Notes under the pieces: generated by a model
The model's input: the letters and a program-made list of their open reading frames with translations, nothing else
Database searches by the model: none
What the model was told of the DNA's origin: nothing
Source of the DNA: a virus
Direction: 5' to 3' (one strand)
Virus record (IMG/VR): IMGVR_UViG_3300008448_000108
Span: 1-54,704 of that record
DNA: 54,704 bases
In this document: in pieces, positions 1 through 54,704 of the stretch
How the letters are laid out: each line of letters starts with the position of its first letter
Numbering within the stretch: position 1 is the first letter of the stretch
Translations under genes and position numbers: made by a program

Positions 1-555
1 TGCTGTTGCTGCTGGTGAGGATTCTTCTTCTTCTTCTACTTTTGGCTTTCTTCTAACAAGCGGAGAAAAAAGATTCATAGTTCCTCCCACCAAACCTCTT
101 CCTTGATAAATATTTTCTTCCCAAGGTCCAATTTCTTCAGGCTTAAGTTCATGCCTTCTTTTCCAGTTTTCAGCTATCTCAAACCATGACATTCTTTCAT
201 TTTCTTTTTCTTTCTTCTTTTTGGGATTGACTAATTCATTATATTTTTGTATTATTCTTTCTTTTATTTCTTCATATTCTGCTCTCTTAGGCCTTCCTCT
301 TCCAACCAAAATTACCTTAACCGCAGCCTTGTCAGCAACTGAGTCTGGAAATCTAAAATTAAAACCCTTAATTAGTTTAAATATAACCAGACTAATATCA
401 TCTACTCCAACCTTGCTACTTTCTATAGCCTCGAATATTTTTTTAGGATGGTAAGGATTGTCTTTTAAATATTCATAACATTTTTTGGTAGTCCAATTAT
501 GTCTATTAACGCCTTCAATTAGCTCTTCTATTTCTGCAGGGGTTCTAGCAGCCAT
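1..555 (-). CDS. Hypothetical protein, C-terminus beyond window edge
   Basis: An open frame of at least 185 codons starts at the ATG at 553-555 (protein MAARTPAEIEELIEG...) and runs without a stop to base 1, so the gene is cut by the window edge. The N-terminal 100 residues look helical and moderately charged. They are followed by a Lys/Glu-rich stretch (NPKKKKEKENER) and, near the edge, a run of glutamates. I recognise no family. It is the most distal gene in the head-gene direction and follows the 565-951 gene by nine bases, so it is probably co-transcribed with it. Its position makes a virion or assembly role possible, but nothing in the sequence shows one. Confidence 0.7.
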   Translation of the reverse strand, partial: MAARTPAEIEELIEGVNRHNWTTKKCYEYLKDNPYHPKKIFEAIESSKVGVDDISLVIFKLIKGFNFRFPDSVADKAAVKVILVGRGRPKRAEYEEIKERIIQKYNELVNPKKKKEKENERMSWFEIAENWKRRHELKPEEIGPWEENIYQGRGLVGGTMNLFSPLVRRKPKVEEEEESSPAATA

Positions 556-564
556 ATTTCCACC

Positions 565-951
565 TTATTCTTCATCATATAAAATTGAGTCTATTGCTCG
601 CTCAATTTTGTAAGATAGCTTATGATTTAAAGAATCTGCAGCAAGATTTGCTAAAGAATGAAGTTCTTTTAAGAGGCTCTCTTTTGCAGTTTTATGATCA
701 TCATCTGTAATTTTATCTTTAGCCTTATCCTCATCTACAGCATTATCATCTGCGGCAGCAGTAGCCTTATTAGTATCAGACTGAGCCTTGGCAACATCAC
801 GAATAGATGCTGCAAGATCCCTATTTGCATCGGCTACCTGTTTGATTTGTTGAGCCTTATCTTGTGCTTCTTTTTTAAATATAGATTCTAGCTCCTTCAT
901 AACTTCGCTAGACTCCCAGACTTTATTATCCATATAGTCCCATTTAGACAT
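565..951 (-). CDS. Small alanine-rich coiled-coil protein, unknown function
   Basis: This encodes 128 residues, preceded by an AGGAGA ribosome site a few bases before ATG. Most of the chain (about residues 15-75) is Ala/Lys/Asp/Gln-rich and predicted by eye to form a long helix or coiled coil. The C-terminal third (SLLKELHSLANLAADSL) also looks amphipathic helical. There is no signal peptide, no cysteine and no catalytic motif. It lies between the candidate virion surface protein and the truncated first gene, so a small structural or scaffolding-accessory role is possible, but I do not recognise the family. Confidence 0.65.
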   Translation of the reverse strand: MSKWDYMDNKVWESSEVMKELESIFKKEAQDKAQQIKQVADANRDLAASIRDVAKAQSDTNKATAAADDNAVDEDKAKDKITDDDHKTAKESLLKELHSLANLAADSLNHKLSYKIERAIDSILYDEE

Positions 952-986
952 AATATTCTCCTTTATTTAAAAAATAATAATTAGTA

Positions 987-1014
987 AATATTAGCCTAAT
1001 TGAAAACTAATATT
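987..1014 (-). terminator. Weak AT-rich hairpin after the surface-protein gene
   Basis: An 8-bp perfect inverted repeat (AATATTAG / CTAATATT, 12-base loop) sits at the stop codon of the 1013-1705 gene. On the minus strand a T-rich stretch follows about ten bases later instead of immediately. It could be a weak terminator or an mRNA 3' end, but AT-rich DNA gives such hairpins by chance. Confidence 0.3.
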
Positions 1015-1705
1015 ATAGCCAGAGGAATTCTAGAGTTGAATTTGTAGAGGATGGAGGTCCAGTTACTACGGCAACACCAGGATGAGAAGTGGTTGGTTGT
1101 TTAGTAGTTAGCTTTCCATCTATACCTACATATAGCGTTGCATTTAGGGGATAATTTTGCCTGGTATCAAATTGATCCGTAGCATAAAATCCACGATTGT
1201 AATGAACTGTAACTCTACCACTACCAATAGTAGAATCATCTCCTGGCTGGTTGGCAATTCTATAAGTATAATTTACAATCACCTTAAATGAATCTAATAC
1301 ATCATCTCCATCAGAGTCATAATTAAGAGGTGTTCCAGCCGGAATTATTATTACACCATTTATTGGATTTAATACAACTGATATTGTAGATGTAAAACTA
1401 TTTTCTAACAGATTAGAGAATTGCAAGAACCCATAGGCATCTGCTGAGTTTACAATTTGTCCGCTACCATTTAATTCTGTTGCGCCACCTGAAACTTCAA
1501 CTATTTCATCAATTTGATTTTTGGTAAAAGCTTTGGTTCTAATATCATCAATAATACCAACAGGAGCTGTTCCGTCGCTTATTCCACAAATTATATCGTT
1601 ACCAATTACTTTTAATTGTGCAATCATCCCAGGCTCAAATTCAGCAGTTGGATCTAGGGGGAAACTAACAGGTAATGATGTTCCAGTATGAACTATTCTT
1701 AACAT
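1013..1705 (-). CDS. Putative virion surface (decoration-like) protein
   Basis: This is a 230-residue protein with almost no predicted helix. It is rich in Gly, Thr, Val, Ile and Asn in alternating beta-type patterns, with a turn resembling a Ca-binding loop (NYDSDGDDVLDS) near residues 128-139. The N-terminal part (EPGMIAQLKV...GISDGTAPVGIID) has the feel of head-decoration proteins. The C-terminus ends in a hydrophobic LEFLWL. It has its own GAGG ribosome site and lies just behind a strong terminator (1736-1764), as expected for a highly expressed, separately transcribed virion gene. Its position after the protease-scaffold gene fits a head component. The family is not firmly recognised; a decoration, fibre or minor capsid role are all possible, and it does not look like an HK97-fold major capsid protein. 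Confidence 0.6.
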   Translation of the reverse strand: MLRIVHTGTSLPVSFPLDPTAEFEPGMIAQLKVIGNDIICGISDGTAPVGIIDDIRTKAFTKNQIDEIVEVSGGATELNGSGQIVNSADAYGFLQFSNLLENSFTSTISVVLNPINGVIIIPAGTPLNYDSDGDDVLDSFKVIVNYTYRIANQPGDDSTIGSGRVTVHYNRGFYATDQFDTRQNYPLNATLYVGIDGKLTTKQPTTSHPGVAVVTGPPSSTNSTLEFLWL

Positions 1706-1735
1706 TTTAACCTCTAAATTATAATAAATATTAAT

Positions 1736-1764
1736 AAAAAAGAGGGAGGTTTTAGCCTCCCTCT
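1736..1764 (-). terminator. Strong rho-independent terminator
   Basis: A perfect 9-bp GC-rich stem (AGAGGGAGG / CCTCCCTCT, 6-base loop) is followed on the minus strand by an uninterrupted T tract (bases 1741-1736). It lies about 30 bases after the stop of the 1794-2645 gene and ends the transcript coming from the protease-scaffold region. It therefore isolates the 1013-1705 gene, which would need its own promoter in the roughly 30 AT-rich bases between. Confidence 0.88.
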
Positions 1765-1793
1765 CTAATTTATACTTTAGTATAAATTATATT

Positions 1794-2645
1794 TTAGCCT
1801 TTTTTGATATTTAAAATGGTGGCCTGAATTATATCTCCGGTCATTCTGTCGCCTTCGGTATATGAATCCTTAGCCATTTTAACAAGCTCGGCTACTACTT
1901 GATATTTTCCTGCTGCCTTAACAATCGCTTCTTCCTTGATTTCTGAGGCGGTGATGGCAACCATATCTGCTGCGAAGCCATTTCCGCTACCTCTTAACTC
2001 TGAAGCAATTTTGCCAAGTTCAGCAACTACATACTTTGCCTTATCGTCAACTAATGAGGCAATATCACGCTCAACGGTCAACTTATTATTTTTTGCTTGA
2101 GAGGCATTCTTGATTTGTGCTGCTTCGGTTTCTACAACTTTTGCTGCACTGACTGCACCCTTTGCTCTAAGTGACTTGGCAACTTTTGATAACTCATTTT
2201 CTATACGCTTTGATTCTTTATCAAAAGCTGCATCATCTGCCTGGAAAGAATTGTTATCGAAGTTTCTTTGGCTTATTGCGTTATCTCTTGATTCTGAGCA
2301 TTTGCACTTTCTAGATTTGCAAGCTTTGCATACCTTGTCTTTTGCATAGCCAGAAACTTCCGACATACTATCGCAAGCTGCATTATTATCATGAGCATAA
2401 CCACAATAGGAGCAATTGTTATCATCAGAATGGTGTTCAATCTTTTTATCAAGCCCATGCGATACTTTTTCTTCTGCGCCATCTTCCGAGCTATCAACGA
2501 GGTAGTCTGCAGCCTCATCTTCAGAAATCTTGCTGGCTTCTTTCTTAATATCAGAGAAGTTGCTAGCTTTAGCTTTCTTTAGGGCAGAAACTCTTGCTTG
2601 AAAATTTTTAGCAAGCTCTTCTGCCATGTATTTATTGCCTATCAT
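1794..2645 (-). CDS. Lys/Ala-rich protein with cysteine cluster and three helical repeats
   Basis: This is a 283-residue protein with an AAGGAG ribosome site. Three parts are visible: an acidic helical N-terminus (residues 1-75); a Cys/His-rich patch (about 78-120, CSYCGYAH then CKACKSRKCKC) that could bind zinc; and a C-terminal half made of three related ~30-residue helical units, each of the form V-A-[ED]-L-x-K-[VIM]-A-x-S/D ... A-x-x-[VI] ... I-K. It follows the protease-scaffold gene by nine bases and ends before a terminator. Position and composition suggest a head-assembly or internal virion protein. I do not recognise a family. Confidence 0.7.
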   Translation of the reverse strand: MIGNKYMAEELAKNFQARVSALKKAKASNFSDIKKEASKISEDEAADYLVDSSEDGAEEKVSHGLDKKIEHHSDDNNCSYCGYAHDNNAACDSMSEVSGYAKDKVCKACKSRKCKCSESRDNAISQRNFDNNSFQADDAAFDKESKRIENELSKVAKSLRAKGAVSAAKVVETEAAQIKNASQAKNNKLTVERDIASLVDDKAKYVVAELGKIASELRGSGNGFAADMVAITASEIKEEAIVKAAGKYQVVAELVKMAKDSYTEGDRMTGDIIQATILNIKKG

Positions 2646-2654
2646 GATAACTCC

Positions 2655-5600
2655 TTAATCCCAGAGGGAGGCGAGTGTTTTTGCGTCAACCTTGCCAGAG
2701 TTGGTGGTTGCATTGGTTTGTTCACCATCATCATTTAGTCCAATATTCAATCCAGAAACATCAGATGCGGTCTTTACGTGTGAGACGGTACCCTGGAAGT
2801 TTGCTACAGAGCGCTTGAATGCTTCAAATGCTTTGTCATCAAAGTCCATCATGGTATCAACCTGACGATCTAGAGCTGGACGAGATTGAGCAATCATGCC
2901 CTTTCTCTGCATTTCCATGGCAACGTTATAAGCTCTACGTAGCTTTACTCTGTAAGATTCGCGTTCTTCTTCTGCCTTCTTGTTGAGGAATGACTTTTCT
3001 AGAGCTTCTTTTACAGAATCTGCCTTATCTTCAGATTTATTCATGTGCATTTTATCTTTGCTCATGTGCATCTTATCCTTGCTCATATCGTCCTTAGCCT
3101 CATCTAGGGCCATATCCTCATCAGATTCATTATCGTCAGATTCGTCACCACCTAGGAATCCAAAATCATCATCCTCATCTCCCTCAAAACCTTCACCTTC
3201 TTCGTCTAGCTCAGATCCTTCATCTTCACCGACTTCATCATCTCCTTCATAATCTTCATCTTCATCGGCTTGATCATCAGTTGGCCACTGCTTACCAGAT
3301 CCTCTTGGGAAGTCGATATCATCATAGCTGCTAAATGACATATCTTGATGTGGTTTATATTCCATCTTGCTTCCATCAAGTACCTCGATACCGCTAGCAA
3401 CCTTTACCATATTTCTGCGAGCAACTTTTAACATCTCTAGTCTGCGAGCTTTTCTCATGCTTAAAGCTGCTGTAACTAGACCATCTGAAGCCTCATTACC
3501 TTCTTCATCATTAGCTTCATCATCAGCTAAATAAGAACCTTCTCCAGTTTCTGCTTCGAAATCCTCTGCACTATTATCAATACCATGACCATGCTGTGCT
3601 TTCTTAACTAGATCGCTATAAAGAGAGTTTGCAGCCTTGACTAAGGTACCAGACTTAGAAATGATGTTAGAGAATTCTCTTACGGCTTCTTTGGTTATGT
3701 TATTTAGATCTGCACGTTGCTTGGCAGTTAGAAGATTTCTTCTATCGTAGGTTTCGCATAGAAGAGCTAGCTCATCAGCTGAATCTTTTGACTCAGCAAG
3801 GGCAATCTTTAGATTGCTCATTAGCCTTCTTGATAGCGCCATCTTTTCTTCGCCACCAGCACCTTCTACATCTACACCTGGTTTGTTACCAACGTTTACG
3901 TTGATATCTACATCTTCACCACCAGATAGCTTATTGACTGCATCTCTAATTTTTTCAATATTGTCTTCCATAACAACTAGTGAATCTTCAACTACTTGCT
4001 TTGGAGCCTTGTCCTCTTCACCTTCGCCCTCTGCGCCTTCTGGACCCATATCTGGACCGCCTGGTGGTGGAGGTGGTGGTGCACCCATATCTGGACCGCC
4101 TGGTGGTGGAGGTGGAGGTGGACCCATATCTGGACCGCCTGGTGGTGGAGGTGGTGGTGCAGCCTGGCCGCGCTTGGTTAGTAAGCCACCAACATAATCT
4201 AGTCCGTTTTCACGAATCTGGGCGATAACTGCACGAGCATAATCCTTGCTGTTAATCCAATTCCAATTTTCTTCGAGTCTTGGGCCAAAAATATCTCTTG
4301 CAGTTGCTGCAATAACTAGCTTGTCGCCAGCAAAAACTTCAAAAGATGAAGCGGCCTTATTGATGGAGCCATTTGCTCCTCTCTTGTGCCTAAAGCGAGT
4401 AGATAGTGCTGGACCATTATATCCGGCACGCTTTTGCATTGTTTTTACCTTTTCATCACCAGGAAACATACCTTCGTCACCACCCATTGACTTGCCCTGG
4501 TGCATTTGCTTGTCATCTGCCCAGTATTTGTGGTAATCTTCTGACTTAAAGCCCTTTGGTTCTACACCCTCAGAACCACCTTGATGATAGGCAATCTTCT
4601 TTCTCATAGCTTCTAGCTTGGCTCTCTTTAGTTGCTCCTTGACCTTTTCATCGCCAGGAACCATACCTTCATCACCACCCATTGACTTGCCCTGGTGCAT
4701 TTGCTTATCATCTGCCCAGTACTTGTGGTAATCTTCTGACTTAAAGCCCTTTGGCTCTACGCCCTCAGAACCACCTTGGTGGTAAGCTAGTTTACGACGT
4801 AATGCAGCGCGCTTGCGCAATCTTGACTCATTCATAATTTCCTCCATAATGGAACTTAATTTAACGGTATTTGTGTCATCAATAGATGCAGTTGATAATT
4901 GATCATCAGAAAGATCTACACTTAGTAGATCTCCCTCTGGACTAAATGTATTTGGATGTGATTCAGTGATTCCACTGGTCACTCCAGACTCAGGAAAAGC
5001 AACATTAGAAATGCCTCTGAGAGTTGGATTAACTCCCTCACTATCCATTGAGGTAAAAGATTCTTCAATTGGATATTCTCTAGCAGATGCAATTTTTTCA
5101 ATTATATTTTCACCAAGCATCTTCTTTATTACACTAGACTTTTCTGGATCAGTTAGGGCGTTTGCAACTTCTACAGCCATAACAGCTTCTTCAAGGACAT
5201 TCTTTTTTGTTTTTAGGCTAGATGTTTTTGTAAAGCCATTGGTATTTAGATATCCCCTTACAATCTTTTGTCTTTGTTCTAGAGAGCATCCATTTTCTCC
5301 ACAGACAGATCCTAAAAGCATATCTAAATCATTAGCAGTCTTATCATCTAGTTTTTTATACAAAGTATCTGTATCTACACCATAAGATTTTAATTCTTCA
5401 TCGTGTTTTTGAATTGAGGCAAAGCATCTTAATAGTATAGCTCCAGGCTCTGCCGGCTGAACAACCAAGCTATATTCAATGGGGTTTAATCCAACGTTAA
5501 TTTCTCCCCAGGCTTGTTTCTTAGTAATATGGTCACAATATTGCTTTGGAGTAGAAGCTCTATTTCCGCACTCGGAGCAGATAGAGGTAGAAACTGCAGT

Positions 5601-6149
5601 ACCCATTGAGCCATATCTAACAACACCAGTCTGAACTTTTCTTGCAAGATCTGGATAATTTACCTTATCTAGTGCGCAGAGTCCAACTATTTGCTTAAGC
5701 TTCTCGTCATAGTGAGTATCAAGAATAACTCCTCTGACGCCATCTACTGAGTCAGACTTATGATCTACGCAGAGTGGTCTTCCAATCCAATTCCTTGCTG
5801 CCTTCTTTAATTCTGATTCTGGAAATATATCATTGTTATTATTTTTGTGTGGCTTAACATTTCCATGCCACTTCCAGTTATCATCAAAATGCCCCCAAGC
5901 ATTTTCTTTGCCAATCTTTTTAAGATTGCCATTATCATCTATAGTGCATACCTCTGCTGACTTTAAAAATATAATTGAGAAATAAAGAAAGTCATCAGAT
6001 CGTGGGGCGATTGCCTTAATTGTTTGAGCAAACTTATTTAATCTATCAGTGACCTCTGCACTTGCATGAGCTTCAAATTCTGAAGGTGAAATAGCTTGGA
6101 CTACGCTTTCATCTGTATGGCCGATTTTTAAAAAATTATGTGTTGACAT
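2655..6149 (-). CDS. Prohead protease fused to long scaffold-like region
   Basis: This is a 1164-residue protein. Residues 100-235 resemble phage prohead maturation proteases: GRPLCVDH (His130) within a 'new boundary/diversion' type region, YGSMGT (Ser181) as candidate nucleophile, then a four-ligand Cys/His cluster (C191, C194, C205, H207) and the family-like run GLNPIEYSLVVQP. The rest is low complexity, like an assembly core: two 65-residue near-identical tandem repeats (about 448-567), three PPPPPPGGPDMG-type units (about 661-703), helical segments, and a strongly acidic stretch (about 950-1055). Typical proteases of this kind are 200-250 residues, so this is a protease-scaffold fusion in one chain. 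It lies downstream of terminase and portal, in canonical head-gene order. The protease call is by motif; the catalytic residues are inferred. Confidence 0.8.
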   Translation of the reverse strand: MSTHNFLKIGHTDESVVQAISPSEFEAHASAEVTDRLNKFAQTIKAIAPRSDDFLYFSIIFLKSAEVCTIDDNGNLKKIGKENAWGHFDDNWKWHGNVKPHKNNNNDIFPESELKKAARNWIGRPLCVDHKSDSVDGVRGVILDTHYDEKLKQIVGLCALDKVNYPDLARKVQTGVVRYGSMGTAVSTSICSECGNRASTPKQYCDHITKKQAWGEINVGLNPIEYSLVVQPAEPGAILLRCFASIQKHDEELKSYGVDTDTLYKKLDDKTANDLDMLLGSVCGENGCSLEQRQKIVRGYLNTNGFTKTSSLKTKKNVLEEAVMAVEVANALTDPEKSSVIKKMLGENIIEKIASAREYPIEESFTSMDSEGVNPTLRGISNVAFPESGVTSGITESHPNTFSPEGDLLSVDLSDDQLSTASIDDTNTVKLSSIMEEIMNESRLRKRAALRRKLAYHQGGSEGVEPKGFKSEDYHKYWADDKQMHQGKSMGGDEGMVPGDEKVKEQLKRAKLEAMRKKIAYHQGGSEGVEPKGFKSEDYHKYWADDKQMHQGKSMGGDEGMFPGDEKVKTMQKRAGYNGPALSTRFRHKRGANGSINKAASSFEVFAGDKLVIAATARDIFGPRLEENWNWINSKDYARAVIAQIRENGLDYVGGLLTKRGQAAPPPPPPGGPDMGPPPPPPPGGPDMGAPPPPPPGGPDMGPEGAEGEGEEDKAPKQVVEDSLVVMEDNIEKIRDAVNKLSGGEDVDINVNVGNKPGVDVEGAGGEEKMALSRRLMSNLKIALAESKDSADELALLCETYDRRNLLTAKQRADLNNITKEAVREFSNIISKSGTLVKAANSLYSDLVKKAQHGHGIDNSAEDFEAETGEGSYLADDEANDEEGNEASDGLVTAALSMRKARRLEMLKVARRNMVKVASGIEVLDGSKMEYKPHQDMSFSSYDDIDFPRGSGKQWPTDDQADEDEDYEGDDEVGEDEGSELDEEGEGFEGDEDDDFGFLGGDESDDNESDEDMALDEAKDDMSKDKMHMSKDKMHMNKSEDKADSVKEALEKSFLNKKAEEERESYRVKLRRAYNVAMEMQRKGMIAQSRPALDRQVDTMMDFDDKAFEAFKRSVANFQGTVSHVKTASDVSGLNIGLNDDGEQTNATTNSGKVDAKTLASLWD
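4446..4607 (-). repeat. 65-codon direct repeat, copy 2 (coding)
   Basis: Second copy in translation order of a near-identical unit inside the protease-scaffold gene, with a period of exactly 195 bases. It encodes AYHQGGSEGVEPKG... through GDEGM-PGDEKVK. Differences between copies are mostly third-position changes, so the protein repeat is under selection or was recently converted. Confidence 0.9.
4641..4802 (-). repeat. 65-codon direct repeat, copy 1 (coding)
   Basis: First copy in translation order of the same unit. Apart from a few flanking residues and one V/F difference (GDEGMVPG versus GDEGMFPG), the amino-acid sequence matches the second copy. Confidence 0.9.
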
Positions 6150-6211
6150 TTTTTTCCTTGAAAATTCAAAATAGTTTATTTTATTAGCTGTTTCAAAAAT
6201 TGTGTAAAAAA

Positions 6212-8035
6212 TTAATCAGATAAAATTACCAAACCAAGTATATCTGAATTAATATGTTTTTTACCCTTATCTATAGATGATTTCAAATCTTCTATTGTTT
6301 TTTCGTAAGCGGTAGTTTTTTGAGTTAGGATATTTATAAATTCTGGGGATGTAATTTGTTCTAATAAATTAAAAACTTCATCAATTGAATCAGAACTAGA
6401 TTTGGCGCTGCTAGTTAAAGATTCAATAACCTGGGGAGTTATAGTGCTATCTTTAATATTATTTAAAATTTTTATAGAGTCTCTTAAGTCAATAAGTATA
6501 TTTTTAAACTTTTCACGATTGTTTTTACAAGATTGATTATACTGGCCCTTTGTATTTTTTATTGCTTCAGGATTCTTTTCATTTAATTTATTATACTCTT
6601 CTACATTCTTTTTTAGGCCATCCAGAGACTCATTGCTTAAGTTAAAGGCATTCTCTAATTTTTTATAAACATCCTTTGCCATGTTCTTGGTGTCATCTGG
6701 AACTGGCACTCCTGCTCGCTTGAGTATTGTAGGATCAGTATAAATCTTATAATCCTGATTGCCATATTTTTTTCTAAAAGAATTTATTATATCATTAGCA
6801 CCAGAGTCTTTTGGAATGGATTGAATCTCAAAGTTTGGATACTCTCCAAAATGAAGATTATATTTTGATGCAATAATTTCCTTTAAATACTTTGGATTAG
6901 GAAATCTTGTTACTACTATAGGCTTAGATTTTTTGTCATAAGAAACCTTTCTTAATGCAGAAAGCATCTTAAAATCATCATTAGATAATGTTTTCATAAA
7001 ATTATCTAAGCTTTTGTTTAGGCTAATAATAATTCCGGCGTCTTTCTTTAAGCCCTTAGACAAGATGGCTTCTACATTTAAATCTTTATATACTTCTTGG
7101 CCTGAGGCATTCTTAATAATAGAGGCTGTATGCCCACCAAGCTTTCTATAAGGTCTATCTACTTCTGTATCTTCAGATACTTTATAAACCCTAATGGTTG
7201 GTGACTGCTCAATTAATCCATCAAAATCAAATATATGAATTTCTTTTTTGGATGGCTTTAAAACATTAGAGATAAAATTAGAAAATATTCTATTTTTTGA
7301 TGCAGTCTTAACAATATTATTATTTACATTTAAAATTGGAAATGACTTCCAACTAGATACAGAATTATTTCCAAGTGTAGAATATTTTATAATGATATTT
7401 TTAGATCCAAAATTTTTTGATATTTTATTTAGTTCACCAATCTTCTTTGAAAATGCATCATGCTTACTAGAGAAGGAAACCCGATTCCCATGACAAAGCC
7501 CTAGTCTGTCAGATAATCCTCCGCATATTTCCAATACATTCTTAACGTCTGCACATCCAAACGTGGCTAGTGTTCCAGGTTGAATATTTCTATAAATCTT
7601 TTTTATTTTATCATTTTTATCTATAAATAAAATGTCTATAGGAAACTTTACAGAACCCATATGATATACAACATCTTCAGGTCTGGAATACTCAAAGACT
7701 AATCCAGCAGACTCAGACAAGTTATCATAAGTTTGCAGTCCTGCAATTTTTTGCTGCATAGTCTTTGCAATATCACAAGAAAATGTTGCAAGAATATCTT
7801 CATCGCTATAGATATCTACACTTAATGTCGATTCTTTTTTATCTTTATCTTTGGCGTAATCTTCCTGTGGTGGACTTATGATGCCACCACTACCATATCC
7901 AAATGGTTCTGGCATAGGATTATGAGATTCTCCTATGGCAAAAGTAGAACGTTCTTGAGAATCTTTTTCTCTAGAAGTTTCTGCACCCATTTCTTTTTCT
8001 TCTGATCCAATCCAAGGCCATGCTTTCTTTTTCAT
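6212..8035 (-). CDS. DUF192 domain fused to HAD-like region and coiled coil
   Basis: This is a 607-residue protein. Residues 81-188 match the DUF192 (UPF0127) pattern: an A-x-T-x-x-Q-K-x-x-GL start, GLVFEY, the Y-H-M-G-S-V-K-F-P-I-D-I-L-F-I-D core, a P-G-T-L-A-T-F-G turn, and a VLEICGG end. Residues 265-450 begin with IHIFDFDG (Asp270, Asp272), resembling HAD-phosphatase motif I, and contain PIVVTRFPN, which could be motif II; the other HAD motifs are unclear. Residues 455-607 are helical and Lys/Glu-rich. The start shares a base with the previous stop (TAATG). DUF192 proteins are usually short, secreted and of unknown function, so this cytoplasmic fusion among head genes is unusual. A virion or assembly role is inferred from position only. 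Confidence 0.75.
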   Translation of the reverse strand: MKKKAWPWIGSEEKEMGAETSREKDSQERSTFAIGESHNPMPEPFGYGSGGIISPPQEDYAKDKDKKESTLSVDIYSDEDILATFSCDIAKTMQQKIAGLQTYDNLSESAGLVFEYSRPEDVVYHMGSVKFPIDILFIDKNDKIKKIYRNIQPGTLATFGCADVKNVLEICGGLSDRLGLCHGNRVSFSSKHDAFSKKIGELNKISKNFGSKNIIIKYSTLGNNSVSSWKSFPILNVNNNIVKTASKNRIFSNFISNVLKPSKKEIHIFDFDGLIEQSPTIRVYKVSEDTEVDRPYRKLGGHTASIIKNASGQEVYKDLNVEAILSKGLKKDAGIIISLNKSLDNFMKTLSNDDFKMLSALRKVSYDKKSKPIVVTRFPNPKYLKEIIASKYNLHFGEYPNFEIQSIPKDSGANDIINSFRKKYGNQDYKIYTDPTILKRAGVPVPDDTKNMAKDVYKKLENAFNLSNESLDGLKKNVEEYNKLNEKNPEAIKNTKGQYNQSCKNNREKFKNILIDLRDSIKILNNIKDSTITPQVIESLTSSAKSSSDSIDEVFNLLEQITSPEFINILTQKTTAYEKTIEDLKSSIDKGKKHINSDILGLVILSD

Positions 8036-8322
8036 TATAGCACCTTCATTAATTCGTTAATTACCATTCTAATAAAAACCTGATCTCTGCCATTTAAAAT
8101 ATTTTTTATTAGACCAATACTTACGCCAATAGCTGCACCGCCAGGATTTTTCTTGCTTGATATATCAGCCACTGGAAGCTTATACACTCTAGATCTAATA
8201 TTTGGATAAGCCTTATTTTTTGATTCAATAGACATTCTTCCAATAATAACATCTACAATGTCTCGAATTTGCTCTGCAACATATTTTGGATTATCAGGAA
8301 ATCCCCTTGCTTCTTTTTTCAT
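8035..8322 (-). CDS. Small hypothetical protein between portal and DUF192 genes
   Basis: This encodes 95 residues beginning MKKEARGFPDNPKYVAEQIRD. I use the ATG at 8320-8322 because GAGGG lies six bases before it and because the longer frame starting at 8391 would run 70 bases into the upstream gene. The protein is mixed helical with a Gly/Ala stretch (GGAAIGVSIGL) that looks like a buried turn-helix. No family is recognised. Translation is probably coupled to the upstream gene, whose stop lies one base away. Confidence 0.7.
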   Translation of the reverse strand: MKKEARGFPDNPKYVAEQIRDIVDVIIGRMSIESKNKAYPNIRSRVYKLPVADISSKKNPGGAAIGVSIGLIKNILNGRDQVFIRMVINELMKVL

Positions 8323-8323
8323 A

Positions 8324-8848
8324 TTATCCCTCAGAAAGATATTGACTTGCTCTATGTAGCACCTTTTTATAAGCAGATCTTTTGCATTCATCTAGATTTT
8401 TGTTTCTCATATTTTCTAACAGAATGGTCCTACTATAAATTTTTGTTAGCTTCTTGATTACTTCATTGCTATCTGATATATCTGCTCTTTTTATTTTTAC
8501 AATTAACTTGTTAAATAATGATGTTGGGTTTTCATAAATTGTTTCTGCAAATTTTGCAATCAAAAAGTCTGTAAAATTTGCGAGTGCTTCTTCCCCATCA
8601 GAGTCCATTGAATCTCCTAAGGACACTAACACATTTAGGAGATCATCTTCATCAGACTTGTTAGAGATATTATCTGTATTTCTAGAGTTATCATTATTTG
8701 ACTTTGGGTTATCAAAAGATCCATATAACTCACTAAGAACTGGCCCTGCAGATACCATTCCAGTTGTAGATGTGGAGTAGCTGCCGTCTGCTGGTTTGGG
8801 CATACTTATCTCTGAAGCCTCACCACTATAGTAAGATATTTTCTTCAT
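8324..8848 (-). CDS. Hypothetical protein, disordered N-terminus and helical C-terminus
   Basis: This is a 174-residue protein. The first 70 residues are Ser/Asn/Asp-rich and look disordered; from residue 70 on, several amphipathic helices follow (LLNVLVSLGD, ALANFTDFLIAKFAETI, VIKKLTKIYSRTILL). The start overlaps the stop of the upstream gene by four bases (ATGA type), indicating translational coupling. It belongs to the portal-proximal cluster. No family is recognised. Confidence 0.65.
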   Translation of the reverse strand: MKKISYYSGEASEISMPKPADGSYSTSTTGMVSAGPVLSELYGSFDNPKSNNDNSRNTDNISNKSDEDDLLNVLVSLGDSMDSDGEEALANFTDFLIAKFAETIYENPTSLFNKLIVKIKRADISDSNEVIKKLTKIYSRTILLENMRNKNLDECKRSAYKKVLHRASQYLSEG

Positions 8849-9045
8849 TTCTTATTCTCTTTCTTTTTTCCGAATGATGCGGACGAAACCTCGCCGCTTA
8901 AAGAATGAAGCTTATAAGGTTTTTTTGGCTTATAGCCCTGAACTATTTCTTGGGCAGAAAAAACCTTGCCACTAGAGTCTATATATCTAGACTGAGTAGA
9001 CGTTGCCTCCTGAGCTTTTTTAGATATAGTTTTTTTATTTGGCAT
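8845..9045 (-). CDS. Small basic hypothetical protein downstream of portal
   Basis: This is a 66-residue, strongly basic protein (Lys-rich at both ends, terminal GKKKENKK). It has an unusual six-G ribosome site (bases 9057-9052) six bases before ATG. That G-run can pair with the C-run at the end of the portal gene (see the hairpin at 9052-9104), so its translation may depend on ribosomes finishing the portal. No family is recognised. Confidence 0.6.
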   Translation of the reverse strand: MPNKKTISKKAQEATSTQSRYIDSSGKVFSAQEIVQGYKPKKPYKLHSLSGEVSSASFGKKKENKK

Positions 9046-9051
9046 AGCTAT

Positions 9052-9104
9052 CCCCCCTAAAATAAAGTTTAATTAATTACCATATTTCAATAATTTTATG
9101 GGGG
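9052..9104 (-). promoter_or_regulatory. Hairpin pairing portal 3' end with next gene's ribosome site
   Basis: On the minus-strand transcript, CCCCCATAAAAT at the portal's last codons can pair with ATTTTAGGGGGG, the G-run serving as ribosome site for the 66-residue gene. That gives five G-C pairs, one A-G mismatch and six A-T pairs around a 29-base loop. Such a structure would hide the ribosome site until a ribosome terminating on the portal opens it. The C-run is partly explained by proline codons, so the pairing may be partly accidental. Confidence 0.4.
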
Positions 9105-10832
9105 AGGTCCAGGTGGAGGACCACCTGGAGGTGGTGCGCCCATGTCTGGAGGACCGCCTGGAGGCCCACCAGGAGGCCCGCCTGGGGCTTCCATGCCAGG
9201 TAGCCCTGGAGGTGCTGCTCCGCCTGCTGCACCACCCTCAGGTGATTCTTGAATGACGCTATCCACATCAAGACCCTCAAGCTCTCGCAATCGCATAGTC
9301 TGTAGAGCTTCTGCTTGTTTTAGCTTTATTGTTTCATGAATTGCTTCTTCTTTTAGTCTACGTCTTTCTTCTTCATAGCTTAGTCCAAGGCTTCTGTAGA
9401 GCGTATGTAGAGATATCTGCTTATTTCCAACTAAGTTTGAAATGTTCTGAACATAATCACTCATATCATATAAATTCATATGATTAAAGTCTATAACTGG
9501 AACCTGCAATACTTTTTTACCATTCTGATAAATGAAAAAATCTTGCAACTCAGAAATGGGGGCAAAGATCTTTTGCTCCAGCCATTTCTTAATCATGTTT
9601 CTAAAGATATCATAACGCTGCCTTAAGACCTCTAGACCTACAGATGAGCTGGCATATGTTGCTCCTTCTTGATCCATTAGAGCTTTTGGCACCATAAGGC
9701 CAGCATAAAGATTAGCTAGAATATGCTCAACGTCTGTTCCTATCTCCATAACTCCGCCGTTATATCCTACACGCTCAATTGCAACTCCATCATGAGTTAC
9801 CAATTTAAAATCTTTATCATACTGGGCTTCTTCTAGAGCCATACGCATAGCTTCAATGTCACTTTGAGTTGGTCTATACTCTCCATTGCCAAGCTTAACC
9901 AAAGTCATTGGATTTATCATGCCATCGGCTTGGGCAAATTTAGATTCTCTTAGCTTATCATAAAGCATAAGATCTTTATAAACGGATACTATGATAGAGG
10001 TACCTCTAACATCATATGGTGAGCTTAACAGCTTAAGATGAGAAACGTTTATATTGTCTAAAGGAATGGTCTGGCCTTTTTTAACTGCATCAACAATATG
10101 GCTTGGTAATCTTTTCTTAAGAGTAATATCGGATGGCGCGCTGGAGTTAACCAATCTTTGTAGAGTAGCATCAGGTCTTAGTGATATTATAACTTGATCA
10201 CCAATTGCAGTTTTTTTAACATGAACGTAGTCAGGGTTTAATATAGTAATCCTTTTCCAAGATCCCAAATCTCTGTCTAGTTCTGCATATGGAAAGACCT
10301 CTCCCAACTTGAAGTATTCTAATGCCACACCATAAACTACAGAGTATAAATCTATTCTCTCTGCCATCTCCAAGAAGAACTCTTGAATTTCTTTTACAGG
10401 ATGAGAAATATTTATCTTACTAATTGGAAAGCTAGCATGTAAGTTTATAGCATTTCTAACTATAGGGTGTGTGTCATAAAATATTCTATTCCACGCGTTC
10501 ATTGTAACGCGATCTCTTGGGAGGTTTAGATTCGCAAGTTGAAATAGCGGAGAATAAACCTCTGGCCCCATCATATCTGTTAAGCCACGAGTTGTTGGAA
10601 GTGCAGAAGGACCTACCGTAGCCTTCTTTACCATGGCACCTTTAAAAGCAGGACTGTGTAAGATTGCTGCACCAGGTTTAGAGTTTTCTTCTGATGCTTC
10701 TTTCTTAATCTGAGCATCATGAATTTGGGCTCGTCGAAATTCAGATAATTTTTTCAAACTACCTGAAGATAAAGATTCCTGTACTGATTGTGCTGCAGAA
10801 TTAGATGGCCTACTAGTTCTTCTATCTGACAT
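9096..10832 (-). CDS. Portal protein
   Basis: This is a 578-residue protein forming, by family, the dodecameric vertex through which DNA is packaged. Features in order: a disordered Lys/Ser N-terminus (1-85), the portal core with NAWNRIFYDTHPIVRNAINLH and a helical region (100-400), a segment reading EGATYASSSVGLEVLRQRYDI typical of large-phage portals, a long helix (LSYEEERRRLKEEAIHETIKLKQAEA), and a Pro/Gly-rich tail (about 510-578) with repeated GGPPGGPP and PDMGAPPPGG. It lies directly downstream of the large terminase with an eight-base gap, the classic order. The Pro/Gly tail is not usual for portals and resembles a tract in the protease-scaffold protein. The start has GAGG upstream. 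Confidence 0.87.
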   Translation of the reverse strand: MSDRRTSRPSNSAAQSVQESLSSGSLKKLSEFRRAQIHDAQIKKEASEENSKPGAAILHSPAFKGAMVKKATVGPSALPTTRGLTDMMGPEVYSPLFQLANLNLPRDRVTMNAWNRIFYDTHPIVRNAINLHASFPISKINISHPVKEIQEFFLEMAERIDLYSVVYGVALEYFKLGEVFPYAELDRDLGSWKRITILNPDYVHVKKTAIGDQVIISLRPDATLQRLVNSSAPSDITLKKRLPSHIVDAVKKGQTIPLDNINVSHLKLLSSPYDVRGTSIIVSVYKDLMLYDKLRESKFAQADGMINPMTLVKLGNGEYRPTQSDIEAMRMALEEAQYDKDFKLVTHDGVAIERVGYNGGVMEIGTDVEHILANLYAGLMVPKALMDQEGATYASSSVGLEVLRQRYDIFRNMIKKWLEQKIFAPISELQDFFIYQNGKKVLQVPVIDFNHMNLYDMSDYVQNISNLVGNKQISLHTLYRSLGLSYEEERRRLKEEAIHETIKLKQAEALQTMRLRELEGLDVDSVIQESPEGGAAGGAAPPGLPGMEAPGGPPGGPPGGPPDMGAPPPGGPPPGPPP

Positions 10833-10840
10833 TTATAACC

Positions 10841-12622
10841 TCAAGTTCTTAAACGGGGAATATAAGCTAAGGATGGCTTTGGCATAGCTGATAGCTCTTT
10901 TGTACCAGGTTTAATAGTAAAACCCTGTGTAGAATCAAACTTCCATGCCATATAGGCATACATCAAAGCCATTAAGCCGTCATTTGGAGTTGAGCCTTTT
11001 ACATAAGTTTTAACTTCTTGCCCCCCACGATTTTTAATTGCGACACCCATTGATGTACAATGGTCTATCAACCACTCTACATATTCATAGCTTTTCCAAG
11101 GAAATCTAACCTTTCCTTTTTTCATTTTATCAAACAATTCTTCAACCATTAAATCTTTATTATAGCTAATCATTAATTCATCTTCTCTATACTTTATTGG
11201 ATTTAGTAATGCTCCGCTACCCTGCGCACCAATAAATCTATCACCAAGACCATCTACCATCTGAACTTCTCGCACAACATCCTGCCCGAAGAAAAAGTCA
11301 GATACACCACGTCTTACAGAAAATCTTTTAAATAACTCATTAATAGTTGCTTTTTTATAAGCGAAAGTTCTTTCCTTCAAAATGTGCGCGTGCTCTATCT
11401 GTAATGTTCCACCACCAACATCAGAGAGAATAACCGCACAAGAATATGATTGCCCCCTAGAATCTTCCTCTGTTTTATCTCCCCAGTCTATACCAAGATA
11501 TGTTGGCCTATCTCGAGCTTCAATTTTTTTTGCAAATTCTCTATCTGGATCTTTACAGTAAGCCTCAATATGCGCTCTGGTTAAAGGCATGCCAACGCTA
11601 GCATAAAACTCACCTATAACTTCATTATTCCATACTCTTTCAGATTGATTTGGATTATTTTCTGGCATTAGAGAATTGATATATTCCCTATTAAGGTATG
11701 GAATATACAACTGATTTATATGAAATCCAACATATTTAGCCTCATCCTCATTTCTTGAGGCTACCCACTTACCCTTTTCTATAGCATCAATTTTATGTTG
11801 AACGAATCCACATATAGGACACGTTATGTCAAATCCAGATATCCAAATTTTCTTCCAGCCATCATCATTAGGCTGATAGAATGGAAATGTTTTTTCACAG
11901 TTTTTGCAACCTAAATGATAATATCTTTGATCGGACATCTCCCAGGTTACTTCGAACCAACTACCCTTTTCCTTTGGAGTCCCAAAGTATACTTGAACCC
12001 CCCTACCAACTGGACCATACTTTGCTGCCGTCAATGTTTTGGTTGCATTACCTATAGCAAGTCCCATCATATCTTGTATTTCGTCAAAAAAGGCAACATC
12101 AAGCGTCATACCACGAACTCGGTCGGCATCTGCGCCAATGCTTTCTACCCAAAGAGTTCCGGTATTGAATTGCTTCATGGTTAAGTTATCTACAGCATTA
12201 GATGTCTTTAACTTGTTTTTATTTACAAGATCATCTTTAGTGCTTCTTATTAAACCTTCTAATTTGTCCTGAGTAAATCTTTTAACCTGAGCTAGAGCTG
12301 GAAATAAATGAGCCACTCTAATTGGAGGATTTACAAAGAGGCCGCTGTTTGTAAAATATATATCTAAAGCACCAGCCATCATGGTTGCGCCAACCTGACG
12401 GCCTTTTTTGATTACAACAGGTTTGCCATCGCGTTTAGAAGCCTGAAGGGCAACGTATCTATATACGTCAGCCATAAACTTCCATCCATTTCCAATAATA
12501 CGAAAGGGCTCACCATCCAGAGTTAAATTGTTCTGAATAAAGTGAGCCGGATCATAGTCTAGGAATGTTGTCTTTAGCTGAGAGAATATTTTATTTTGTT
12601 CTTGCTTTACGTCAACTGCCAT
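10841..12622 (-). CDS. terL: Terminase large subunit (packaging ATPase and nuclease)
   Basis: This is a 593-residue protein that cuts concatemeric DNA and pumps it into proheads through the portal. Seen directly: a Walker-A variant KGRQVGAT (residues 73-80), Walker B VAFFDE with Asp180/Glu181, a four-cysteine zinc-finger-like insert (C239, C242, C268, C271), and a C-terminal RNase H-like nuclease starting YLGIDWGD (Asp379) and ending in a PNDGLMALMYAYMA helix with the later acidic residue. The four-cysteine insert between ATPase and nuclease is like GpA-type terminases. It lies immediately upstream of the portal gene. Unlike the polymerase gene it is intact, with no intein. Confidence 0.93.
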   Translation of the reverse strand: MAVDVKQEQNKIFSQLKTTFLDYDPAHFIQNNLTLDGEPFRIIGNGWKFMADVYRYVALQASKRDGKPVVIKKGRQVGATMMAGALDIYFTNSGLFVNPPIRVAHLFPALAQVKRFTQDKLEGLIRSTKDDLVNKNKLKTSNAVDNLTMKQFNTGTLWVESIGADADRVRGMTLDVAFFDEIQDMMGLAIGNATKTLTAAKYGPVGRGVQVYFGTPKEKGSWFEVTWEMSDQRYYHLGCKNCEKTFPFYQPNDDGWKKIWISGFDITCPICGFVQHKIDAIEKGKWVASRNEDEAKYVGFHINQLYIPYLNREYINSLMPENNPNQSERVWNNEVIGEFYASVGMPLTRAHIEAYCKDPDREFAKKIEARDRPTYLGIDWGDKTEEDSRGQSYSCAVILSDVGGGTLQIEHAHILKERTFAYKKATINELFKRFSVRRGVSDFFFGQDVVREVQMVDGLGDRFIGAQGSGALLNPIKYREDELMISYNKDLMVEELFDKMKKGKVRFPWKSYEYVEWLIDHCTSMGVAIKNRGGQEVKTYVKGSTPNDGLMALMYAYMAWKFDSTQGFTIKPGTKELSAMPKPSLAYIPRLRT

Positions 12623-12633
12623 ACAGATTCCTT

Positions 12634-13338
12634 TTAGGAACGATGTGGCTCCGCATGATTATAATATTCGGCAATGTCTATCTTAGAATCAGTTAGAGAA
12701 TTAGAATCCATTGGGACGTAATAAATTAAATGATTATGATCATCATGACCAGCGGAAGAAATAAGCTTTTCTACAAAACTCATTAATTTTCCTTGATCAA
12801 TCTTATTGCTAATATTATTATACTTTAGCCCATCTACCTCTTTGCACCTAGATAGTACAGTCATGGGATCCAAGTGTGGTTGATCTTGAATCATGGATGT
12901 TATATAGTTTAAGATATTTTGCATGATTGCAATATCTTCTTTATTTTTTCCTTTTAATTTCTTTTTTGGACCATCTTTCTTGCTTGCAGTTTTGGTTTGG
13001 CAACCACAGGATCCTTCTGCTGCCTTACAGTTGCAGTCTCCTTTACATTTTTTACATTTTGTACCGCAACCACAACCTGTATCACCTTCTTTGGAGCTAG
13101 TCTTTTCGATTTCATTAACAATTTTTTTTGCTAAATCAAATCCAACTCGCTCTTTTATGTCTGCAAGCTTTTCTTCTATTGAGTTAAACTTTTTCTGTTT
13201 ATAATTTTTATTTATATAATCTTTCAAGTAATCGACATTGTGTGCTTTTTTATCTAAATCATGAGCAAATTCATATAGCCAAAAAGCGGTAGTCTTATTT
13301 GTCTCAACTTGATCATGGCGGGTTATTCTATTCTTCAT
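12634..13338 (-). CDS. Hypothetical protein with metallothionein-like cysteine cluster
   Basis: This is a 234-residue protein with helical N- and C-terminal parts. About residues 87-115 contain eleven cysteines in about 28 residues (GCGCGTKCKKCKGDCNCKA then GSCGCQ), resembling a metallothionein or an elaborate zinc site. The C-terminal part has a His-rich AGHDDHNHL. Basic Lys runs follow the Cys cluster. It sits between terminase and an acidic unknown protein in the head operon. Metal binding is a fair inference from the cysteine density; the purpose is unknown. Confidence 0.65.
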   Translation of the reverse strand: MKNRITRHDQVETNKTTAFWLYEFAHDLDKKAHNVDYLKDYINKNYKQKKFNSIEEKLADIKERVGFDLAKKIVNEIEKTSSKEGDTGCGCGTKCKKCKGDCNCKAAEGSCGCQTKTASKKDGPKKKLKGKNKEDIAIMQNILNYITSMIQDQPHLDPMTVLSRCKEVDGLKYNNISNKIDQGKLMSFVEKLISSAGHDDHNHLIYYVPMDSNSLTDSKIDIAEYYNHAEPHRS

Positions 13339-13346
13339 GGTAATCC

Positions 13347-14459
13347 CTAGGCGAAATAATTCTTAATGAAATCAACGCCTTGAGCACTCTCATCTTTCTT
13401 ATCAGATTTACCAATAGTACCTCTATCCTTAAAGATTGGGTGCCCCATATCGCGGAGAATTTGCATGATTGCAAGCTCTTCTCTTTCATTTATAGAATAT
13501 TTTTTCTTTAAAAATTGATAAACATCTTCAAATGGTTTTCCGGCAGAAACCACAGCGTTAGTTAAAATGCCAGTAATAGCTCTTTCAAAAGGTGTCATTA
13601 CCATATTTATTTTTGGTGTTGATGCAACCTTGTTAAGTTCTGCAACCTTTTGCATCTCGGAGCCATCATCATCTTCTGATGCTCTTTTGTTTCTCTTTTT
13701 GTTAAGATGCTTTATGTGATCTTTTAACATGGCAACATCTTTTACTAAATTTACTCTAATATCCTCTAGTTTTGGAATATCAAGAATATCTTCCGAGTCA
13801 GCTCTTAAAGCTTCTGATATTTCTTTATTTAATTTATTTAAGAACATTACGGCTCTTTCACAACCAAGTGTTGAAGTGCCATCATGCTTTGGAATTCCAC
13901 CTGGATACTGATTGGATATATAAACCATGAATTGCTTTGGATCTCTATCGTTCTCCCAGTCAGTTTCCTTCTTTGAGTCCTCATCTTCTTCTGGTTCTTC
14001 TACAATGACAACATCAACACCGGGTAGCTTCTTACCAATTTCTTCTAGAACTTCTTCGGCATCATCACCTTCTATTACAACCTGCCCTTCTCCCACCATT
14101 TCACCATCTTCGGGGTAATCAAAGTGCTCATGCTCTACGGTTTCAAGGTAATCATCAGATTCGTAATCTTCAAGATCCTCTGAATAAACTCCAAGCTGAC
14201 CAACACCTCTGCCTTCACGACCCAATAAAAAATCTTTTGCATAGTCAGCATTTGATTCTGTATAATATACATCCATAGCACTATTAGACATGGCATCTGG
14301 AGATTCTGTGGCAATAACTCCATGACCTAACCCAGCATCACCCTCTAGAGGTAGATCTTCAGAATAGCCAACGTGTTGGGCAACTTTCTTTTTGGGCCTA
14401 TAAAAATATGAATCTTTATCCATAACTTCTTTATATTCTACTGATGTATACTTTGACAT
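13347..14459 (-). CDS. Acidic hypothetical head-region protein
   Basis: This is a 370-residue protein. The first 170 residues are acidic and probably disordered (EDLEDYESDDYLETVEHEH, EEPEEDEDSKKE), including a short DDAEEVLEEIGKKLPGVDVVIVEE fold-like segment. The C-terminal half is helical with RASEDDDG and a conserved-looking ERAITGILTNAVVSAGKPF region. The EEL(A)IMQIL segment near the end resembles EDIAIMQNIL in the adjacent 234-residue protein, so the two may share a small domain. GGAGAG precedes the start. No family is recognised; scaffold or terminase-accessory roles are possible by position. Confidence 0.65.
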   Translation of the reverse strand: MSKYTSVEYKEVMDKDSYFYRPKKKVAQHVGYSEDLPLEGDAGLGHGVIATESPDAMSNSAMDVYYTESNADYAKDFLLGREGRGVGQLGVYSEDLEDYESDDYLETVEHEHFDYPEDGEMVGEGQVVIEGDDAEEVLEEIGKKLPGVDVVIVEEPEEDEDSKKETDWENDRDPKQFMVYISNQYPGGIPKHDGTSTLGCERAVMFLNKLNKEISEALRADSEDILDIPKLEDIRVNLVKDVAMLKDHIKHLNKKRNKRASEDDDGSEMQKVAELNKVASTPKINMVMTPFERAITGILTNAVVSAGKPFEDVYQFLKKKYSINEREELAIMQILRDMGHPIFKDRGTIGKSDKKDESAQGVDFIKNYFA

Positions 14460-14467
14460 AAACTCTC

Positions 14468-14710
14468 CTATCCATAAAAGCTAAGTATTCCGGTCCAAGT
14501 TCTTGAAATATTATTATCTGCAGATTCTGTTTCTGGAAATTGATTTTGTGACATTGGCATAGCTGAGTTGGCTATCGTAGGTCCTATTACAAGTGGGCTT
14601 CCACCAAGTGGGATGCTTAGATGTTCTAACAACTCATCTAAAGTCATATCATACGAATCATTTTCCTCAAAATCCTCATCTTCTGAATAAGATATTTCAG
14701 TACTCTTCAT
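14468..14710 (-). CDS. Small acidic hypothetical protein
   Basis: This encodes 80 residues. The N-terminal 30 are very acidic (SEDEDFEENDSYD), and the rest is Pro/Ser/Gly-containing with no strong secondary structure. A GAGGAAAT ribosome site precedes ATG. It follows the nucleotidyltransferase gene after a 70-base AT-rich gap containing a direct repeat. No family is recognised. Confidence 0.6.
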   Translation of the reverse strand: MKSTEISYSEDEDFEENDSYDMTLDELLEHLSIPLGGSPLVIGPTIANSAMPMSQNQFPETESADNNISRTWTGILSFYG

Positions 14711-14763
14711 TATTTCCTCATTATTATTAACTATTAGTAGTTGAATTACATATTAGAATGCTG

Positions 14764-14787
14764 ATATTAATTTCAAAATATTAATTT
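14764..14787. repeat. Short direct repeat ATATTAATTT x2
   Basis: Two identical 10-base units separated by four bases overlap the stop of the nucleotidyltransferase gene in the intergenic gap. It could be an operator-like site for the downstream genes or chance in AT-rich DNA. Confidence 0.3.
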
Positions 14788-15542
14788 TTAAAATAATCAG
14801 CTAAGTATTTTTTAGCTATAAGCAGCTCTTTAAACCTTCCAGCCAAAGGCACACTGTTAAACAAATCTAATTCTTTTAAAGACTCTATTGTTTTCTTTTC
14901 ATTTTCTAGGAGTGCCTTGTTGAGCTTAACTGTTGCGTATTTATCTTTTATATTTTTTGAGCTAAATAACTCTTTATTTTCTTTGGCAAACTTTATTATC
15001 TCTGGAGCGATAGTAAAGTCATATCTAGCAGCAAGATTTATTGCTCTATATATTCTCCTAGGATCATCTCGAAATGTTATTTCTGGAGGAACTGGTGTTC
15101 TGACTATTCTATTCTTAATATCATTAAAGCCCATCTTAGTGGGATCAAATATTTTTCCAGTTCGAAGATCTTGATGTAGGGTATTCATAGTAAAGTCTCT
15201 ACTATAAACTTCCAGAAGCATGATATTATCTATCCGTTTAGATAAGTAGTTTTTAACTCCCTCAGAAATAAAGTGACTGGAGAAGTCTATATCATATTTA
15301 TCTGCGAAAACTGTAACGTGAGTATCCTCAGAAACTTCAAAAACTTCATTAATTTTATCTGCAAACAATATTCCTAGTCGCAAAGAATCATTAGAGTTTG
15401 TTGTAATGTCAACATCTGTTGTTTTTATATTTGGTATTTTAAGATAAATATCCCTAGGTACGCCACCAACAATATATGGCTTATATATTTTATATCTTTC
15501 AGCAAGTTCATATATTGTTTTTAGAATGTACTTTAAACTCAT
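14781..15542 (-). CDS. CCA-adding enzyme / poly(A) polymerase-like nucleotidyltransferase
   Basis: This is a 253-residue class II nucleotidyltransferase. Seen in order: VGGVPRD (residues 25-31, normally GGxVRD), catalytic TDVDITT (Asp43, Asp45), RDFTMNTL, FDP, and the neck motif DDPRRIYRAINLAARYDF. These are the hallmark motifs of tRNA nucleotidyltransferases and bacterial poly(A) polymerases. At 253 residues it keeps head and neck but lacks most of the C-terminal tRNA-binding body of the usual ~400-residue enzyme. The likely reaction is addition of C/A residues to RNA 3' ends, for example repair of tRNAs, but substrate is not determined by the sequence. It is unexpected inside the head-gene block. 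Confidence 0.85.
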   Translation of the reverse strand: MSLKYILKTIYELAERYKIYKPYIVGGVPRDIYLKIPNIKTTDVDITTNSNDSLRLGILFADKINEVFEVSEDTHVTVFADKYDIDFSSHFISEGVKNYLSKRIDNIMLLEVYSRDFTMNTLHQDLRTGKIFDPTKMGFNDIKNRIVRTPVPPEITFRDDPRRIYRAINLAARYDFTIAPEIIKFAKENKELFSSKNIKDKYATVKLNKALLENEKKTIESLKELDLFNSVPLAGRFKELLIAKKYLADYFKN

Positions 15543-15551
15543 TTGTTAATC

Positions 15552-17204
15552 CTATGGTGTATTTCCTGGTGGAAGTGGCTCTGTTGTTGCTTGGCCCTGT
15601 GTTAATCCAGCCTGCTGAACTCCTTCCTGAGTTGCTCCGGGGCCCTTGCTTGCTTCTGGAGTGGTAGGTTGTGCTTCTCCTTCTTCGGCTGCGGCACCTT
15701 CTGTTGTTGCAGCATAAGCTTCGCCTTCTGCAATGCCTCGGTTAACTTCTTTCATAGTTTTACCAATCAGCTCTTTCTTCTTGGAATCAGAAATCTCCAT
15801 AATGCTCTTGCCGCTTGAAAGCATGCCTAACATCTTGGTAACGCGAGTTAGAGCATATGAGTAAGCATCAATGAGCTTACTTTGAGCTTCAGCAAGCTCT
15901 GGGAACATTGGAGCGATGCCAATCTTATCAAGTATGATATCGAATTCAGCCAATAGTCTAATTGTACGACGATCAGAAAGTCTGCTGGCTATATCCTCTA
16001 GCTTTGCAACGGCGTCGCCCAAGTCTAAATCTCCAGATAGCTCTGTATACTCTTCCTTCTTAGACTCTTTTATTGGGCTTAGTGCTCTTTCCAAGGGGGT
16101 TGCGCCTGCCTCTGCGGAAGGTGGAGCAGAAGCCTCTGGCGATGAGGGGGTAGCACCATCAGGAGTAGCGGCGGGAGCCTCAGCAGGGGCCGCTGGAGCT
16201 TCGGCAGGGGCAGCGGGAGCAGGCTGCGCAGGTGGTGCAGCAACTGCATCAACCTGGGACTGAGATTCTGCAGCTTGAGCATACTTATATAATTCTTGAT
16301 ATCCTTTATCAAATCCTAATTTTCTAAAGCGATCAGCATATTTATATGCCAAGTCTGATGCGGTTGAAACATTTCTTATTCCAACAACCTCTATTGAAAA
16401 TTGATGCAAAAGCTGGAGCAAATCTTTTTGTAACTTTGGATCTATATATTCTTCGCCATTTACTAGAAGTTTGTTTGCAGATCTAATTGCTCTATTTAAG
16501 CTATTTCTCCACTTCTTGTAATCTTCCAAGGACTTTGCAACTTCCTGCTCTGCCTCTTCGTCTTTTTCCTTCTCTTCTTGAATTGCATTACTCTTCTGCT
16601 TTGCATCTTGGAATACTAATGATGGGATTACTGCATTGGACTGATATGGACTGGCTGGAGGAGATACGGAAAACTGAAATGCAGTTTTTGAAATTTTACC
16701 CTTCTTGCTATATTTAAGATGCTCTCCAGTTTGATAGTACTTCACCCATCTTTTAAATTTCTCATCTTCGCCAGATTTAGTATCTAAAGTTTTTGAATAA
16801 TATTCTATTGCATCACCGAGATCCATTTTACCGGATCCATACTTATCATAAATTTTATAGACTAGCTCTGCCCATTTACTTATATCGTACTCTCCATCAA
16901 ACTCTAAGTTATCAATTCGTGGGTAGGCAACCTTTTTTAAGTTCTTAGATTCAGATAGGGCCGTAAACAATAGGTAAAAATAATCGTTCTTGTTAGAAAG
17001 ACTTGGGACGCCATCTCTTTTTAAAAATGCATTTTTAACCAAGTTAATATTTAGGCTATTGCCATATACAGATTCTGCAATGTTATGTAAATTTGCAAGA
17101 ACTTCCATATCCTTAGAAGAAGTTACTTCTAGATCAGGATATAAAATCATAACCTTTTTTACTTGGGCATTTCTATGATGGGCTGCTTGATTTTGCTTCT
17201 TCAT
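15552..17204 (-). CDS. Large hypothetical head-region protein with Ala/Pro-rich linker
   Basis: This is a 550-residue protein. Residues 1-180 are helical with KKVAYPRID; 200-320 are helical and charged; 325-375 form a long Ala/Pro/Glu linker (PAQPAPAAPAEAPAAPAEAP); 380-490 are helical again; and the C-terminus is Ala/Thr/Glu/Gly-rich. The start has GAGGAA and overlaps the upstream gene by 32 bases. The architecture of two helical domains joined by a Pro-rich linker, plus its place beside terminase genes, suggests a virion or assembly protein. No recognised family. Confidence 0.7.
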   Translation of the reverse strand: MKKQNQAAHHRNAQVKKVMILYPDLEVTSSKDMEVLANLHNIAESVYGNSLNINLVKNAFLKRDGVPSLSNKNDYFYLLFTALSESKNLKKVAYPRIDNLEFDGEYDISKWAELVYKIYDKYGSGKMDLGDAIEYYSKTLDTKSGEDEKFKRWVKYYQTGEHLKYSKKGKISKTAFQFSVSPPASPYQSNAVIPSLVFQDAKQKSNAIQEEKEKDEEAEQEVAKSLEDYKKWRNSLNRAIRSANKLLVNGEEYIDPKLQKDLLQLLHQFSIEVVGIRNVSTASDLAYKYADRFRKLGFDKGYQELYKYAQAAESQSQVDAVAAPPAQPAPAAPAEAPAAPAEAPAATPDGATPSSPEASAPPSAEAGATPLERALSPIKESKKEEYTELSGDLDLGDAVAKLEDIASRLSDRRTIRLLAEFDIILDKIGIAPMFPELAEAQSKLIDAYSYALTRVTKMLGMLSSGKSIMEISDSKKKELIGKTMKEVNRGIAEGEAYAATTEGAAAEEGEAQPTTPEASKGPGATQEGVQQAGLTQGQATTEPLPPGNTP

Positions 17205-17463
17205 TATATTCCTCTAAAACTTTTAATGTATTTTCAATTTTTCTAATTCTAGATAACCATTTAGCTCTATCTATACTTCCATCTTTAGTATCTTGGACTT
17301 GTTTAGCTATAGAATTTATAAAAATTTCTAAATGAGAATTAGGAACATCCTTGTCTAGATAAAAGCTATTCATGCTATCTTTTATCCATTTCTTAAATGA
17401 TTGTTTTGATTCTAAATTTTGATATTTTAGTCTTTCAATATTTGGTTTAGAATTCTGAGACAT
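17173..17463 (-). CDS. Small helical hypothetical protein
   Basis: This is a 96-residue charged, helical protein overlapping both neighbours (31-32 bases downstream, 17 bases upstream), which implies translational coupling in one transcript. It has no cysteines or recognisable motifs. It may be an accessory to the candidate small terminase encoded just upstream. Confidence 0.65.
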   Translation of the reverse strand: MSQNSKPNIERLKYQNLESKQSFKKWIKDSMNSFYLDKDVPNSHLEIFINSIAKQVQDTKDGSIDRAKWLSRIRKIENTLKVLEEYNEEAKSSSPS

Positions 17464-18157
17464 CTATCACGTCCAGTTGCTTATATTGTTGATATTGGTT
17501 AGATCCATAATTCATATCTGATAATCTTGAGTTTATTTTTTCTATAAAAATAGGAACAAGTCGAGGATCCATTTGTTGCAAGATTTCAAAAACAATATTT
17601 TTTAGAACCGTAACTTGTTCATTTACAACATTTAAATTAATATTATGCTCAATCTTTTTATCAGCCACACCATCAACATATTTCTTCCAATCTTGTACCA
17701 GTCCACGCTGTGTGTTTAATAATTCAATGAACATTTTATCTTCTCTAATACTACCACCAGATTGTAGCATATTAAAATAATATTCTAATCTTGAGCTTAC
17801 AAGAGTCATCATCTCTAGTATTTTTCTATTAGCATCTAGTTCATTAGATACTATTTCATTTAGCTTTTGCTGATACGCAGATGATGCTGAAATTATAGCC
17901 CTGGCTTCTAATTCTTTGGAGTTTTGATCCTGATCCCTTCTTGCCGCCTTTATATTCTCAAGAACCTCCCCCTCTAAGTGAAGATGATCTTTTCTAAACT
18001 TTTGCAAAGTAGCATAAGAAATCCATAAACCTCTTTTCTTTGGATGCTTATTTCTAAGCCAGGCCTCAATATTTTTTACGGATTCACCATTTAAAAGCTT
18101 CTTAATAATCTCTTCTTTTTCCGGATGCTTGAATACCTTATTCGGCTGCTCACTCAT
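17447..18157 (-). CDS. HTH plus coiled-coil protein, candidate small terminase
   Basis: This is a 236-residue protein. The N-terminus (about 14-60) resembles a helix-turn-helix: IIKKLLNGESVKNIEAWLR, a Lys-Pro-Lys-Lys turn, then ISYATLQKFRKDHL as a recognition-like helix. Long helices follow (65-200) suitable for oligomerisation. DNA-binding N-terminus plus helical oligomer core is the layout of small terminase subunits, which recognise viral DNA for the large subunit. The location, in the same cluster and upstream of TerL, is consistent. The gene starts 20 bases after a terminator hairpin. Identification is by architecture only; a transcriptional regulator is an alternative. Confidence 0.7.
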   Translation of the reverse strand: MSEQPNKVFKHPEKEEIIKKLLNGESVKNIEAWLRNKHPKKRGLWISYATLQKFRKDHLHLEGEVLENIKAARRDQDQNSKELEARAIISASSAYQQKLNEIVSNELDANRKILEMMTLVSSRLEYYFNMLQSGGSIREDKMFIELLNTQRGLVQDWKKYVDGVADKKIEHNINLNVVNEQVTVLKNIVFEILQQMDPRLVPIFIEKINSRLSDMNYGSNQYQQYKQLDVIDVSEF

Positions 18158-18169
18158 TTAATTCTCCAA

Positions 18170-18203
18170 AAACAAAATTAGCCCGCTTATTAGTGCAGGC
18201 TAA
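18170..18203 (-). terminator. Rho-independent terminator between structural transcripts
   Basis: A 9-bp stem (TTAGCCTGC / GCGGGCTAA on the minus strand, one U-G wobble, 8-base loop at 18178-18203) is followed by TTTTGTTTTT. It lies between the 18227-18685 gene and the HTH gene, and should end the transcript carrying the 20781-18227 genes. Confidence 0.82.
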
Positions 18204-18226
18204 TTTATTATACTATAAAAAAAATA

Positions 18227-18685
18227 TTATTCTCGATATAGGATATCAGTTTGAAGGTCTACACTTCCACCAAAAAATTTAGATCCATCATCAGAAGTGA
18301 ATCCTTCATTCCAATCATATTTTTTATTTGTAATTGGGTCTTGATAAACTCCATCAGAAACGCGCCTTGCCTGAACGCCTACACGATCAGGAGAGTATCT
18401 TGTAGATAAAGATCTGCTATATACCTTTGTAGATAAGTCAACATTTTTGTGATCTGGAAGTCCAACTCCATACAGCTCTTGAGTAGATGGTTTCCCGCCG
18501 CGCTCTACAGTCTTGTGTGGTTGAGTCTCATATGTTAGAACGTGACCAGCTCCATCTTGAAGCATGCTAGATTCTGCAGTCTTTATCATCTCTAGTAAAG
18601 ATTGCTTTCTTGCAGTTCTAGAATTGTTATTCACCTTTCCATCAAGGCTGCTTAGAATATTCCTTAATTTATTTACTCTTGACAT
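18227..18685 (-). CDS. Hypothetical structural-type protein
   Basis: This is a 152-residue protein with a helical N-terminus containing LLEMIKTAESS and a Gly/Asp/Tyr/Ser-rich, beta-like remainder (YGVGLPDHKN, VYSRSLSTRYSPD, YDWNEGF). It is the last gene before a strong terminator and follows the 524-residue gene by nine bases. It looks like a minor virion protein but has no recognised family. Confidence 0.65.
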   Translation of the reverse strand: MSRVNKLRNILSSLDGKVNNNSRTARKQSLLEMIKTAESSMLQDGAGHVLTYETQPHKTVERGGKPSTQELYGVGLPDHKNVDLSTKVYSRSLSTRYSPDRVGVQARRVSDGVYQDPITNKKYDWNEGFTSDDGSKFFGGSVDLQTDILYRE

Positions 18686-18693
18686 ATTTAATC

Positions 18694-20268
18694 CTAGCTA
18701 AATACTATGCGGCTACTAGAAATTATAGTATCCTGCACTTGATTTTCTGACTTGGTTCTACGTCCAGCTGGAATTGGCCTGCCCTTATCATCAAAAGCAA
18801 CTTTGCTTACTGGCAAGCCTAGGGATGGACAATATAGCTCAACAGAAGTTGGTACTTTGATTAGGTATCCCTTGTCAAAGGCTTCCTTGATTAAGCCATC
18901 TCTAGCTGAACCAGAAGAAGAATGCTTTAAGAGCTGTGTAAATTGATCGAAGGCTACGAGGTACTGATTTCCTCCAAACCTTCTCTGGATTACACTTAGG
19001 GAATCTTCTGCTAATCTATAGTCCTTATTAGCCACGCCATCAACCATTCTATCTAGAAGTTGCTGATATGACATGTCTGCCATTTCACCAGTATCTCTTG
19101 CAATTTTAATTGGAGTGCTATTTGCCTTGAGGCTTGATGCAAATCTAACAAAGCCTTCCTTGCTAAAATCATACACGATCTCTTCACTAGAAGTCTCTGC
19201 AGCAAATTTGCTTGGTAATGCAGCCATGCCATTATGAATTTCTACTGGAACTTTTATTTGGCTCTTACCAAGTTTGGTGGGAATATTTACAGAAAATAAA
19301 ATGGCCTTAGGATTAGATGAGGCAATCTTAATCTCTGCATTCTTAATCCCAAAGCTCCTAAGCTCAGAGTCTAGAGTTGCTATAGCTATATTGATATCGT
19401 TTGTTGAAAACTTTGAAGCTGCAGCAATTAGAGTATTTTCCATTTCGGTAAATTTCTTTAAGCTGTTTGGAACTACAGCCTTTGCAACTTCAACTTCTGG
19501 TTCGAGCCCATCTCTCTGGCTTGCAAACTTAACTTTGGAATTTGAGTTAGAATCCTTTTCGGCTTCTTTAATTGCAGTATAAAGTGATTCTTTATCTAAG
19601 TTAACTGCAAGACCGCCAAGAATTATGTGCTGAGGCTCTCTAGTAACTCCATCTGTAATTTGAACAGGGATTAGGGTAGAGATCTTATTAAACTTTGATG
19701 TCTTGTAGTTTGCAGAGCACAATACAAAGTGATCATTAGAGTGTAAGATATCAACTCCAGATGGAGCATGGCCTAATGAGCTAAGTTTTGATATAACGCT
19801 CTTTTCAACACTTTTATCTTGGCCGGGCTTGAATGATGCGAATGAAGCATTGCCACCCATAGAAAACAATACAGAGAAAGCATTAGAAAGCTCAGAGTCT
19901 TTATAGAGTGGTGCCACTCCTTTTTCTTCCATGGTTCTTAGTGAGGAGTTCTTATAGGCAACCTTTTGAATCTGCCTATCTGCAGGAAGTAAGTCCTCCA
20001 AGGAATTTCTAAAGCCAGTCTGGCCGCCAGAAAAACCATACATCTTATCATAAAGCATACCTATTTGCTTTTGAGTAATAAAATCATTATTGCTTGCAGC
20101 CTTAGAGATAACATCTCTCATATTTCCGATAAGATGATCCTCTGGATATCTTTCGGCTGCCTGCTCTAATCTGCTTATTACATAAGATGTTGGATAAGTT
20201 CTTCCATTTTCTATTCTATCAAGAACTTCTGTTGCTTCTTTTAGTATGTTTTTAACTTGCTTGCTCAT
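18694..20268 (-). CDS. Hypothetical virion-type protein with frequent KxA motifs
   Basis: This is a 524-residue protein, helical at the N-terminus (1-105) and mixed alpha/beta in the middle. By eye it contains about eleven Lys-x-Ala triplets (QKVAY, VKFAS, IKIAS, IKIAR, SKVAF and others), far more than the replication proteins in the window. There is a C-terminal AFDDKGRPIPAGRRTKSE segment. It follows its upstream gene with a three-base gap. No family is recognised; a structural role is inferred from position and composition. Confidence 0.7.
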   Translation of the reverse strand: MSKQVKNILKEATEVLDRIENGRTYPTSYVISRLEQAAERYPEDHLIGNMRDVISKAASNNDFITQKQIGMLYDKMYGFSGGQTGFRNSLEDLLPADRQIQKVAYKNSSLRTMEEKGVAPLYKDSELSNAFSVLFSMGGNASFASFKPGQDKSVEKSVISKLSSLGHAPSGVDILHSNDHFVLCSANYKTSKFNKISTLIPVQITDGVTREPQHIILGGLAVNLDKESLYTAIKEAEKDSNSNSKVKFASQRDGLEPEVEVAKAVVPNSLKKFTEMENTLIAAASKFSTNDINIAIATLDSELRSFGIKNAEIKIASSNPKAILFSVNIPTKLGKSQIKVPVEIHNGMAALPSKFAAETSSEEIVYDFSKEGFVRFASSLKANSTPIKIARDTGEMADMSYQQLLDRMVDGVANKDYRLAEDSLSVIQRRFGGNQYLVAFDQFTQLLKHSSSGSARDGLIKEAFDKGYLIKVPTSVELYCPSLGLPVSKVAFDDKGRPIPAGRRTKSENQVQDTIISSSRIVFS

Positions 20269-20271
20269 AAA

Positions 20272-20781
20272 TTATCCTTTTATAATCTTTTTAAATTCTG
20301 GAAATTCATTAACTAAAGCAACGCGCTTTGATTCTGGTTGTTCCAATAATACATCTTTAATAAATTTTTCGTCCTTAGTATTTTCCAATAGCGCACTCTT
20401 AAAGGTAAAAACATCATCATTTTTAAATCCGTATTTATCAGATGAGAATCTGGCAATAGGGATCTTCTTATATGCTAATGTAATATCTTTTTGATCATGG
20501 CTGGTGATGGCGGTCCACTCGCCTCTTGCCTCTAGAGATGGCTGAGGATCGGATGCTCTTACTAAATATTCTTTTCCATCTACGCTCTCAACATTCCATA
20601 GATCTCTATAGGGATCATTAGCGACTCTATAAACGTCAAAAGCTACCTTCTTAATTTCACCAGACTTTTCTAAATCACTGGAAAATGGAATCATATTTTT
20701 GTCGCCAGTATTCTTAGAATTTCTTCTAACAACATCTTCCAATATTCTGTCGATATTTGCTAAATATTTTTCTTTGCGCAT
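20272..20781 (-). CDS. Hypothetical protein
   Basis: This is a 169-residue protein. Residues 40-110 look beta-rich (VAFDVYRVANDPYRDLWNV, EYLVRASDPQPSL, WTAITSHDQKDITLAYKKI), framed by helices. AGGTAC precedes the start. It begins the cluster of unknown structural-type genes that ends at the terminator near 18190. No family is recognised. Confidence 0.65.
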   Translation of the reverse strand: MRKEKYLANIDRILEDVVRRNSKNTGDKNMIPFSSDLEKSGEIKKVAFDVYRVANDPYRDLWNVESVDGKEYLVRASDPQPSLEARGEWTAITSHDQKDITLAYKKIPIARFSSDKYGFKNDDVFTFKSALLENTKDEKFIKDVLLEQPESKRVALVNEFPEFKKIIKG

Positions 20782-20835
20782 TTTGTACCTATCCCTTCTT
20801 ATTTTTCCAGGGTTATTAATAGAAATTGGAAGAAG

Positions 20836-21270
20836 TCACTCTTCAGCCTGAATCTTTGCTTCTTCTATTTTACATAGGAGGTCTTTTATCTTTTTATTAT
20901 TTTTACAAACCTTTTTCAGTTTTTTAATGATTCCACCATATCTCTTCTTATCATTCTTATAATCAATATTCCCGTGCATAGCCTTATGGACTGCTGATTG
21001 TGTAATTCCAAGATGTTCGGCAATTTCATTCTGTGTCTTACCCATAAGCCTCATTAATAATATTTTTTTCTGATGATCTGTTAAAAAATTACTATTAACT
21101 ACATCATATAGCTCATCAAGAAGGGAGTCCTTTAAGTTATCTATAGTGTCACTAACTGAACTTTCAGCAAGTATATAGCCTATTCCACGCTCTTCTGGGA
21201 AGTTATTTAATTTATTTTGTTCAAAAGATATTTCTACAATTTTGTATTGATAAAGCTTGCTCTTATTCAC
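20836..21270 (-). CDS. Sigma region 4-like / HTH transcription regulator
   Basis: This is a 144-residue protein. Residues 59-95 read FLTDHQKKILLMRLMGKTQ then NEIAEHLGITQSAVHKAMHG, a textbook sigma-70 region 4 or LuxR-type helix-turn-helix. The N-terminal 55 residues have no visible sigma region 2, and the C-terminus is Lys-rich. It is therefore not a complete sigma factor; it could be an activator binding near -35 elements or a late-gene regulator. It starts directly against the primase stop and precedes the head genes, a sensible place for a regulator of late expression. Confidence 0.72.
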   Translation of the reverse strand: MNKSKLYQYKIVEISFEQNKLNNFPEERGIGYILAESSVSDTIDNLKDSLLDELYDVVNSNFLTDHQKKILLMRLMGKTQNEIAEHLGITQSAVHKAMHGNIDYKNDKKRYGGIIKKLKKVCKNNKKIKDLLCKIEEAKIQAEE

Positions 21271-22038
21271 TTATCCCTCCCAATTGGGTATATAGTCTTC
21301 TAATTGGTTGAGAAAAGAATCTTTTGTACCGCCTTGCGCAAAATATTCGTCAACATCCTTGCAGCCTTTTGGCAATAGTAAAAATCTAAGTTTAATTCCA
21401 TGATTGGAGTACTTAGAATAAATTCTTTTCATAGAATTTTCACCACCATCATCACGATCTAATATAAATGTAATCTTCGAAGTATATCGAGCTAATTTTA
21501 ATATATGATTCTTAGAGAATGCTGTACCGCAGATGGCTACGGAGTTTTTAATACCATTCTTATCTAACGCAATATGATCGAAATAACCTTCTACAACAAA
21601 AGCATTTTGTTCTTTTAATATTGCCGACCGAGAATTGTTTAAACCATAAAGATAATTAGCTTTCTTGAAAGAACTATTCTTGTATTTTGGTAAACCCAAA
21701 GCATTTCTCTGTTCTGTGGCTAAAAGTGTTCTACCACCTATTCCCACAACCTCTCCATATTCAGAATGTATTGGAAAAATCAAATAGAAAAACTCCGAAA
21801 ACCTACTGGTATCGGAGTAATCAATTATATTTAGCTTCTGCAAAATAGAAGAGGATACATAAGAATTAAGCTTGGAAACATTCTGTGGAAAATATCCAAT
21901 CTTATATTTCGATACAACTTCTTCATTTAAACCTCGCTGATTGTATATGTAATCTATACATTCTTCGGATTTTGAGAGATTAGAGTGGCAAATAGTTACC
22001 AATTTATCTAGTTCAACAGATACATCTTCTAAATTCAT
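21271..22038 (-). CDS. DnaG-type primase catalytic protein (Toprim), no zinc domain
   Basis: This is a 255-residue protein that would synthesise RNA primers at the fork. It matches DnaG from the N-terminal RNA-polymerase subdomain (SEECIDYIYNQRGLNEEVV, YKIGYFP) through VGIGGRTL and LPKYKNS...YLYGLN to the Toprim core: FVVEGYFDHIAL (catalytic Glu), VAICGTAFS, and FILDRDDGGE (the DxD pair). The usual N-terminal CHC2 zinc finger is absent and there is no room for it upstream; a stand-alone CHC2 protein is encoded at 51119-51658. The C-terminal helicase-binding domain is also missing. It is bracketed by zinc-ribbon and regulator genes. Confidence 0.88.
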   Translation of the reverse strand: MNLEDVSVELDKLVTICHSNLSKSEECIDYIYNQRGLNEEVVSKYKIGYFPQNVSKLNSYVSSSILQKLNIIDYSDTSRFSEFFYLIFPIHSEYGEVVGIGGRTLLATEQRNALGLPKYKNSSFKKANYLYGLNNSRSAILKEQNAFVVEGYFDHIALDKNGIKNSVAICGTAFSKNHILKLARYTSKITFILDRDDGGENSMKRIYSKYSNHGIKLRFLLLPKGCKDVDEYFAQGGTKDSFLNQLEDYIPNWEG

Positions 22039-22040
22039 AA

Positions 22041-22424
22041 TTACTCCATGTCTTCTGATTGGTCGATATTATCTGCCGGCTCAACGCTATCTTTTTGGTT
22101 TGAAACACTTTTCATAGCAAGCATTGTAAATTTAGTTACATTAAACTTACAATCCCCACTACATCCAACTCCAACCAATTTTGAATCATGTAGCATAGTT
22201 TGAGTTTTCTTTTTACAACTCAAACAATTAAATTGAAATGACTTTCTGTTATCTCTATTTAGCAAGTCACCCTGTTGCTTCATAGTTATTTTTACAAATT
22301 TAGAAACAGGGATCACCTCGTAACAAGAGGTGCAAACAGCTTCATCCTGATCAGGGTCTAAAGATGCGCTTGTGGTAACTTTTTTGCCTTTACATCCTGG
22401 TTTACAATTTACAAGCATTTTCAT
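22041..22424 (-). CDS. Small zinc-ribbon-like protein
   Basis: This is a 127-residue protein with several Cys pairs: CKPGC, CTSC, CLSC and CSGDC, so two ribbons or knuckles are likely. It lies three bases upstream of the primase gene and after recA. Because the DnaG zinc finger is missing from the primase next door, this protein could act with it, but its Cys spacing is not CHC2-like. Of two possible ATGs (22424 and 22418), the second is better spaced from AAAAGG. Confidence 0.65.
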   Translation of the reverse strand: MKMLVNCKPGCKGKKVTTSASLDPDQDEAVCTSCYEVIPVSKFVKITMKQQGDLLNRDNRKSFQFNCLSCKKKTQTMLHDSKLVGVGCSGDCKFNVTKFTMLAMKSVSNQKDSVEPADNIDQSEDME

Positions 22425-22443
22425 ATCCTTTTATTAGTAGAAA

Positions 22444-23610
22444 TTATTCAAAAAGTTCATCTGCTGTTTCTGCAAACTTCTCTTCTCTACCCTCTCCATC
22501 GGTAGTTATATCTGCCCCCTCTAAATACGCTCTCCTAATATCTTCTTCTACTGCATTTTCATTATTCTTAACATATTCAAGAGCAGCCTCACGAGAAGAT
22601 AACTTTTCTCCATTTATGACATACGTTCTATTATTTGGCCTCTCAATTAAGCCATACATACATCCTAGATCTAGAAGCTGCTCATTTTTATAAGCTACGC
22701 CAGCAGTAAAGTTTATGAAAAATTCTGCATTTTTAAAAGGCTTGCCCATTTTATTCTTTTCTACTTTGATGCGAATTTTATGTCCATACTTTTCTTCATT
22801 CTTATCTTCCAGAACATTTTCCGCTCCCGACATTGGTGCAACCATTAACATAACGCTACATGCGTGCTTCCAGGCCGCTCCACCAGGTGTTGTTTCTGGA
22901 TTACCAAACATTACACCAACTTGAGTTTTTACATGATTGATTGCGATAAAGCATACGTTTGAATCGGCAACTGCGGGGGTTAACTTGCGTAGTTCCACAG
23001 TAAGGAATCTTGAAAGTGGTGCAACTTGCATCTTACCTACTTCAGAAGATACCTCTGCAGGAGCTGCCATTGCAGCAACAGAGTCTAATATAATTACGCC
23101 CATTTTTCCAAGGTTTAACTTTACACTCTTATTATTTACCTTATGAGTTATAACTGCACCGCTCTTAATCATTTCTAGCAGGCCTGGAGTAACAGTAGTT
23201 TTTCCAGTTGCCTTGTTAACTTTTGGTCGTCCAACCAGACCTTCAAAAATCTTTAAAGCTTCATTGGTTTTAATCAATAAGACTCTCTCATTGTCAACAC
23301 CTAGTCTAGCAGCCCAATCTGAATCATAAGTATATTCTGCATCAATAAAGCAGCAGCAGTTTTCAGGATCTCGAGATTGCCATTCTGCCATTGCAATCAA
23401 AGCCATGAAGGTTTTGCCAGAAGATGGCTTGCCAGCCATTTGATAGATTCTACCTCTAGCCCAACCACCAATTTGAAGTGCTCGATCTAGGGCAGGGCTT
23501 CTAGTTGTAAATACTGAAACCTTTTCCAACTCATCAGGGTGGCGAACAGTACCACCAAACATTTCATTAATATGTTCCCATGCTTGGGCTTCAGTCATTT
23601 CTTTAGACAT
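22444..23610 (-). CDS. RecA/UvsX-family recombinase
   Basis: This is a 388-residue strand-exchange ATPase. Walker A GKPSSGKT is at 60-67, CCCFIDAEYTYD carries the catalytic Glu region, Walker B VIILDSVAAM has Asp176, and the DNA-binding-loop region reads INHVKTQVGVMFGNPETT followed by PGGAAWKHACS. About 109 residues separate the Walker motifs, compared with about 75 in bacterial RecA; the excess is a Lys/Thr/Val/Asn-rich insertion (about 128-168). The C-terminus is acidic as in RecA. It lies between GroEL and the zinc-ribbon/primase genes in the replication block and would work with the SSB, SbcCD and RuvC proteins encoded here. Confidence 0.92.
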   Translation of the reverse strand: MSKEMTEAQAWEHINEMFGGTVRHPDELEKVSVFTTRSPALDRALQIGGWARGRIYQMAGKPSSGKTFMALIAMAEWQSRDPENCCCFIDAEYTYDSDWAARLGVDNERVLLIKTNEALKIFEGLVGRPKVNKATGKTTVTPGLLEMIKSGAVITHKVNNKSVKLNLGKMGVIILDSVAAMAAPAEVSSEVGKMQVAPLSRFLTVELRKLTPAVADSNVCFIAINHVKTQVGVMFGNPETTPGGAAWKHACSVMLMVAPMSGAENVLEDKNEEKYGHKIRIKVEKNKMGKPFKNAEFFINFTAGVAYKNEQLLDLGCMYGLIERPNNRTYVINGEKLSSREAALEYVKNNENAVEEDIRRAYLEGADITTDGEGREEKFAETADELFE

Positions 23611-23619
23611 TCATTCTCC

Positions 23620-25275
23620 TCAGTGCTTGTGGTTAAGTCCAGTCTCATTTGGTAATCTATATCCAGCAACAGGTTGCCAGCCAGATTGTCTATGTGGATC
23701 ATCAGCGATAACTGCATCAGTAGTTAGAAGTAAAAATGAAATGCTAAAGGCATTCTCTAATGCAGTTCTCGTAACTTTTTTAGGATCAATAACTCCCATG
23801 GTAATTAGATCACCATAAGATTCTGTCGCAGTATTATACCCATATTCTAGAGTTCCAACTTCTAAATCTCCAAGAATTGTTTCTGCGTCAAGACCAGCAT
23901 TTATAATAATTTGTGCCGCAGGTGCTTCGCAAGCGTCTAGCAAAACCTCTGCTGCAGGCCATTGCGATTCGGGCAACTCTTTCCACATTTTATGTCTAAC
24001 CTCACCTGCAGCCTGCCAAAGAGCAAAGCCTCCCCCTACAACGAATCCTTCATCAATGGCCGCCTTGACAGCAAATACCGCATCTTCAACCCTATCTCCC
24101 TTCTCCCTTAGCTCTAGCTCAGTTGAATAGCCTACTGTAATTACAGCAACCTTGCTGCTCAAAAAACCAAGCCTATCTCTAATATCTTTTAATTCTAGAT
24201 CTCCATGTGGATGCTTTAGAGACTCTCTATATAAAGCTGCTCTTTTTGATACTAAATCATGATTTTTATTTGGCCCGATAACCTTTGACTTATTTTCTTC
24301 AACAACAACTCTTGATGCTTGACCCATATGAGATAGGTCAAAGTCAGAGACTGGCAACCCAAAATCTCCACCAATAATTGTAGTATTTGTTAGTGCTGCA
24401 AAATCATATAGCCACTCTCGTCTGTTTTTTCCAAAGTTAGGAATCTTTACAGCACAAAGATTAAGCCTTCCAGCTTTAAAATTAGTTGAAAAGAATGCCA
24501 AACCTTCCTTCTTGAGATCCTTACAGAGCAACAAGATTTCGCCCTGATATCCTGATAGCTTCCTCATTGCATTTTGAAATTCTGTCTCAGCATGAGTGGT
24601 TATATCCCAATCGAAAATTATGATCCTTGGGTCAACCATTTCTCTTTTTGACTCGCCCTTATTTAAAAAGTCTTGAGAAATAAATCCTGCATCAAGCTCA
24701 ATGCCATCAACCAACCTAACAGAATTAGATACTCCTGGCATTGCCTCTGCTGTAACCATACCTTCTCTATCTACCATAATATATGCTTCTGCAATTACTT
24801 TTCCCAAATCGGAATCATTATTTGCAGAAATTGTTGCAATGTCATAGAGGGTTTGGTTATCATTCAATGGACGAGACATTTGGGACAAAGTTGCTACAAC
24901 ATTATTCTTAGCCCAATCCATACCAGCTCGGAATAGTAGTGGGCTATATCCGGAGTTCATTAACTCCAAGCCCCGTTTGAAAATAGAATGAGTCAAAACT
25001 GTTGCAGTAGTAGTACCATCTCCTGCAACAGCCGCTGTACGACCTGCAGCTTCTTTAACTAGCTGGCATCCCAATTCTTCAATAGGATCATCTAGGACTA
25101 CCTCTCTTGCAACAGAAACACCATCCTTTGTAATTGTTGGTGCTCCAATGGTACGTCCAATAATAACATTCCTTCCTCTTGGGCCCATTGTTACTTGCAC
25201 AGTCTTGGCTAGCTTCTCCACACCAGATAAGACCCTATATCTTGCGTCATTTCCATACTCTAATATTTTTGCCAT
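23620..25275 (-). CDS. groEL: GroEL-type chaperonin (phage-encoded)
   Basis: This is a 551-residue group I chaperonin. Seen: TMGPRGRNVIIG near the N-terminus, PTITKDGVSVA, the ATPase loop AAVAGDGTTTATVLTHS (about 82-98), apical-domain strands, RVEDAVFAVKAAIDEGFVVGGG, and ENAFSISFLLLTTDAVIAD. The end is NETGLNHKH instead of the usual GGM-repeat tail. Phage GroEL homologues known from several giant phages can work without a co-chaperonin, and no GroES gene is visible beside this one. Substrates are likely to be phage proteins such as capsid or fibre. It ends ten bases before recA. Confidence 0.95.
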   Translation of the reverse strand: MAKILEYGNDARYRVLSGVEKLAKTVQVTMGPRGRNVIIGRTIGAPTITKDGVSVAREVVLDDPIEELGCQLVKEAAGRTAAVAGDGTTTATVLTHSIFKRGLELMNSGYSPLLFRAGMDWAKNNVVATLSQMSRPLNDNQTLYDIATISANNDSDLGKVIAEAYIMVDREGMVTAEAMPGVSNSVRLVDGIELDAGFISQDFLNKGESKREMVDPRIIIFDWDITTHAETEFQNAMRKLSGYQGEILLLCKDLKKEGLAFFSTNFKAGRLNLCAVKIPNFGKNRREWLYDFAALTNTTIIGGDFGLPVSDFDLSHMGQASRVVVEENKSKVIGPNKNHDLVSKRAALYRESLKHPHGDLELKDIRDRLGFLSSKVAVITVGYSTELELREKGDRVEDAVFAVKAAIDEGFVVGGGFALWQAAGEVRHKMWKELPESQWPAAEVLLDACEAPAAQIIINAGLDAETILGDLEVGTLEYGYNTATESYGDLITMGVIDPKKVTRTALENAFSISFLLLTTDAVIADDPHRQSGWQPVAGYRLPNETGLNHKH

Positions 25276-25550
25276 TATACACCTCTAAAAATTTCAAGGT
25301 TAAATAAAATTATTTGTTGCGCTTCTTCGGGTAAAGAGTCAAATACTTCCTCTAGGGATTTATAATGTTTATTTTGATAAATCCAATCTCCGGCATAGCT
25401 GTCTAAAATTACCCCACAGGAAAATGTAATCTTTGTATGAAATTTTACATATCTGCTGCCGGTACTTGAGAGGACTATATTTGGCGGATATGCAGGATAC
25501 GCCATCGGAATTATTTCTATTTTAAATCCAGATTCAGATATTTCATCCAA
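25275..25550 (-). CDS. Small hypothetical protein next to groEL
   Basis: This is a 91-residue, probably beta-rich protein (FKIEIIPMAYPAYPPNIVL, VKFHTKITFSCGVILDSY) with a helical C-terminus. It does not carry the GroES mobile loop or its conserved residues, so I do not call it a co-chaperonin despite its place immediately upstream of groEL, with which it shares a base. No family is recognised. Confidence 0.65.
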   Translation of the reverse strand: MDEISESGFKIEIIPMAYPAYPPNIVLSSTGSRYVKFHTKITFSCGVILDSYAGDWIYQNKHYKSLEEVFDSLPEEAQQIILFNLEIFRGV

Positions 25551-25557
25551 GCTATCC

Positions 25558-26109
25558 TCACTTCGGCCTTTTCTTTCCCCTATCTAGAAAATAGCCTAGA
25601 GCTACTATGATGGAATCGGCTTCGTCGTAGGATTCCTTCTTGATATTACCAACCTTATTATTTGGCGTCAAAAAATTATTAAATGTTTTCTTACAGAAAC
25701 TCATAACATCTTCTTTGTCGCTTATATCACAATTAAAGTGATCTTTGACCAATTTTCTAAGAGTTGTTACTGGCATTCTAATTGGTTGTTTTTTTGAAAC
25801 TCTATATGCCGCCAGACCGCAAACCTCGTTGAATGAGGATAGTATAAGAATTGTATTTGCAGAGCTTTTACCTTTTGAAAACTTTTTTGCATAGTCTTCT
25901 ATGGCTATTACATCTGGATTTTCTTTTTTAACCAACTCAGTTATAGCATCAAAGGCATAATTTAACCTAAGAGAAAAGTTATCATCAGACTTCTTCTTTG
26001 AAATTGGTTTTATATTTCCATACTTAACAAGCGAAAAATTCTCTCCATCTGCTTCTAGTAAAGACCAGCCAATTGTAGCGGATGAGATATCCAAACCTAA
26101 TATAAGCAT
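25558..26109 (-). CDS. RuvC-like Holliday-junction resolvase
   Basis: This is a 183-residue RNase H-fold nuclease that would cut four-way DNA junctions or branched packaging intermediates. The RuvC catalytic acids are visible: Asp7 in LGLDISS, Glu71 in VIAIEDY, and the C-terminal pair in YDEADSIIVAL (Asp162, Asp165). The length matches RuvC (about 170). It sits in the recombination cluster with recA and the SSB-like gene. GGAG lies before ATG. Confidence 0.88.
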   Translation of the reverse strand: MLILGLDISSATIGWSLLEADGENFSLVKYGNIKPISKKKSDDNFSLRLNYAFDAITELVKKENPDVIAIEDYAKKFSKGKSSANTILILSSFNEVCGLAAYRVSKKQPIRMPVTTLRKLVKDHFNCDISDKEDVMSFCKKTFNNFLTPNNKVGNIKKESYDEADSIIVALGYFLDRGKKRPK

Positions 26110-26152
26110 TTTAACTCCATTAGGTTTATATTACCAAATGAAAAGTTAAACT

Positions 26153-26695
26153 CTAAGACTCCCAGAAGATCTTATCGCTTCTTCTATAGTTTTTTAAATT
26201 CTCTCTGGCTTCTTCCTCTACAAAATGGAGATCTTCAAATATTAGATAATTATTTGGAAGTAAGGCAAATTGTCCAGAAAATAGATTAATTAAGTTTAAA
26301 GGTTTGTGCTCCTGGGGGTATCGACTATATCCATCTTTATAATCAATAATAATTCCAGTATGCCGACCCTCACTTTGAAAAGGCTGCATTATTTTGCAGC
26401 GTAGCCCCTCCAGGTATCTTGAATGAATAACATCCATATCTTCACCCATAGATGCCCAGGGCATGAGATCACTCTCCTTAATTGAAAAGTCTTGTGAGGT
26501 AGATAGGCAGTGGATTGGAATCCCGCTCCAATGAGCACCTGATTCAAGCATTACATGACACATAATTATTTGGCCCAATCTAGAATAACACCCCCACCAA
26601 ATACCCTTTGTTATTCCTGGTGGCATTTTAGGTCCTAAAAAACTATTATCAACATTAATGTAAAAATGATAAGGTAATTCTATATGCTTTCCCAT
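26153..26695 (-). CDS. Hypothetical protein
   Basis: This encodes 180 residues beginning MGKHIELPYHFYINVD. The ATG at 26695 is chosen over one at 26731 because GGAGAG lies at the right distance, and the longer frame would extend into a GC-rich alternating tract. The protein has many aromatic residues and looks beta-rich (HIELPYHFYINVDNSF, HTGIIIDYKDGY, WWGCYSRLGQIIMCHVML). No family is recognised. It lies between the SSB-like and RuvC genes, so a DNA-processing role is possible but not shown. Confidence 0.65.
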   Translation of the reverse strand: MGKHIELPYHFYINVDNSFLGPKMPPGITKGIWWGCYSRLGQIIMCHVMLESGAHWSGIPIHCLSTSQDFSIKESDLMPWASMGEDMDVIHSRYLEGLRCKIMQPFQSEGRHTGIIIDYKDGYSRYPQEHKPLNLINLFSGQFALLPNNYLIFEDLHFVEEEARENLKNYRRSDKIFWES

Positions 26696-26721
26696 AAACT
26701 CTCCAAAAAGAAACCCCCAAA

Positions 26722-26744
26722 ACACACGCACGCACGCACGTATG
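26722..26744. repeat. Alternating purine-pyrimidine tract (CGCA repeats)
   Basis: Twenty-three bases alternate perfectly between pyrimidine and purine with a repeated CGCA core. It lies between the SSB-like gene and the next gene, flanked by CCCCC and GGGG that could pair around it ahead of TTTCTTTTT on the minus strand. It may be Z-DNA-prone, a terminator with a large loop, or a protein site. Confidence 0.5.
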
Positions 26745-26772
26745 AATCAGGGGCTGTAATCTATTTTACTTT

Positions 26773-27453
26773 TTAGCTTTCAAAGTTAAAAAACTCATCA
26801 TCCTCATCTGCAGACTGCTTTGATTTTGAAGCACCCTTAGTTTCAGCCTTAGCCTTAGTAGCACTGGTTGCAGAAGCATCACCTTCGCCCCAGCCCATAA
26901 CCTCACGAACAGAGTCGGGAGATGCAGGCTGTGTTAGCTTGGACATATCTACACGATCATTGAACTTCTGGAATGCTTCCTTAAAAGTTCCTTCTAGTGG
27001 AGACTTTGGACGTGGAGTAACTCGATAAAGTGGTTGAGTACCAGGAGTTCCTCGTTCGATGGTGATGTCATAGCCGGTTACTGGACCCCAATCTTCATCT
27101 AGATAAAGAGTTTTAATTCCATTGTAAATTTGACTACCAATTTCTAGAAGCTTAAACTCATTGGTGGCACGATCAAGAACCTTGATTAGCCAACGTGGAC
27201 GACGCTTAAATCCAGTATCTTCAAGCTTACGAACAAGCTTCTGATCACTAATTGGAGAATTTACCTTTCGCTTCTTTCCATCTGGAGTGTCTAGCCAGTG
27301 AATATAAAACTGAACTGGGTTACCCATTACGCGAACTCGGCTCTTGCCTACATCAATTCGCATAAAGTCACTCTTAAGACTCTGACCTCCGCTACCATCA
27401 CTTACATCCCCTGAATTCCAATCAATTTCACCAAATACTACATCTGTACCCAT
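26773..27453 (-). CDS. Single-stranded DNA-binding protein (SSB-like)
   Basis: This is a 226-residue protein. The N-terminal two-thirds is beta-rich with the phage SSB-like run VRVMGNPVQFYIHWLD and LLEIGSQIYNGIKTLYLDED; the C-terminal 40 residues are Ala/Ser/Lys-rich and end in an acidic aromatic tip (DEDDEFFNFES) typical of SSB C-termini that recruit replication proteins. It would coat single strands during replication and recombination. A CAA-repeat leader precedes a strong AAAGGAGAG site, consistent with high expression. It shares a GEIDW motif with the upstream gene's C-terminus. Identification is by pattern. Confidence 0.72.
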   Translation of the reverse strand: MGTDVVFGEIDWNSGDVSDGSGGQSLKSDFMRIDVGKSRVRVMGNPVQFYIHWLDTPDGKKRKVNSPISDQKLVRKLEDTGFKRRPRWLIKVLDRATNEFKLLEIGSQIYNGIKTLYLDEDWGPVTGYDITIERGTPGTQPLYRVTPRPKSPLEGTFKEAFQKFNDRVDMSKLTQPASPDSVREVMGWGEGDASATSATKAKAETKGASKSKQSADEDDEFFNFES

Positions 27454-27529
27454 GCTCTCTCCTTTGTTGTTGTTGTTGACTGATATGGCTTAATGCCAAT
27501 GGCGTCTTTACTTTTGTTTTGTTTTTTGG
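27454..27529 (-). promoter_or_regulatory. CAA-repeat untranslated leader of the SSB-like gene
   Basis: The gap between two genes contains, on the transcript, CAACAACAACAACAA directly before AAAGGAG and ATG. CAA repeats are unstructured and favour ribosome loading, which suits a highly expressed SSB. I see no convincing -10/-35 pair. Confidence 0.4.
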
Positions 27530-28117
27530 CTAATCCTGCCAATCAATTTCGCCACAAATGTCATCCTCGTCTCTTTCTTTTTCATCATCAAAACCAGGAG
27601 GACCATAACCCGACTGGCGACGTGCCGAGCTAACCTCTTCTTTATACCCACCGGACTGGTAATTTCCAAGCATTTCTAGAGAATAATCTCTCTTTAGGAA
27701 GGTCTTGAAGGCATAATGCCAGCCCGAAAAGTAATTTGCTTTATTTTCCAACCATCGTTTGGCAGCCTTAGCTACCGCGACTTCGTTACAGGCATCAATA
27801 TAATCATCGTCAGCTTGAGCGAACCACTCCTTGTTTTTTACAACCTTGTGTCCTGCTGCACCAGCTTTTGTTAGTGCGGCAGCAGTCCAAGCCTTGCTTC
27901 TTGCACCCTCCTTTATAGAAATCAAACGATCTATCTTAATAATAAGTTCCTGACAGGCATTCTGTGCGTGAAGGGTCAAAACCAAGCCACGCTCTGCAAT
28001 GTTGATGTCCATTACGCCATTTCGAGGAAGGCAATCAGAAAACTCATCAATTTCTGTTGTGTCAATATCTTCTACTGAAAAATTATCTACCCTGATCTTT
28101 TCTTTAAAAGTTCCCAT
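27530..28117 (-). CDS. Possible recombination mediator / SSB partner
   Basis: This is a 195-residue protein. After a short acidic N-terminus comes a helical domain (about 45-150) rich in Lys/Ala with ACQELIIKIDRLISIKEGAR and SGWHYAFKTFLKRDY, vaguely like the helical UvsY-type mediators or other small replication accessory proteins. The tail is acidic and disordered, ending GEIDWQD. The same GEIDW occurs at the start of the SSB-like protein encoded 76 bases downstream. The mediator function is a guess from neighbours; the family is not certain. Confidence 0.6.
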   Translation of the reverse strand: MGTFKEKIRVDNFSVEDIDTTEIDEFSDCLPRNGVMDINIAERGLVLTLHAQNACQELIIKIDRLISIKEGARSKAWTAAALTKAGAAGHKVVKNKEWFAQADDDYIDACNEVAVAKAAKRWLENKANYFSGWHYAFKTFLKRDYSLEMLGNYQSGGYKEEVSSARRQSGYGPPGFDDEKERDEDDICGEIDWQD

Positions 28118-28131
28118 ACTTACTCCAACTG

Positions 28132-28437
28132 TTATCCATCTTTAGGAAAAATAACCTTTTCAAGAGCTTGAATTCGTGCATCCATCTTATCAAGCTTTTC
28201 TACCCAAGCATCAAGCTTTCTAAGCTTTTGATTGTGCATTACATTTAATAGAAAAAATATAAGAAGCATAGCAGTAGGCTGTGATGGTGATGGTGTAATA
28301 GCAATAATATGTCCATCTTCATTACTCTTAAATAAGCCAAGAAAGGCATCCTTCCCAAAATTTTTTTCCAAGTCTTGATAATATTCAAACTCTTCCTTTG
28401 TCAAATCTAGACGTTGGTTAGCTATTGCCTTTATCAT
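28132..28437 (-). CDS. Small helical protein with hydrophobic segment
   Basis: This is a 101-residue protein with a charged N-terminus, a hydrophobic segment near residues 55-68 (AMLLIFFLLNVMH) that could be a membrane helix or a buried helix, and a C-terminal amphipathic helix (KLDKMDARIQALEKVIF) suited to coiled-coil pairing. ATG overlaps the previous stop by four bases. No family is recognised. Confidence 0.6.
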   Translation of the reverse strand: MIKAIANQRLDLTKEEFEYYQDLEKNFGKDAFLGLFKSNEDGHIIAITPSPSQPTAMLLIFFLLNVMHNQKLRKLDAWVEKLDKMDARIQALEKVIFPKDG

Positions 28438-28982
28438 GTTTCAGACCTTGTAACACCCCTAAATCCGCCACGCTTAAAAGGTTTTTGCACCTTTACTGGA
28501 GCTTGATCATTCATAACCCTTTGCTGATGAAGCCGACGCAATCTTTCAGCCTTTTGATCTATATCTTCGTTACCTTCGGATTCGTCATCTTCATCATCTT
28601 CTTGCGGAATAAACTCGGCAGCAACAGACCTACGGATATCTGATATATCATCTTCTTCAAATTCATTATCCACTTCATCATCTTCTGTGTGAGATACTTC
28701 ACGAGGTATAGATTTCCCAGAGCCTGACTTAACTAAATCCATTGCAATCTTTCCGAATCCATCTTTTAATTCATTAAATATAAACAAGGATAGATCGTAA
28801 ATTTGAGACTCGGAAAATCCGCTAGAAAATCGCTGTGAGGAAATCCTATTTTGAATCGAACCAATTATAGATGAATCACGACTAGAGAGTAATCCAGACC
28901 CACATGATGGGCAGATGTTTTTCATAAGTGCAAATCTCATCATCTCATTTACAGAGAACCCACATTCTTTACATTGAATCAT
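28434..28982 (-). CDS. Zinc-ribbon protein with acidic linker
   Basis: This is a 182-residue protein. The N-terminus contains CKECGFSVNEMMRF and CPSCGSGLL, a four-cysteine ribbon. A helical region follows, then a long acidic stretch (DDEVDNEFEEDDISD and EDDEDDESEGNED), and a basic Gly/Arg tail. It overlaps the end of the polymerase C-half gene by four bases (ATGA), so the two are translated in step. A small replication or transcription factor is plausible; no family is recognised. Confidence 0.65.
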   Translation of the reverse strand: MIQCKECGFSVNEMMRFALMKNICPSCGSGLLSSRDSSIIGSIQNRISSQRFSSGFSESQIYDLSLFIFNELKDGFGKIAMDLVKSGSGKSIPREVSHTEDDEVDNEFEEDDISDIRRSVAAEFIPQEDDEDDESEGNEDIDQKAERLRRLHQQRVMNDQAPVKVQKPFKRGGFRGVTRSET

Positions 28983-30013
28983 ATTTTCTTCCCCAAAACA
29001 CCTTGTAGTAAAGCTAGAGATAATCCTCGTTGCCCCATGTATTCATCCACTTTGCAAATTGCTTTCATTGGCAGGCCATCACTTAAAACCGTCATATACT
29101 TCTCGTAATCATCCTGCCAAACTGTTAGTTCCGCTGTTGTTCCCTCTCCATCTTCAACTAAGTATTTGGCGAACTTTTTACCAATATTCTTACCGCGCTT
29201 AATCTTAAATTCTTTAACCAAGGATTTAATGATTACCTCTATTTTAATCTTCTCACCAACTTCTACGGAAGGAATTTTTCTTAGCGGAGTAATACTGGAA
29301 TCTTGCTTAAAGAACCCTTTAAATACTTCATGGAGAGATCCGCTGATTGTTCTTCCTAAAACCTCTCGCTCGTTAACCAGCAGATCCTTGCGTTCCCATT
29401 CATCATGGTACGTAGGGAGCTGAACCTGATCAATAGTTTTTCCTTTCTTTTTTTCCTTTTGAATTAGATCTCGGTAAGTGGCATAGTTGTCAAAGATATC
29501 TTTTCGGGTTCTACCTAGAGACTGAAACGCTCCAGCTTTTGCCATTGCTTCAATTACCCTTTTATTTACCACTCTAGCGTTAGTACGGTCAAAGAAATCT
29601 TCGATAGATTTATAGGGCTGCAGAGCTATAATCTCATCAATTGCAGTCTCTCCAACCCCTTTTAGTGCAGATAGGCCAGTAACAATTTCTTTGTCTTGTA
29701 ATGTCTTATATTTACCACCACTCTTATTCACATCTGGAGGAGTAATTACAATACCCATTTTAGAGCATTCATTTAGATACTCTAATGATTTATCGCTATT
29801 TGGATCCTCGCTATTAAGCAATGCGCACATAAATTGTGTTGGATAGTGACAGCGCAACCAAGCTGTATAGTATGAAATGTGAGAGTAGGAAACAGAGTGA
29901 GAGTTAGAAGTTAAAATACCATTTGACAAATAATACTGATGATCAGGATGCTCAACTTCTAGATCGTAAGTATCAGATTCGCTAACCTCTTTGATGGAGA
30001 GGATCTTTGCCAT
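28979..30013 (-). CDS. dnaE: DNA polymerase III alpha, C-terminal half with C-intein
   Basis: This is a 344-residue protein. Residues 1-37 are a C-intein ending LSNGILTSN; the next residue is Ser38, and from there the chain reads SHSVSYSHISYYTAWLRCHYP, which directly continues the GFNR motif at the end of the N-extein in the 33540-36200 gene. After that come the helix-hairpin-helix region (TGLSALKGVGETAIDEII), a C-terminal domain and an OB-fold-like region (about 245-330). GGAGG four bases before ATG shows it is separately translated. Spliced in trans with the other half it would give a full PolIIIalpha of about 1089 residues. It has 307 extein residues, with no other intein motifs. Confidence 0.93.
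   Translation of the reverse strand: MAKILSIKEVSESDTYDLEVEHPDHQYYLSNGILTSNSHSVSYSHISYYTAWLRCHYPTQFMCALLNSEDPNSDKSLEYLNECSKMGIVITPPDVNKSGGKYKTLQDKEIVTGLSALKGVGETAIDEIIALQPYKSIEDFFDRTNARVVNKRVIEAMAKAGAFQSLGRTRKDIFDNYATYRDLIQKEKKKGKTIDQVQLPTYHDEWERKDLLVNEREVLGRTISGSLHEVFKGFFKQDSSITPLRKIPSVEVGEKIKIEVIIKSLVKEFKIKRGKNIGKKFAKYLVEDGEGTTAELTVWQDDYEKYMTVLSDGLPMKAICKVDEYMGQRGLSLALLQGVLGKKI
29903..30013 (-). other. C-terminal half of a split intein (Int-C, 37 residues)
   Basis: Residues 1-37 of the polymerase C-half. It has block F-like DTYDLEVEHPDHQYYLSNG and block G-like ILTSN; the terminal Asn is at 29903-29905, and the +1 extein residue is Ser (codon TCT, 29900-29902). The length and form resemble Int-C pieces of natural split inteins such as gp41-1 and gp41-8 from metagenomic phages. 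The usual penultimate His is replaced by Ser. Confidence 0.9.
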
Positions 30014-30027
30014 TATACCTCCGTATA

Positions 30028-30249
30028 TTATATTTTGATAAAGGCTGCCTCAGCAGTTCTAAGGCATATAGTTGCGCCACGAACTCGTACAACGACTGTA
30101 TCTAGTTTTGGGTTTATGGAAATGCACCTTATTATCGTACCAGGAATAAAACCCAATTCAAAAAGCCTTAGTCTAATCAAAGATTTAGGATCTATATTTT
30201 TAATAACAGCTTCAGCGTTCTCTTTCATTTCCAGCAAGCTGCCTTGCAT
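30028..30249 (-). CDS. FeoA-like small SH3-fold protein
   Basis: This is a 73-residue protein matching the FeoA domain: LIRLRLFELGFIPGTIIRCI, then a beta strand pair and RGATICLRTAEAAFIKI. FeoA is normally a small partner of the ferrous iron transporter FeoB or a module of DtxR-type regulators; no FeoB is nearby. The ATG at 30249 is chosen because GAGGAG lies four bases upstream, though it overlaps the preceding gene by 38 bases. It sits 14 bases before the polymerase C-half, inside the gap between the split halves. A role in metal sensing or simply in protein binding cannot be told from sequence. Confidence 0.78.
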   Translation of the reverse strand: MQGSLLEMKENAEAVIKNIDPKSLIRLRLFELGFIPGTIIRCISINPKLDTVVVRVRGATICLRTAEAAFIKI

Positions 30250-30736
30250 AAAACTCCTCAGATTCCTGTAAGGCTAAAATTAAAGCGACCCCTTCGGTAC
30301 TTGCATCACCTATTAAAGATCTAAACCATCCATCAGGCTTTAGCTCTAATTCCTCTCTGATACCTTCTATCACAGGAGAAACTACACCCCACTCCACCGA
30401 ATCATATCCATCAAAGTAGCAAAGATATACGGTTTCATCTTTGGCTGCAACTCTAATTAGCTGTAGTATAGCACCTAAAGTTGCTGGATCAGTAAGATCT
30501 GGAATGCAGCCAAAGGTTTCTGCAGTACACATATCACTTATATTTCTAATTCTAATCTCAGGCTTTAAATAATCTAACTTATCTGGGGCGCAATTTCTTA
30601 CGCCAAGCATTCCAGGGATCCATCTCCAAGACTTAAGCTTTACAGCCTTCTTGGCGAAATCGACCAATCGCTCATCCATCATCTTTGATTCCTCATGCTT
30701 TGTATATTGGCGGGAGGTTTTATAAGAAATATCCAT
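30212..30736 (-). CDS. Unknown protein, paralogue of the 32886-33233 gene
   Basis: This is a 174-residue protein. A KLKSWRWIPGM segment near residues 33-43 and PDLTDPATLGAILQLIRV near 79-96 match KNWKWLHGM and PDFSDPATLGCLLHLNRL in the protein at 32886-33233, so the two are paralogues flanking the Tad-like pair. The end contains ALILALQESEEFYAR, matching ALLTALESF there. The fold is unknown to me. ATG follows GAGG and abuts the stop of a possible 26-residue ORF (TAGATG). Confidence 0.7.
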   Translation of the reverse strand: MDISYKTSRQYTKHEESKMMDERLVDFAKKAVKLKSWRWIPGMLGVRNCAPDKLDYLKPEIRIRNISDMCTAETFGCIPDLTDPATLGAILQLIRVAAKDETVYLCYFDGYDSVEWGVVSPVIEGIREELELKPDGWFRSLIGDASTEGVALILALQESEEFYARQLAGNERER

Positions 30737-30817
30737 CTAAGCCTCAGAATCACAAGGCTTAAAAGCCAAAGTATAAACTATAAAATTCGCATGATTTAAA
30801 TTATAAAGCACAGTCAT
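30737..30817 (-). CDS. Possible 26-residue ORF
   Basis: This short open frame (MTVLYNLNHANFIVYTLAF...) begins five bases after the TadE stop with AGGAG immediately before ATG, and its TAG touches the ATG of the next gene. It fills the only sizeable gap in this region. The ribosome-site spacing is too short to be ideal and there is no family, so it may not be real. Confidence 0.3.
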   Translation of the reverse strand: MTVLYNLNHANFIVYTLAFKPCDSEA

Positions 30818-30821
30818 TCTC

Positions 30822-31238
30822 CTAGCAGCCTTCCCAATTTTGATCTTCCAACCTGTAAACTGATATAATCGTTCCATCTTGTGGTGTAGTTACCAATCCA
30901 AAAAGTGGGGAAAAGTTTTGATTTAATGTAACGGTCAACCTTGACTCATTATTTACTTTTACTATCTGAGTAGAAATACTTCTACCATTTTGTGAATGAC
31001 CAGACTCGTTTAAAATCTGATTTAAATTTTGCTGAATATATTCGCAGGGAGATATATCGGACGCTTGGGAGTCGATTGTGGACGCAGCCCTGGCAGAAAG
31101 ATTAACCAAACCTAGTAACTGCTGTCTTTGGCTGAAATACCATCCATAATCAATTATTCCAGAGGATATAGATAAAAGGATTGGGAGTATCAATGCAAAT
31201 TCTACAGCTTGACTACCCCTTCTCTTCTTAATAATCAT
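30822..31238 (-). CDS. TadE-like pseudopilin
   Basis: This is a 138-residue protein with a classic TadE start: basic KKRRGSQAVEFALILPILLS, in which the Glu five residues after the expected cleavage Gly/Ser and the hydrophobic segment (residues 9-30) match the pseudopilins of Flp/Tad pili. It has one membrane helix, with the rest beta-rich and containing two Cys (residue ~65 and C-terminal). The ATG overlaps the tadG-like stop by four bases. TadE/TadG are minor components of bacterial tight-adherence pili and are not part of any phage structure I know. It lies in the gap between the polymerase halves. Confidence 0.85.
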   Translation of the reverse strand: MIIKKRRGSQAVEFALILPILLSISSGIIDYGWYFSQRQQLLGLVNLSARAASTIDSQASDISPCEYIQQNLNQILNESGHSQNGRSISTQIVKVNNESRLTVTLNQNFSPLFGLVTTPQDGTIISVYRLEDQNWEGC

Positions 31239-32494
31239 CTAACCACTCTCAATAGAGATATTAAAACTTCTTGATCTTCACAAGTGACATCATCACCTGA
31301 ATGAGGGACTCTGCTACCCTGACCTGCATCTAGAATTATATTATGATTGCCATTAGCCCTAATGCTTCTAGCCATAATTGTACCACGAAATTCTGCATTA
31401 CCATTTGGATAAACTTCTGATTCTGGCGCGTAAATATTTCCAGAAAAGGTTGTTCTGCCATTAATTCTTACAGTGCGTTCCCCTATAACTCTAATTTCAA
31501 AGCATTCTGGATGTGCAGTATTTCCAGTTACGCCACCACTCAAACTAACATTACCATTAACATAAATAATTGCAGGACTTACAATCCCTTGTGGGCTGGT
31601 ACATCCAGATGCTGCTCCTGAAATATTTATAGATTGGTTACTAGTCGTAGATAAGTCTCCATCTACAAAATAGCTTTCTCCAGAGTAAATAGTTGTAACA
31701 GTACCACCATTTCTTCCGCCTACTCTAACGCCATTAGGTAGGGCAGTATAATCATCAGGATATTCTACAGAGGGTAGAGTAACCTCTAAGCCCATTGGGG
31801 TTGTATCACCATTGAAAGTATAAGCACCGCCATGGGAATCAATACAGCTAATCCCATTGGTTGATTCGCAATCAGGCCCCATATGCATATCAATACCGTT
31901 CTGAACAGATAAGCTTCCACCAAGAGTTATAGATTCTGCATTCGTACATACAGAGCTATTTTCTAATGAGTAATTAATTCCAAGGCTAAAATTTCCTGTT
32001 AACTCAAGACTTTCTGAGGCAAACATAAGGCATGGCCATTCGTTTTCCATTACCGGAACACACTCGTTATTTCTAGTATAAACCTTTCCGGCTACAGATG
32101 ACGAAGATACATAGTAAGATTGATATCCAAAAAGTCCTCCAAAAACAGGAGGCAAGGATGGATTTGTAATTGTAACTTTTACATAGTCACCACTCTCAGT
32201 ATTCTCTACAAATCCACCATCTAAAGAAAAATCACCGATTTGAGTCTCGACTTGCTGATCTCTAATAAAGGAATTATAACTAATATGCATCCTAGCTAGA
32301 GAGGCTGACTCTCCATGCACTAGGGTAATATCATTTTCTTCTGAGTCTAAATATTCTGCAGCAGCTAATGCTGCAGAATCAGAAGCTAATTGAAGGTTTG
32401 ATTTCTCATAACCAATTAGGCTAAGATCAATAGCCAATGCTGCGAATCCTAAAAAAATTGGTAATGCTATTGCTGCATAAGTAGCTGTTCCCAT
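31235..32494 (-). CDS. TadG-like protein with pseudopilin N-terminus
   Basis: This is a 419-residue protein. The N-terminus TYAAIALPIFLGFAALAIDL then S..YEKSNLQLASDSAALAAAEYL is the TadG/Flp-associated pattern: a membrane helix (about 5-28) and the ASDSAALAAA motif. From residue 150 there are repeating Gly/Asn/Ser/Thr beta-strand patterns with several Cys (SSVCTNAESITLGGSLSV, GRTTFSGNIYAPESEVYPNG), like surface adhesin or pilus-tip beta-helix domains. It is co-translated with the TadE-like gene. It would be inner-membrane anchored with an outward C-terminal domain. No other tad genes are visible here. Confidence 0.85.
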   Translation of the reverse strand: MGTATYAAIALPIFLGFAALAIDLSLIGYEKSNLQLASDSAALAAAEYLDSEENDITLVHGESASLARMHISYNSFIRDQQVETQIGDFSLDGGFVENTESGDYVKVTITNPSLPPVFGGLFGYQSYYVSSSSVAGKVYTRNNECVPVMENEWPCLMFASESLELTGNFSLGINYSLENSSVCTNAESITLGGSLSVQNGIDMHMGPDCESTNGISCIDSHGGAYTFNGDTTPMGLEVTLPSVEYPDDYTALPNGVRVGGRNGGTVTTIYSGESYFVDGDLSTTSNQSINISGAASGCTSPQGIVSPAIIYVNGNVSLSGGVTGNTAHPECFEIRVIGERTVRINGRTTFSGNIYAPESEVYPNGNAEFRGTIMARSIRANGNHNIILDAGQGSRVPHSGDDVTCEDQEVLISLLRVVR

Positions 32495-32511
32495 GATTTA
32501 TTCCTTTTATA

Positions 32512-32838
32512 TTAATGTGTATTAGAATCCAAAGCAGCCCTAACTGCAGCATCCTTTGATTCTAGTAGCTTTCGGAGAGCAACTTCTGTCTCAGGGCTAT
32601 CAGGAGCACGTCGTGCTACCTTGTCTGCAAGCTCAGAAAATGGCTTTGAGACTTCTTGAAGGTGCAGTGGTAAATGATCAAACTTGAAATATTTCAAAGT
32701 TTTAGATAGCTGCAATGAGCTATAAACAACTGCCCCTACATAGTCAGGTACTGGCATAGAAACCATTACCTCGCCAGAACGAACTCTGACACATCCATTT
32801 GCCATACAATCTGGATTTGCGCAACAACATGTAATCAT
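32512..32838 (-). CDS. Small Cys-rich hypothetical protein
   Basis: This is a 108-residue protein with five cysteines in the first 16 residues (ITCCCANPDCMANGC), suggesting a metal site, then a beta strand pair, a helical middle and a helical C-terminus. It precedes the TadG-like gene by 17 bases, so it belongs to the same transcript. No family is recognised. Confidence 0.65.
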   Translation of the reverse strand: MITCCCANPDCMANGCVRVRSGEVMVSMPVPDYVGAVVYSSLQLSKTLKYFKFDHLPLHLQEVSKPFSELADKVARRAPDSPETEVALRKLLESKDAAVRAALDSNTH

Positions 32839-32885
32839 AAAAACTCCTAAACCTATATTAAATATTAATAATTTGCAAAGTTAAT

Positions 32886-33233
32886 TTAAAAACTTTCAAG
32901 AGCTGTTAGTAATGCGTCTACCTCATTAGAATTCCTTAAGACTGTTGTGATCCATAGTTCAAAATTTCCAACACGCCATACATTTGCTCCTAAATGATAG
33001 GCAAATAAATCTGGTTTATTTGAGGAAAGTCTATTTAAATGTAATAAGCATCCTAATGTAGCTGGATCACTAAAATCTGGAATTAGTTCTGGAGGTAGAG
33101 AAAAATTAGCATCTACTCTTCCAGCTTCACCAGTTTCATAATCAACCCAACGCATACCATGTAGCCATTTCCAATTCTTACATCTGACCGCTCTCTGCCC
33201 TAGTTCTAATAACACTTCTAAAGGTAAATTCAT
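32886..33233 (-). CDS. Unknown protein, paralogue of the 30212-30736 gene
   Basis: This is a 115-residue protein: an AVRCKNWKWLHGMRW segment, then PDFSDPATLGCLLHLNRL and ALLTALESF at the C-terminus. All three blocks recur in the 174-residue protein at 30212-30736. The family is unknown to me. It lies three bases after the upstream gene. Confidence 0.7.
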   Translation of the reverse strand: MNLPLEVLLELGQRAVRCKNWKWLHGMRWVDYETGEAGRVDANFSLPPELIPDFSDPATLGCLLHLNRLSSNKPDLFAYHLGANVWRVGNFELWITTVLRNSNEVDALLTALESF

Positions 33234-33236
33234 AGC

Positions 33237-33533
33237 TCATCCATAATGTTCACTATTTTTAATTGCAGTAATGGCATCTTCATAGGCTGCAGCACATAGA
33301 GGAATATCTGTAGAGTCCATCTTTCTCTTTAAGAACTCTAAAATTAATTTTCTTTCTCTCATTTCACCTAAGATTTCACTTGCTTCTGGATTCGGCCAAG
33401 ATGACCTATCTTCATAGTCTCGAATTATATTGTCTGCTTTGGCTACTAGTTGCCAAGCCCATTCTGCTGCAAATTCCTTATCCTCTAATCTGATAAAGAA
33501 TTCCTCAATAAAGTCATCTTTTGTATATAGCAT
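33237..33533 (-). CDS. Small hypothetical protein after the polymerase N-half
   Basis: This is a 98-residue, acidic, helical protein with a Trp-rich patch (AAEWAWQLVAKADNIIRDYE) and a C-terminal YEDAITAIKN. It starts six bases after the stop of the N-intein gene and is therefore the first cargo gene between the split polymerase halves. It has no homing-endonuclease motif (no GIY-YIG, LAGLIDADG or HNH). No family is recognised. Confidence 0.65.
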   Translation of the reverse strand: MLYTKDDFIEEFFIRLEDKEFAAEWAWQLVAKADNIIRDYEDRSSWPNPEASEILGEMRERKLILEFLKRKMDSTDIPLCAAAYEDAITAIKNSEHYG

Positions 33534-33539
33534 ACTTCC

Positions 33540-33854
33540 TCACTTATTAACAACTATTTCTAGGTTATCTTCAATGATCTTACAGAGTGGTAACATCTCA
33601 CCTGTATTAGTTCTGAATTTATGATTAATTGTACATGTTACACTTGAGCCATTATCTAATTGTACTTCAAACACTTTTAGTTTTCCATGATAATGATTAT
33701 CTTTTACTTGAATAACTACATCTTTTCCGGACTCCTCATCTCTGCTACGAACCCAACATCCTGGCTGTACATTCTGAATTTCAACATCTTGCCAAAGTTC
33801 ACGCCCTGAAGAGTCTCTGGTCATGATGCTGATTAATTCATCAAACCTCAAGGA
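33540..33854 (-). other. N-terminal half of a split intein (Int-N, 104 residues)
   Basis: Residues 783-886 of the polymerase N-half. Ser1 (TCC at 33852-33854) follows extein Arg (CGC). It has block A-like SLRFDELISIMTRD, a block B-like segment SSVTCTINHKFRT holding the TxxH form, and a C-terminal tail ending EIVVNK before a stop. There are no homing-endonuclease motifs. Fusion of this piece to the 37-residue Int-C would give an intein of about 141 residues, a normal mini-intein size. Confidence 0.92.
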
Positions 33855-36200
33855 GCGGTTGAAGCCATATAGGCCAAATGGTTCAATTTGCTCATCCCAG
33901 ATTCTCTTTGCTTCTTCATATTTCATGCCAGATACTTTCATGCAATCTGCAATAAAATTAGCTTCTGTTTTAAGAACTAGATCTGGATCCTTACCCTTTA
34001 GCTTTGTAATTTTGCGAAGAGCATCTGCCTGGTTAAGATCCCAACCTGCACAATCCTTTGCGATTGTCATCATTCCTTCCTCATAAAGAGAGACGCCATA
34101 AGTTTTCTTTAGAGAGTTCTCCATTTTTGGATGAATATATTCAATATCTTCTACTCCAAGCTTTCTGTTGATATAATCATTTCTTTGATCTGGAGAACAG
34201 GAGGGGCGACCCAAGGCATTGATATCTGAGATTTCCTCAATGTTTCTTGGCTTAATCTTCATACAAAGTGGCGTTAGTGATGATTCCAACTGAAAGACAC
34301 CAGCAGTTTCACCTCGTCCAATCATCTTGAAGGTGTCTGTATCACCCAAGGGAATGTTATCAATCTCAATTTCTTCACCCTTGTTTTCTTTGATAATTCT
34401 AAAGGCATCATCAATAACATTTAAGGTATTCAAGCCAAGAAGGTCCATCTTGATTAGACCATTATCTTCACACCGAGTTTTTTCCCACTGAGTAACTACA
34501 AGCCCTGATTCAGCATCAATTCTTAGCGGAGCAACTTCATAAAGTGGACGATCACTAATAACTACACCTGCAGCATGAACACTCCAGTTTCTAGTTAGAC
34601 CTTGGAGCTTACAGGCGTTTTCATATAGCTCTGGATATTTTTTCATGTAGGCTGCAAACTCTTTGCTTTCTTTCATTGCCTGCTCTACGGTTTCTGAGTC
34701 GGGCATGATAGATGTTAAATGATTTGCAATTTTAAATGCTTCTGATTTATCACCACCTAATTCAAGGCTTCTGGCTACGTCTTTAATAATAACTTTTGGT
34801 GAGAGAGTAGACCAATTACTAATGGATGCAACCTTTTCTGCACCATATTTTTCTTTCAGATACTCTTTTACCTTTGCAGGGTCTGCGAAATCCGAATCAA
34901 TATCGGGGAAGCTTTTCTTCTCTTTATTCTGAAATCGCTCAAAAAGTAGATCATATTTTATGGGATCAACTGTTGTAATTCCAGTTAAATAGGCAACAAT
35001 CGAGCCTGCCGCGCTGCCTCTCGCGGGTCCGGTAGGCATCTTCTGATCTTTAGCCCAATTAATAAAATCTGCAACAATTAGCATATAAGAAGAGAAGTTC
35101 TTTTCCTCTAGTACGTTAAGCTCTTTTTTTACTCGATCCCAATATTCACGCTTCTGATCATCCGTTAAGTCTACTAGCTTCTCTTTAAATCCCATCATGC
35201 ATCGGTAACGTAGATAGGATTTATCCTCTTCTACATCAGGACAAGCCTTTGCACTCCAGCTTTTAAACTTCTGATAATCCTTTTCTTGCTGAATTGGAAA
35301 CTTTGGAAGAATAGCACCTTTTGGCTCAATATAAGTTGGATTGTCACAAGAATTTAAAATCTTGATAGAATTTTCCATTCCCTTCTTGGCAATATCTGGT
35401 CCAAAAAAGGATGTAATTTCTTCATATGTTTTAAGATACATATCTTGCACGCCATAACGAAATCTATCAGGATCATTCACTGGTTTCTTATCTTTGATGG
35501 CTAACATGAAATCGTGATACTTGGCGTGATCCTTATCTCGATAGTGTGCATCACAAGTGATAACGTATGGAATTTTTTTATCATGAGAAAGTCTAATCAT
35601 TGCTTCATTTAGCTTTCTTTGATTAACTTCCTTGCCATTCTTTCCTGTGGCTTGGAGATCATGTGGCTGGATCTCAAGGAAAAAACGATCTTTAAAAATA
35701 GCATTAAACCGATCAAGATAGCATAGGGCTTCTTGTTCGTTTTCTTCGGTAATTAGAGTTTTTGCAATCAGTCCATTAGAGCAGGCAGTAAGAGCAATAA
35801 CTCCTTGGTTGAATTGCTCAATATGCTCCCAAGAAAGTCGTGGGGTTTGCTTACCCATATAGCCAGAGACTTGATTCCGATAAGCCTCATAGTTTAGGCG
35901 AAGAATATTTCGATAACCTACTTCGTTTTGAGCAAGGAGAACCAAATGGTAATTCTTCTTATCAGCAAGATCTGGAGTGAAGTATGCCTCCATACCTGGA
36001 ATCAATTTAACTCCATGCTTCTTGCTAGCCTTCCAGGCATCAAAGATTGCAGTCATTGTACCGTGATCTGTAACTGCAACGCCAGGGTGATCTACCTCTT
36101 TTGCGCGAATAAATAAATCCTCTACATCATTCATACCGTCTAATGGAGAACCCAATTCGGTATGATTGTGCAAAGACACAAATGGTCCTGAAATTCCCAT
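33540..36200 (-). CDS. dnaE: DNA polymerase III alpha, N-terminal half with N-intein
   Basis: This is an 886-residue protein. The PHP domain starts with FVSLHNHTE (His11, His13) and DHG; the polymerase core has GPARGSAAGSIVAYLTG and the catalytic FPDIDSDF (Asp433, Asp435), and a third metal Asp is likely in LIKMDLLGLN. The N-extein ends YGFNR at residue 782. Residues 783-886 are an N-intein. The remaining polymerase, starting SHSVSYSH, is encoded in the 28979-30013 gene. Seven genes lie between the halves. Without trans-splicing this half would lack the C-terminal fingers continuation and OB fold. There is no 3'-5' exonuclease insertion. GGAGG precedes the start. Confidence 0.95.
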   Translation of the reverse strand: MGISGPFVSLHNHTELGSPLDGMNDVEDLFIRAKEVDHPGVAVTDHGTMTAIFDAWKASKKHGVKLIPGMEAYFTPDLADKKNYHLVLLAQNEVGYRNILRLNYEAYRNQVSGYMGKQTPRLSWEHIEQFNQGVIALTACSNGLIAKTLITEENEQEALCYLDRFNAIFKDRFFLEIQPHDLQATGKNGKEVNQRKLNEAMIRLSHDKKIPYVITCDAHYRDKDHAKYHDFMLAIKDKKPVNDPDRFRYGVQDMYLKTYEEITSFFGPDIAKKGMENSIKILNSCDNPTYIEPKGAILPKFPIQQEKDYQKFKSWSAKACPDVEEDKSYLRYRCMMGFKEKLVDLTDDQKREYWDRVKKELNVLEEKNFSSYMLIVADFINWAKDQKMPTGPARGSAAGSIVAYLTGITTVDPIKYDLLFERFQNKEKKSFPDIDSDFADPAKVKEYLKEKYGAEKVASISNWSTLSPKVIIKDVARSLELGGDKSEAFKIANHLTSIMPDSETVEQAMKESKEFAAYMKKYPELYENACKLQGLTRNWSVHAAGVVISDRPLYEVAPLRIDAESGLVVTQWEKTRCEDNGLIKMDLLGLNTLNVIDDAFRIIKENKGEEIEIDNIPLGDTDTFKMIGRGETAGVFQLESSLTPLCMKIKPRNIEEISDINALGRPSCSPDQRNDYINRKLGVEDIEYIHPKMENSLKKTYGVSLYEEGMMTIAKDCAGWDLNQADALRKITKLKGKDPDLVLKTEANFIADCMKVSGMKYEEAKRIWDEQIEPFGLYGFNRSLRFDELISIMTRDSSGRELWQDVEIQNVQPGCWVRSRDEESGKDVVIQVKDNHYHGKLKVFEVQLDNGSSVTCTINHKFRTNTGEMLPLCKIIEDNLEIVVNK

Positions 36201-36241
36201 ATTTCCTCCAGAATATTCTTTTGAAATTATTACAATATTCT

Positions 36242-36637
36242 CTAATCTATGTCTAGAATTATATTTTGATTGCCATAATGCCGTCTAGAACCTTTAGTTA
36301 TCATGGTAGTCTTACCAGCATTTAATGGCGGTCCAAAAGCAGAATATACTTTCTTTTTGAAAGTTTCATAACGATATTTAGCAAAGTACTGTTCAACAAC
36401 TGATTTATATGCAATAACGGTTTCATATCCATACCACTCTGCATATATAGCTTCAATTATTATTTTTGTTGTTTTGCCCACACCCCTATTTAGGCTTGGG
36501 ATATCGACATCTTTGTTTTCAAGAAAATGAGTAATTTTTTTAAATAACATCTCTCTAAATAAGGCAAGCCGCTGGATCTCCCAATCTTTTTGTGGAAGAA
36601 GTCCAGCGGCCTGATAGAAAGAGTCTATATCAATCAT
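36242..36637 (-). CDS. Small P-loop-like protein, possible NTPase fragment
   Basis: This is a 131-residue protein with NRGVGKTTKIIIEAIYAEWYG, resembling the terminase-type Walker A (R-x-V-G-K-T) followed by a helix and strand; the C-terminal GNQNIILDID could be a Walker-B strand, but the chain ends there, so no C-terminal half of an ATPase domain is present. It is either a remnant, a dimeric mini-ATPase, or not an NTPase. The start overlaps the upstream stop by four bases, and it ends 42 bases before the polymerase N-half. Confidence 0.65.
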   Translation of the reverse strand: MIDIDSFYQAAGLLPQKDWEIQRLALFREMLFKKITHFLENKDVDIPSLNRGVGKTTKIIIEAIYAEWYGYETVIAYKSVVEQYFAKYRYETFKKKVYSAFGPPLNAGKTTMITKGSRRHYGNQNIILDID

Positions 36638-37050
36638 TCAACCAAATCGGCAATATTAGTATAGATATCAACCGATGCACTAATGTCAATGTCTTTTTTG
36701 AGTGCTCTAATGGCTAGATCAATTTCATCACGAGGAACGCCATTTTGCTTTGCATCTGAAATTAGCTGACGCTTTTCTTCAACGTGCTCATTTACAATTT
36801 CAACATATCCTTGAATTACTGCGCTATTGGTAATTGCATTCTTTCGCTCTTCTCGCAGCTGCTTAATTTCATCATCAATTCTTTGAATGTCATCATTTGA
36901 TAAGATAGCTTCTCGCAATTCTGATTTTGCTTCCTTGATCTTGGAAGAAATAGCTCCAAGATCCTTAACGAAATTTCTAACTGCAGTTTTGTCGGCTACT
37001 TTTGGTTCTGGACTCAAAGGATTAATTGCACCAATTAGTTCACTAGACAT
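36634..37050 (-). CDS. Coiled-coil hypothetical protein
   Basis: This is a 138-residue, almost wholly helical protein with alternating charged and hydrophobic residues (KDLGAISSKIKEAKSELRE, IDDEIKQLREERKNAI), likely a coiled coil. It is translationally coupled to the P-loop-like protein (ATGA). It may be its partner. No family is recognised. Confidence 0.65.
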   Translation of the reverse strand: MSSELIGAINPLSPEPKVADKTAVRNFVKDLGAISSKIKEAKSELREAILSNDDIQRIDDEIKQLREERKNAITNSAVIQGYVEIVNEHVEEKRQLISDAKQNGVPRDEIDLAIRALKKDIDISASVDIYTNIADLVE

Positions 37051-37099
37051 TCAACCTCCTCAATTAAACAGTTTGTACATATTATAAACTTCGAACAAC

Positions 37100-40000
37100 T
37101 CAATCTTCAAATACTTCATCGCCAGGTAGTCCTCTAAATAAAACCGAGGAATCATCTGACCAATTAGCTAGGCCCTTGCGCCTATCCATTATCATACCTG
37201 GGAGTTTTTTGGACCTCAAAGAATTCTTATTAGAATCTTTGGCCTGGTGATCTAATACGTAATTTCTATCTTTAGAACCAGCAGCCATTTCTTCATACAT
37301 TGCTTCTATTTCCTCCATATTTATAGAGGTTATATAGTTCTTAGAATTTGATTCTAATGATTCAGCAATAGTTTTCAAATCGTGAGTCAATCCCATCTTC
37401 TCTGCAGAGGCTCCAAGGATAGCTTGGGTTCTGGCATTATTTGCCGCAGAAGAAAGGTCGTCAATATCCAAAACGGCATCATCAACGCCTTGTTGTGTAT
37501 ACATATATTGTATATAGCTGCCTGCATTATTTTCATCAGATCTAGATATGACATCAAAATATTCACCAGGTAGATTTAGCCAATCAGTCTTTGAAATAAA
37601 GCTATTGATTGAAGAAATAACATTTGGATCTAATCCGCTTGGAGTTAGGATATCCTCAATGCCTACCTTCATTCCGTTTACATTTAAAGCGTTCAGTATT
37701 GGCTGAAGGTTATATACCTTGGTTATAAATCTTTTTAATCTTTCTTTCTCAATATTACTAATCGAAAATCCTCGTATTTCTGGATTATTTATAATCATAA
37801 GTGCTTTATAGGGACTTACCAACTGTGTAGATAACATAGAGCAGGCGTCATTTGCCTTATAACCCTTAGGATCCTTTGGTAATGGAAGCTGTGATTTTGA
37901 GCTATCAAATGGTATGTAAGAGCTATTGCTATTAAGCATTAATTGCCTGGTTGATATTTTGTCAACCTCTGGCTGAATAGTACTCAAGAAATCTCTCTTC
38001 AAGATTGCTTCTGCCATTTTCAAATCTTTTGGACTAGAAGAATATTCAGCTCTAGCTTGCATTAGGCTAGTTTCATATTCCTTTTTTGCTTCTATAATTT
38101 TTCTTTCAGCATTTCTTATGTAGTCTATATCTTCTGGGCTTCTTCCTCTTTGTAGTAGTGGAGTTATATTTAATGGTGCCCCTTCAAAGTTAACTTCAAA
38201 GTTGTAATCAAAGATGGCAATATTTTTTGCATTACTTACCTCTTGTTTAGAACCGCCGGAATTATACTTTGAATCTTCTACTGGTAGTAGCATACCAACA
38301 TAGCCCCAAGCATCTGAGAATCCACCAGAGTCTGAGAATAATGTATTTTCCCATTCAATATCTGATCCGCACCATCTAGTTTGATCTTTTACCTTAGGTC
38401 TTGTTGCTCCGATTTGTAGCTTGCTATTGTTAAAGTTTGGATGCATAACCAGAGGAGGCTCCTCTGGTGGAGAAGAAAGACCAACCTCTAAGCTTTGAGC
38501 TGTTATTCCAGAACGTAGAGATTCTGGTAGAGTTAGCTTTACATAATAGGAGTTTACAAGAGACCCCGCTGTGACACCTGTAAGGTCATCAGACTCTTTT
38601 AGCGTAACTTTTGAACCATCAATATTTTTGCAAACTATTGCAAAATTTGTAATAGGAACATTTATAACTTCAATTATAAATTCTTGGCCAAAAGAAATTG
38701 AGGTATTAAATGATTTTATATCTACAAGATCAGCCTTGCCCTTACCCTTTAGACCTATTTTTGATACAGCAGGAGATCTAGAAGAGCTAACTAGGAAATC
38801 ATTATTTATTATTTCATATTTAATTATAGATCTATCCTTTGGCGATAAAGTTTGTGATAATTTTTCATTCTCTTTTGCCAATATTAATTCCGCTTCTTCT
38901 TTGGAATCAGAAGAAATATTATATAAAGTAATAATGTTAGGCTGCCTATTTGGAGCGACTGAGAACTTACCAGCAGACTCTATTATCTCATACCTAATCT
39001 GACCAACATCTGATGGGGATAGTAATCCGTTTAATCTGCTATTCTCTTCAAAAAGGATCCTTTCTGCCTGCTGCCTTGTTGGAGCGGACATCGTTGCAAG
39101 TACTATTTTTGATGGCTGCCTATTTGGAACAATAGAAAAAGACTTTACCCTTTGCAAATCACTAACGAAGGCATAGCTTTTTGATACATAAGGAATTCGC
39201 TGCCTCATTGGAGAACGTCTATTTGTTTTAGTCTCAGGATTGTTGGGGTCGCTAGACATTCTCATAGTTTTTGCAGGAAGATTTCTAGAGAGATTATTTA
39301 GAATATCTCTAATAGATTGACTTGGATTTGTATCTTTAATTCTGTTTGCTACATATTTCTTAGCTTCAATCAAAGCCTGAGGAGAGAATACTGTATTTTT
39401 GACATCAGCCAATCTAAGCATTAGCTCATTATACAACAAGTCCATTCTTATTGGATAAGCCTTGGAGCCAGGAACTATAGAGGGGAAAACATCTTCAGAC
39501 TGATCACCCTCTAGTAGGTCTTCCAGAATGGAAGAAGGAAGTTTACCTATAAGAGTTGTAATTCCACCTGCATCTGCTGGATTTAATAATATCTGTGGGC
39601 TAGAAAGATCTATATTTAAATCAAAACCAACGTAATCAAATAAGTTGTTTTTGTTAAAATATTTCTGATATAGTTGTGACATTACCTTGGCTAAAGCTAT
39701 TCCGTATGAAACTATTACGAGCCTACCGCCATACGCCCGTGTTTCAACATTTGATCTTTGTGCTTTAAACCAAGAGTCTCTAATTAGATAAGATATAAAA
39801 TCACTATCCTTCATCATGATAGCGGCAAATTGTGCTCCAACATCTTCGGAATTTCTACCGTCTGTATACTTCTTGAAACTTGGTATTTCATACAGAGTAG
39901 TATCGACAGCTTGTAATATCACTTTATATGAGACTTCTTTATCAATGCTTTCGATATTTATTCCCTCCGCGTCAACAATATCATTCATATTTTCTACAAC

Positions 40001-43000
40001 GGAAAGGATGTGCGGAAATATATTCTTGATCTCTTTCTTGAGAGAACCTTCTACTCCAGTAACAAACTGATTGAATTTATCTCCTAAGTTTGGAAGTGTA
40101 GCCTTAGTTGTTGATAAAATCAAATTTCTATAGTTTTGTATAAACCTATCAGATATATCTTGTTCGGCTGGTTGTGAGCTTACAGCATTGAGCATTGCAT
40201 TAGATGTTGCTGCCTTAGTATATCCATTAATAGTATTTAGGTACTTCCTTATAATTTCCATCAAGGCATAGTATTTTGGCCTTGTTTGATTTAAGAATAC
40301 CATCTTCCATCTTTTATTTCTATAATCGTAACTGGATCTTAAGGGTAGAACCTGTGTTCCTGGTAGCTGTCTGCCTTCAACAAGTGAGGCTTCTGATAGG
40401 CTATCATACTGTTCCCCATCCTTATTCTCACCAGAGGCTGATAGAGACTCAATTCCAGACTGTGTTGAGCCTTCCCCATCATCACCTTCTACATCCCCAA
40501 TGGAAATTTTTCCAGTGATACGTGGCTTTGTCACAGATATCTTTGAAGTATATGTCTCTGTTGATAACCAGGCAGAATCTCTAACGTTATGCTTCTTGCT
40601 TAAGAAGTAATTTTTAATTACACCATTTTCATCTGGAACTTCGAAAATTAATAATGCCTTAGAATAATCTGGATTTTCTTTTTCTGCAGATACAATCCTA
40701 GCAGCTTCAGGTACGTTTAGCCAATCTTTATAAACTTTAGCATTTTTGTATGGTATAGAGCCATCATATTCTTGCAAAATACCTGTTGAAATTAACCTAC
40801 TAGCATTTTCCAATCCAGTTGCTACAGAAACATTTAAAAACTTAGAAGATCTGCTTGGATCATAATGAACTGCAGAATAAGCCTCTCCAAATTTTAAGCT
40901 ATCTTCAATTTTAAATCTATGTCCAAAGGGGCATACTAGATATATTTTACCTAGAATTCTATTGAAGGTTTCTGCATCACTAAAACTACCAATACCCTTT
41001 GATGGCTTTAGAGGCTTTGAAGCATAAGCTATAATCTCTGAAACTTTATTAATCCTTTCTTCTGACCTATAATCAAATGCAATCTTTCTGACCTCATGAC
41101 TATATTTTGCAGAGGTTTTATTCATTGCATAGTACTTTTCTAAATCGGCATTAAGAGCCATAATATCTTGTGGATCCATGCCATTTTGAACTAGGTAGTT
41201 TAAGAACTTATAATAGTCCTGAGGTGAATCCTTAGCAGTAGATAATAAGCATTCTAATATAAATTGATTTCCAGCATTCTCATCTCTATTGAAGGAAGAG
41301 ATTGAGGTTGGTGCTGCGCAAACCATAAATGCAACTGTTCCATTAGGAATACTTGCTTGAGATCCATCAGGATTTGTTGGTGGCACGAAGCTGCCACCGC
41401 CAGAAGGTCCACCCTTTGATATTACAAGATTTCTATGAAGCTTTGAAGAATCTTTGTCTGGATTAGAAATATGACATGGGCATGCAAAAGTTAATGATGA
41501 AAATTTATAACCACTCCTTAATAACACAGAAGAGGAGGGGTCAACAGCATCGGTGCCTTGAGAGATTCTTGCTGGTACATCTTCATCCTTTAATGATCTT
41601 AGGCTTCCATTAAATTGGGGCTGAGAAGCAATTCTAGATGAAAGTATAGTACTCTTCACAGGACTTGTACTTGCACCACAATAAGATCCTGGAGAGCCTT
41701 GACCATTATAAACTGGAAGTGAAGGACACTTAACAGCCATTTCGTTAATACTCTTTCTTCTTGAGACTTCCTTGCCGCCTGCTCCCAATAATGCAGCAGC
41801 CCTTCTATGCCAGCCCTCTCTGTGCTTTTGAGAGTCAGAGCTTAGAACTAGCGCAGTAATTTCATCCCATGTATATCCTTGAGAGGCTGCGTCTTGATTT
41901 ACTAGCTTGTTCACAAATTCAAATTCTAACCTGGCATTACGATCTTCACTTGCAGAACTCTTTTCTTCTTCAAGCTCCTCTTCTTTATATCTTCTGCCAG
42001 TTCGAGGTTTAAATCTGTCCGCATATTTTTTTACAATCTTATATCGGACATCTTCTCCCTGTATATTTCGGCGCATACTATCATCTGTCAGAACTGTGAA
42101 TGTTCCATCAGATTCTTCTTTGACGGGAGATACTACGGAAACAGTAAATCCTCTTTCTTCTTTTGGAATAGATGTATTGTAGCCGAGGGTTGAAGGAATC
42201 ATCTTAAAACAAACTGGGCATGGTCTTAATCTATAATCAGTTTCTATGTTGTAGACCGATGATAATCCCATGTTTATTATATATTGGAATTTAAGGCTTG
42301 ATGCAGAAATGAAATTATCAATAGAGCCATTAAAACTTGGAGAAAGGTAATTTCCTAATTTATTATAAAATGATTTAACTGCGGCAGAGGATGATTCAGT
42401 TAAAATCTCATCGTACTCTGATGGCTGAACGCCATAGCCCATTGCCTTTATATACTTCTCTAAAGAGCTATATGCTGATGCTAAAGCTGAAGAATCTGCT
42501 TTAAGCTGACTTGTACCTGCAGCAAAGAACTTAGAAGAGCGACCGCCAGAAAGTGATAAGGTTATATAATATAGAATATATTTGATACTTTGATCTGCTA
42601 TGCCAGAAACAATTGCTGAATTATTAAGTATTCTATAAGAACAAGCTCTTTCTAAAAACTCTTCCTTTACCTTATCAATTTTTAATAACTGTGCAGCTTT
42701 TACTTCGCTTTCTTTTTGTGAAGTTGGGATTATGGATTCTATTCTAGATCTGTATTCATTTATAGACTTATGAGTATCAAGCTCTGCCTTCTTTACTGTA
42801 TACATTATAGAATTAAATTCTCTAGATAAGCCACCCTTATTTTCAGAACCAGAACCCTTGGAAGCTAGCTTATACATATCTACAATTCTAGAAATTATTT
42901 TTGTAGAAAAAGATTCCAAAGCGGGCAAATCTATGCTAGGAAGATTGCCTGCAGATAAGTCTTCAAAAGTTGCATTTCTATCTGGAAAGTCAATAAAGGC

Positions 43001-44005
43001 GGAGCTATTCAAGAAGGAGCCATACTGACTTTTAATTCTATTTTTAATGTTTTCATCAGCAAGATATGAACTCTCATAAATTGAGACTCTTGCTTTTGTT
43101 ACAGTTCCAGATGATACTTGCTTTTCATCCTCAGAATCTTCGTCTGATTCTTCTTTTACATCTTCTTTTGATACTGCAGAATCTTCTTCATCATCTGTAA
43201 TTTCTAAGTCAGAATCTAGCTCTGCCTCTTCGTCATCAAAGTCTTTAGAAATCCCAAGGCCATATTCCAGCAGGGTTGTGATTGATGATAAGAGTTCACG
43301 CTCTAAATTTTTTCTTGGTGATTTAAAATAATCTTCTGCAACATCTAACATGTTTCTAAATACAACTTTTAAAGTATTTTCAGTTAGACCTTTCTGCTTT
43401 GAATAATCTAAATCAATATTGGGAGAATCAGGATTGAAATAGGCTCTAAGATCTTCTATTGTAAATAGGTCAGATATAATTGCTGCCTTATCTGAAATTT
43501 TTGTAGCTCCTCTAATTCTACTTACCTTCTGTTCTAGATTTAGGGATGTTGTAACGGGGCTGGGACCAGACATGGGAGTGGCGGTTGGGGCAGGAGATGG
43601 TGGTGCAGCAGTCTCTGTTACAGCTCCGCCTATTGATTTTGAAACCGCTTCGTTAAAGAATGATCTTAGCATATCTAGAGAAGATGAGAAATCTAGTTCC
43701 GAACCTGTAAAAAGATTATGGCCAAGAGACTTTCCAAGTCTAATTAATAAGGTTCTATAATATACATCTGCTCCAACCTGATCTTCCACTATGGATTTCA
43801 GGGTGTATTCAAAATCTGATGGGGCGGGTGGCTGCTCCAAACTCTGAAAATCAGAATACATTGAAGTTAAGATTGATACGACCTTTGACTCAAAATCTTG
43901 ACCTGGGTTTCTGCTAGTTCTAACCAAGTCTTTAATATAGGATGATAAAATACTCTTAGTATTATCAGATAGTGGCCCTGTTGATGCAGTCTTATAGATA
44001 TTCAT
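37100..44005 (-). CDS. Giant 2301-residue protein, probably virion-associated
   Basis: This is the largest gene in the window. It has a helical N-terminus with YKTASTGPLSD, an Ala/Pro/Ser/Thr linker near 130-150, an acidic segment near 255-295 (DDEEAELDSDLEITDDEED), several Cys/His groups that could bind zinc (RPCPVCFKM; FACPCHIS; LVCPFGHRF), and two tandem 58-residue units at about 1623-1738. The C-terminus is helical with a CSMLSTQLVSPYK region. There are no enzyme motifs I can name and no transmembrane segments. Giant proteins of this kind in large phages are often packaged or tail-length related. It lies in one transcript upstream of a coiled-coil gene. Function unknown. Confidence 0.85.
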   Translation of the reverse strand: MNIYKTASTGPLSDNTKSILSSYIKDLVRTSRNPGQDFESKVVSILTSMYSDFQSLEQPPAPSDFEYTLKSIVEDQVGADVYYRTLLIRLGKSLGHNLFTGSELDFSSSLDMLRSFFNEAVSKSIGGAVTETAAPPSPAPTATPMSGPSPVTTSLNLEQKVSRIRGATKISDKAAIISDLFTIEDLRAYFNPDSPNIDLDYSKQKGLTENTLKVVFRNMLDVAEDYFKSPRKNLERELLSSITTLLEYGLGISKDFDDEEAELDSDLEITDDEEDSAVSKEDVKEESDEDSEDEKQVSSGTVTKARVSIYESSYLADENIKNRIKSQYGSFLNSSAFIDFPDRNATFEDLSAGNLPSIDLPALESFSTKIISRIVDMYKLASKGSGSENKGGLSREFNSIMYTVKKAELDTHKSINEYRSRIESIIPTSQKESEVKAAQLLKIDKVKEEFLERACSYRILNNSAIVSGIADQSIKYILYYITLSLSGGRSSKFFAAGTSQLKADSSALASAYSSLEKYIKAMGYGVQPSEYDEILTESSSAAVKSFYNKLGNYLSPSFNGSIDNFISASSLKFQYIINMGLSSVYNIETDYRLRPCPVCFKMIPSTLGYNTSIPKEERGFTVSVVSPVKEESDGTFTVLTDDSMRRNIQGEDVRYKIVKKYADRFKPRTGRRYKEEELEEEKSSASEDRNARLEFEFVNKLVNQDAASQGYTWDEITALVLSSDSQKHREGWHRRAAALLGAGGKEVSRRKSINEMAVKCPSLPVYNGQGSPGSYCGASTSPVKSTILSSRIASQPQFNGSLRSLKDEDVPARISQGTDAVDPSSSVLLRSGYKFSSLTFACPCHISNPDKDSSKLHRNLVISKGGPSGGGSFVPPTNPDGSQASIPNGTVAFMVCAAPTSISSFNRDENAGNQFILECLLSTAKDSPQDYYKFLNYLVQNGMDPQDIMALNADLEKYYAMNKTSAKYSHEVRKIAFDYRSEERINKVSEIIAYASKPLKPSKGIGSFSDAETFNRILGKIYLVCPFGHRFKIEDSLKFGEAYSAVHYDPSRSSKFLNVSVATGLENASRLISTGILQEYDGSIPYKNAKVYKDWLNVPEAARIVSAEKENPDYSKALLIFEVPDENGVIKNYFLSKKHNVRDSAWLSTETYTSKISVTKPRITGKISIGDVEGDDGEGSTQSGIESLSASGENKDGEQYDSLSEASLVEGRQLPGTQVLPLRSSYDYRNKRWKMVFLNQTRPKYYALMEIIRKYLNTINGYTKAATSNAMLNAVSSQPAEQDISDRFIQNYRNLILSTTKATLPNLGDKFNQFVTGVEGSLKKEIKNIFPHILSVVENMNDIVDAEGINIESIDKEVSYKVILQAVDTTLYEIPSFKKYTDGRNSEDVGAQFAAIMMKDSDFISYLIRDSWFKAQRSNVETRAYGGRLVIVSYGIALAKVMSQLYQKYFNKNNLFDYVGFDLNIDLSSPQILLNPADAGGITTLIGKLPSSILEDLLEGDQSEDVFPSIVPGSKAYPIRMDLLYNELMLRLADVKNTVFSPQALIEAKKYVANRIKDTNPSQSIRDILNNLSRNLPAKTMRMSSDPNNPETKTNRRSPMRQRIPYVSKSYAFVSDLQRVKSFSIVPNRQPSKIVLATMSAPTRQQAERILFEENSRLNGLLSPSDVGQIRYEIIESAGKFSVAPNRQPNIITLYNISSDSKEEAELILAKENEKLSQTLSPKDRSIIKYEIINNDFLVSSSRSPAVSKIGLKGKGKADLVDIKSFNTSISFGQEFIIEVINVPITNFAIVCKNIDGSKVTLKESDDLTGVTAGSLVNSYYVKLTLPESLRSGITAQSLEVGLSSPPEEPPLVMHPNFNNSKLQIGATRPKVKDQTRWCGSDIEWENTLFSDSGGFSDAWGYVGMLLPVEDSKYNSGGSKQEVSNAKNIAIFDYNFEVNFEGAPLNITPLLQRGRSPEDIDYIRNAERKIIEAKKEYETSLMQARAEYSSSPKDLKMAEAILKRDFLSTIQPEVDKISTRQLMLNSNSSYIPFDSSKSQLPLPKDPKGYKANDACSMLSTQLVSPYKALMIINNPEIRGFSISNIEKERLKRFITKVYNLQPILNALNVNGMKVGIEDILTPSGLDPNVISSINSFISKTDWLNLPGEYFDVISRSDENNAGSYIQYMYTQQGVDDAVLDIDDLSSAANNARTQAILGASAEKMGLTHDLKTIAESLESNSKNYITSINMEEIEAMYEEMAAGSKDRNYVLDHQAKDSNKNSLRSKKLPGMIMDRRKGLANWSDDSSVLFRGLPGDEVFED
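38792..39139 (-). repeat. Tandem 58-codon repeat within the giant gene
   Basis: Two head-to-tail copies, each 174 bases, encode FSIVPNRQP...YEIIESAGK and FSVAPNRQP...YEIINNDFL. A shorter, more diverged third start (FLVSSSRSPAVSKI) follows. The proteins repeat a strand-helix-strand pattern, like small SPOR-type domains in shape; that resemblance is only visual. Confidence 0.75.
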
Positions 44006-44006
44006 A

Positions 44007-45404
44007 CTATTCCCTCAATTCTAAACTGTTATATTCTTGTTTGATTTCCAAAATCTTAGATTTAATTATACTATTTATTTCAGAAAATCCTTCTTCTTCA
44101 GATCTTGTTTTTGCAGTAAGCGCTCTGGAATTACTAGAAATATTAATAAAACCACAATTGGTATTGTTAATTTTATTTATAATATCCTTATCCCCAGATT
44201 CCAGCTTGCCTGAGATTTCATCATTCAAGCCAATTAGATTACTTAAAATATTCTTACAGCCCTCGTCCCGCTTTGAGATGTCATACAGCTTCCATAATGG
44301 ATGCATAAGTAATGCTTTAAAGTATTCTTGTCCATAAATCCCATTTGCTTTTATGTTAGAGAGATCGTCAGAAAATAGATGGGAAATATTTTTATTATTT
44401 ATAAATATTTCTTTATGCAGAAGAGTCATTTTCTCATTACCTTCTCTTGGAATTGGCAACAATATTCCAAATATTTTATTTTGAATATTTCTTTCTGCAT
44501 CCTTTTCTGGACTTTTGACTATCGCCTTCTTGGACCCAAAAAATAAATTTCCAATCAACGGAGCATCTATATGAAACCCCGAAGTATTGGAAATTGGATT
44601 TGGATTGCATTTTTTATACTCTAAGCTTTTAAAATCCAGAATATTTTGCAGCTCATGCAATCTTTCAATTGCCTGATTTTCACCCATAGTATTTTTTAAT
44701 ATAGATGGCAAAATCTGGATTGCTTTATCAAAATACTTAAAAGCATTATTTTCTATAGAATTTATAACATTATCTAGCTTTAGCTCATAAGAGATTAACT
44801 CTTCAAGGGTCATCTCATCCCTATATTTAGGTAAAGATTCTTCCAGGTATGCGCCTATAGAATAGGTTGCCGCCTGACACCTTGCTCGTTTTTTTGCCAA
44901 AGTTATCGGCTCAATATTAAGAAGATATTTTAAACTTTTTTTATCTAAGAATTTTTTCTCTATATCAAATGAGCTATTGTTTTTTGTGCTCTGCCTTTTA
45001 ACTAGCTCATAATAAAGTTCAGAGTTTTGGACGTAATTAAACTCTTGAACTCTAGAATTCTTCATAGCTTGTGCATTATAATTTATAAAATTAATTTTCT
45101 TAATTATTTTATTAATCAATGCAGACTTGCTTATTGGTGCATGATCAATATTCTTAATTTTATAAATTTCAAAGAATTGAGATCTGGAAGTTCTATAAAT
45201 AGATATAGCAGCAGCAACATCAGCTATATCTTCAAAGCACATATCCTCTAGGGGCAGGTTTATAAATTCTTTCTCTATTGAGATAATTCTTTTCTGTGCT
45301 GGAGAAGGATCGTCGCTTCTTTCTAGCCTTGATATTTTATATCTTGCTATATCCTTCTCATTATGTATATATTTTAATATACTATCTTGCACTCCGGGAT
45401 TCAT
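44007..45404 (-). CDS. Hypothetical helical protein
   Basis: This is a 465-residue protein rich in Lys, Asn, Ile and Glu with mostly helical character throughout (IARYKISRLERSDD, ALINKIIKKINFINYNA, ELKLDNVINSIENNAFKYF). It starts within the last codons of the sigma factor gene (23-base overlap) and ends one base before the giant gene begins. No family is recognised; a partner of the giant protein is possible. Confidence 0.7.
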   Translation of the reverse strand: MNPGVQDSILKYIHNEKDIARYKISRLERSDDPSPAQKRIISIEKEFINLPLEDMCFEDIADVAAAISIYRTSRSQFFEIYKIKNIDHAPISKSALINKIIKKINFINYNAQAMKNSRVQEFNYVQNSELYYELVKRQSTKNNSSFDIEKKFLDKKSLKYLLNIEPITLAKKRARCQAATYSIGAYLEESLPKYRDEMTLEELISYELKLDNVINSIENNAFKYFDKAIQILPSILKNTMGENQAIERLHELQNILDFKSLEYKKCNPNPISNTSGFHIDAPLIGNLFFGSKKAIVKSPEKDAERNIQNKIFGILLPIPREGNEKMTLLHKEIFINNKNISHLFSDDLSNIKANGIYGQEYFKALLMHPLWKLYDISKRDEGCKNILSNLIGLNDEISGKLESGDKDIINKINNTNCGFINISSNSRALTAKTRSEEEGFSEINSIIKSKILEIKQEYNSLELRE

Positions 45405-46149
45405 CCTTCAACTCCAGCTCTTCATTTTCTTCGCTCTTATCTGCATCAGAATTTACATTGAATATATTTTTAATGCTTGTCTTGCTTGCCAGCTTCTTAA
45501 GCCTCATTGATGCTGCCCAACCTGAAAGACCTACTTCCTCAGCAGCATCCTTAATAGAGTAATCATCATAATACATTAGCTCTATAATCTTGCGTGTCTT
45601 TGCGTCTAGTTTCTCACAGGCGTTATCTAGGGAGGATTCGAAGTCGGACTTTTCTGTTCGATTCCTAATTAGAGAAGAATCATACCCTGTCTTGCCATCT
45701 TCAGAAATTGTATTCTCAAAAGGGACGCTTTGGGAATCTGAGTCGGTAGCAGGCTTAAATTGACTAAAGTATAGTTCCTCTCTAACCTTCTTGATTTTCT
45801 GTAAACTTGGTTCCTTATCCTTTAGGTTTAGGGCAAAGGCGTCATTAGACATCTTATTTTCACTACGAAGAAATGAAATCTTTTTATTATGAATATGCTT
45901 ATGCAAGAATGTAGATAGCTTAATCTCGCGGTGAGGATCGAAAGCTTTAATACCCTCAATAGCGATTATCGAAAGCTCACTTTTTGCATCTTCAAATTTA
46001 TAACCAGGAATATACATTGTTGAAGCAAACTTATTCAGCAGAGGATCAATTTTTGCCAAAACTTGATCAAACCCTTCGCCTGTATTGGTATCAACATAAT
46101 ACCTAGAATCATAAACTTCAACATAAGCACGATAACCTTTTTCTTCCAT
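45382..46149 (-). CDS. Sigma-70 family RNA polymerase sigma factor
   Basis: This encodes 255 residues from MEEKGYRAYVEVYDS. The ATG at 46149 is chosen because GGAGG lies four bases before it; a longer frame would overlap the upstream nuclease gene. Region 2 is visible as LLNKFASTM then DAKSELSIIAIEGIKAFDPH and IKLSTFLHKHIHNKKISFLR (core binding and -10 recognition). Region 4 is LDAKTRKIIELMYYDDYSI then KDAAEEVGLSGWAASMRLKKL (-35 recognition). It would redirect host RNA polymerase to phage promoters. A SigF/SigB-like size; no region 1.1. Confidence 0.85.
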   Translation of the reverse strand: MEEKGYRAYVEVYDSRYYVDTNTGEGFDQVLAKIDPLLNKFASTMYIPGYKFEDAKSELSIIAIEGIKAFDPHREIKLSTFLHKHIHNKKISFLRSENKMSNDAFALNLKDKEPSLQKIKKVREELYFSQFKPATDSDSQSVPFENTISEDGKTGYDSSLIRNRTEKSDFESSLDNACEKLDAKTRKIIELMYYDDYSIKDAAEEVGLSGWAASMRLKKLASKTSIKNIFNVNSDADKSEENEELELKDESRSAR

Positions 46150-46159
46150 TTTGCCTCCA

Positions 46160-46891
46160 TTATACATCCCAACTGTTTTGACATAGACTTTGATAGTCGC
46201 ACCAATTACACAATATAGAAGGTTTCTTTTCCCACTCAACACTAGTATCTATAGACTTGCCAACTTTGAGTACCTTATTTATAGTATCTTGATAATGTTC
46301 ATCTTTAAACTCATAATCTAAGGTATCGCAGTTATTCTTCAATAGAATATAAGAACCACTTATTAATTCAGCATCTTTGTAGATTTCCTTTATAGCCAAA
46401 GCATATAGCAGCAGCTGAAAATTTGAAAGATACTTTGGATTTTTATTTGTCTTGTAGTCTACAACTTTATAATGACCTGGAGATACTTTATCTATCCGAT
46501 CAACAAATCCTCTTACAGTAAACTCGCCAATCTTAAAATCAAAATTTAACTCATTTGCAATTACCTGAGGTAAGCCACCTTGTAAAATTTTATTTAGATA
46601 AACTTGTAAAACATCTTTAAGCGCAGGAAGCTCTGGTTTTAATATATCCATATCAAATTCGGTAAGTGCAGACTTAAAAGATGATTTCATAATTCCAGAA
46701 TACTCAGCAGGATTTCTGACATTATCACAAAGATCCTTATGAAATAATTCTAAAACTCTATGGGCGCACTTTCCAAACTCTAAATGGCTCCAATCCTGCG
46801 GTGGGATCGGTGGCTTTTCAATATATTGATAATGGTATTTTTTAGGACACTTTTCATAAGTGCCGATAGAAGAAGCTGAAAGTTTTATCAT
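46160..46891 (-). CDS. PD-(D/E)XK nuclease, Cas4/RecB-like with Fe-S cysteines
   Basis: This encodes 243 residues from MIKLSASSIGTYEKCPKKY; the ATG at 46891 has AGGA before it and avoids overlap with the upstream gene. Seen: LSASSIGTYEKCPKKYHYQY (first Cys), FGKCAHRVLELFH (His for motif I), VRGFVDRID...KVVDYKTNK (the D-x(n)-D-Y-K catalytic core), a Q-x-x-x-Y helix (FQLLLYALAI), and a C-terminal CNWCDYQSLC. The four-cysteine arrangement, one N-terminal and three C-terminal, is the Cas4/AddB iron-sulfur pattern. It probably processes DNA ends for recombination. Confidence 0.88.
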   Translation of the reverse strand: MIKLSASSIGTYEKCPKKYHYQYIEKPPIPPQDWSHLEFGKCAHRVLELFHKDLCDNVRNPAEYSGIMKSSFKSALTEFDMDILKPELPALKDVLQVYLNKILQGGLPQVIANELNFDFKIGEFTVRGFVDRIDKVSPGHYKVVDYKTNKNPKYLSNFQLLLYALAIKEIYKDAELISGSYILLKNNCDTLDYEFKDEHYQDTINKVLKVGKSIDTSVEWEKKPSILCNWCDYQSLCQNSWDV

Positions 46892-46901
46892 ATTAATCCT
46901 G

Positions 46902-47798
46902 TTAGTATAGCTTAGATTGTGCCCTATTTTCAATCCACCTAAAAACGAAGCTGCTTGGGGGAGATGCTGTTTTGGAAAGGTTTAAGGTCTTGATTTCTGT
47001 TTTCTGGATCGACTTGATCCACCGCCCCTCCCTGCTCTCCCTATAGTATAGCACGATTTTATCGGAATTGGGGTTAATCATGTACCTCACGAAATTGGAT
47101 GTAGTGACTTGCTGATTCTGAATGCCTCTAGCATAAAATGGGCTTACCAAATCCATTGTACCGTGTGGTCTATTTATAATCCTAACAATTTGATTGTCAA
47201 GTGCCTCAGGAGTAAATCCATCTATCACAATATAAAATGACTTTGGATCAAAATTTATATTGTTATTATTTGGAGAAGATACTATTGGCTTTTTTATAGA
47301 TTCTGGTTTCTCTGCAAAGTTTATGAAGTCTAAGGTAGTAGATCCAGATATATCCTCACCCTTGTAGTTTGCTGTTGAACCAATTAAATCTAACTTTTGA
47401 ATTGGAATAGTTGTGGCTTGAGCAATGTCTCCGTCTGAATTAAAAGATAAATTATCTATAGGAGTCTTGCCGGGAGGGAGGATGTTAATACCCTCCTTTC
47501 CTATTAGCCTAGTTTTATCTACTTTTGTTTGTTTTGTAAAATATGTTTTTTCTACAATTCCAGAGTAGTAAGTTCCACTTAAATCAACTACCTTAGCCAC
47601 AGCCTTTAGGGTTGTAGTCAAGCCAGTTGTTGGTAAAGTTATTTTGTTAACAAATATTTCTGAATCTTCATCTGGATCAGAACCATCTAATGTATAAAAT
47701 ATGGTAGATGGCAGTACACCAGTTGACAAGGTTATTGATTCAGGAAAACCAGAAATAATTTGGTCTTCGCTTTCCTCTAAGGTTAAAACTACAATCAT
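46902..47798 (-). CDS. Virion-type protein with chitobiase C-terminal-like domain
   Basis: This is a 298-residue protein. Residues about 12-88 match the chitobiase/hexosaminidase C-terminal fold (CHB_HEX_C): ITLSTGVLPSTIFYTLDGSDP and a TLKAVAKVVDLSGTYYSGIVEKTY ending. This beta-sandwich is common in phage tail and surface proteins. The rest is Asn/Ser/Ile/Thr-rich and beta-like, including a NNNN run. An enzymatic role is not indicated. It probably serves in the tail or as a receptor-side element, yet it lies between nuclease and SbcC genes. Confidence 0.75.
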   Translation of the reverse strand: MIVVLTLEESEDQIISGFPESITLSTGVLPSTIFYTLDGSDPDEDSEIFVNKITLPTTGLTTTLKAVAKVVDLSGTYYSGIVEKTYFTKQTKVDKTRLIGKEGINILPPGKTPIDNLSFNSDGDIAQATTIPIQKLDLIGSTANYKGEDISGSTTLDFINFAEKPESIKKPIVSSPNNNNINFDPKSFYIVIDGFTPEALDNQIVRIINRPHGTMDLVSPFYARGIQNQQVTTSNFVRYMINPNSDKIVLYYRESREGRWIKSIQKTEIKTLNLSKTASPPSSFVFRWIENRAQSKLY

Positions 47799-47844
47799 GT
47801 AGCCTCCAAACTATATAAATCATTATAATTATTAGATTTGGAAA

Positions 47845-49950
47845 CTATATAGAAATATAGGAGACTGAGCTTTCACTATTTACCTTGGTAATGTCTAGAA
47901 CGTCTGTAAACTTTTCCTTCAAGGCGTCATTATGTGTGATGACCAAAATTTTATATTTCTTCTCTAGAGACTTTATTACGTTAATAAATAGAGATTCTGT
48001 ACCCTGCCTATCTAGTGGTGAGTTTATTTCATCCAACAATAAGAATTCAAGAGCCGAACCACCATGCCTACTGGAGATTTCACTTAGAGCAATTCTAAGT
48101 GCTAAGGAAATTCTAAACTGCTCGCCTCCACTTAAAGACTTAAAGTTTTGAACTATTCCCTCTTTCTTAACTCTTAGGTCGAGAGTATCTACAACAGAAA
48201 TACCATCTGATCCTAATCTTTGAGTGTCTAAGAAAATATGAAATGGTTCATTACAAATTGACTTTAAAATTTCATTTGCTGTTTTCTCTAAATCTTCGAT
48301 AATCGCATTTAATAAAATAGTTTGAATTCCATTTTTACCAAGGAGCCGAACCATCTTTTCTAGAATTGTAACTCTCTTTTGCTTTTCAATGTATGTATTT
48401 TTGAACTCTTGCTTTTCATTAATTCTAGCAAGTAAGCTGGATGTTTTCTCTGTAAGAATACCTATATTATGATTTATCTTTTCAATATCTGAGTTTAGAT
48501 CTGCTAAGTCACTTTTATTATTATGAATGCTGTTTTGCAAAGCTTTAAAAGAATCATCCCTAAGTGAATCTAGAGCCTCATTGTTAATTTTAATATTGGC
48601 TTCGATTTCTATTATATCTTTTTTATATTTTTCAATTTCAGTAGCTAATTCCTTGGATCGCTCTTCAAGTATCCTCAACTCTGTTCCGATAGAGTTTACC
48701 TTGTTTGATGCTGCGTCTTTCTTCTTTTTGTTTTCTCTAACCTTCTCTAAATTTTCAATCTTTGATTCCAGCTCTTTTATTTTATTTTGATAGTAAATAA
48801 TATTTTTATTGTGCTGGCTAATCTCATCATTATGGTCGGAGTGTAGCTTATGATATAAGTCCTCGCTAATGGACTGGTGACAGATATAGCAATTATCTTT
48901 TGTAATCACCCGATTATTGAGAGACTTTATTAATTCTTTAGAAGTAGCAAGACCTGCTTTTAACTCTATAAGCTCTCTATTGGAGGTGTTTATTTTTTCT
49001 TCTACCTCCTCATCAATAATTAGAGACTCTACTTTTTTATTTATTTCTTGAATAAAAGTTTTTTTATCTCGAATTAGATTAAGGTAATCAGAATTACTTT
49101 TGTTTGCAGCTTCTAATTTTTCTGAAGAAAATTTCTTTTGCTTTTCAAGTTGACCTAGAGCTTCTACCGTTTTATCCCAACTACTGGTATCAATTTTAGA
49201 TTTCATTTCTTGATATTTGTTAGTTAGGCCTTCTAAAAGCAGACTTAGCTCAGCCCTGCTTTCTACCTTGACCTTTAGGGAATTATTACAGTTATCCAGC
49301 TCCACAGAAGATTCTGTATAATCCTTAAAAATCTGATCAAACCCTTCAATCTTGGACTCTATTATTTTAGATTCAGCCTTTAATTCTTTCAGGGATGCTC
49401 TGATTTGATCTTCGTATGCGTCCCATTTCGAGATATCAATGATTGACTTCAATATCTCCTTTTTTCTTGACGCATCAGTTTCCGTAAATTCTGAAATATC
49501 ATTTTGCCTAAAATACGCCGAGTTTATAAAGGTCTTATAATCAAATTTAATTGTTTTAATAATTTCATCATTCGTAAGACTTGGAGTAGATCCAGAGACA
49601 TCTATCCAAGCGCCAGATGAATCTTGCTTTGCAAACTCTACATAGGATGTATTTCCAGAGCGATATCTTTTCCGAATCACTCTGTATAGCTCATTAGAAT
49701 GCTTAAAGATAAAGGTAACCTTGCATCCTGATTCTCCCCAAAAGATGACATCATCCATAGAGGCTGCACGAGACTTATTAAACAAGCACCATAGAATACC
49801 TTCAAAAATGGCACTCTTGCCACATCCATTGGAAATATCATAATTGCCCTCTGTATTTCCAATTAGCAATGCAGACTCAAAAAGAGAGAAGTCTATAAAG
49901 CTATCCTTGTGAGAAAAGAAATTCTTAAGATCTAAAGAAACAGGAAGCAT
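47845..49950 (-). CDS. SbcC/Rad50-like ATPase (gp46 type)
   Basis: This is a 701-residue SMC-like protein. The N-terminus has SLDLKNFFSHKDSFIDFSL and a P-loop NGCGKSAIFEGILW (41-54). Long coiled coils (about 180-345 and 365-540) flank a zinc hook, CYICHQS (Cys354, Cys357). The C-terminus has the ABC signature SLSGGEQFRISLALRIAL and Walker B FLLLDEINSPLD. It works with the adjacent SbcD-like nuclease (nine-base gap) to process DNA ends. The first Gly of a standard Walker A is not at its usual place (YDISNGCGKS), with a small insertion before it (GNTEGNYDIS). Confidence 0.93.
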   Translation of the reverse strand: MLPVSLDLKNFFSHKDSFIDFSLFESALLIGNTEGNYDISNGCGKSAIFEGILWCLFNKSRAASMDDVIFWGESGCKVTFIFKHSNELYRVIRKRYRSGNTSYVEFAKQDSSGAWIDVSGSTPSLTNDEIIKTIKFDYKTFINSAYFRQNDISEFTETDASRKKEILKSIIDISKWDAYEDQIRASLKELKAESKIIESKIEGFDQIFKDYTESSVELDNCNNSLKVKVESRAELSLLLEGLTNKYQEMKSKIDTSSWDKTVEALGQLEKQKKFSSEKLEAANKSNSDYLNLIRDKKTFIQEINKKVESLIIDEEVEEKINTSNRELIELKAGLATSKELIKSLNNRVITKDNCYICHQSISEDLYHKLHSDHNDEISQHNKNIIYYQNKIKELESKIENLEKVRENKKKKDAASNKVNSIGTELRILEERSKELATEIEKYKKDIIEIEANIKINNEALDSLRDDSFKALQNSIHNNKSDLADLNSDIEKINHNIGILTEKTSSLLARINEKQEFKNTYIEKQKRVTILEKMVRLLGKNGIQTILLNAIIEDLEKTANEILKSICNEPFHIFLDTQRLGSDGISVVDTLDLRVKKEGIVQNFKSLSGGEQFRISLALRIALSEISSRHGGSALEFLLLDEINSPLDRQGTESLFINVIKSLEKKYKILVITHNDALKEKFTDVLDITKVNSESSVSYISI

Positions 49951-49958
49951 GAAATCTC

Positions 49959-51122
49959 CTACACCATAATCTTTTTTGCTTCGGATAAGATAACTAATTT
50001 TTCTTCTTCATCCATACTAGCTTGATCATCTATAAAGGCTTTAAACATAGAGTAGTCATCTTTATGATTTAGAATCGCCTCATCTCTAACCATCCTAGTA
50101 ACTATTGGCTCTACTGTCACTTTTGAAACATAAAAAGCTCCAGAGTTATATAGAATCTTTTCAATATCATTCTTCTTAATAAATGGAGCCAGATTATCTC
50201 TGATTATGATTCTAGCTCTAGTTATTTTATTATCTAAACTTAATTCAGATATCTTTTCCTTAAATAAATCAATAAAGTTATTGTGATCAGCATTCTCTAG
50301 CGTAATGGTAATATCTTCCAAGGGTCTTGATGGGCATTTTAAAACTTTGGTTCTCTTTGTTTGAGTGTCATAATCAATAAATACTTTATCTATATCCTGA
50401 TCTCCAAAGTTTAATTTTTCCATAGAGCCTGTATATATTGCAATTGGCTCCTTCTTATTTATAATCTTAAACTGATGATAATGACCCATAGCAACAAAAT
50501 CGCAGCCCTTGAAAGCATCTACTCTAGCCAAAACTTCTGCTCCACCATAATCATTATAGCTAGAAGTAAAATAAAAGTTATGGCCTATTGCAACCGTTGG
50601 GTTACTATCACATTGAGCTATTAAATCTTTAACTTCTTGTTCATATAGGAGGGAGTTGTCCTCTGTTGTTTTGCCTAGATACATTCTTTTATCTCTGTAT
50701 GGCAAAAGAACTAAATTAGCTCCAGGCTGGTTTATACCATGTAACTTTATTACCTCAGGGGTTAGAACAATTCTTACGTTTGGATAATCTTTTGCCGCGA
50801 GAGAAGAAATTGCACTTGTAAAGGTCTCTCCAGATCTCCTGTAATCATGATTGCCCATAATGATTACAGATGTAATATTTGCCATAGATAATCTTTTTAT
50901 AGCCTTACTTAGAACATTCATATGTTCTGGAGCTGGAGTTCTGGAGTCAAAAGCATCTCCAGTCTGTATAAATGCGTCAGCACCATTTTCTATCGCATAG
51001 GTTACTATATGATTTAGGGTTTTCTCATAGTCATCCACCCTGGTATTTCCACCATCTTTGGTTGCTTTACCCAATCCAAAAACAGCACCAATATGAGTGT
51101 CGCCACAAATGATAAGCTTCAT
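49959..51122 (-). CDS. SbcD/Mre11-like nuclease (gp47 type)
   Basis: This is a 387-residue metallophosphoesterase. All motifs are visible: LIICGDTHIG (start), FIQTGDAFDSR, VIIMGNHDYRRSG, AIGHNFYF, and VAMGHYHQF. The C-terminal third is the capping/SbcC-binding region. With the SbcC/Rad50-like protein encoded next it would resect and trim DNA ends, as T4 gp47 does with gp46. The start overlaps the CHC2 protein stop by four bases. Confidence 0.95.
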   Translation of the reverse strand: MKLIICGDTHIGAVFGLGKATKDGGNTRVDDYEKTLNHIVTYAIENGADAFIQTGDAFDSRTPAPEHMNVLSKAIKRLSMANITSVIIMGNHDYRRSGETFTSAISSLAAKDYPNVRIVLTPEVIKLHGINQPGANLVLLPYRDKRMYLGKTTEDNSLLYEQEVKDLIAQCDSNPTVAIGHNFYFTSSYNDYGGAEVLARVDAFKGCDFVAMGHYHQFKIINKKEPIAIYTGSMEKLNFGDQDIDKVFIDYDTQTKRTKVLKCPSRPLEDITITLENADHNNFIDLFKEKISELSLDNKITRARIIIRDNLAPFIKKNDIEKILYNSGAFYVSKVTVEPIVTRMVRDEAILNHKDDYSMFKAFIDDQASMDEEEKLVILSEAKKIMV

Positions 51123-51658
51123 TTCTCATACCTTTCCTTTATAGTTTGCTCAATTTTTTTCAGAAGTAATTTTGCTTTATGGTCATCATTCTGTTCTATA
51201 TCCATAATATAATTATCAGAATGCTTCATAAGCTTATTTATCCATTTTAAATCATCCTTGTGAGATAAAATAGTTTCCCTAAAAAGGTTTGATATCTGCA
51301 AGAGGGTGTAGAAGTTATTAATTTCTACATTAAAGCTTTTTGAGCTTGAGCTTGGCTCAACCCTAGTTCTCAACTTAGATACAGCTTCTCCAAAGGTAAC
51401 GCCAGTACAAATCATATAGAAATCTATAGAGTTAGAACCAGCCCCACATCCAAAGCAGTAAAAATTATTTTTAACACTATCAATATAGAGAGAGCCAGTT
51501 CTTTCTCCACCATTTTTATGATTTGGAGAAGGACACCGGCATCTTCTATTGAAGTTTCCAGATGATACTTCCTCTGTGTCAATTCCAAATTCATCCGTTA
51601 AATCTAGAATCAAAACCCCAGAGGTAATATCTTCTTTAGAGATATATCCACTTTTCAT
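51119..51658 (-). CDS. Stand-alone CHC2 zinc-finger primase-type protein
   Basis: This encodes 179 residues from the ATG at 51658, which has GGGTTGA upstream; a TTG at 51664 would add two residues. The CHC2 zinc finger of DnaG-type primases is clear: CPSPNH (Cys42, His47), an SLYID strand, and NFYCFGCGAGSNSIDF (Cys68, Cys71), followed by GVTFGEAVSKL. Nothing of the Toprim or catalytic core follows; instead there are helices. The matching catalytic part without zinc finger is the gene at 21271-22038. Together they would rebuild a full primase from two chains. Confidence 0.88.
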   Translation of the reverse strand: MKSGYISKEDITSGVLILDLTDEFGIDTEEVSSGNFNRRCRCPSPNHKNGGERTGSLYIDSVKNNFYCFGCGAGSNSIDFYMICTGVTFGEAVSKLRTRVEPSSSSKSFNVEINNFYTLLQISNLFRETILSHKDDLKWINKLMKHSDNYIMDIEQNDDHKAKLLLKKIEQTIKERYEK

Positions 51659-51687
51659 ATTCAACCCATTCAGCTAAAGTTTTGGAT

Positions 51688-51870
51688 TTATTTTTTAATA
51701 TCTAGAAGCTCGCGAAGCAATTTTCGTTGGGCGCAAGCCGCAAGATATAGTTTATCGCCACTTATATCTATACCGTACTGATTAGAAAAATCCTCCATGT
51801 CCCTTATAAAAGAATTTAAAGATTTTAGTCTTAGTAAGATGGCTTTTTTTAAATCTTCATCTTCAATCAT
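51688..51870 (-). CDS. Small helical hypothetical protein
   Basis: This is a 60-residue, two-helix protein (DLKKAILLRLKSLNSFIRDME and LYLAACAQRKLLRELLDI). ATG overlaps the upstream stop by four bases, which supports a real gene. No family is recognised. Confidence 0.55.
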   Translation of the reverse strand: MIEDEDLKKAILLRLKSLNSFIRDMEDFSNQYGIDISGDKLYLAACAQRKLLRELLDIKK

Positions 51871-52244
51871 TCTTTCTCTTTGTCTTGCTTTTCTTGTCTC
51901 TTGAATCTTCTTTCAAGATCTCGGATTTTAACCTCTAGTTCTAAATTTTTATCTTTGAGAGCTAGGCTTGCCCTAAGTGAAAGAATAATTAGCCCAAAGA
52001 CTCCGGCGCCTGGATCTTGAGAGTCTAATTCGTCTGCAGCAACCATAAGCCTGTTAAAAATAGACATGGCATTTTTATTATATGATGCTGTTCTGTTTTC
52101 TGGGTGGACCTTATCTTCTAGAAGCGCCTTATATTCCTCTACTGCTTTTTCATATTTTGATAGCGGTGTTTCAGGTTTTTCACTGTTAGTATGGCGACTT
52201 CTATAATTTCCTGATAATTTAGGACGTTCTTCAGACACTTTCAT
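51867..52244 (-). CDS. Hypothetical protein with C-terminal coiled coil
   Basis: This is a 125-residue protein: a disordered N-terminus (residues 1-35), then helices, a Gly/Leu-rich GAGVFGLIILSLRASLAL segment and a charged C-terminal coiled coil (KDKNLELEVKIRDLERRF). The start overlaps the upstream gene by 14 bases with AGAGGA before ATG. No family is recognised. Confidence 0.6.
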   Translation of the reverse strand: MKVSEERPKLSGNYRSRHTNSEKPETPLSKYEKAVEEYKALLEDKVHPENRTASYNKNAMSIFNRLMVAADELDSQDPGAGVFGLIILSLRASLALKDKNLELEVKIRDLERRFKRQEKQDKEKE

Positions 52245-52572
52245 AATCCTCTTTTAAGATAAGCATTATCCAAATTCCACATTCCTTGTGCATTTTTATA
52301 AAGTTTTGAATACTGCTCAGTTTTTTTGAATCATATGCATCATAAATTCTATAAAGCATTGATAGTATGTTAACACACTTGTTGTGATCATTGGTTACAG
52401 AATTAAAAAGCTCACAGGTTGAATCTAAAAAATCTATAATTTTGGTATATTTTTCTTTTTCTAAGGCTTCTAGATCTAGGACTATGTTCTCTACTCCAGG
52501 ACACAAGCAAAACTCTTTAGAGCTGCAACCGTTACATCCCAACACAAGGTAAGCCTTGAGTTGCCCATTCAC
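52231..52572 (-). CDS. Small hypothetical protein with Cys cluster
   Basis: This is a 113-residue protein. The N-terminal LGCNGCSSKEFCLCPG has five Cys (CxxC, then CxC) that could bind metal; the remainder is helical with a Lys/Asn/His-rich middle. GGAG precedes the start. It follows the tail fibre gene by about 27 bases. No family is recognised. Confidence 0.6.
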   Translation of the reverse strand: MNGQLKAYLVLGCNGCSSKEFCLCPGVENIVLDLEALEKEKYTKIIDFLDSTCELFNSVTNDHNKCVNILSMLYRIYDAYDSKKLSSIQNFIKMHKECGIWIMLILKEDYESV

Positions 52573-52598
52573 CTATATCTCCAGTTAAATATAAAATT

Positions 52599-54329
52599 TT
52601 ATGAATAAGTATTCTTGATACCTCTACATATACAAGTTGCTATAGTTTGCGCGTTAGTAGTGCCAGATGGCGTAACATAGATAAACCATTGATTTGGATC
52701 ATACCCACTTGCCGAAGCATTTAAGGTCCATGTACAATTACCAGGATTTGATGAGGTAGATAGTGCTGTTGAAGCAAGTCCGGTATCTTCGATAGTTGGA
52801 ACACCACTATTATCCGCCGTAATTAAAAAATCTTTCTTGTATCCATAAGAGTTTACACTACCTACTTCTGAAACTAAAAACTCACAAGATAAATATATAG
52901 AGGTATTACTCGGTATAATTCCGGTTTGTGATATGGCATCACAATACAAGGTGACATTGCCTGATGTAGATGTGTTTATTAGCTTTGAGAAAATTAAATT
53001 AATTTCCTGAGTACATCCTGAAACACCAGATACTGTTTCTGCAGAAGAAAATGCTCTTTCTCCATATGAGATAGCTTTAGCATTTATTCCATGAGCCATA
53101 GAGTATGAGCCGGTAACTATATTATCTTTTCCACCAATAATTACACCATATTGCCCCGAAGATGTATTATTAGTTCCAGCGAGAATTGCAGAATTATTTA
53201 CTGAAGTTATTTCATTATATTGTCCGCTAATAATTGATGAATAATCTCCAGAAACTAGATTACCATATCCGCCTAAAATAGAAGAATATCCGTCTGCTGC
53301 ATCTATTTCGTTATCATATCCACCTAAGATGGCAGAATATACTGATTCAACTCTGTTATTATATCCAGAGCCAACAAAGCTGTAATCGCCAGCAGCAGAA
53401 ATAGAATTATCATATCCACTTGCTATAGAAGAATGGGATCCAAAAATAGCGTTACTATAACCTGAGCCTATAAAGCTATAATCAGCAGCAGCAGATATAC
53501 TGTTGTCCTCACCACCGGCTATAGATGCATGGCTTCCAGATATAGTGTTGGTATGCCCGCCTAGAATAGAGGAATAGCCATCTGGTGCATTTATTTGATT
53601 ATCATAACCGCTTAAGATAGTAGAGTATTCTGATTCAACTCTATTGCTGTAACCAGAGCCAATAAAGCAATAGTCACCTGTAGAAATAACAACATTCTCA
53701 AGACCACCTGCTATTGTAGATCCTTCCCCATCTGATCTGTTATTCTTTCCAAATACTGTGGAAAACTGACCAACGTTCGCAGTATCCCATTGACTGCCTT
53801 CCGCAATCCCACTTCTAAATGCACCTTTAGATTTATCAAAATAAAATCTTGAGTAATGATCTGAGTCTCCATCATCTTCTAGTTGATCTGAGCCAAAAAC
53901 AAAATCTTCTACTGCCATGTCTCCGGGGCTGTTAGAGATTACATCAGAGTCTCTGGCAAAAGCAAAGTCATCTCGTACTTTCGATAGATCTAGATAATAA
54001 TATTTATCTCCATCAATAAATCTATATTCTGGAATCGCATCATCTTGTGTGGTAGACTTAGCAACAGTTCTTGTATTTATGGCGCCATTAGCTATACTGC
54101 TATTTTGCAGTTTTCCAGTAACATGGTCGCTTAAATCAATCTTTTGTGCGTGACCATCCTGATGCTTACCATCGTGAATGTGGCCTGCTACCTGGGGATC
54201 TCCTTCTTCATATAAGGATCCATCTGGACTACCATAAAGTCCACCATACCAAGTATTGGCAGCCTCAGCCGTAATAATTGTTGAAGATGGGACATATTTA
54301 GTTAATTTTTTACTGCTAGTCTTTGCCAT
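52599..54329 (-). CDS. Tail fibre / adhesin with YadA-like beta-roll repeats
   Basis: This is a 576-residue protein. The N-terminus includes NTWYGGLYGSPDGSL and a His-rich GHIHDGKHQDGHAQKIDL (His-x-His forms like the metal-binding motifs of phage fibres). From about residue 185 to 430 there are about twelve 14-17-residue repeats of the form Y-S-x-I-x-G-G-Y-x-N-x-I, typical of trimeric, beta-roll adhesin shafts such as YadA heads. The C-terminal 120 residues are Gly/Ser/Thr-rich and beta-like, probably the receptor-binding or trimerisation domain. No chaperone gene is adjacent. It would form the host-contact part of the virion. Confidence 0.85.
   Translation of the reverse strand: MAKTSSKKLTKYVPSSTIITAEAANTWYGGLYGSPDGSLYEEGDPQVAGHIHDGKHQDGHAQKIDLSDHVTGKLQNSSIANGAINTRTVAKSTTQDDAIPEYRFIDGDKYYYLDLSKVRDDFAFARDSDVISNSPGDMAVEDFVFGSDQLEDDGDSDHYSRFYFDKSKGAFRSGIAEGSQWDTANVGQFSTVFGKNNRSDGEGSTIAGGLENVVISTGDYCFIGSGYSNRVESEYSTILSGYDNQINAPDGYSSILGGHTNTISGSHASIAGGEDNSISAAADYSFIGSGYSNAIFGSHSSIASGYDNSISAAGDYSFVGSGYNNRVESVYSAILGGYDNEIDAADGYSSILGGYGNLVSGDYSSIISGQYNEITSVNNSAILAGTNNTSSGQYGVIIGGKDNIVTGSYSMAHGINAKAISYGERAFSSAETVSGVSGCTQEINLIFSKLINTSTSGNVTLYCDAISQTGIIPSNTSIYLSCEFLVSEVGSVNSYGYKKDFLITADNSGVPTIEDTGLASTALSTSSNPGNCTWTLNASASGYDPNQWFIYVTPSGTTNAQTIATCICRGIKNTYS
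53030..53770 (-). repeat. Array of ~48-base degenerate repeats in the fibre gene
   Basis: About a dozen degenerate units encode the YadA-like beta-roll, with conserved codons for TAT-CC-(A/G)CC-AATA-type Gly-Gly-Tyr and Asn. This is a coding repeat, not CRISPR: there are no spacers of even length and the units vary. Confidence 0.8.
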
Positions 54330-54339
54330 ATGACATCCA

Positions 54340-54630
54340 TTATTCTTCAGACATTTCTTTTAATATCTTTTTAATTACATTACTAGACTTAAACTTCAAA
54401 GACTTGTAAGGCTTTAAAACCATCTCTTCTTGAGTCTTTGGATTTCGAACAGGCCGAGGGGTATGTTCGTATAGATAGAATCTTCCAAAGCCTACAATAG
54501 ACACTTCGCCGCTAGACTTTAATTCTTCAATTAGGATGTCGAATAATTCTTCGACCACCATATTTGATTCTTTTTGATTTAAGAATGTTTTTTTAGCCAG
54601 CTTTTTAGCCAAGCCTTTTTTATTAAGCAT
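54340..54630 (-). CDS. HU/IHF-like DNA-binding protein
   Basis: This is a 96-residue protein of the bacterial histone-like family: an N-terminal helix pair (KKGLAKKLAKKTFLNQKES, MVVEELFDILIEELK), SIVGFGRFYLYEHTPRPVRNP (the GFG-F and R-x-x-R-N-P core), and a C-terminal helix. The Pro and Arg of the DNA-bending arm (PRPVRNPKTQEEM) are present. It would bend or compact phage DNA or assist replication and packaging. It starts 20 bases downstream of an alternating tract (54651-54689). Confidence 0.93.
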   Translation of the reverse strand: MLNKKGLAKKLAKKTFLNQKESNMVVEELFDILIEELKSSGEVSIVGFGRFYLYEHTPRPVRNPKTQEEMVLKPYKSLKFKSSNVIKKILKEMSEE

Positions 54631-54650
54631 ATTTATCCCAATATTTTATT

Positions 54651-54689
54651 CATACGCACATATGCATACGCACACATGCGTATGTGTGT
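54651..54689. repeat. 39-base perfectly alternating purine-pyrimidine tract with hairpin
   Basis: Every base from 54651 to 54689 alternates pyrimidine and purine, in a (CATACGCACA)-type pattern. A direct repeat of CATACGCACA lies 14 bases apart, and 54665-54684 is a perfect 8-bp hairpin (CATACGCA / TGCGTATG, 4-base loop). It is upstream of the HU-like gene and could be a Z-DNA-prone element, a promoter-proximal protein site or an attenuator-like structure. Confidence 0.7.
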
Positions 54690-54704
54690 TATATCGTATC
54701 ATCT

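Follow-up and report, generated by a model that had tools for sequence, protein, structure and literature searches.

TadG- and TadE-like minor pilin genes between the split-intein dnaE halves of a phage, and their relation to a Myxococcota Tad pilus tip cluster

Why would a phage encode proteins that resemble the subunits of a bacterial pilus? The question is raised by a 54.7 kb linear virus record, analysed over its whole length and referred to here as the window, which carries portal, terminase, RecA/UvsX-like, GroEL, SbcC-like and DNA polymerase III genes. A first-pass annotation of this DNA had recognised TadE and TadG signatures in two neighbouring genes, suggested that they are co-translated and linked them to bacterial Tad pili. 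The two genes are indeed co-directional and lie where that annotation had placed them.

The smaller gene (30822-31238, minus strand) encodes a TadE-like minor pilin of 138 aa. The signature proposed for its N-terminus is borne out by a Pfam TadE (PF07811) match of 8.1e-10 and 39.1 bits, well over the cut-off of 22.9, and the family is again found over the cut-off (E 1.4e-11) when the viral record itself is scanned. The protein opens with a putative class III prepilin leader, MIIKKRRG followed by SQAVE (31215-31238, minus strand), recognised both by reading the sequence and by a pattern scan; within KKRRG-SQAVE, cleavage is predicted after the Gly, with Glu at +5. Among the 54 ORFs of the window tested, this is the only one that shows the leader pattern of a basic pair, Gly, three or four residues, Glu and Phe/Leu. 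TadE and the TadG-like protein each contain one hydrophobic N-terminal helix. The AlphaFold2 model of TadE (pLDDT 88) is pilin-like, with a helix spanning residues 7-53, a second helix and a three-stranded sheet, i.e., the predicted long N-terminal helix and beta sheet of a pilin fold. A Foldseek comparison of this good model with the PDB gives nothing significant.

The larger gene (31235-32494, minus strand) encodes a TadG-like large minor pilin of 419 aa, composed of a helix at about aa 8-29, a pilin-like region and a C-terminal beta domain. The signature reported for it stands insofar as both the Pfam Tad family (PF13400; 4.8e-8, 33.6 bits, cut-off 22.3; aa 2-46, 32357-32491, minus strand) and DUF7305 (1e-11; aa 276-388, 31331-31669, minus strand) are matched above their cut-offs, but it requires one correction, namely that no basic leader precedes the helix. 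The reading frame starts at the N-terminal end of the helix, and two codons before it there is an in-frame stop. The absence of a leader is unusual for a pilin. It recurs in the related phage locus L003, in the relative from the Myxococcota-phylum genome G310 discussed below and in one G323 relative, and the phage protein is filed, on sequence grounds, as TadG-like, within a leaderless subgroup common to cellular relatives. In the scan of the viral record itself, the TadG N-terminus appears as a second, sub-threshold match. The surface-type beta domain noted earlier on this protein is recovered as DUF7305, together with a sub-threshold Pfam match to an ice-binding-like adhesive domain, and is presumed to be the tip or adhesive domain of TadG. 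The fold model, built from three sequences, is poor (pLDDT 41), and the best matches of this low-confidence model are ice-binding proteins (E 2.5e-3). All eight cysteines of TadG are kept in the second phage lineage. A sequence search of solved structures with both proteins yields no match.

The proposed co-translation has a visible counterpart in a four-base ATGA overlap between the tadG stop and the tadE start (31235-31238, minus strand), which is also present in G310 and from which translational coupling may be expected. In the window and in G310 alike, TadG is encoded beside tadE. The third member of the tip trimer, TadF/KilL, is missing from the phage, so that two of the three minor pilins of a Tip are represented. 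In agreement with the annotated lack of these partners in the window, neither a prepilin peptidase nor, above the cut-off, a TadA-type secretion ATPase is found in the window (G000) or in the related phage assemblies G001 and G002, all of which are fragments. The phage records, as fragments, do not hold a complete Tad system; consequently, the phage proteins would need the machine of the host.

The pair resides inside a 3.5 kb cargo slot that separates the two halves of a split-intein dnaE. One half (33540-36200, minus strand) encodes the N-terminal part of DNA polymerase III alpha and a terminal intein N-half (about 33540-33854), and the other half (28979-30013, minus strand) encodes an intein C-half (about 29903-30013) followed by the C-terminal part of the polymerase. 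Aligned to the same phage polymerase family, the halves span positions 44-794 and 793-1054 of the model and nearly abut. The remaining cargo, also on the minus strand, consists of a FeoA-domain protein of 73 aa (30028-30249; Pfam 1.3e-14), a 174 aa ORF (30212-30736), a conserved phrog_1761 protein (32512-32838; 84% in L003), a 115 aa ORF (32886-33233; 54% in L003), to which the 174 aa ORF is linked via a shared slot protein of L003, and a 98 aa ORF (33237-33533; 87% in L003). The tested slot ORFs of the window have no match among defence-system models. Most relatives with both dnaE halves carry a single slot ORF, usually of about 340-430 aa. It often begins within the intein frame and may be homing-endonuclease-like, as faintly hinted by a ROS/MUCR finger and a sub-threshold DUF559 match. 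Two relatives, L017 and L020, contain a continuous intein within one ORF, and some show short gaps at the dnaE break. The slot of L003 also encodes a TnpB-like protein with a Cas12f1-like TNB domain (6540-7754) and an N6/N4 DNA methylase (9186-9992). Outside the slot, the window encodes a CCA-adding-enzyme-like protein with a poly(A) polymerase head domain (14781-15542), with no tRNA gene found in the window, and a protein of 576 aa that contains a beta-roll repeat of the antifreeze type (52599-54329; Pfam 4e-10), possibly a fibre or decoration protein.

A TadG protein 57% identical to that of the window is found at the same place, between split dnaE halves, in G001 (178 kb) and G002 (148 kb). 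Over 21 kb these two are identical but for one base, and they are counted as one lineage in two assemblies, so that TadG is carried by two phage lineages in total and TadE by one, being known only from the assembly of the window; no TadE is found in the L003 slot or in the G001/G002 record fragments. Between the two lineages TadG is under constraint (pN 0.31 vs pS 0.70, with synonymous sites near saturation), and its dN of 0.40 exceeds that of DnaE-N or RecA roughly sixfold (core genes 0.06-0.07). Such fast but intact change would fit a protein facing a variable partner. The records of 24 further loci fetched with a dnaE alignment hold no Tad match, TadG pattern scans across viral contigs return nothing beyond G001 and G002, and searches of plasmid and annotated-phage collections with both proteins give no matches. 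Pattern scans for TadE gave nothing at first and later two weak, unrelated TadE-like ORFs in large viral contigs (L126, 7848-8327; L127, 7995-8390). Both score above the Pfam cut-off and stand alone, no TadG having been found nearby; TadE-like genes may recur in large phages.

The closest cellular counterpart comes from a profile search. When 379 Myxococcota-phylum genomes are searched with a profile of the phage TadG sequences alone, one strong full-length match is obtained, in G310 (271 bits, E 1.7e-80), and the next genome follows at 60 bits. Phage and G310 proteins share 35% identity over 409 aa for TadG (E 6e-66) and 35% over 137 aa for TadE, the latter ending in VQRLEDQLNASCG in G310 and in VYRLEDQNWEGC in the phage. 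The G310 pair keeps the gene order and the ATGA overlap of the phage and adjoins proC on a contig of 60% GC, whereas the phage pair has a phage-like GC content of about 38%. In G310 the pair is followed by a second TadE and a vWA-domain TadG, giving a tadG-tadE-tadE-tadG(vWA) cluster, and another contig encodes CpaB, a secretin, TadZ, TadA, TadB and TadC. Separate TadG and TadE trees, which are small and in the case of TadE have long branches, each join the phage to G310 (support 100/99 and 92/89). Profile searches covered Myxococcota and Pseudomonadota; in 398 sampled Pseudomonadota genomes, a profile including G310 gives partial matches only, of at most 45 bits. An initial scan of genome contigs with the two-lineage TadG alignment found no match, its exact patterns probably being too specific.

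Collectively, the recurrence of the pair, its order and its overlap in a genome of the Myxococcota phylum that also encodes Tad machinery supports the earlier proposals of a link to bacterial Tad pili and of a host origin. The first-pass annotation had named tad loci in the likely host and a host-gene phylogeny as informative checks, and G310 provides both Tad machinery and a tip-type cluster, while the two trees agree in pairing it with the phage. Taken at the sequence level, this suggests that the phage pair was borrowed from a host bacterium. TadG-like genes adjoining TadE genes are common in that order, and from the wide cellular distribution and the fuller cellular cluster we infer that the transfer ran from bacterium to phage. 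As judged from the tadG/tadE genes alone, the host would belong to the Myxococcota; a search for a terminase relative in the 379 Myxococcota-phylum genomes, run without a positive control, found none.

A functional frame is offered by Myxococcus xanthus, whose Kil (Tad) pilus has interchangeable tips formed by four TadE/F/G-like minor-pilin clusters. These tips prime the pilus and set prey recognition, with a variable domain exposed on the large pilin (PMC12075869). Like the phage pair, the KilLMN Tips are small TadE/F/G-type minor-pilin clusters in Myxococcota, with one large pilin that carries a variable C-terminal tip domain, and they are encoded outside the main tad locus (PMC12075869). 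The phage pair differs in being phage-borne, in having two of the three subunit types, in its leaderless TadG and in its DUF7305/ice-binding-like tip, and the putative likeness to KilLMN concerns cluster make-up and domain layout. With G310 the resemblance extends to gene order, the ATGA overlap, the domains and an identity of 35% for either protein, whereas the G310 cluster is cellular, has 60% GC and includes an extra TadE and a vWA TadG; the phage keeps two of the genes. Interchangeable Myxococcus Tad Tip complexes, left unmentioned by the first-pass annotation, would be, by analogy, the best comparison for the phage pair.

On balance, somewhat better than even chances are given to the pair being a fragment that was captured from a Tip cluster of a Myxococcota Tad (Kil-like) pilus and that re-tips or jams the host pilus. 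This reading follows from the Pfam families, the G310 synteny, the joint phylogeny and the retention of TadG at one locus in two phage lineages. TadG would be the large minor pilin bearing the beta-rich tip domain, and TadE the small minor pilin made together with it. The phage would express both in the host inner membrane, the host prepilin peptidase would cut the TadE leader, and the pair would join host minor pilins as an alternative priming or tip complex. The outcome would most likely be a host pilus with a phage-coded tip or a jammed pilus. A more specific version, in which the phage TadG/TadE tip replaces the host tips of a contact-dependent predation pilus and the predator binds other targets or none, is doubtful. 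At a guess, the likeliest benefit is that the pilus is changed or blocked as a target for competing phages, or that the attachment of the infected predator is changed. Of the roles suggested in the first-pass annotation, a hijacked pilus, a superinfection block and a decoy component may each apply, with no preference among them. Counted against the Tip reading are the absent TadG leader, the missing TadF/KilL, the TadG model with pLDDT 41 and the restriction to two phage lineages; retention of TadG without a detected TadE in the G001/G002 fragments argues against the pair being always needed together.

The missing leader and the TadG without a detected TadE in the second phage also fit a Tad-derived surface adhesin untied from the pilus. 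It would lie in the envelope or be displayed, serving for adhesion or for the masking of a receptor, and TadE would be a dispensable partner. The eight conserved cysteines, which suggest folding outside the cytoplasm, and the resemblance of the beta domain to ice-binding adhesins point the same way. However, the G310 relative is likewise leaderless inside a tad tip cluster, and the window retains a TadE with a proper leader, which makes this explanation unlikely. A head or tail decoration role for the beta domain, unrelated to Tad function, would correspond to the virion-structural alternative raised in the first-pass annotation. Beta-rich repeats do occur in phage fibres, and the window encodes another beta-roll protein (52599-54329), but the N-terminal pilin helix, the predicted co-translation with TadE and the location among replication genes argue otherwise; neither a PHROG match nor a convincing viral fold match was obtained, albeit with a weak TadG model, and such a role is highly improbable.

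The variable slot content among relatives (a single nuclease-like ORF, a continuous intein, TnpB, a methylase) and the far faster change of TadG than of core genes could also reflect passenger cargo, that is, host genes caught in the split-intein dnaE slot with little or no phage function. Against this reading, both lineages retain an intact TadG in synteny, with synonymous sites near saturation and pN well below pS, and we regard it as quite unlikely. Least credible is the assembly error raised in the first-pass annotation, in which host DNA was joined into the phage contig. Tad genes are rare in phages, with no match in the annotated phage collection, yet two further assemblies have this gene at the corresponding locus, so that a host/phage chimera is rejected for TadG, and the genes have phage-like GC between intact flanking slot genes.

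For phage action on a host pilus there is precedent. Type IV pili are switched off for superinfection exclusion by the phage proteins Pf4 pVII, D3112 gp05, DMS3 Aqs1 and vB_Pae_QDWS gp21 (PMC11436027), and Caulobacter Tad pili serve as phage receptors (PMC11067988). The phage pair would resemble the four inhibitors as phage-coded proteins with such an action; they differ in that their targets are Pseudomonas type IVa pili. To our knowledge they are inhibitors of other kinds, none of them a pilus-subunit homologue. The literature searched yielded no case of minor pilins carried by a phage and homologous to the tip of a Myxococcota Tad pilus. If active, the pair would be a tool for altering the surface recognition of predatory bacteria, a pointer to the host of a group of large uncultured phages and a simple test of Tad tips as exchangeable modules.
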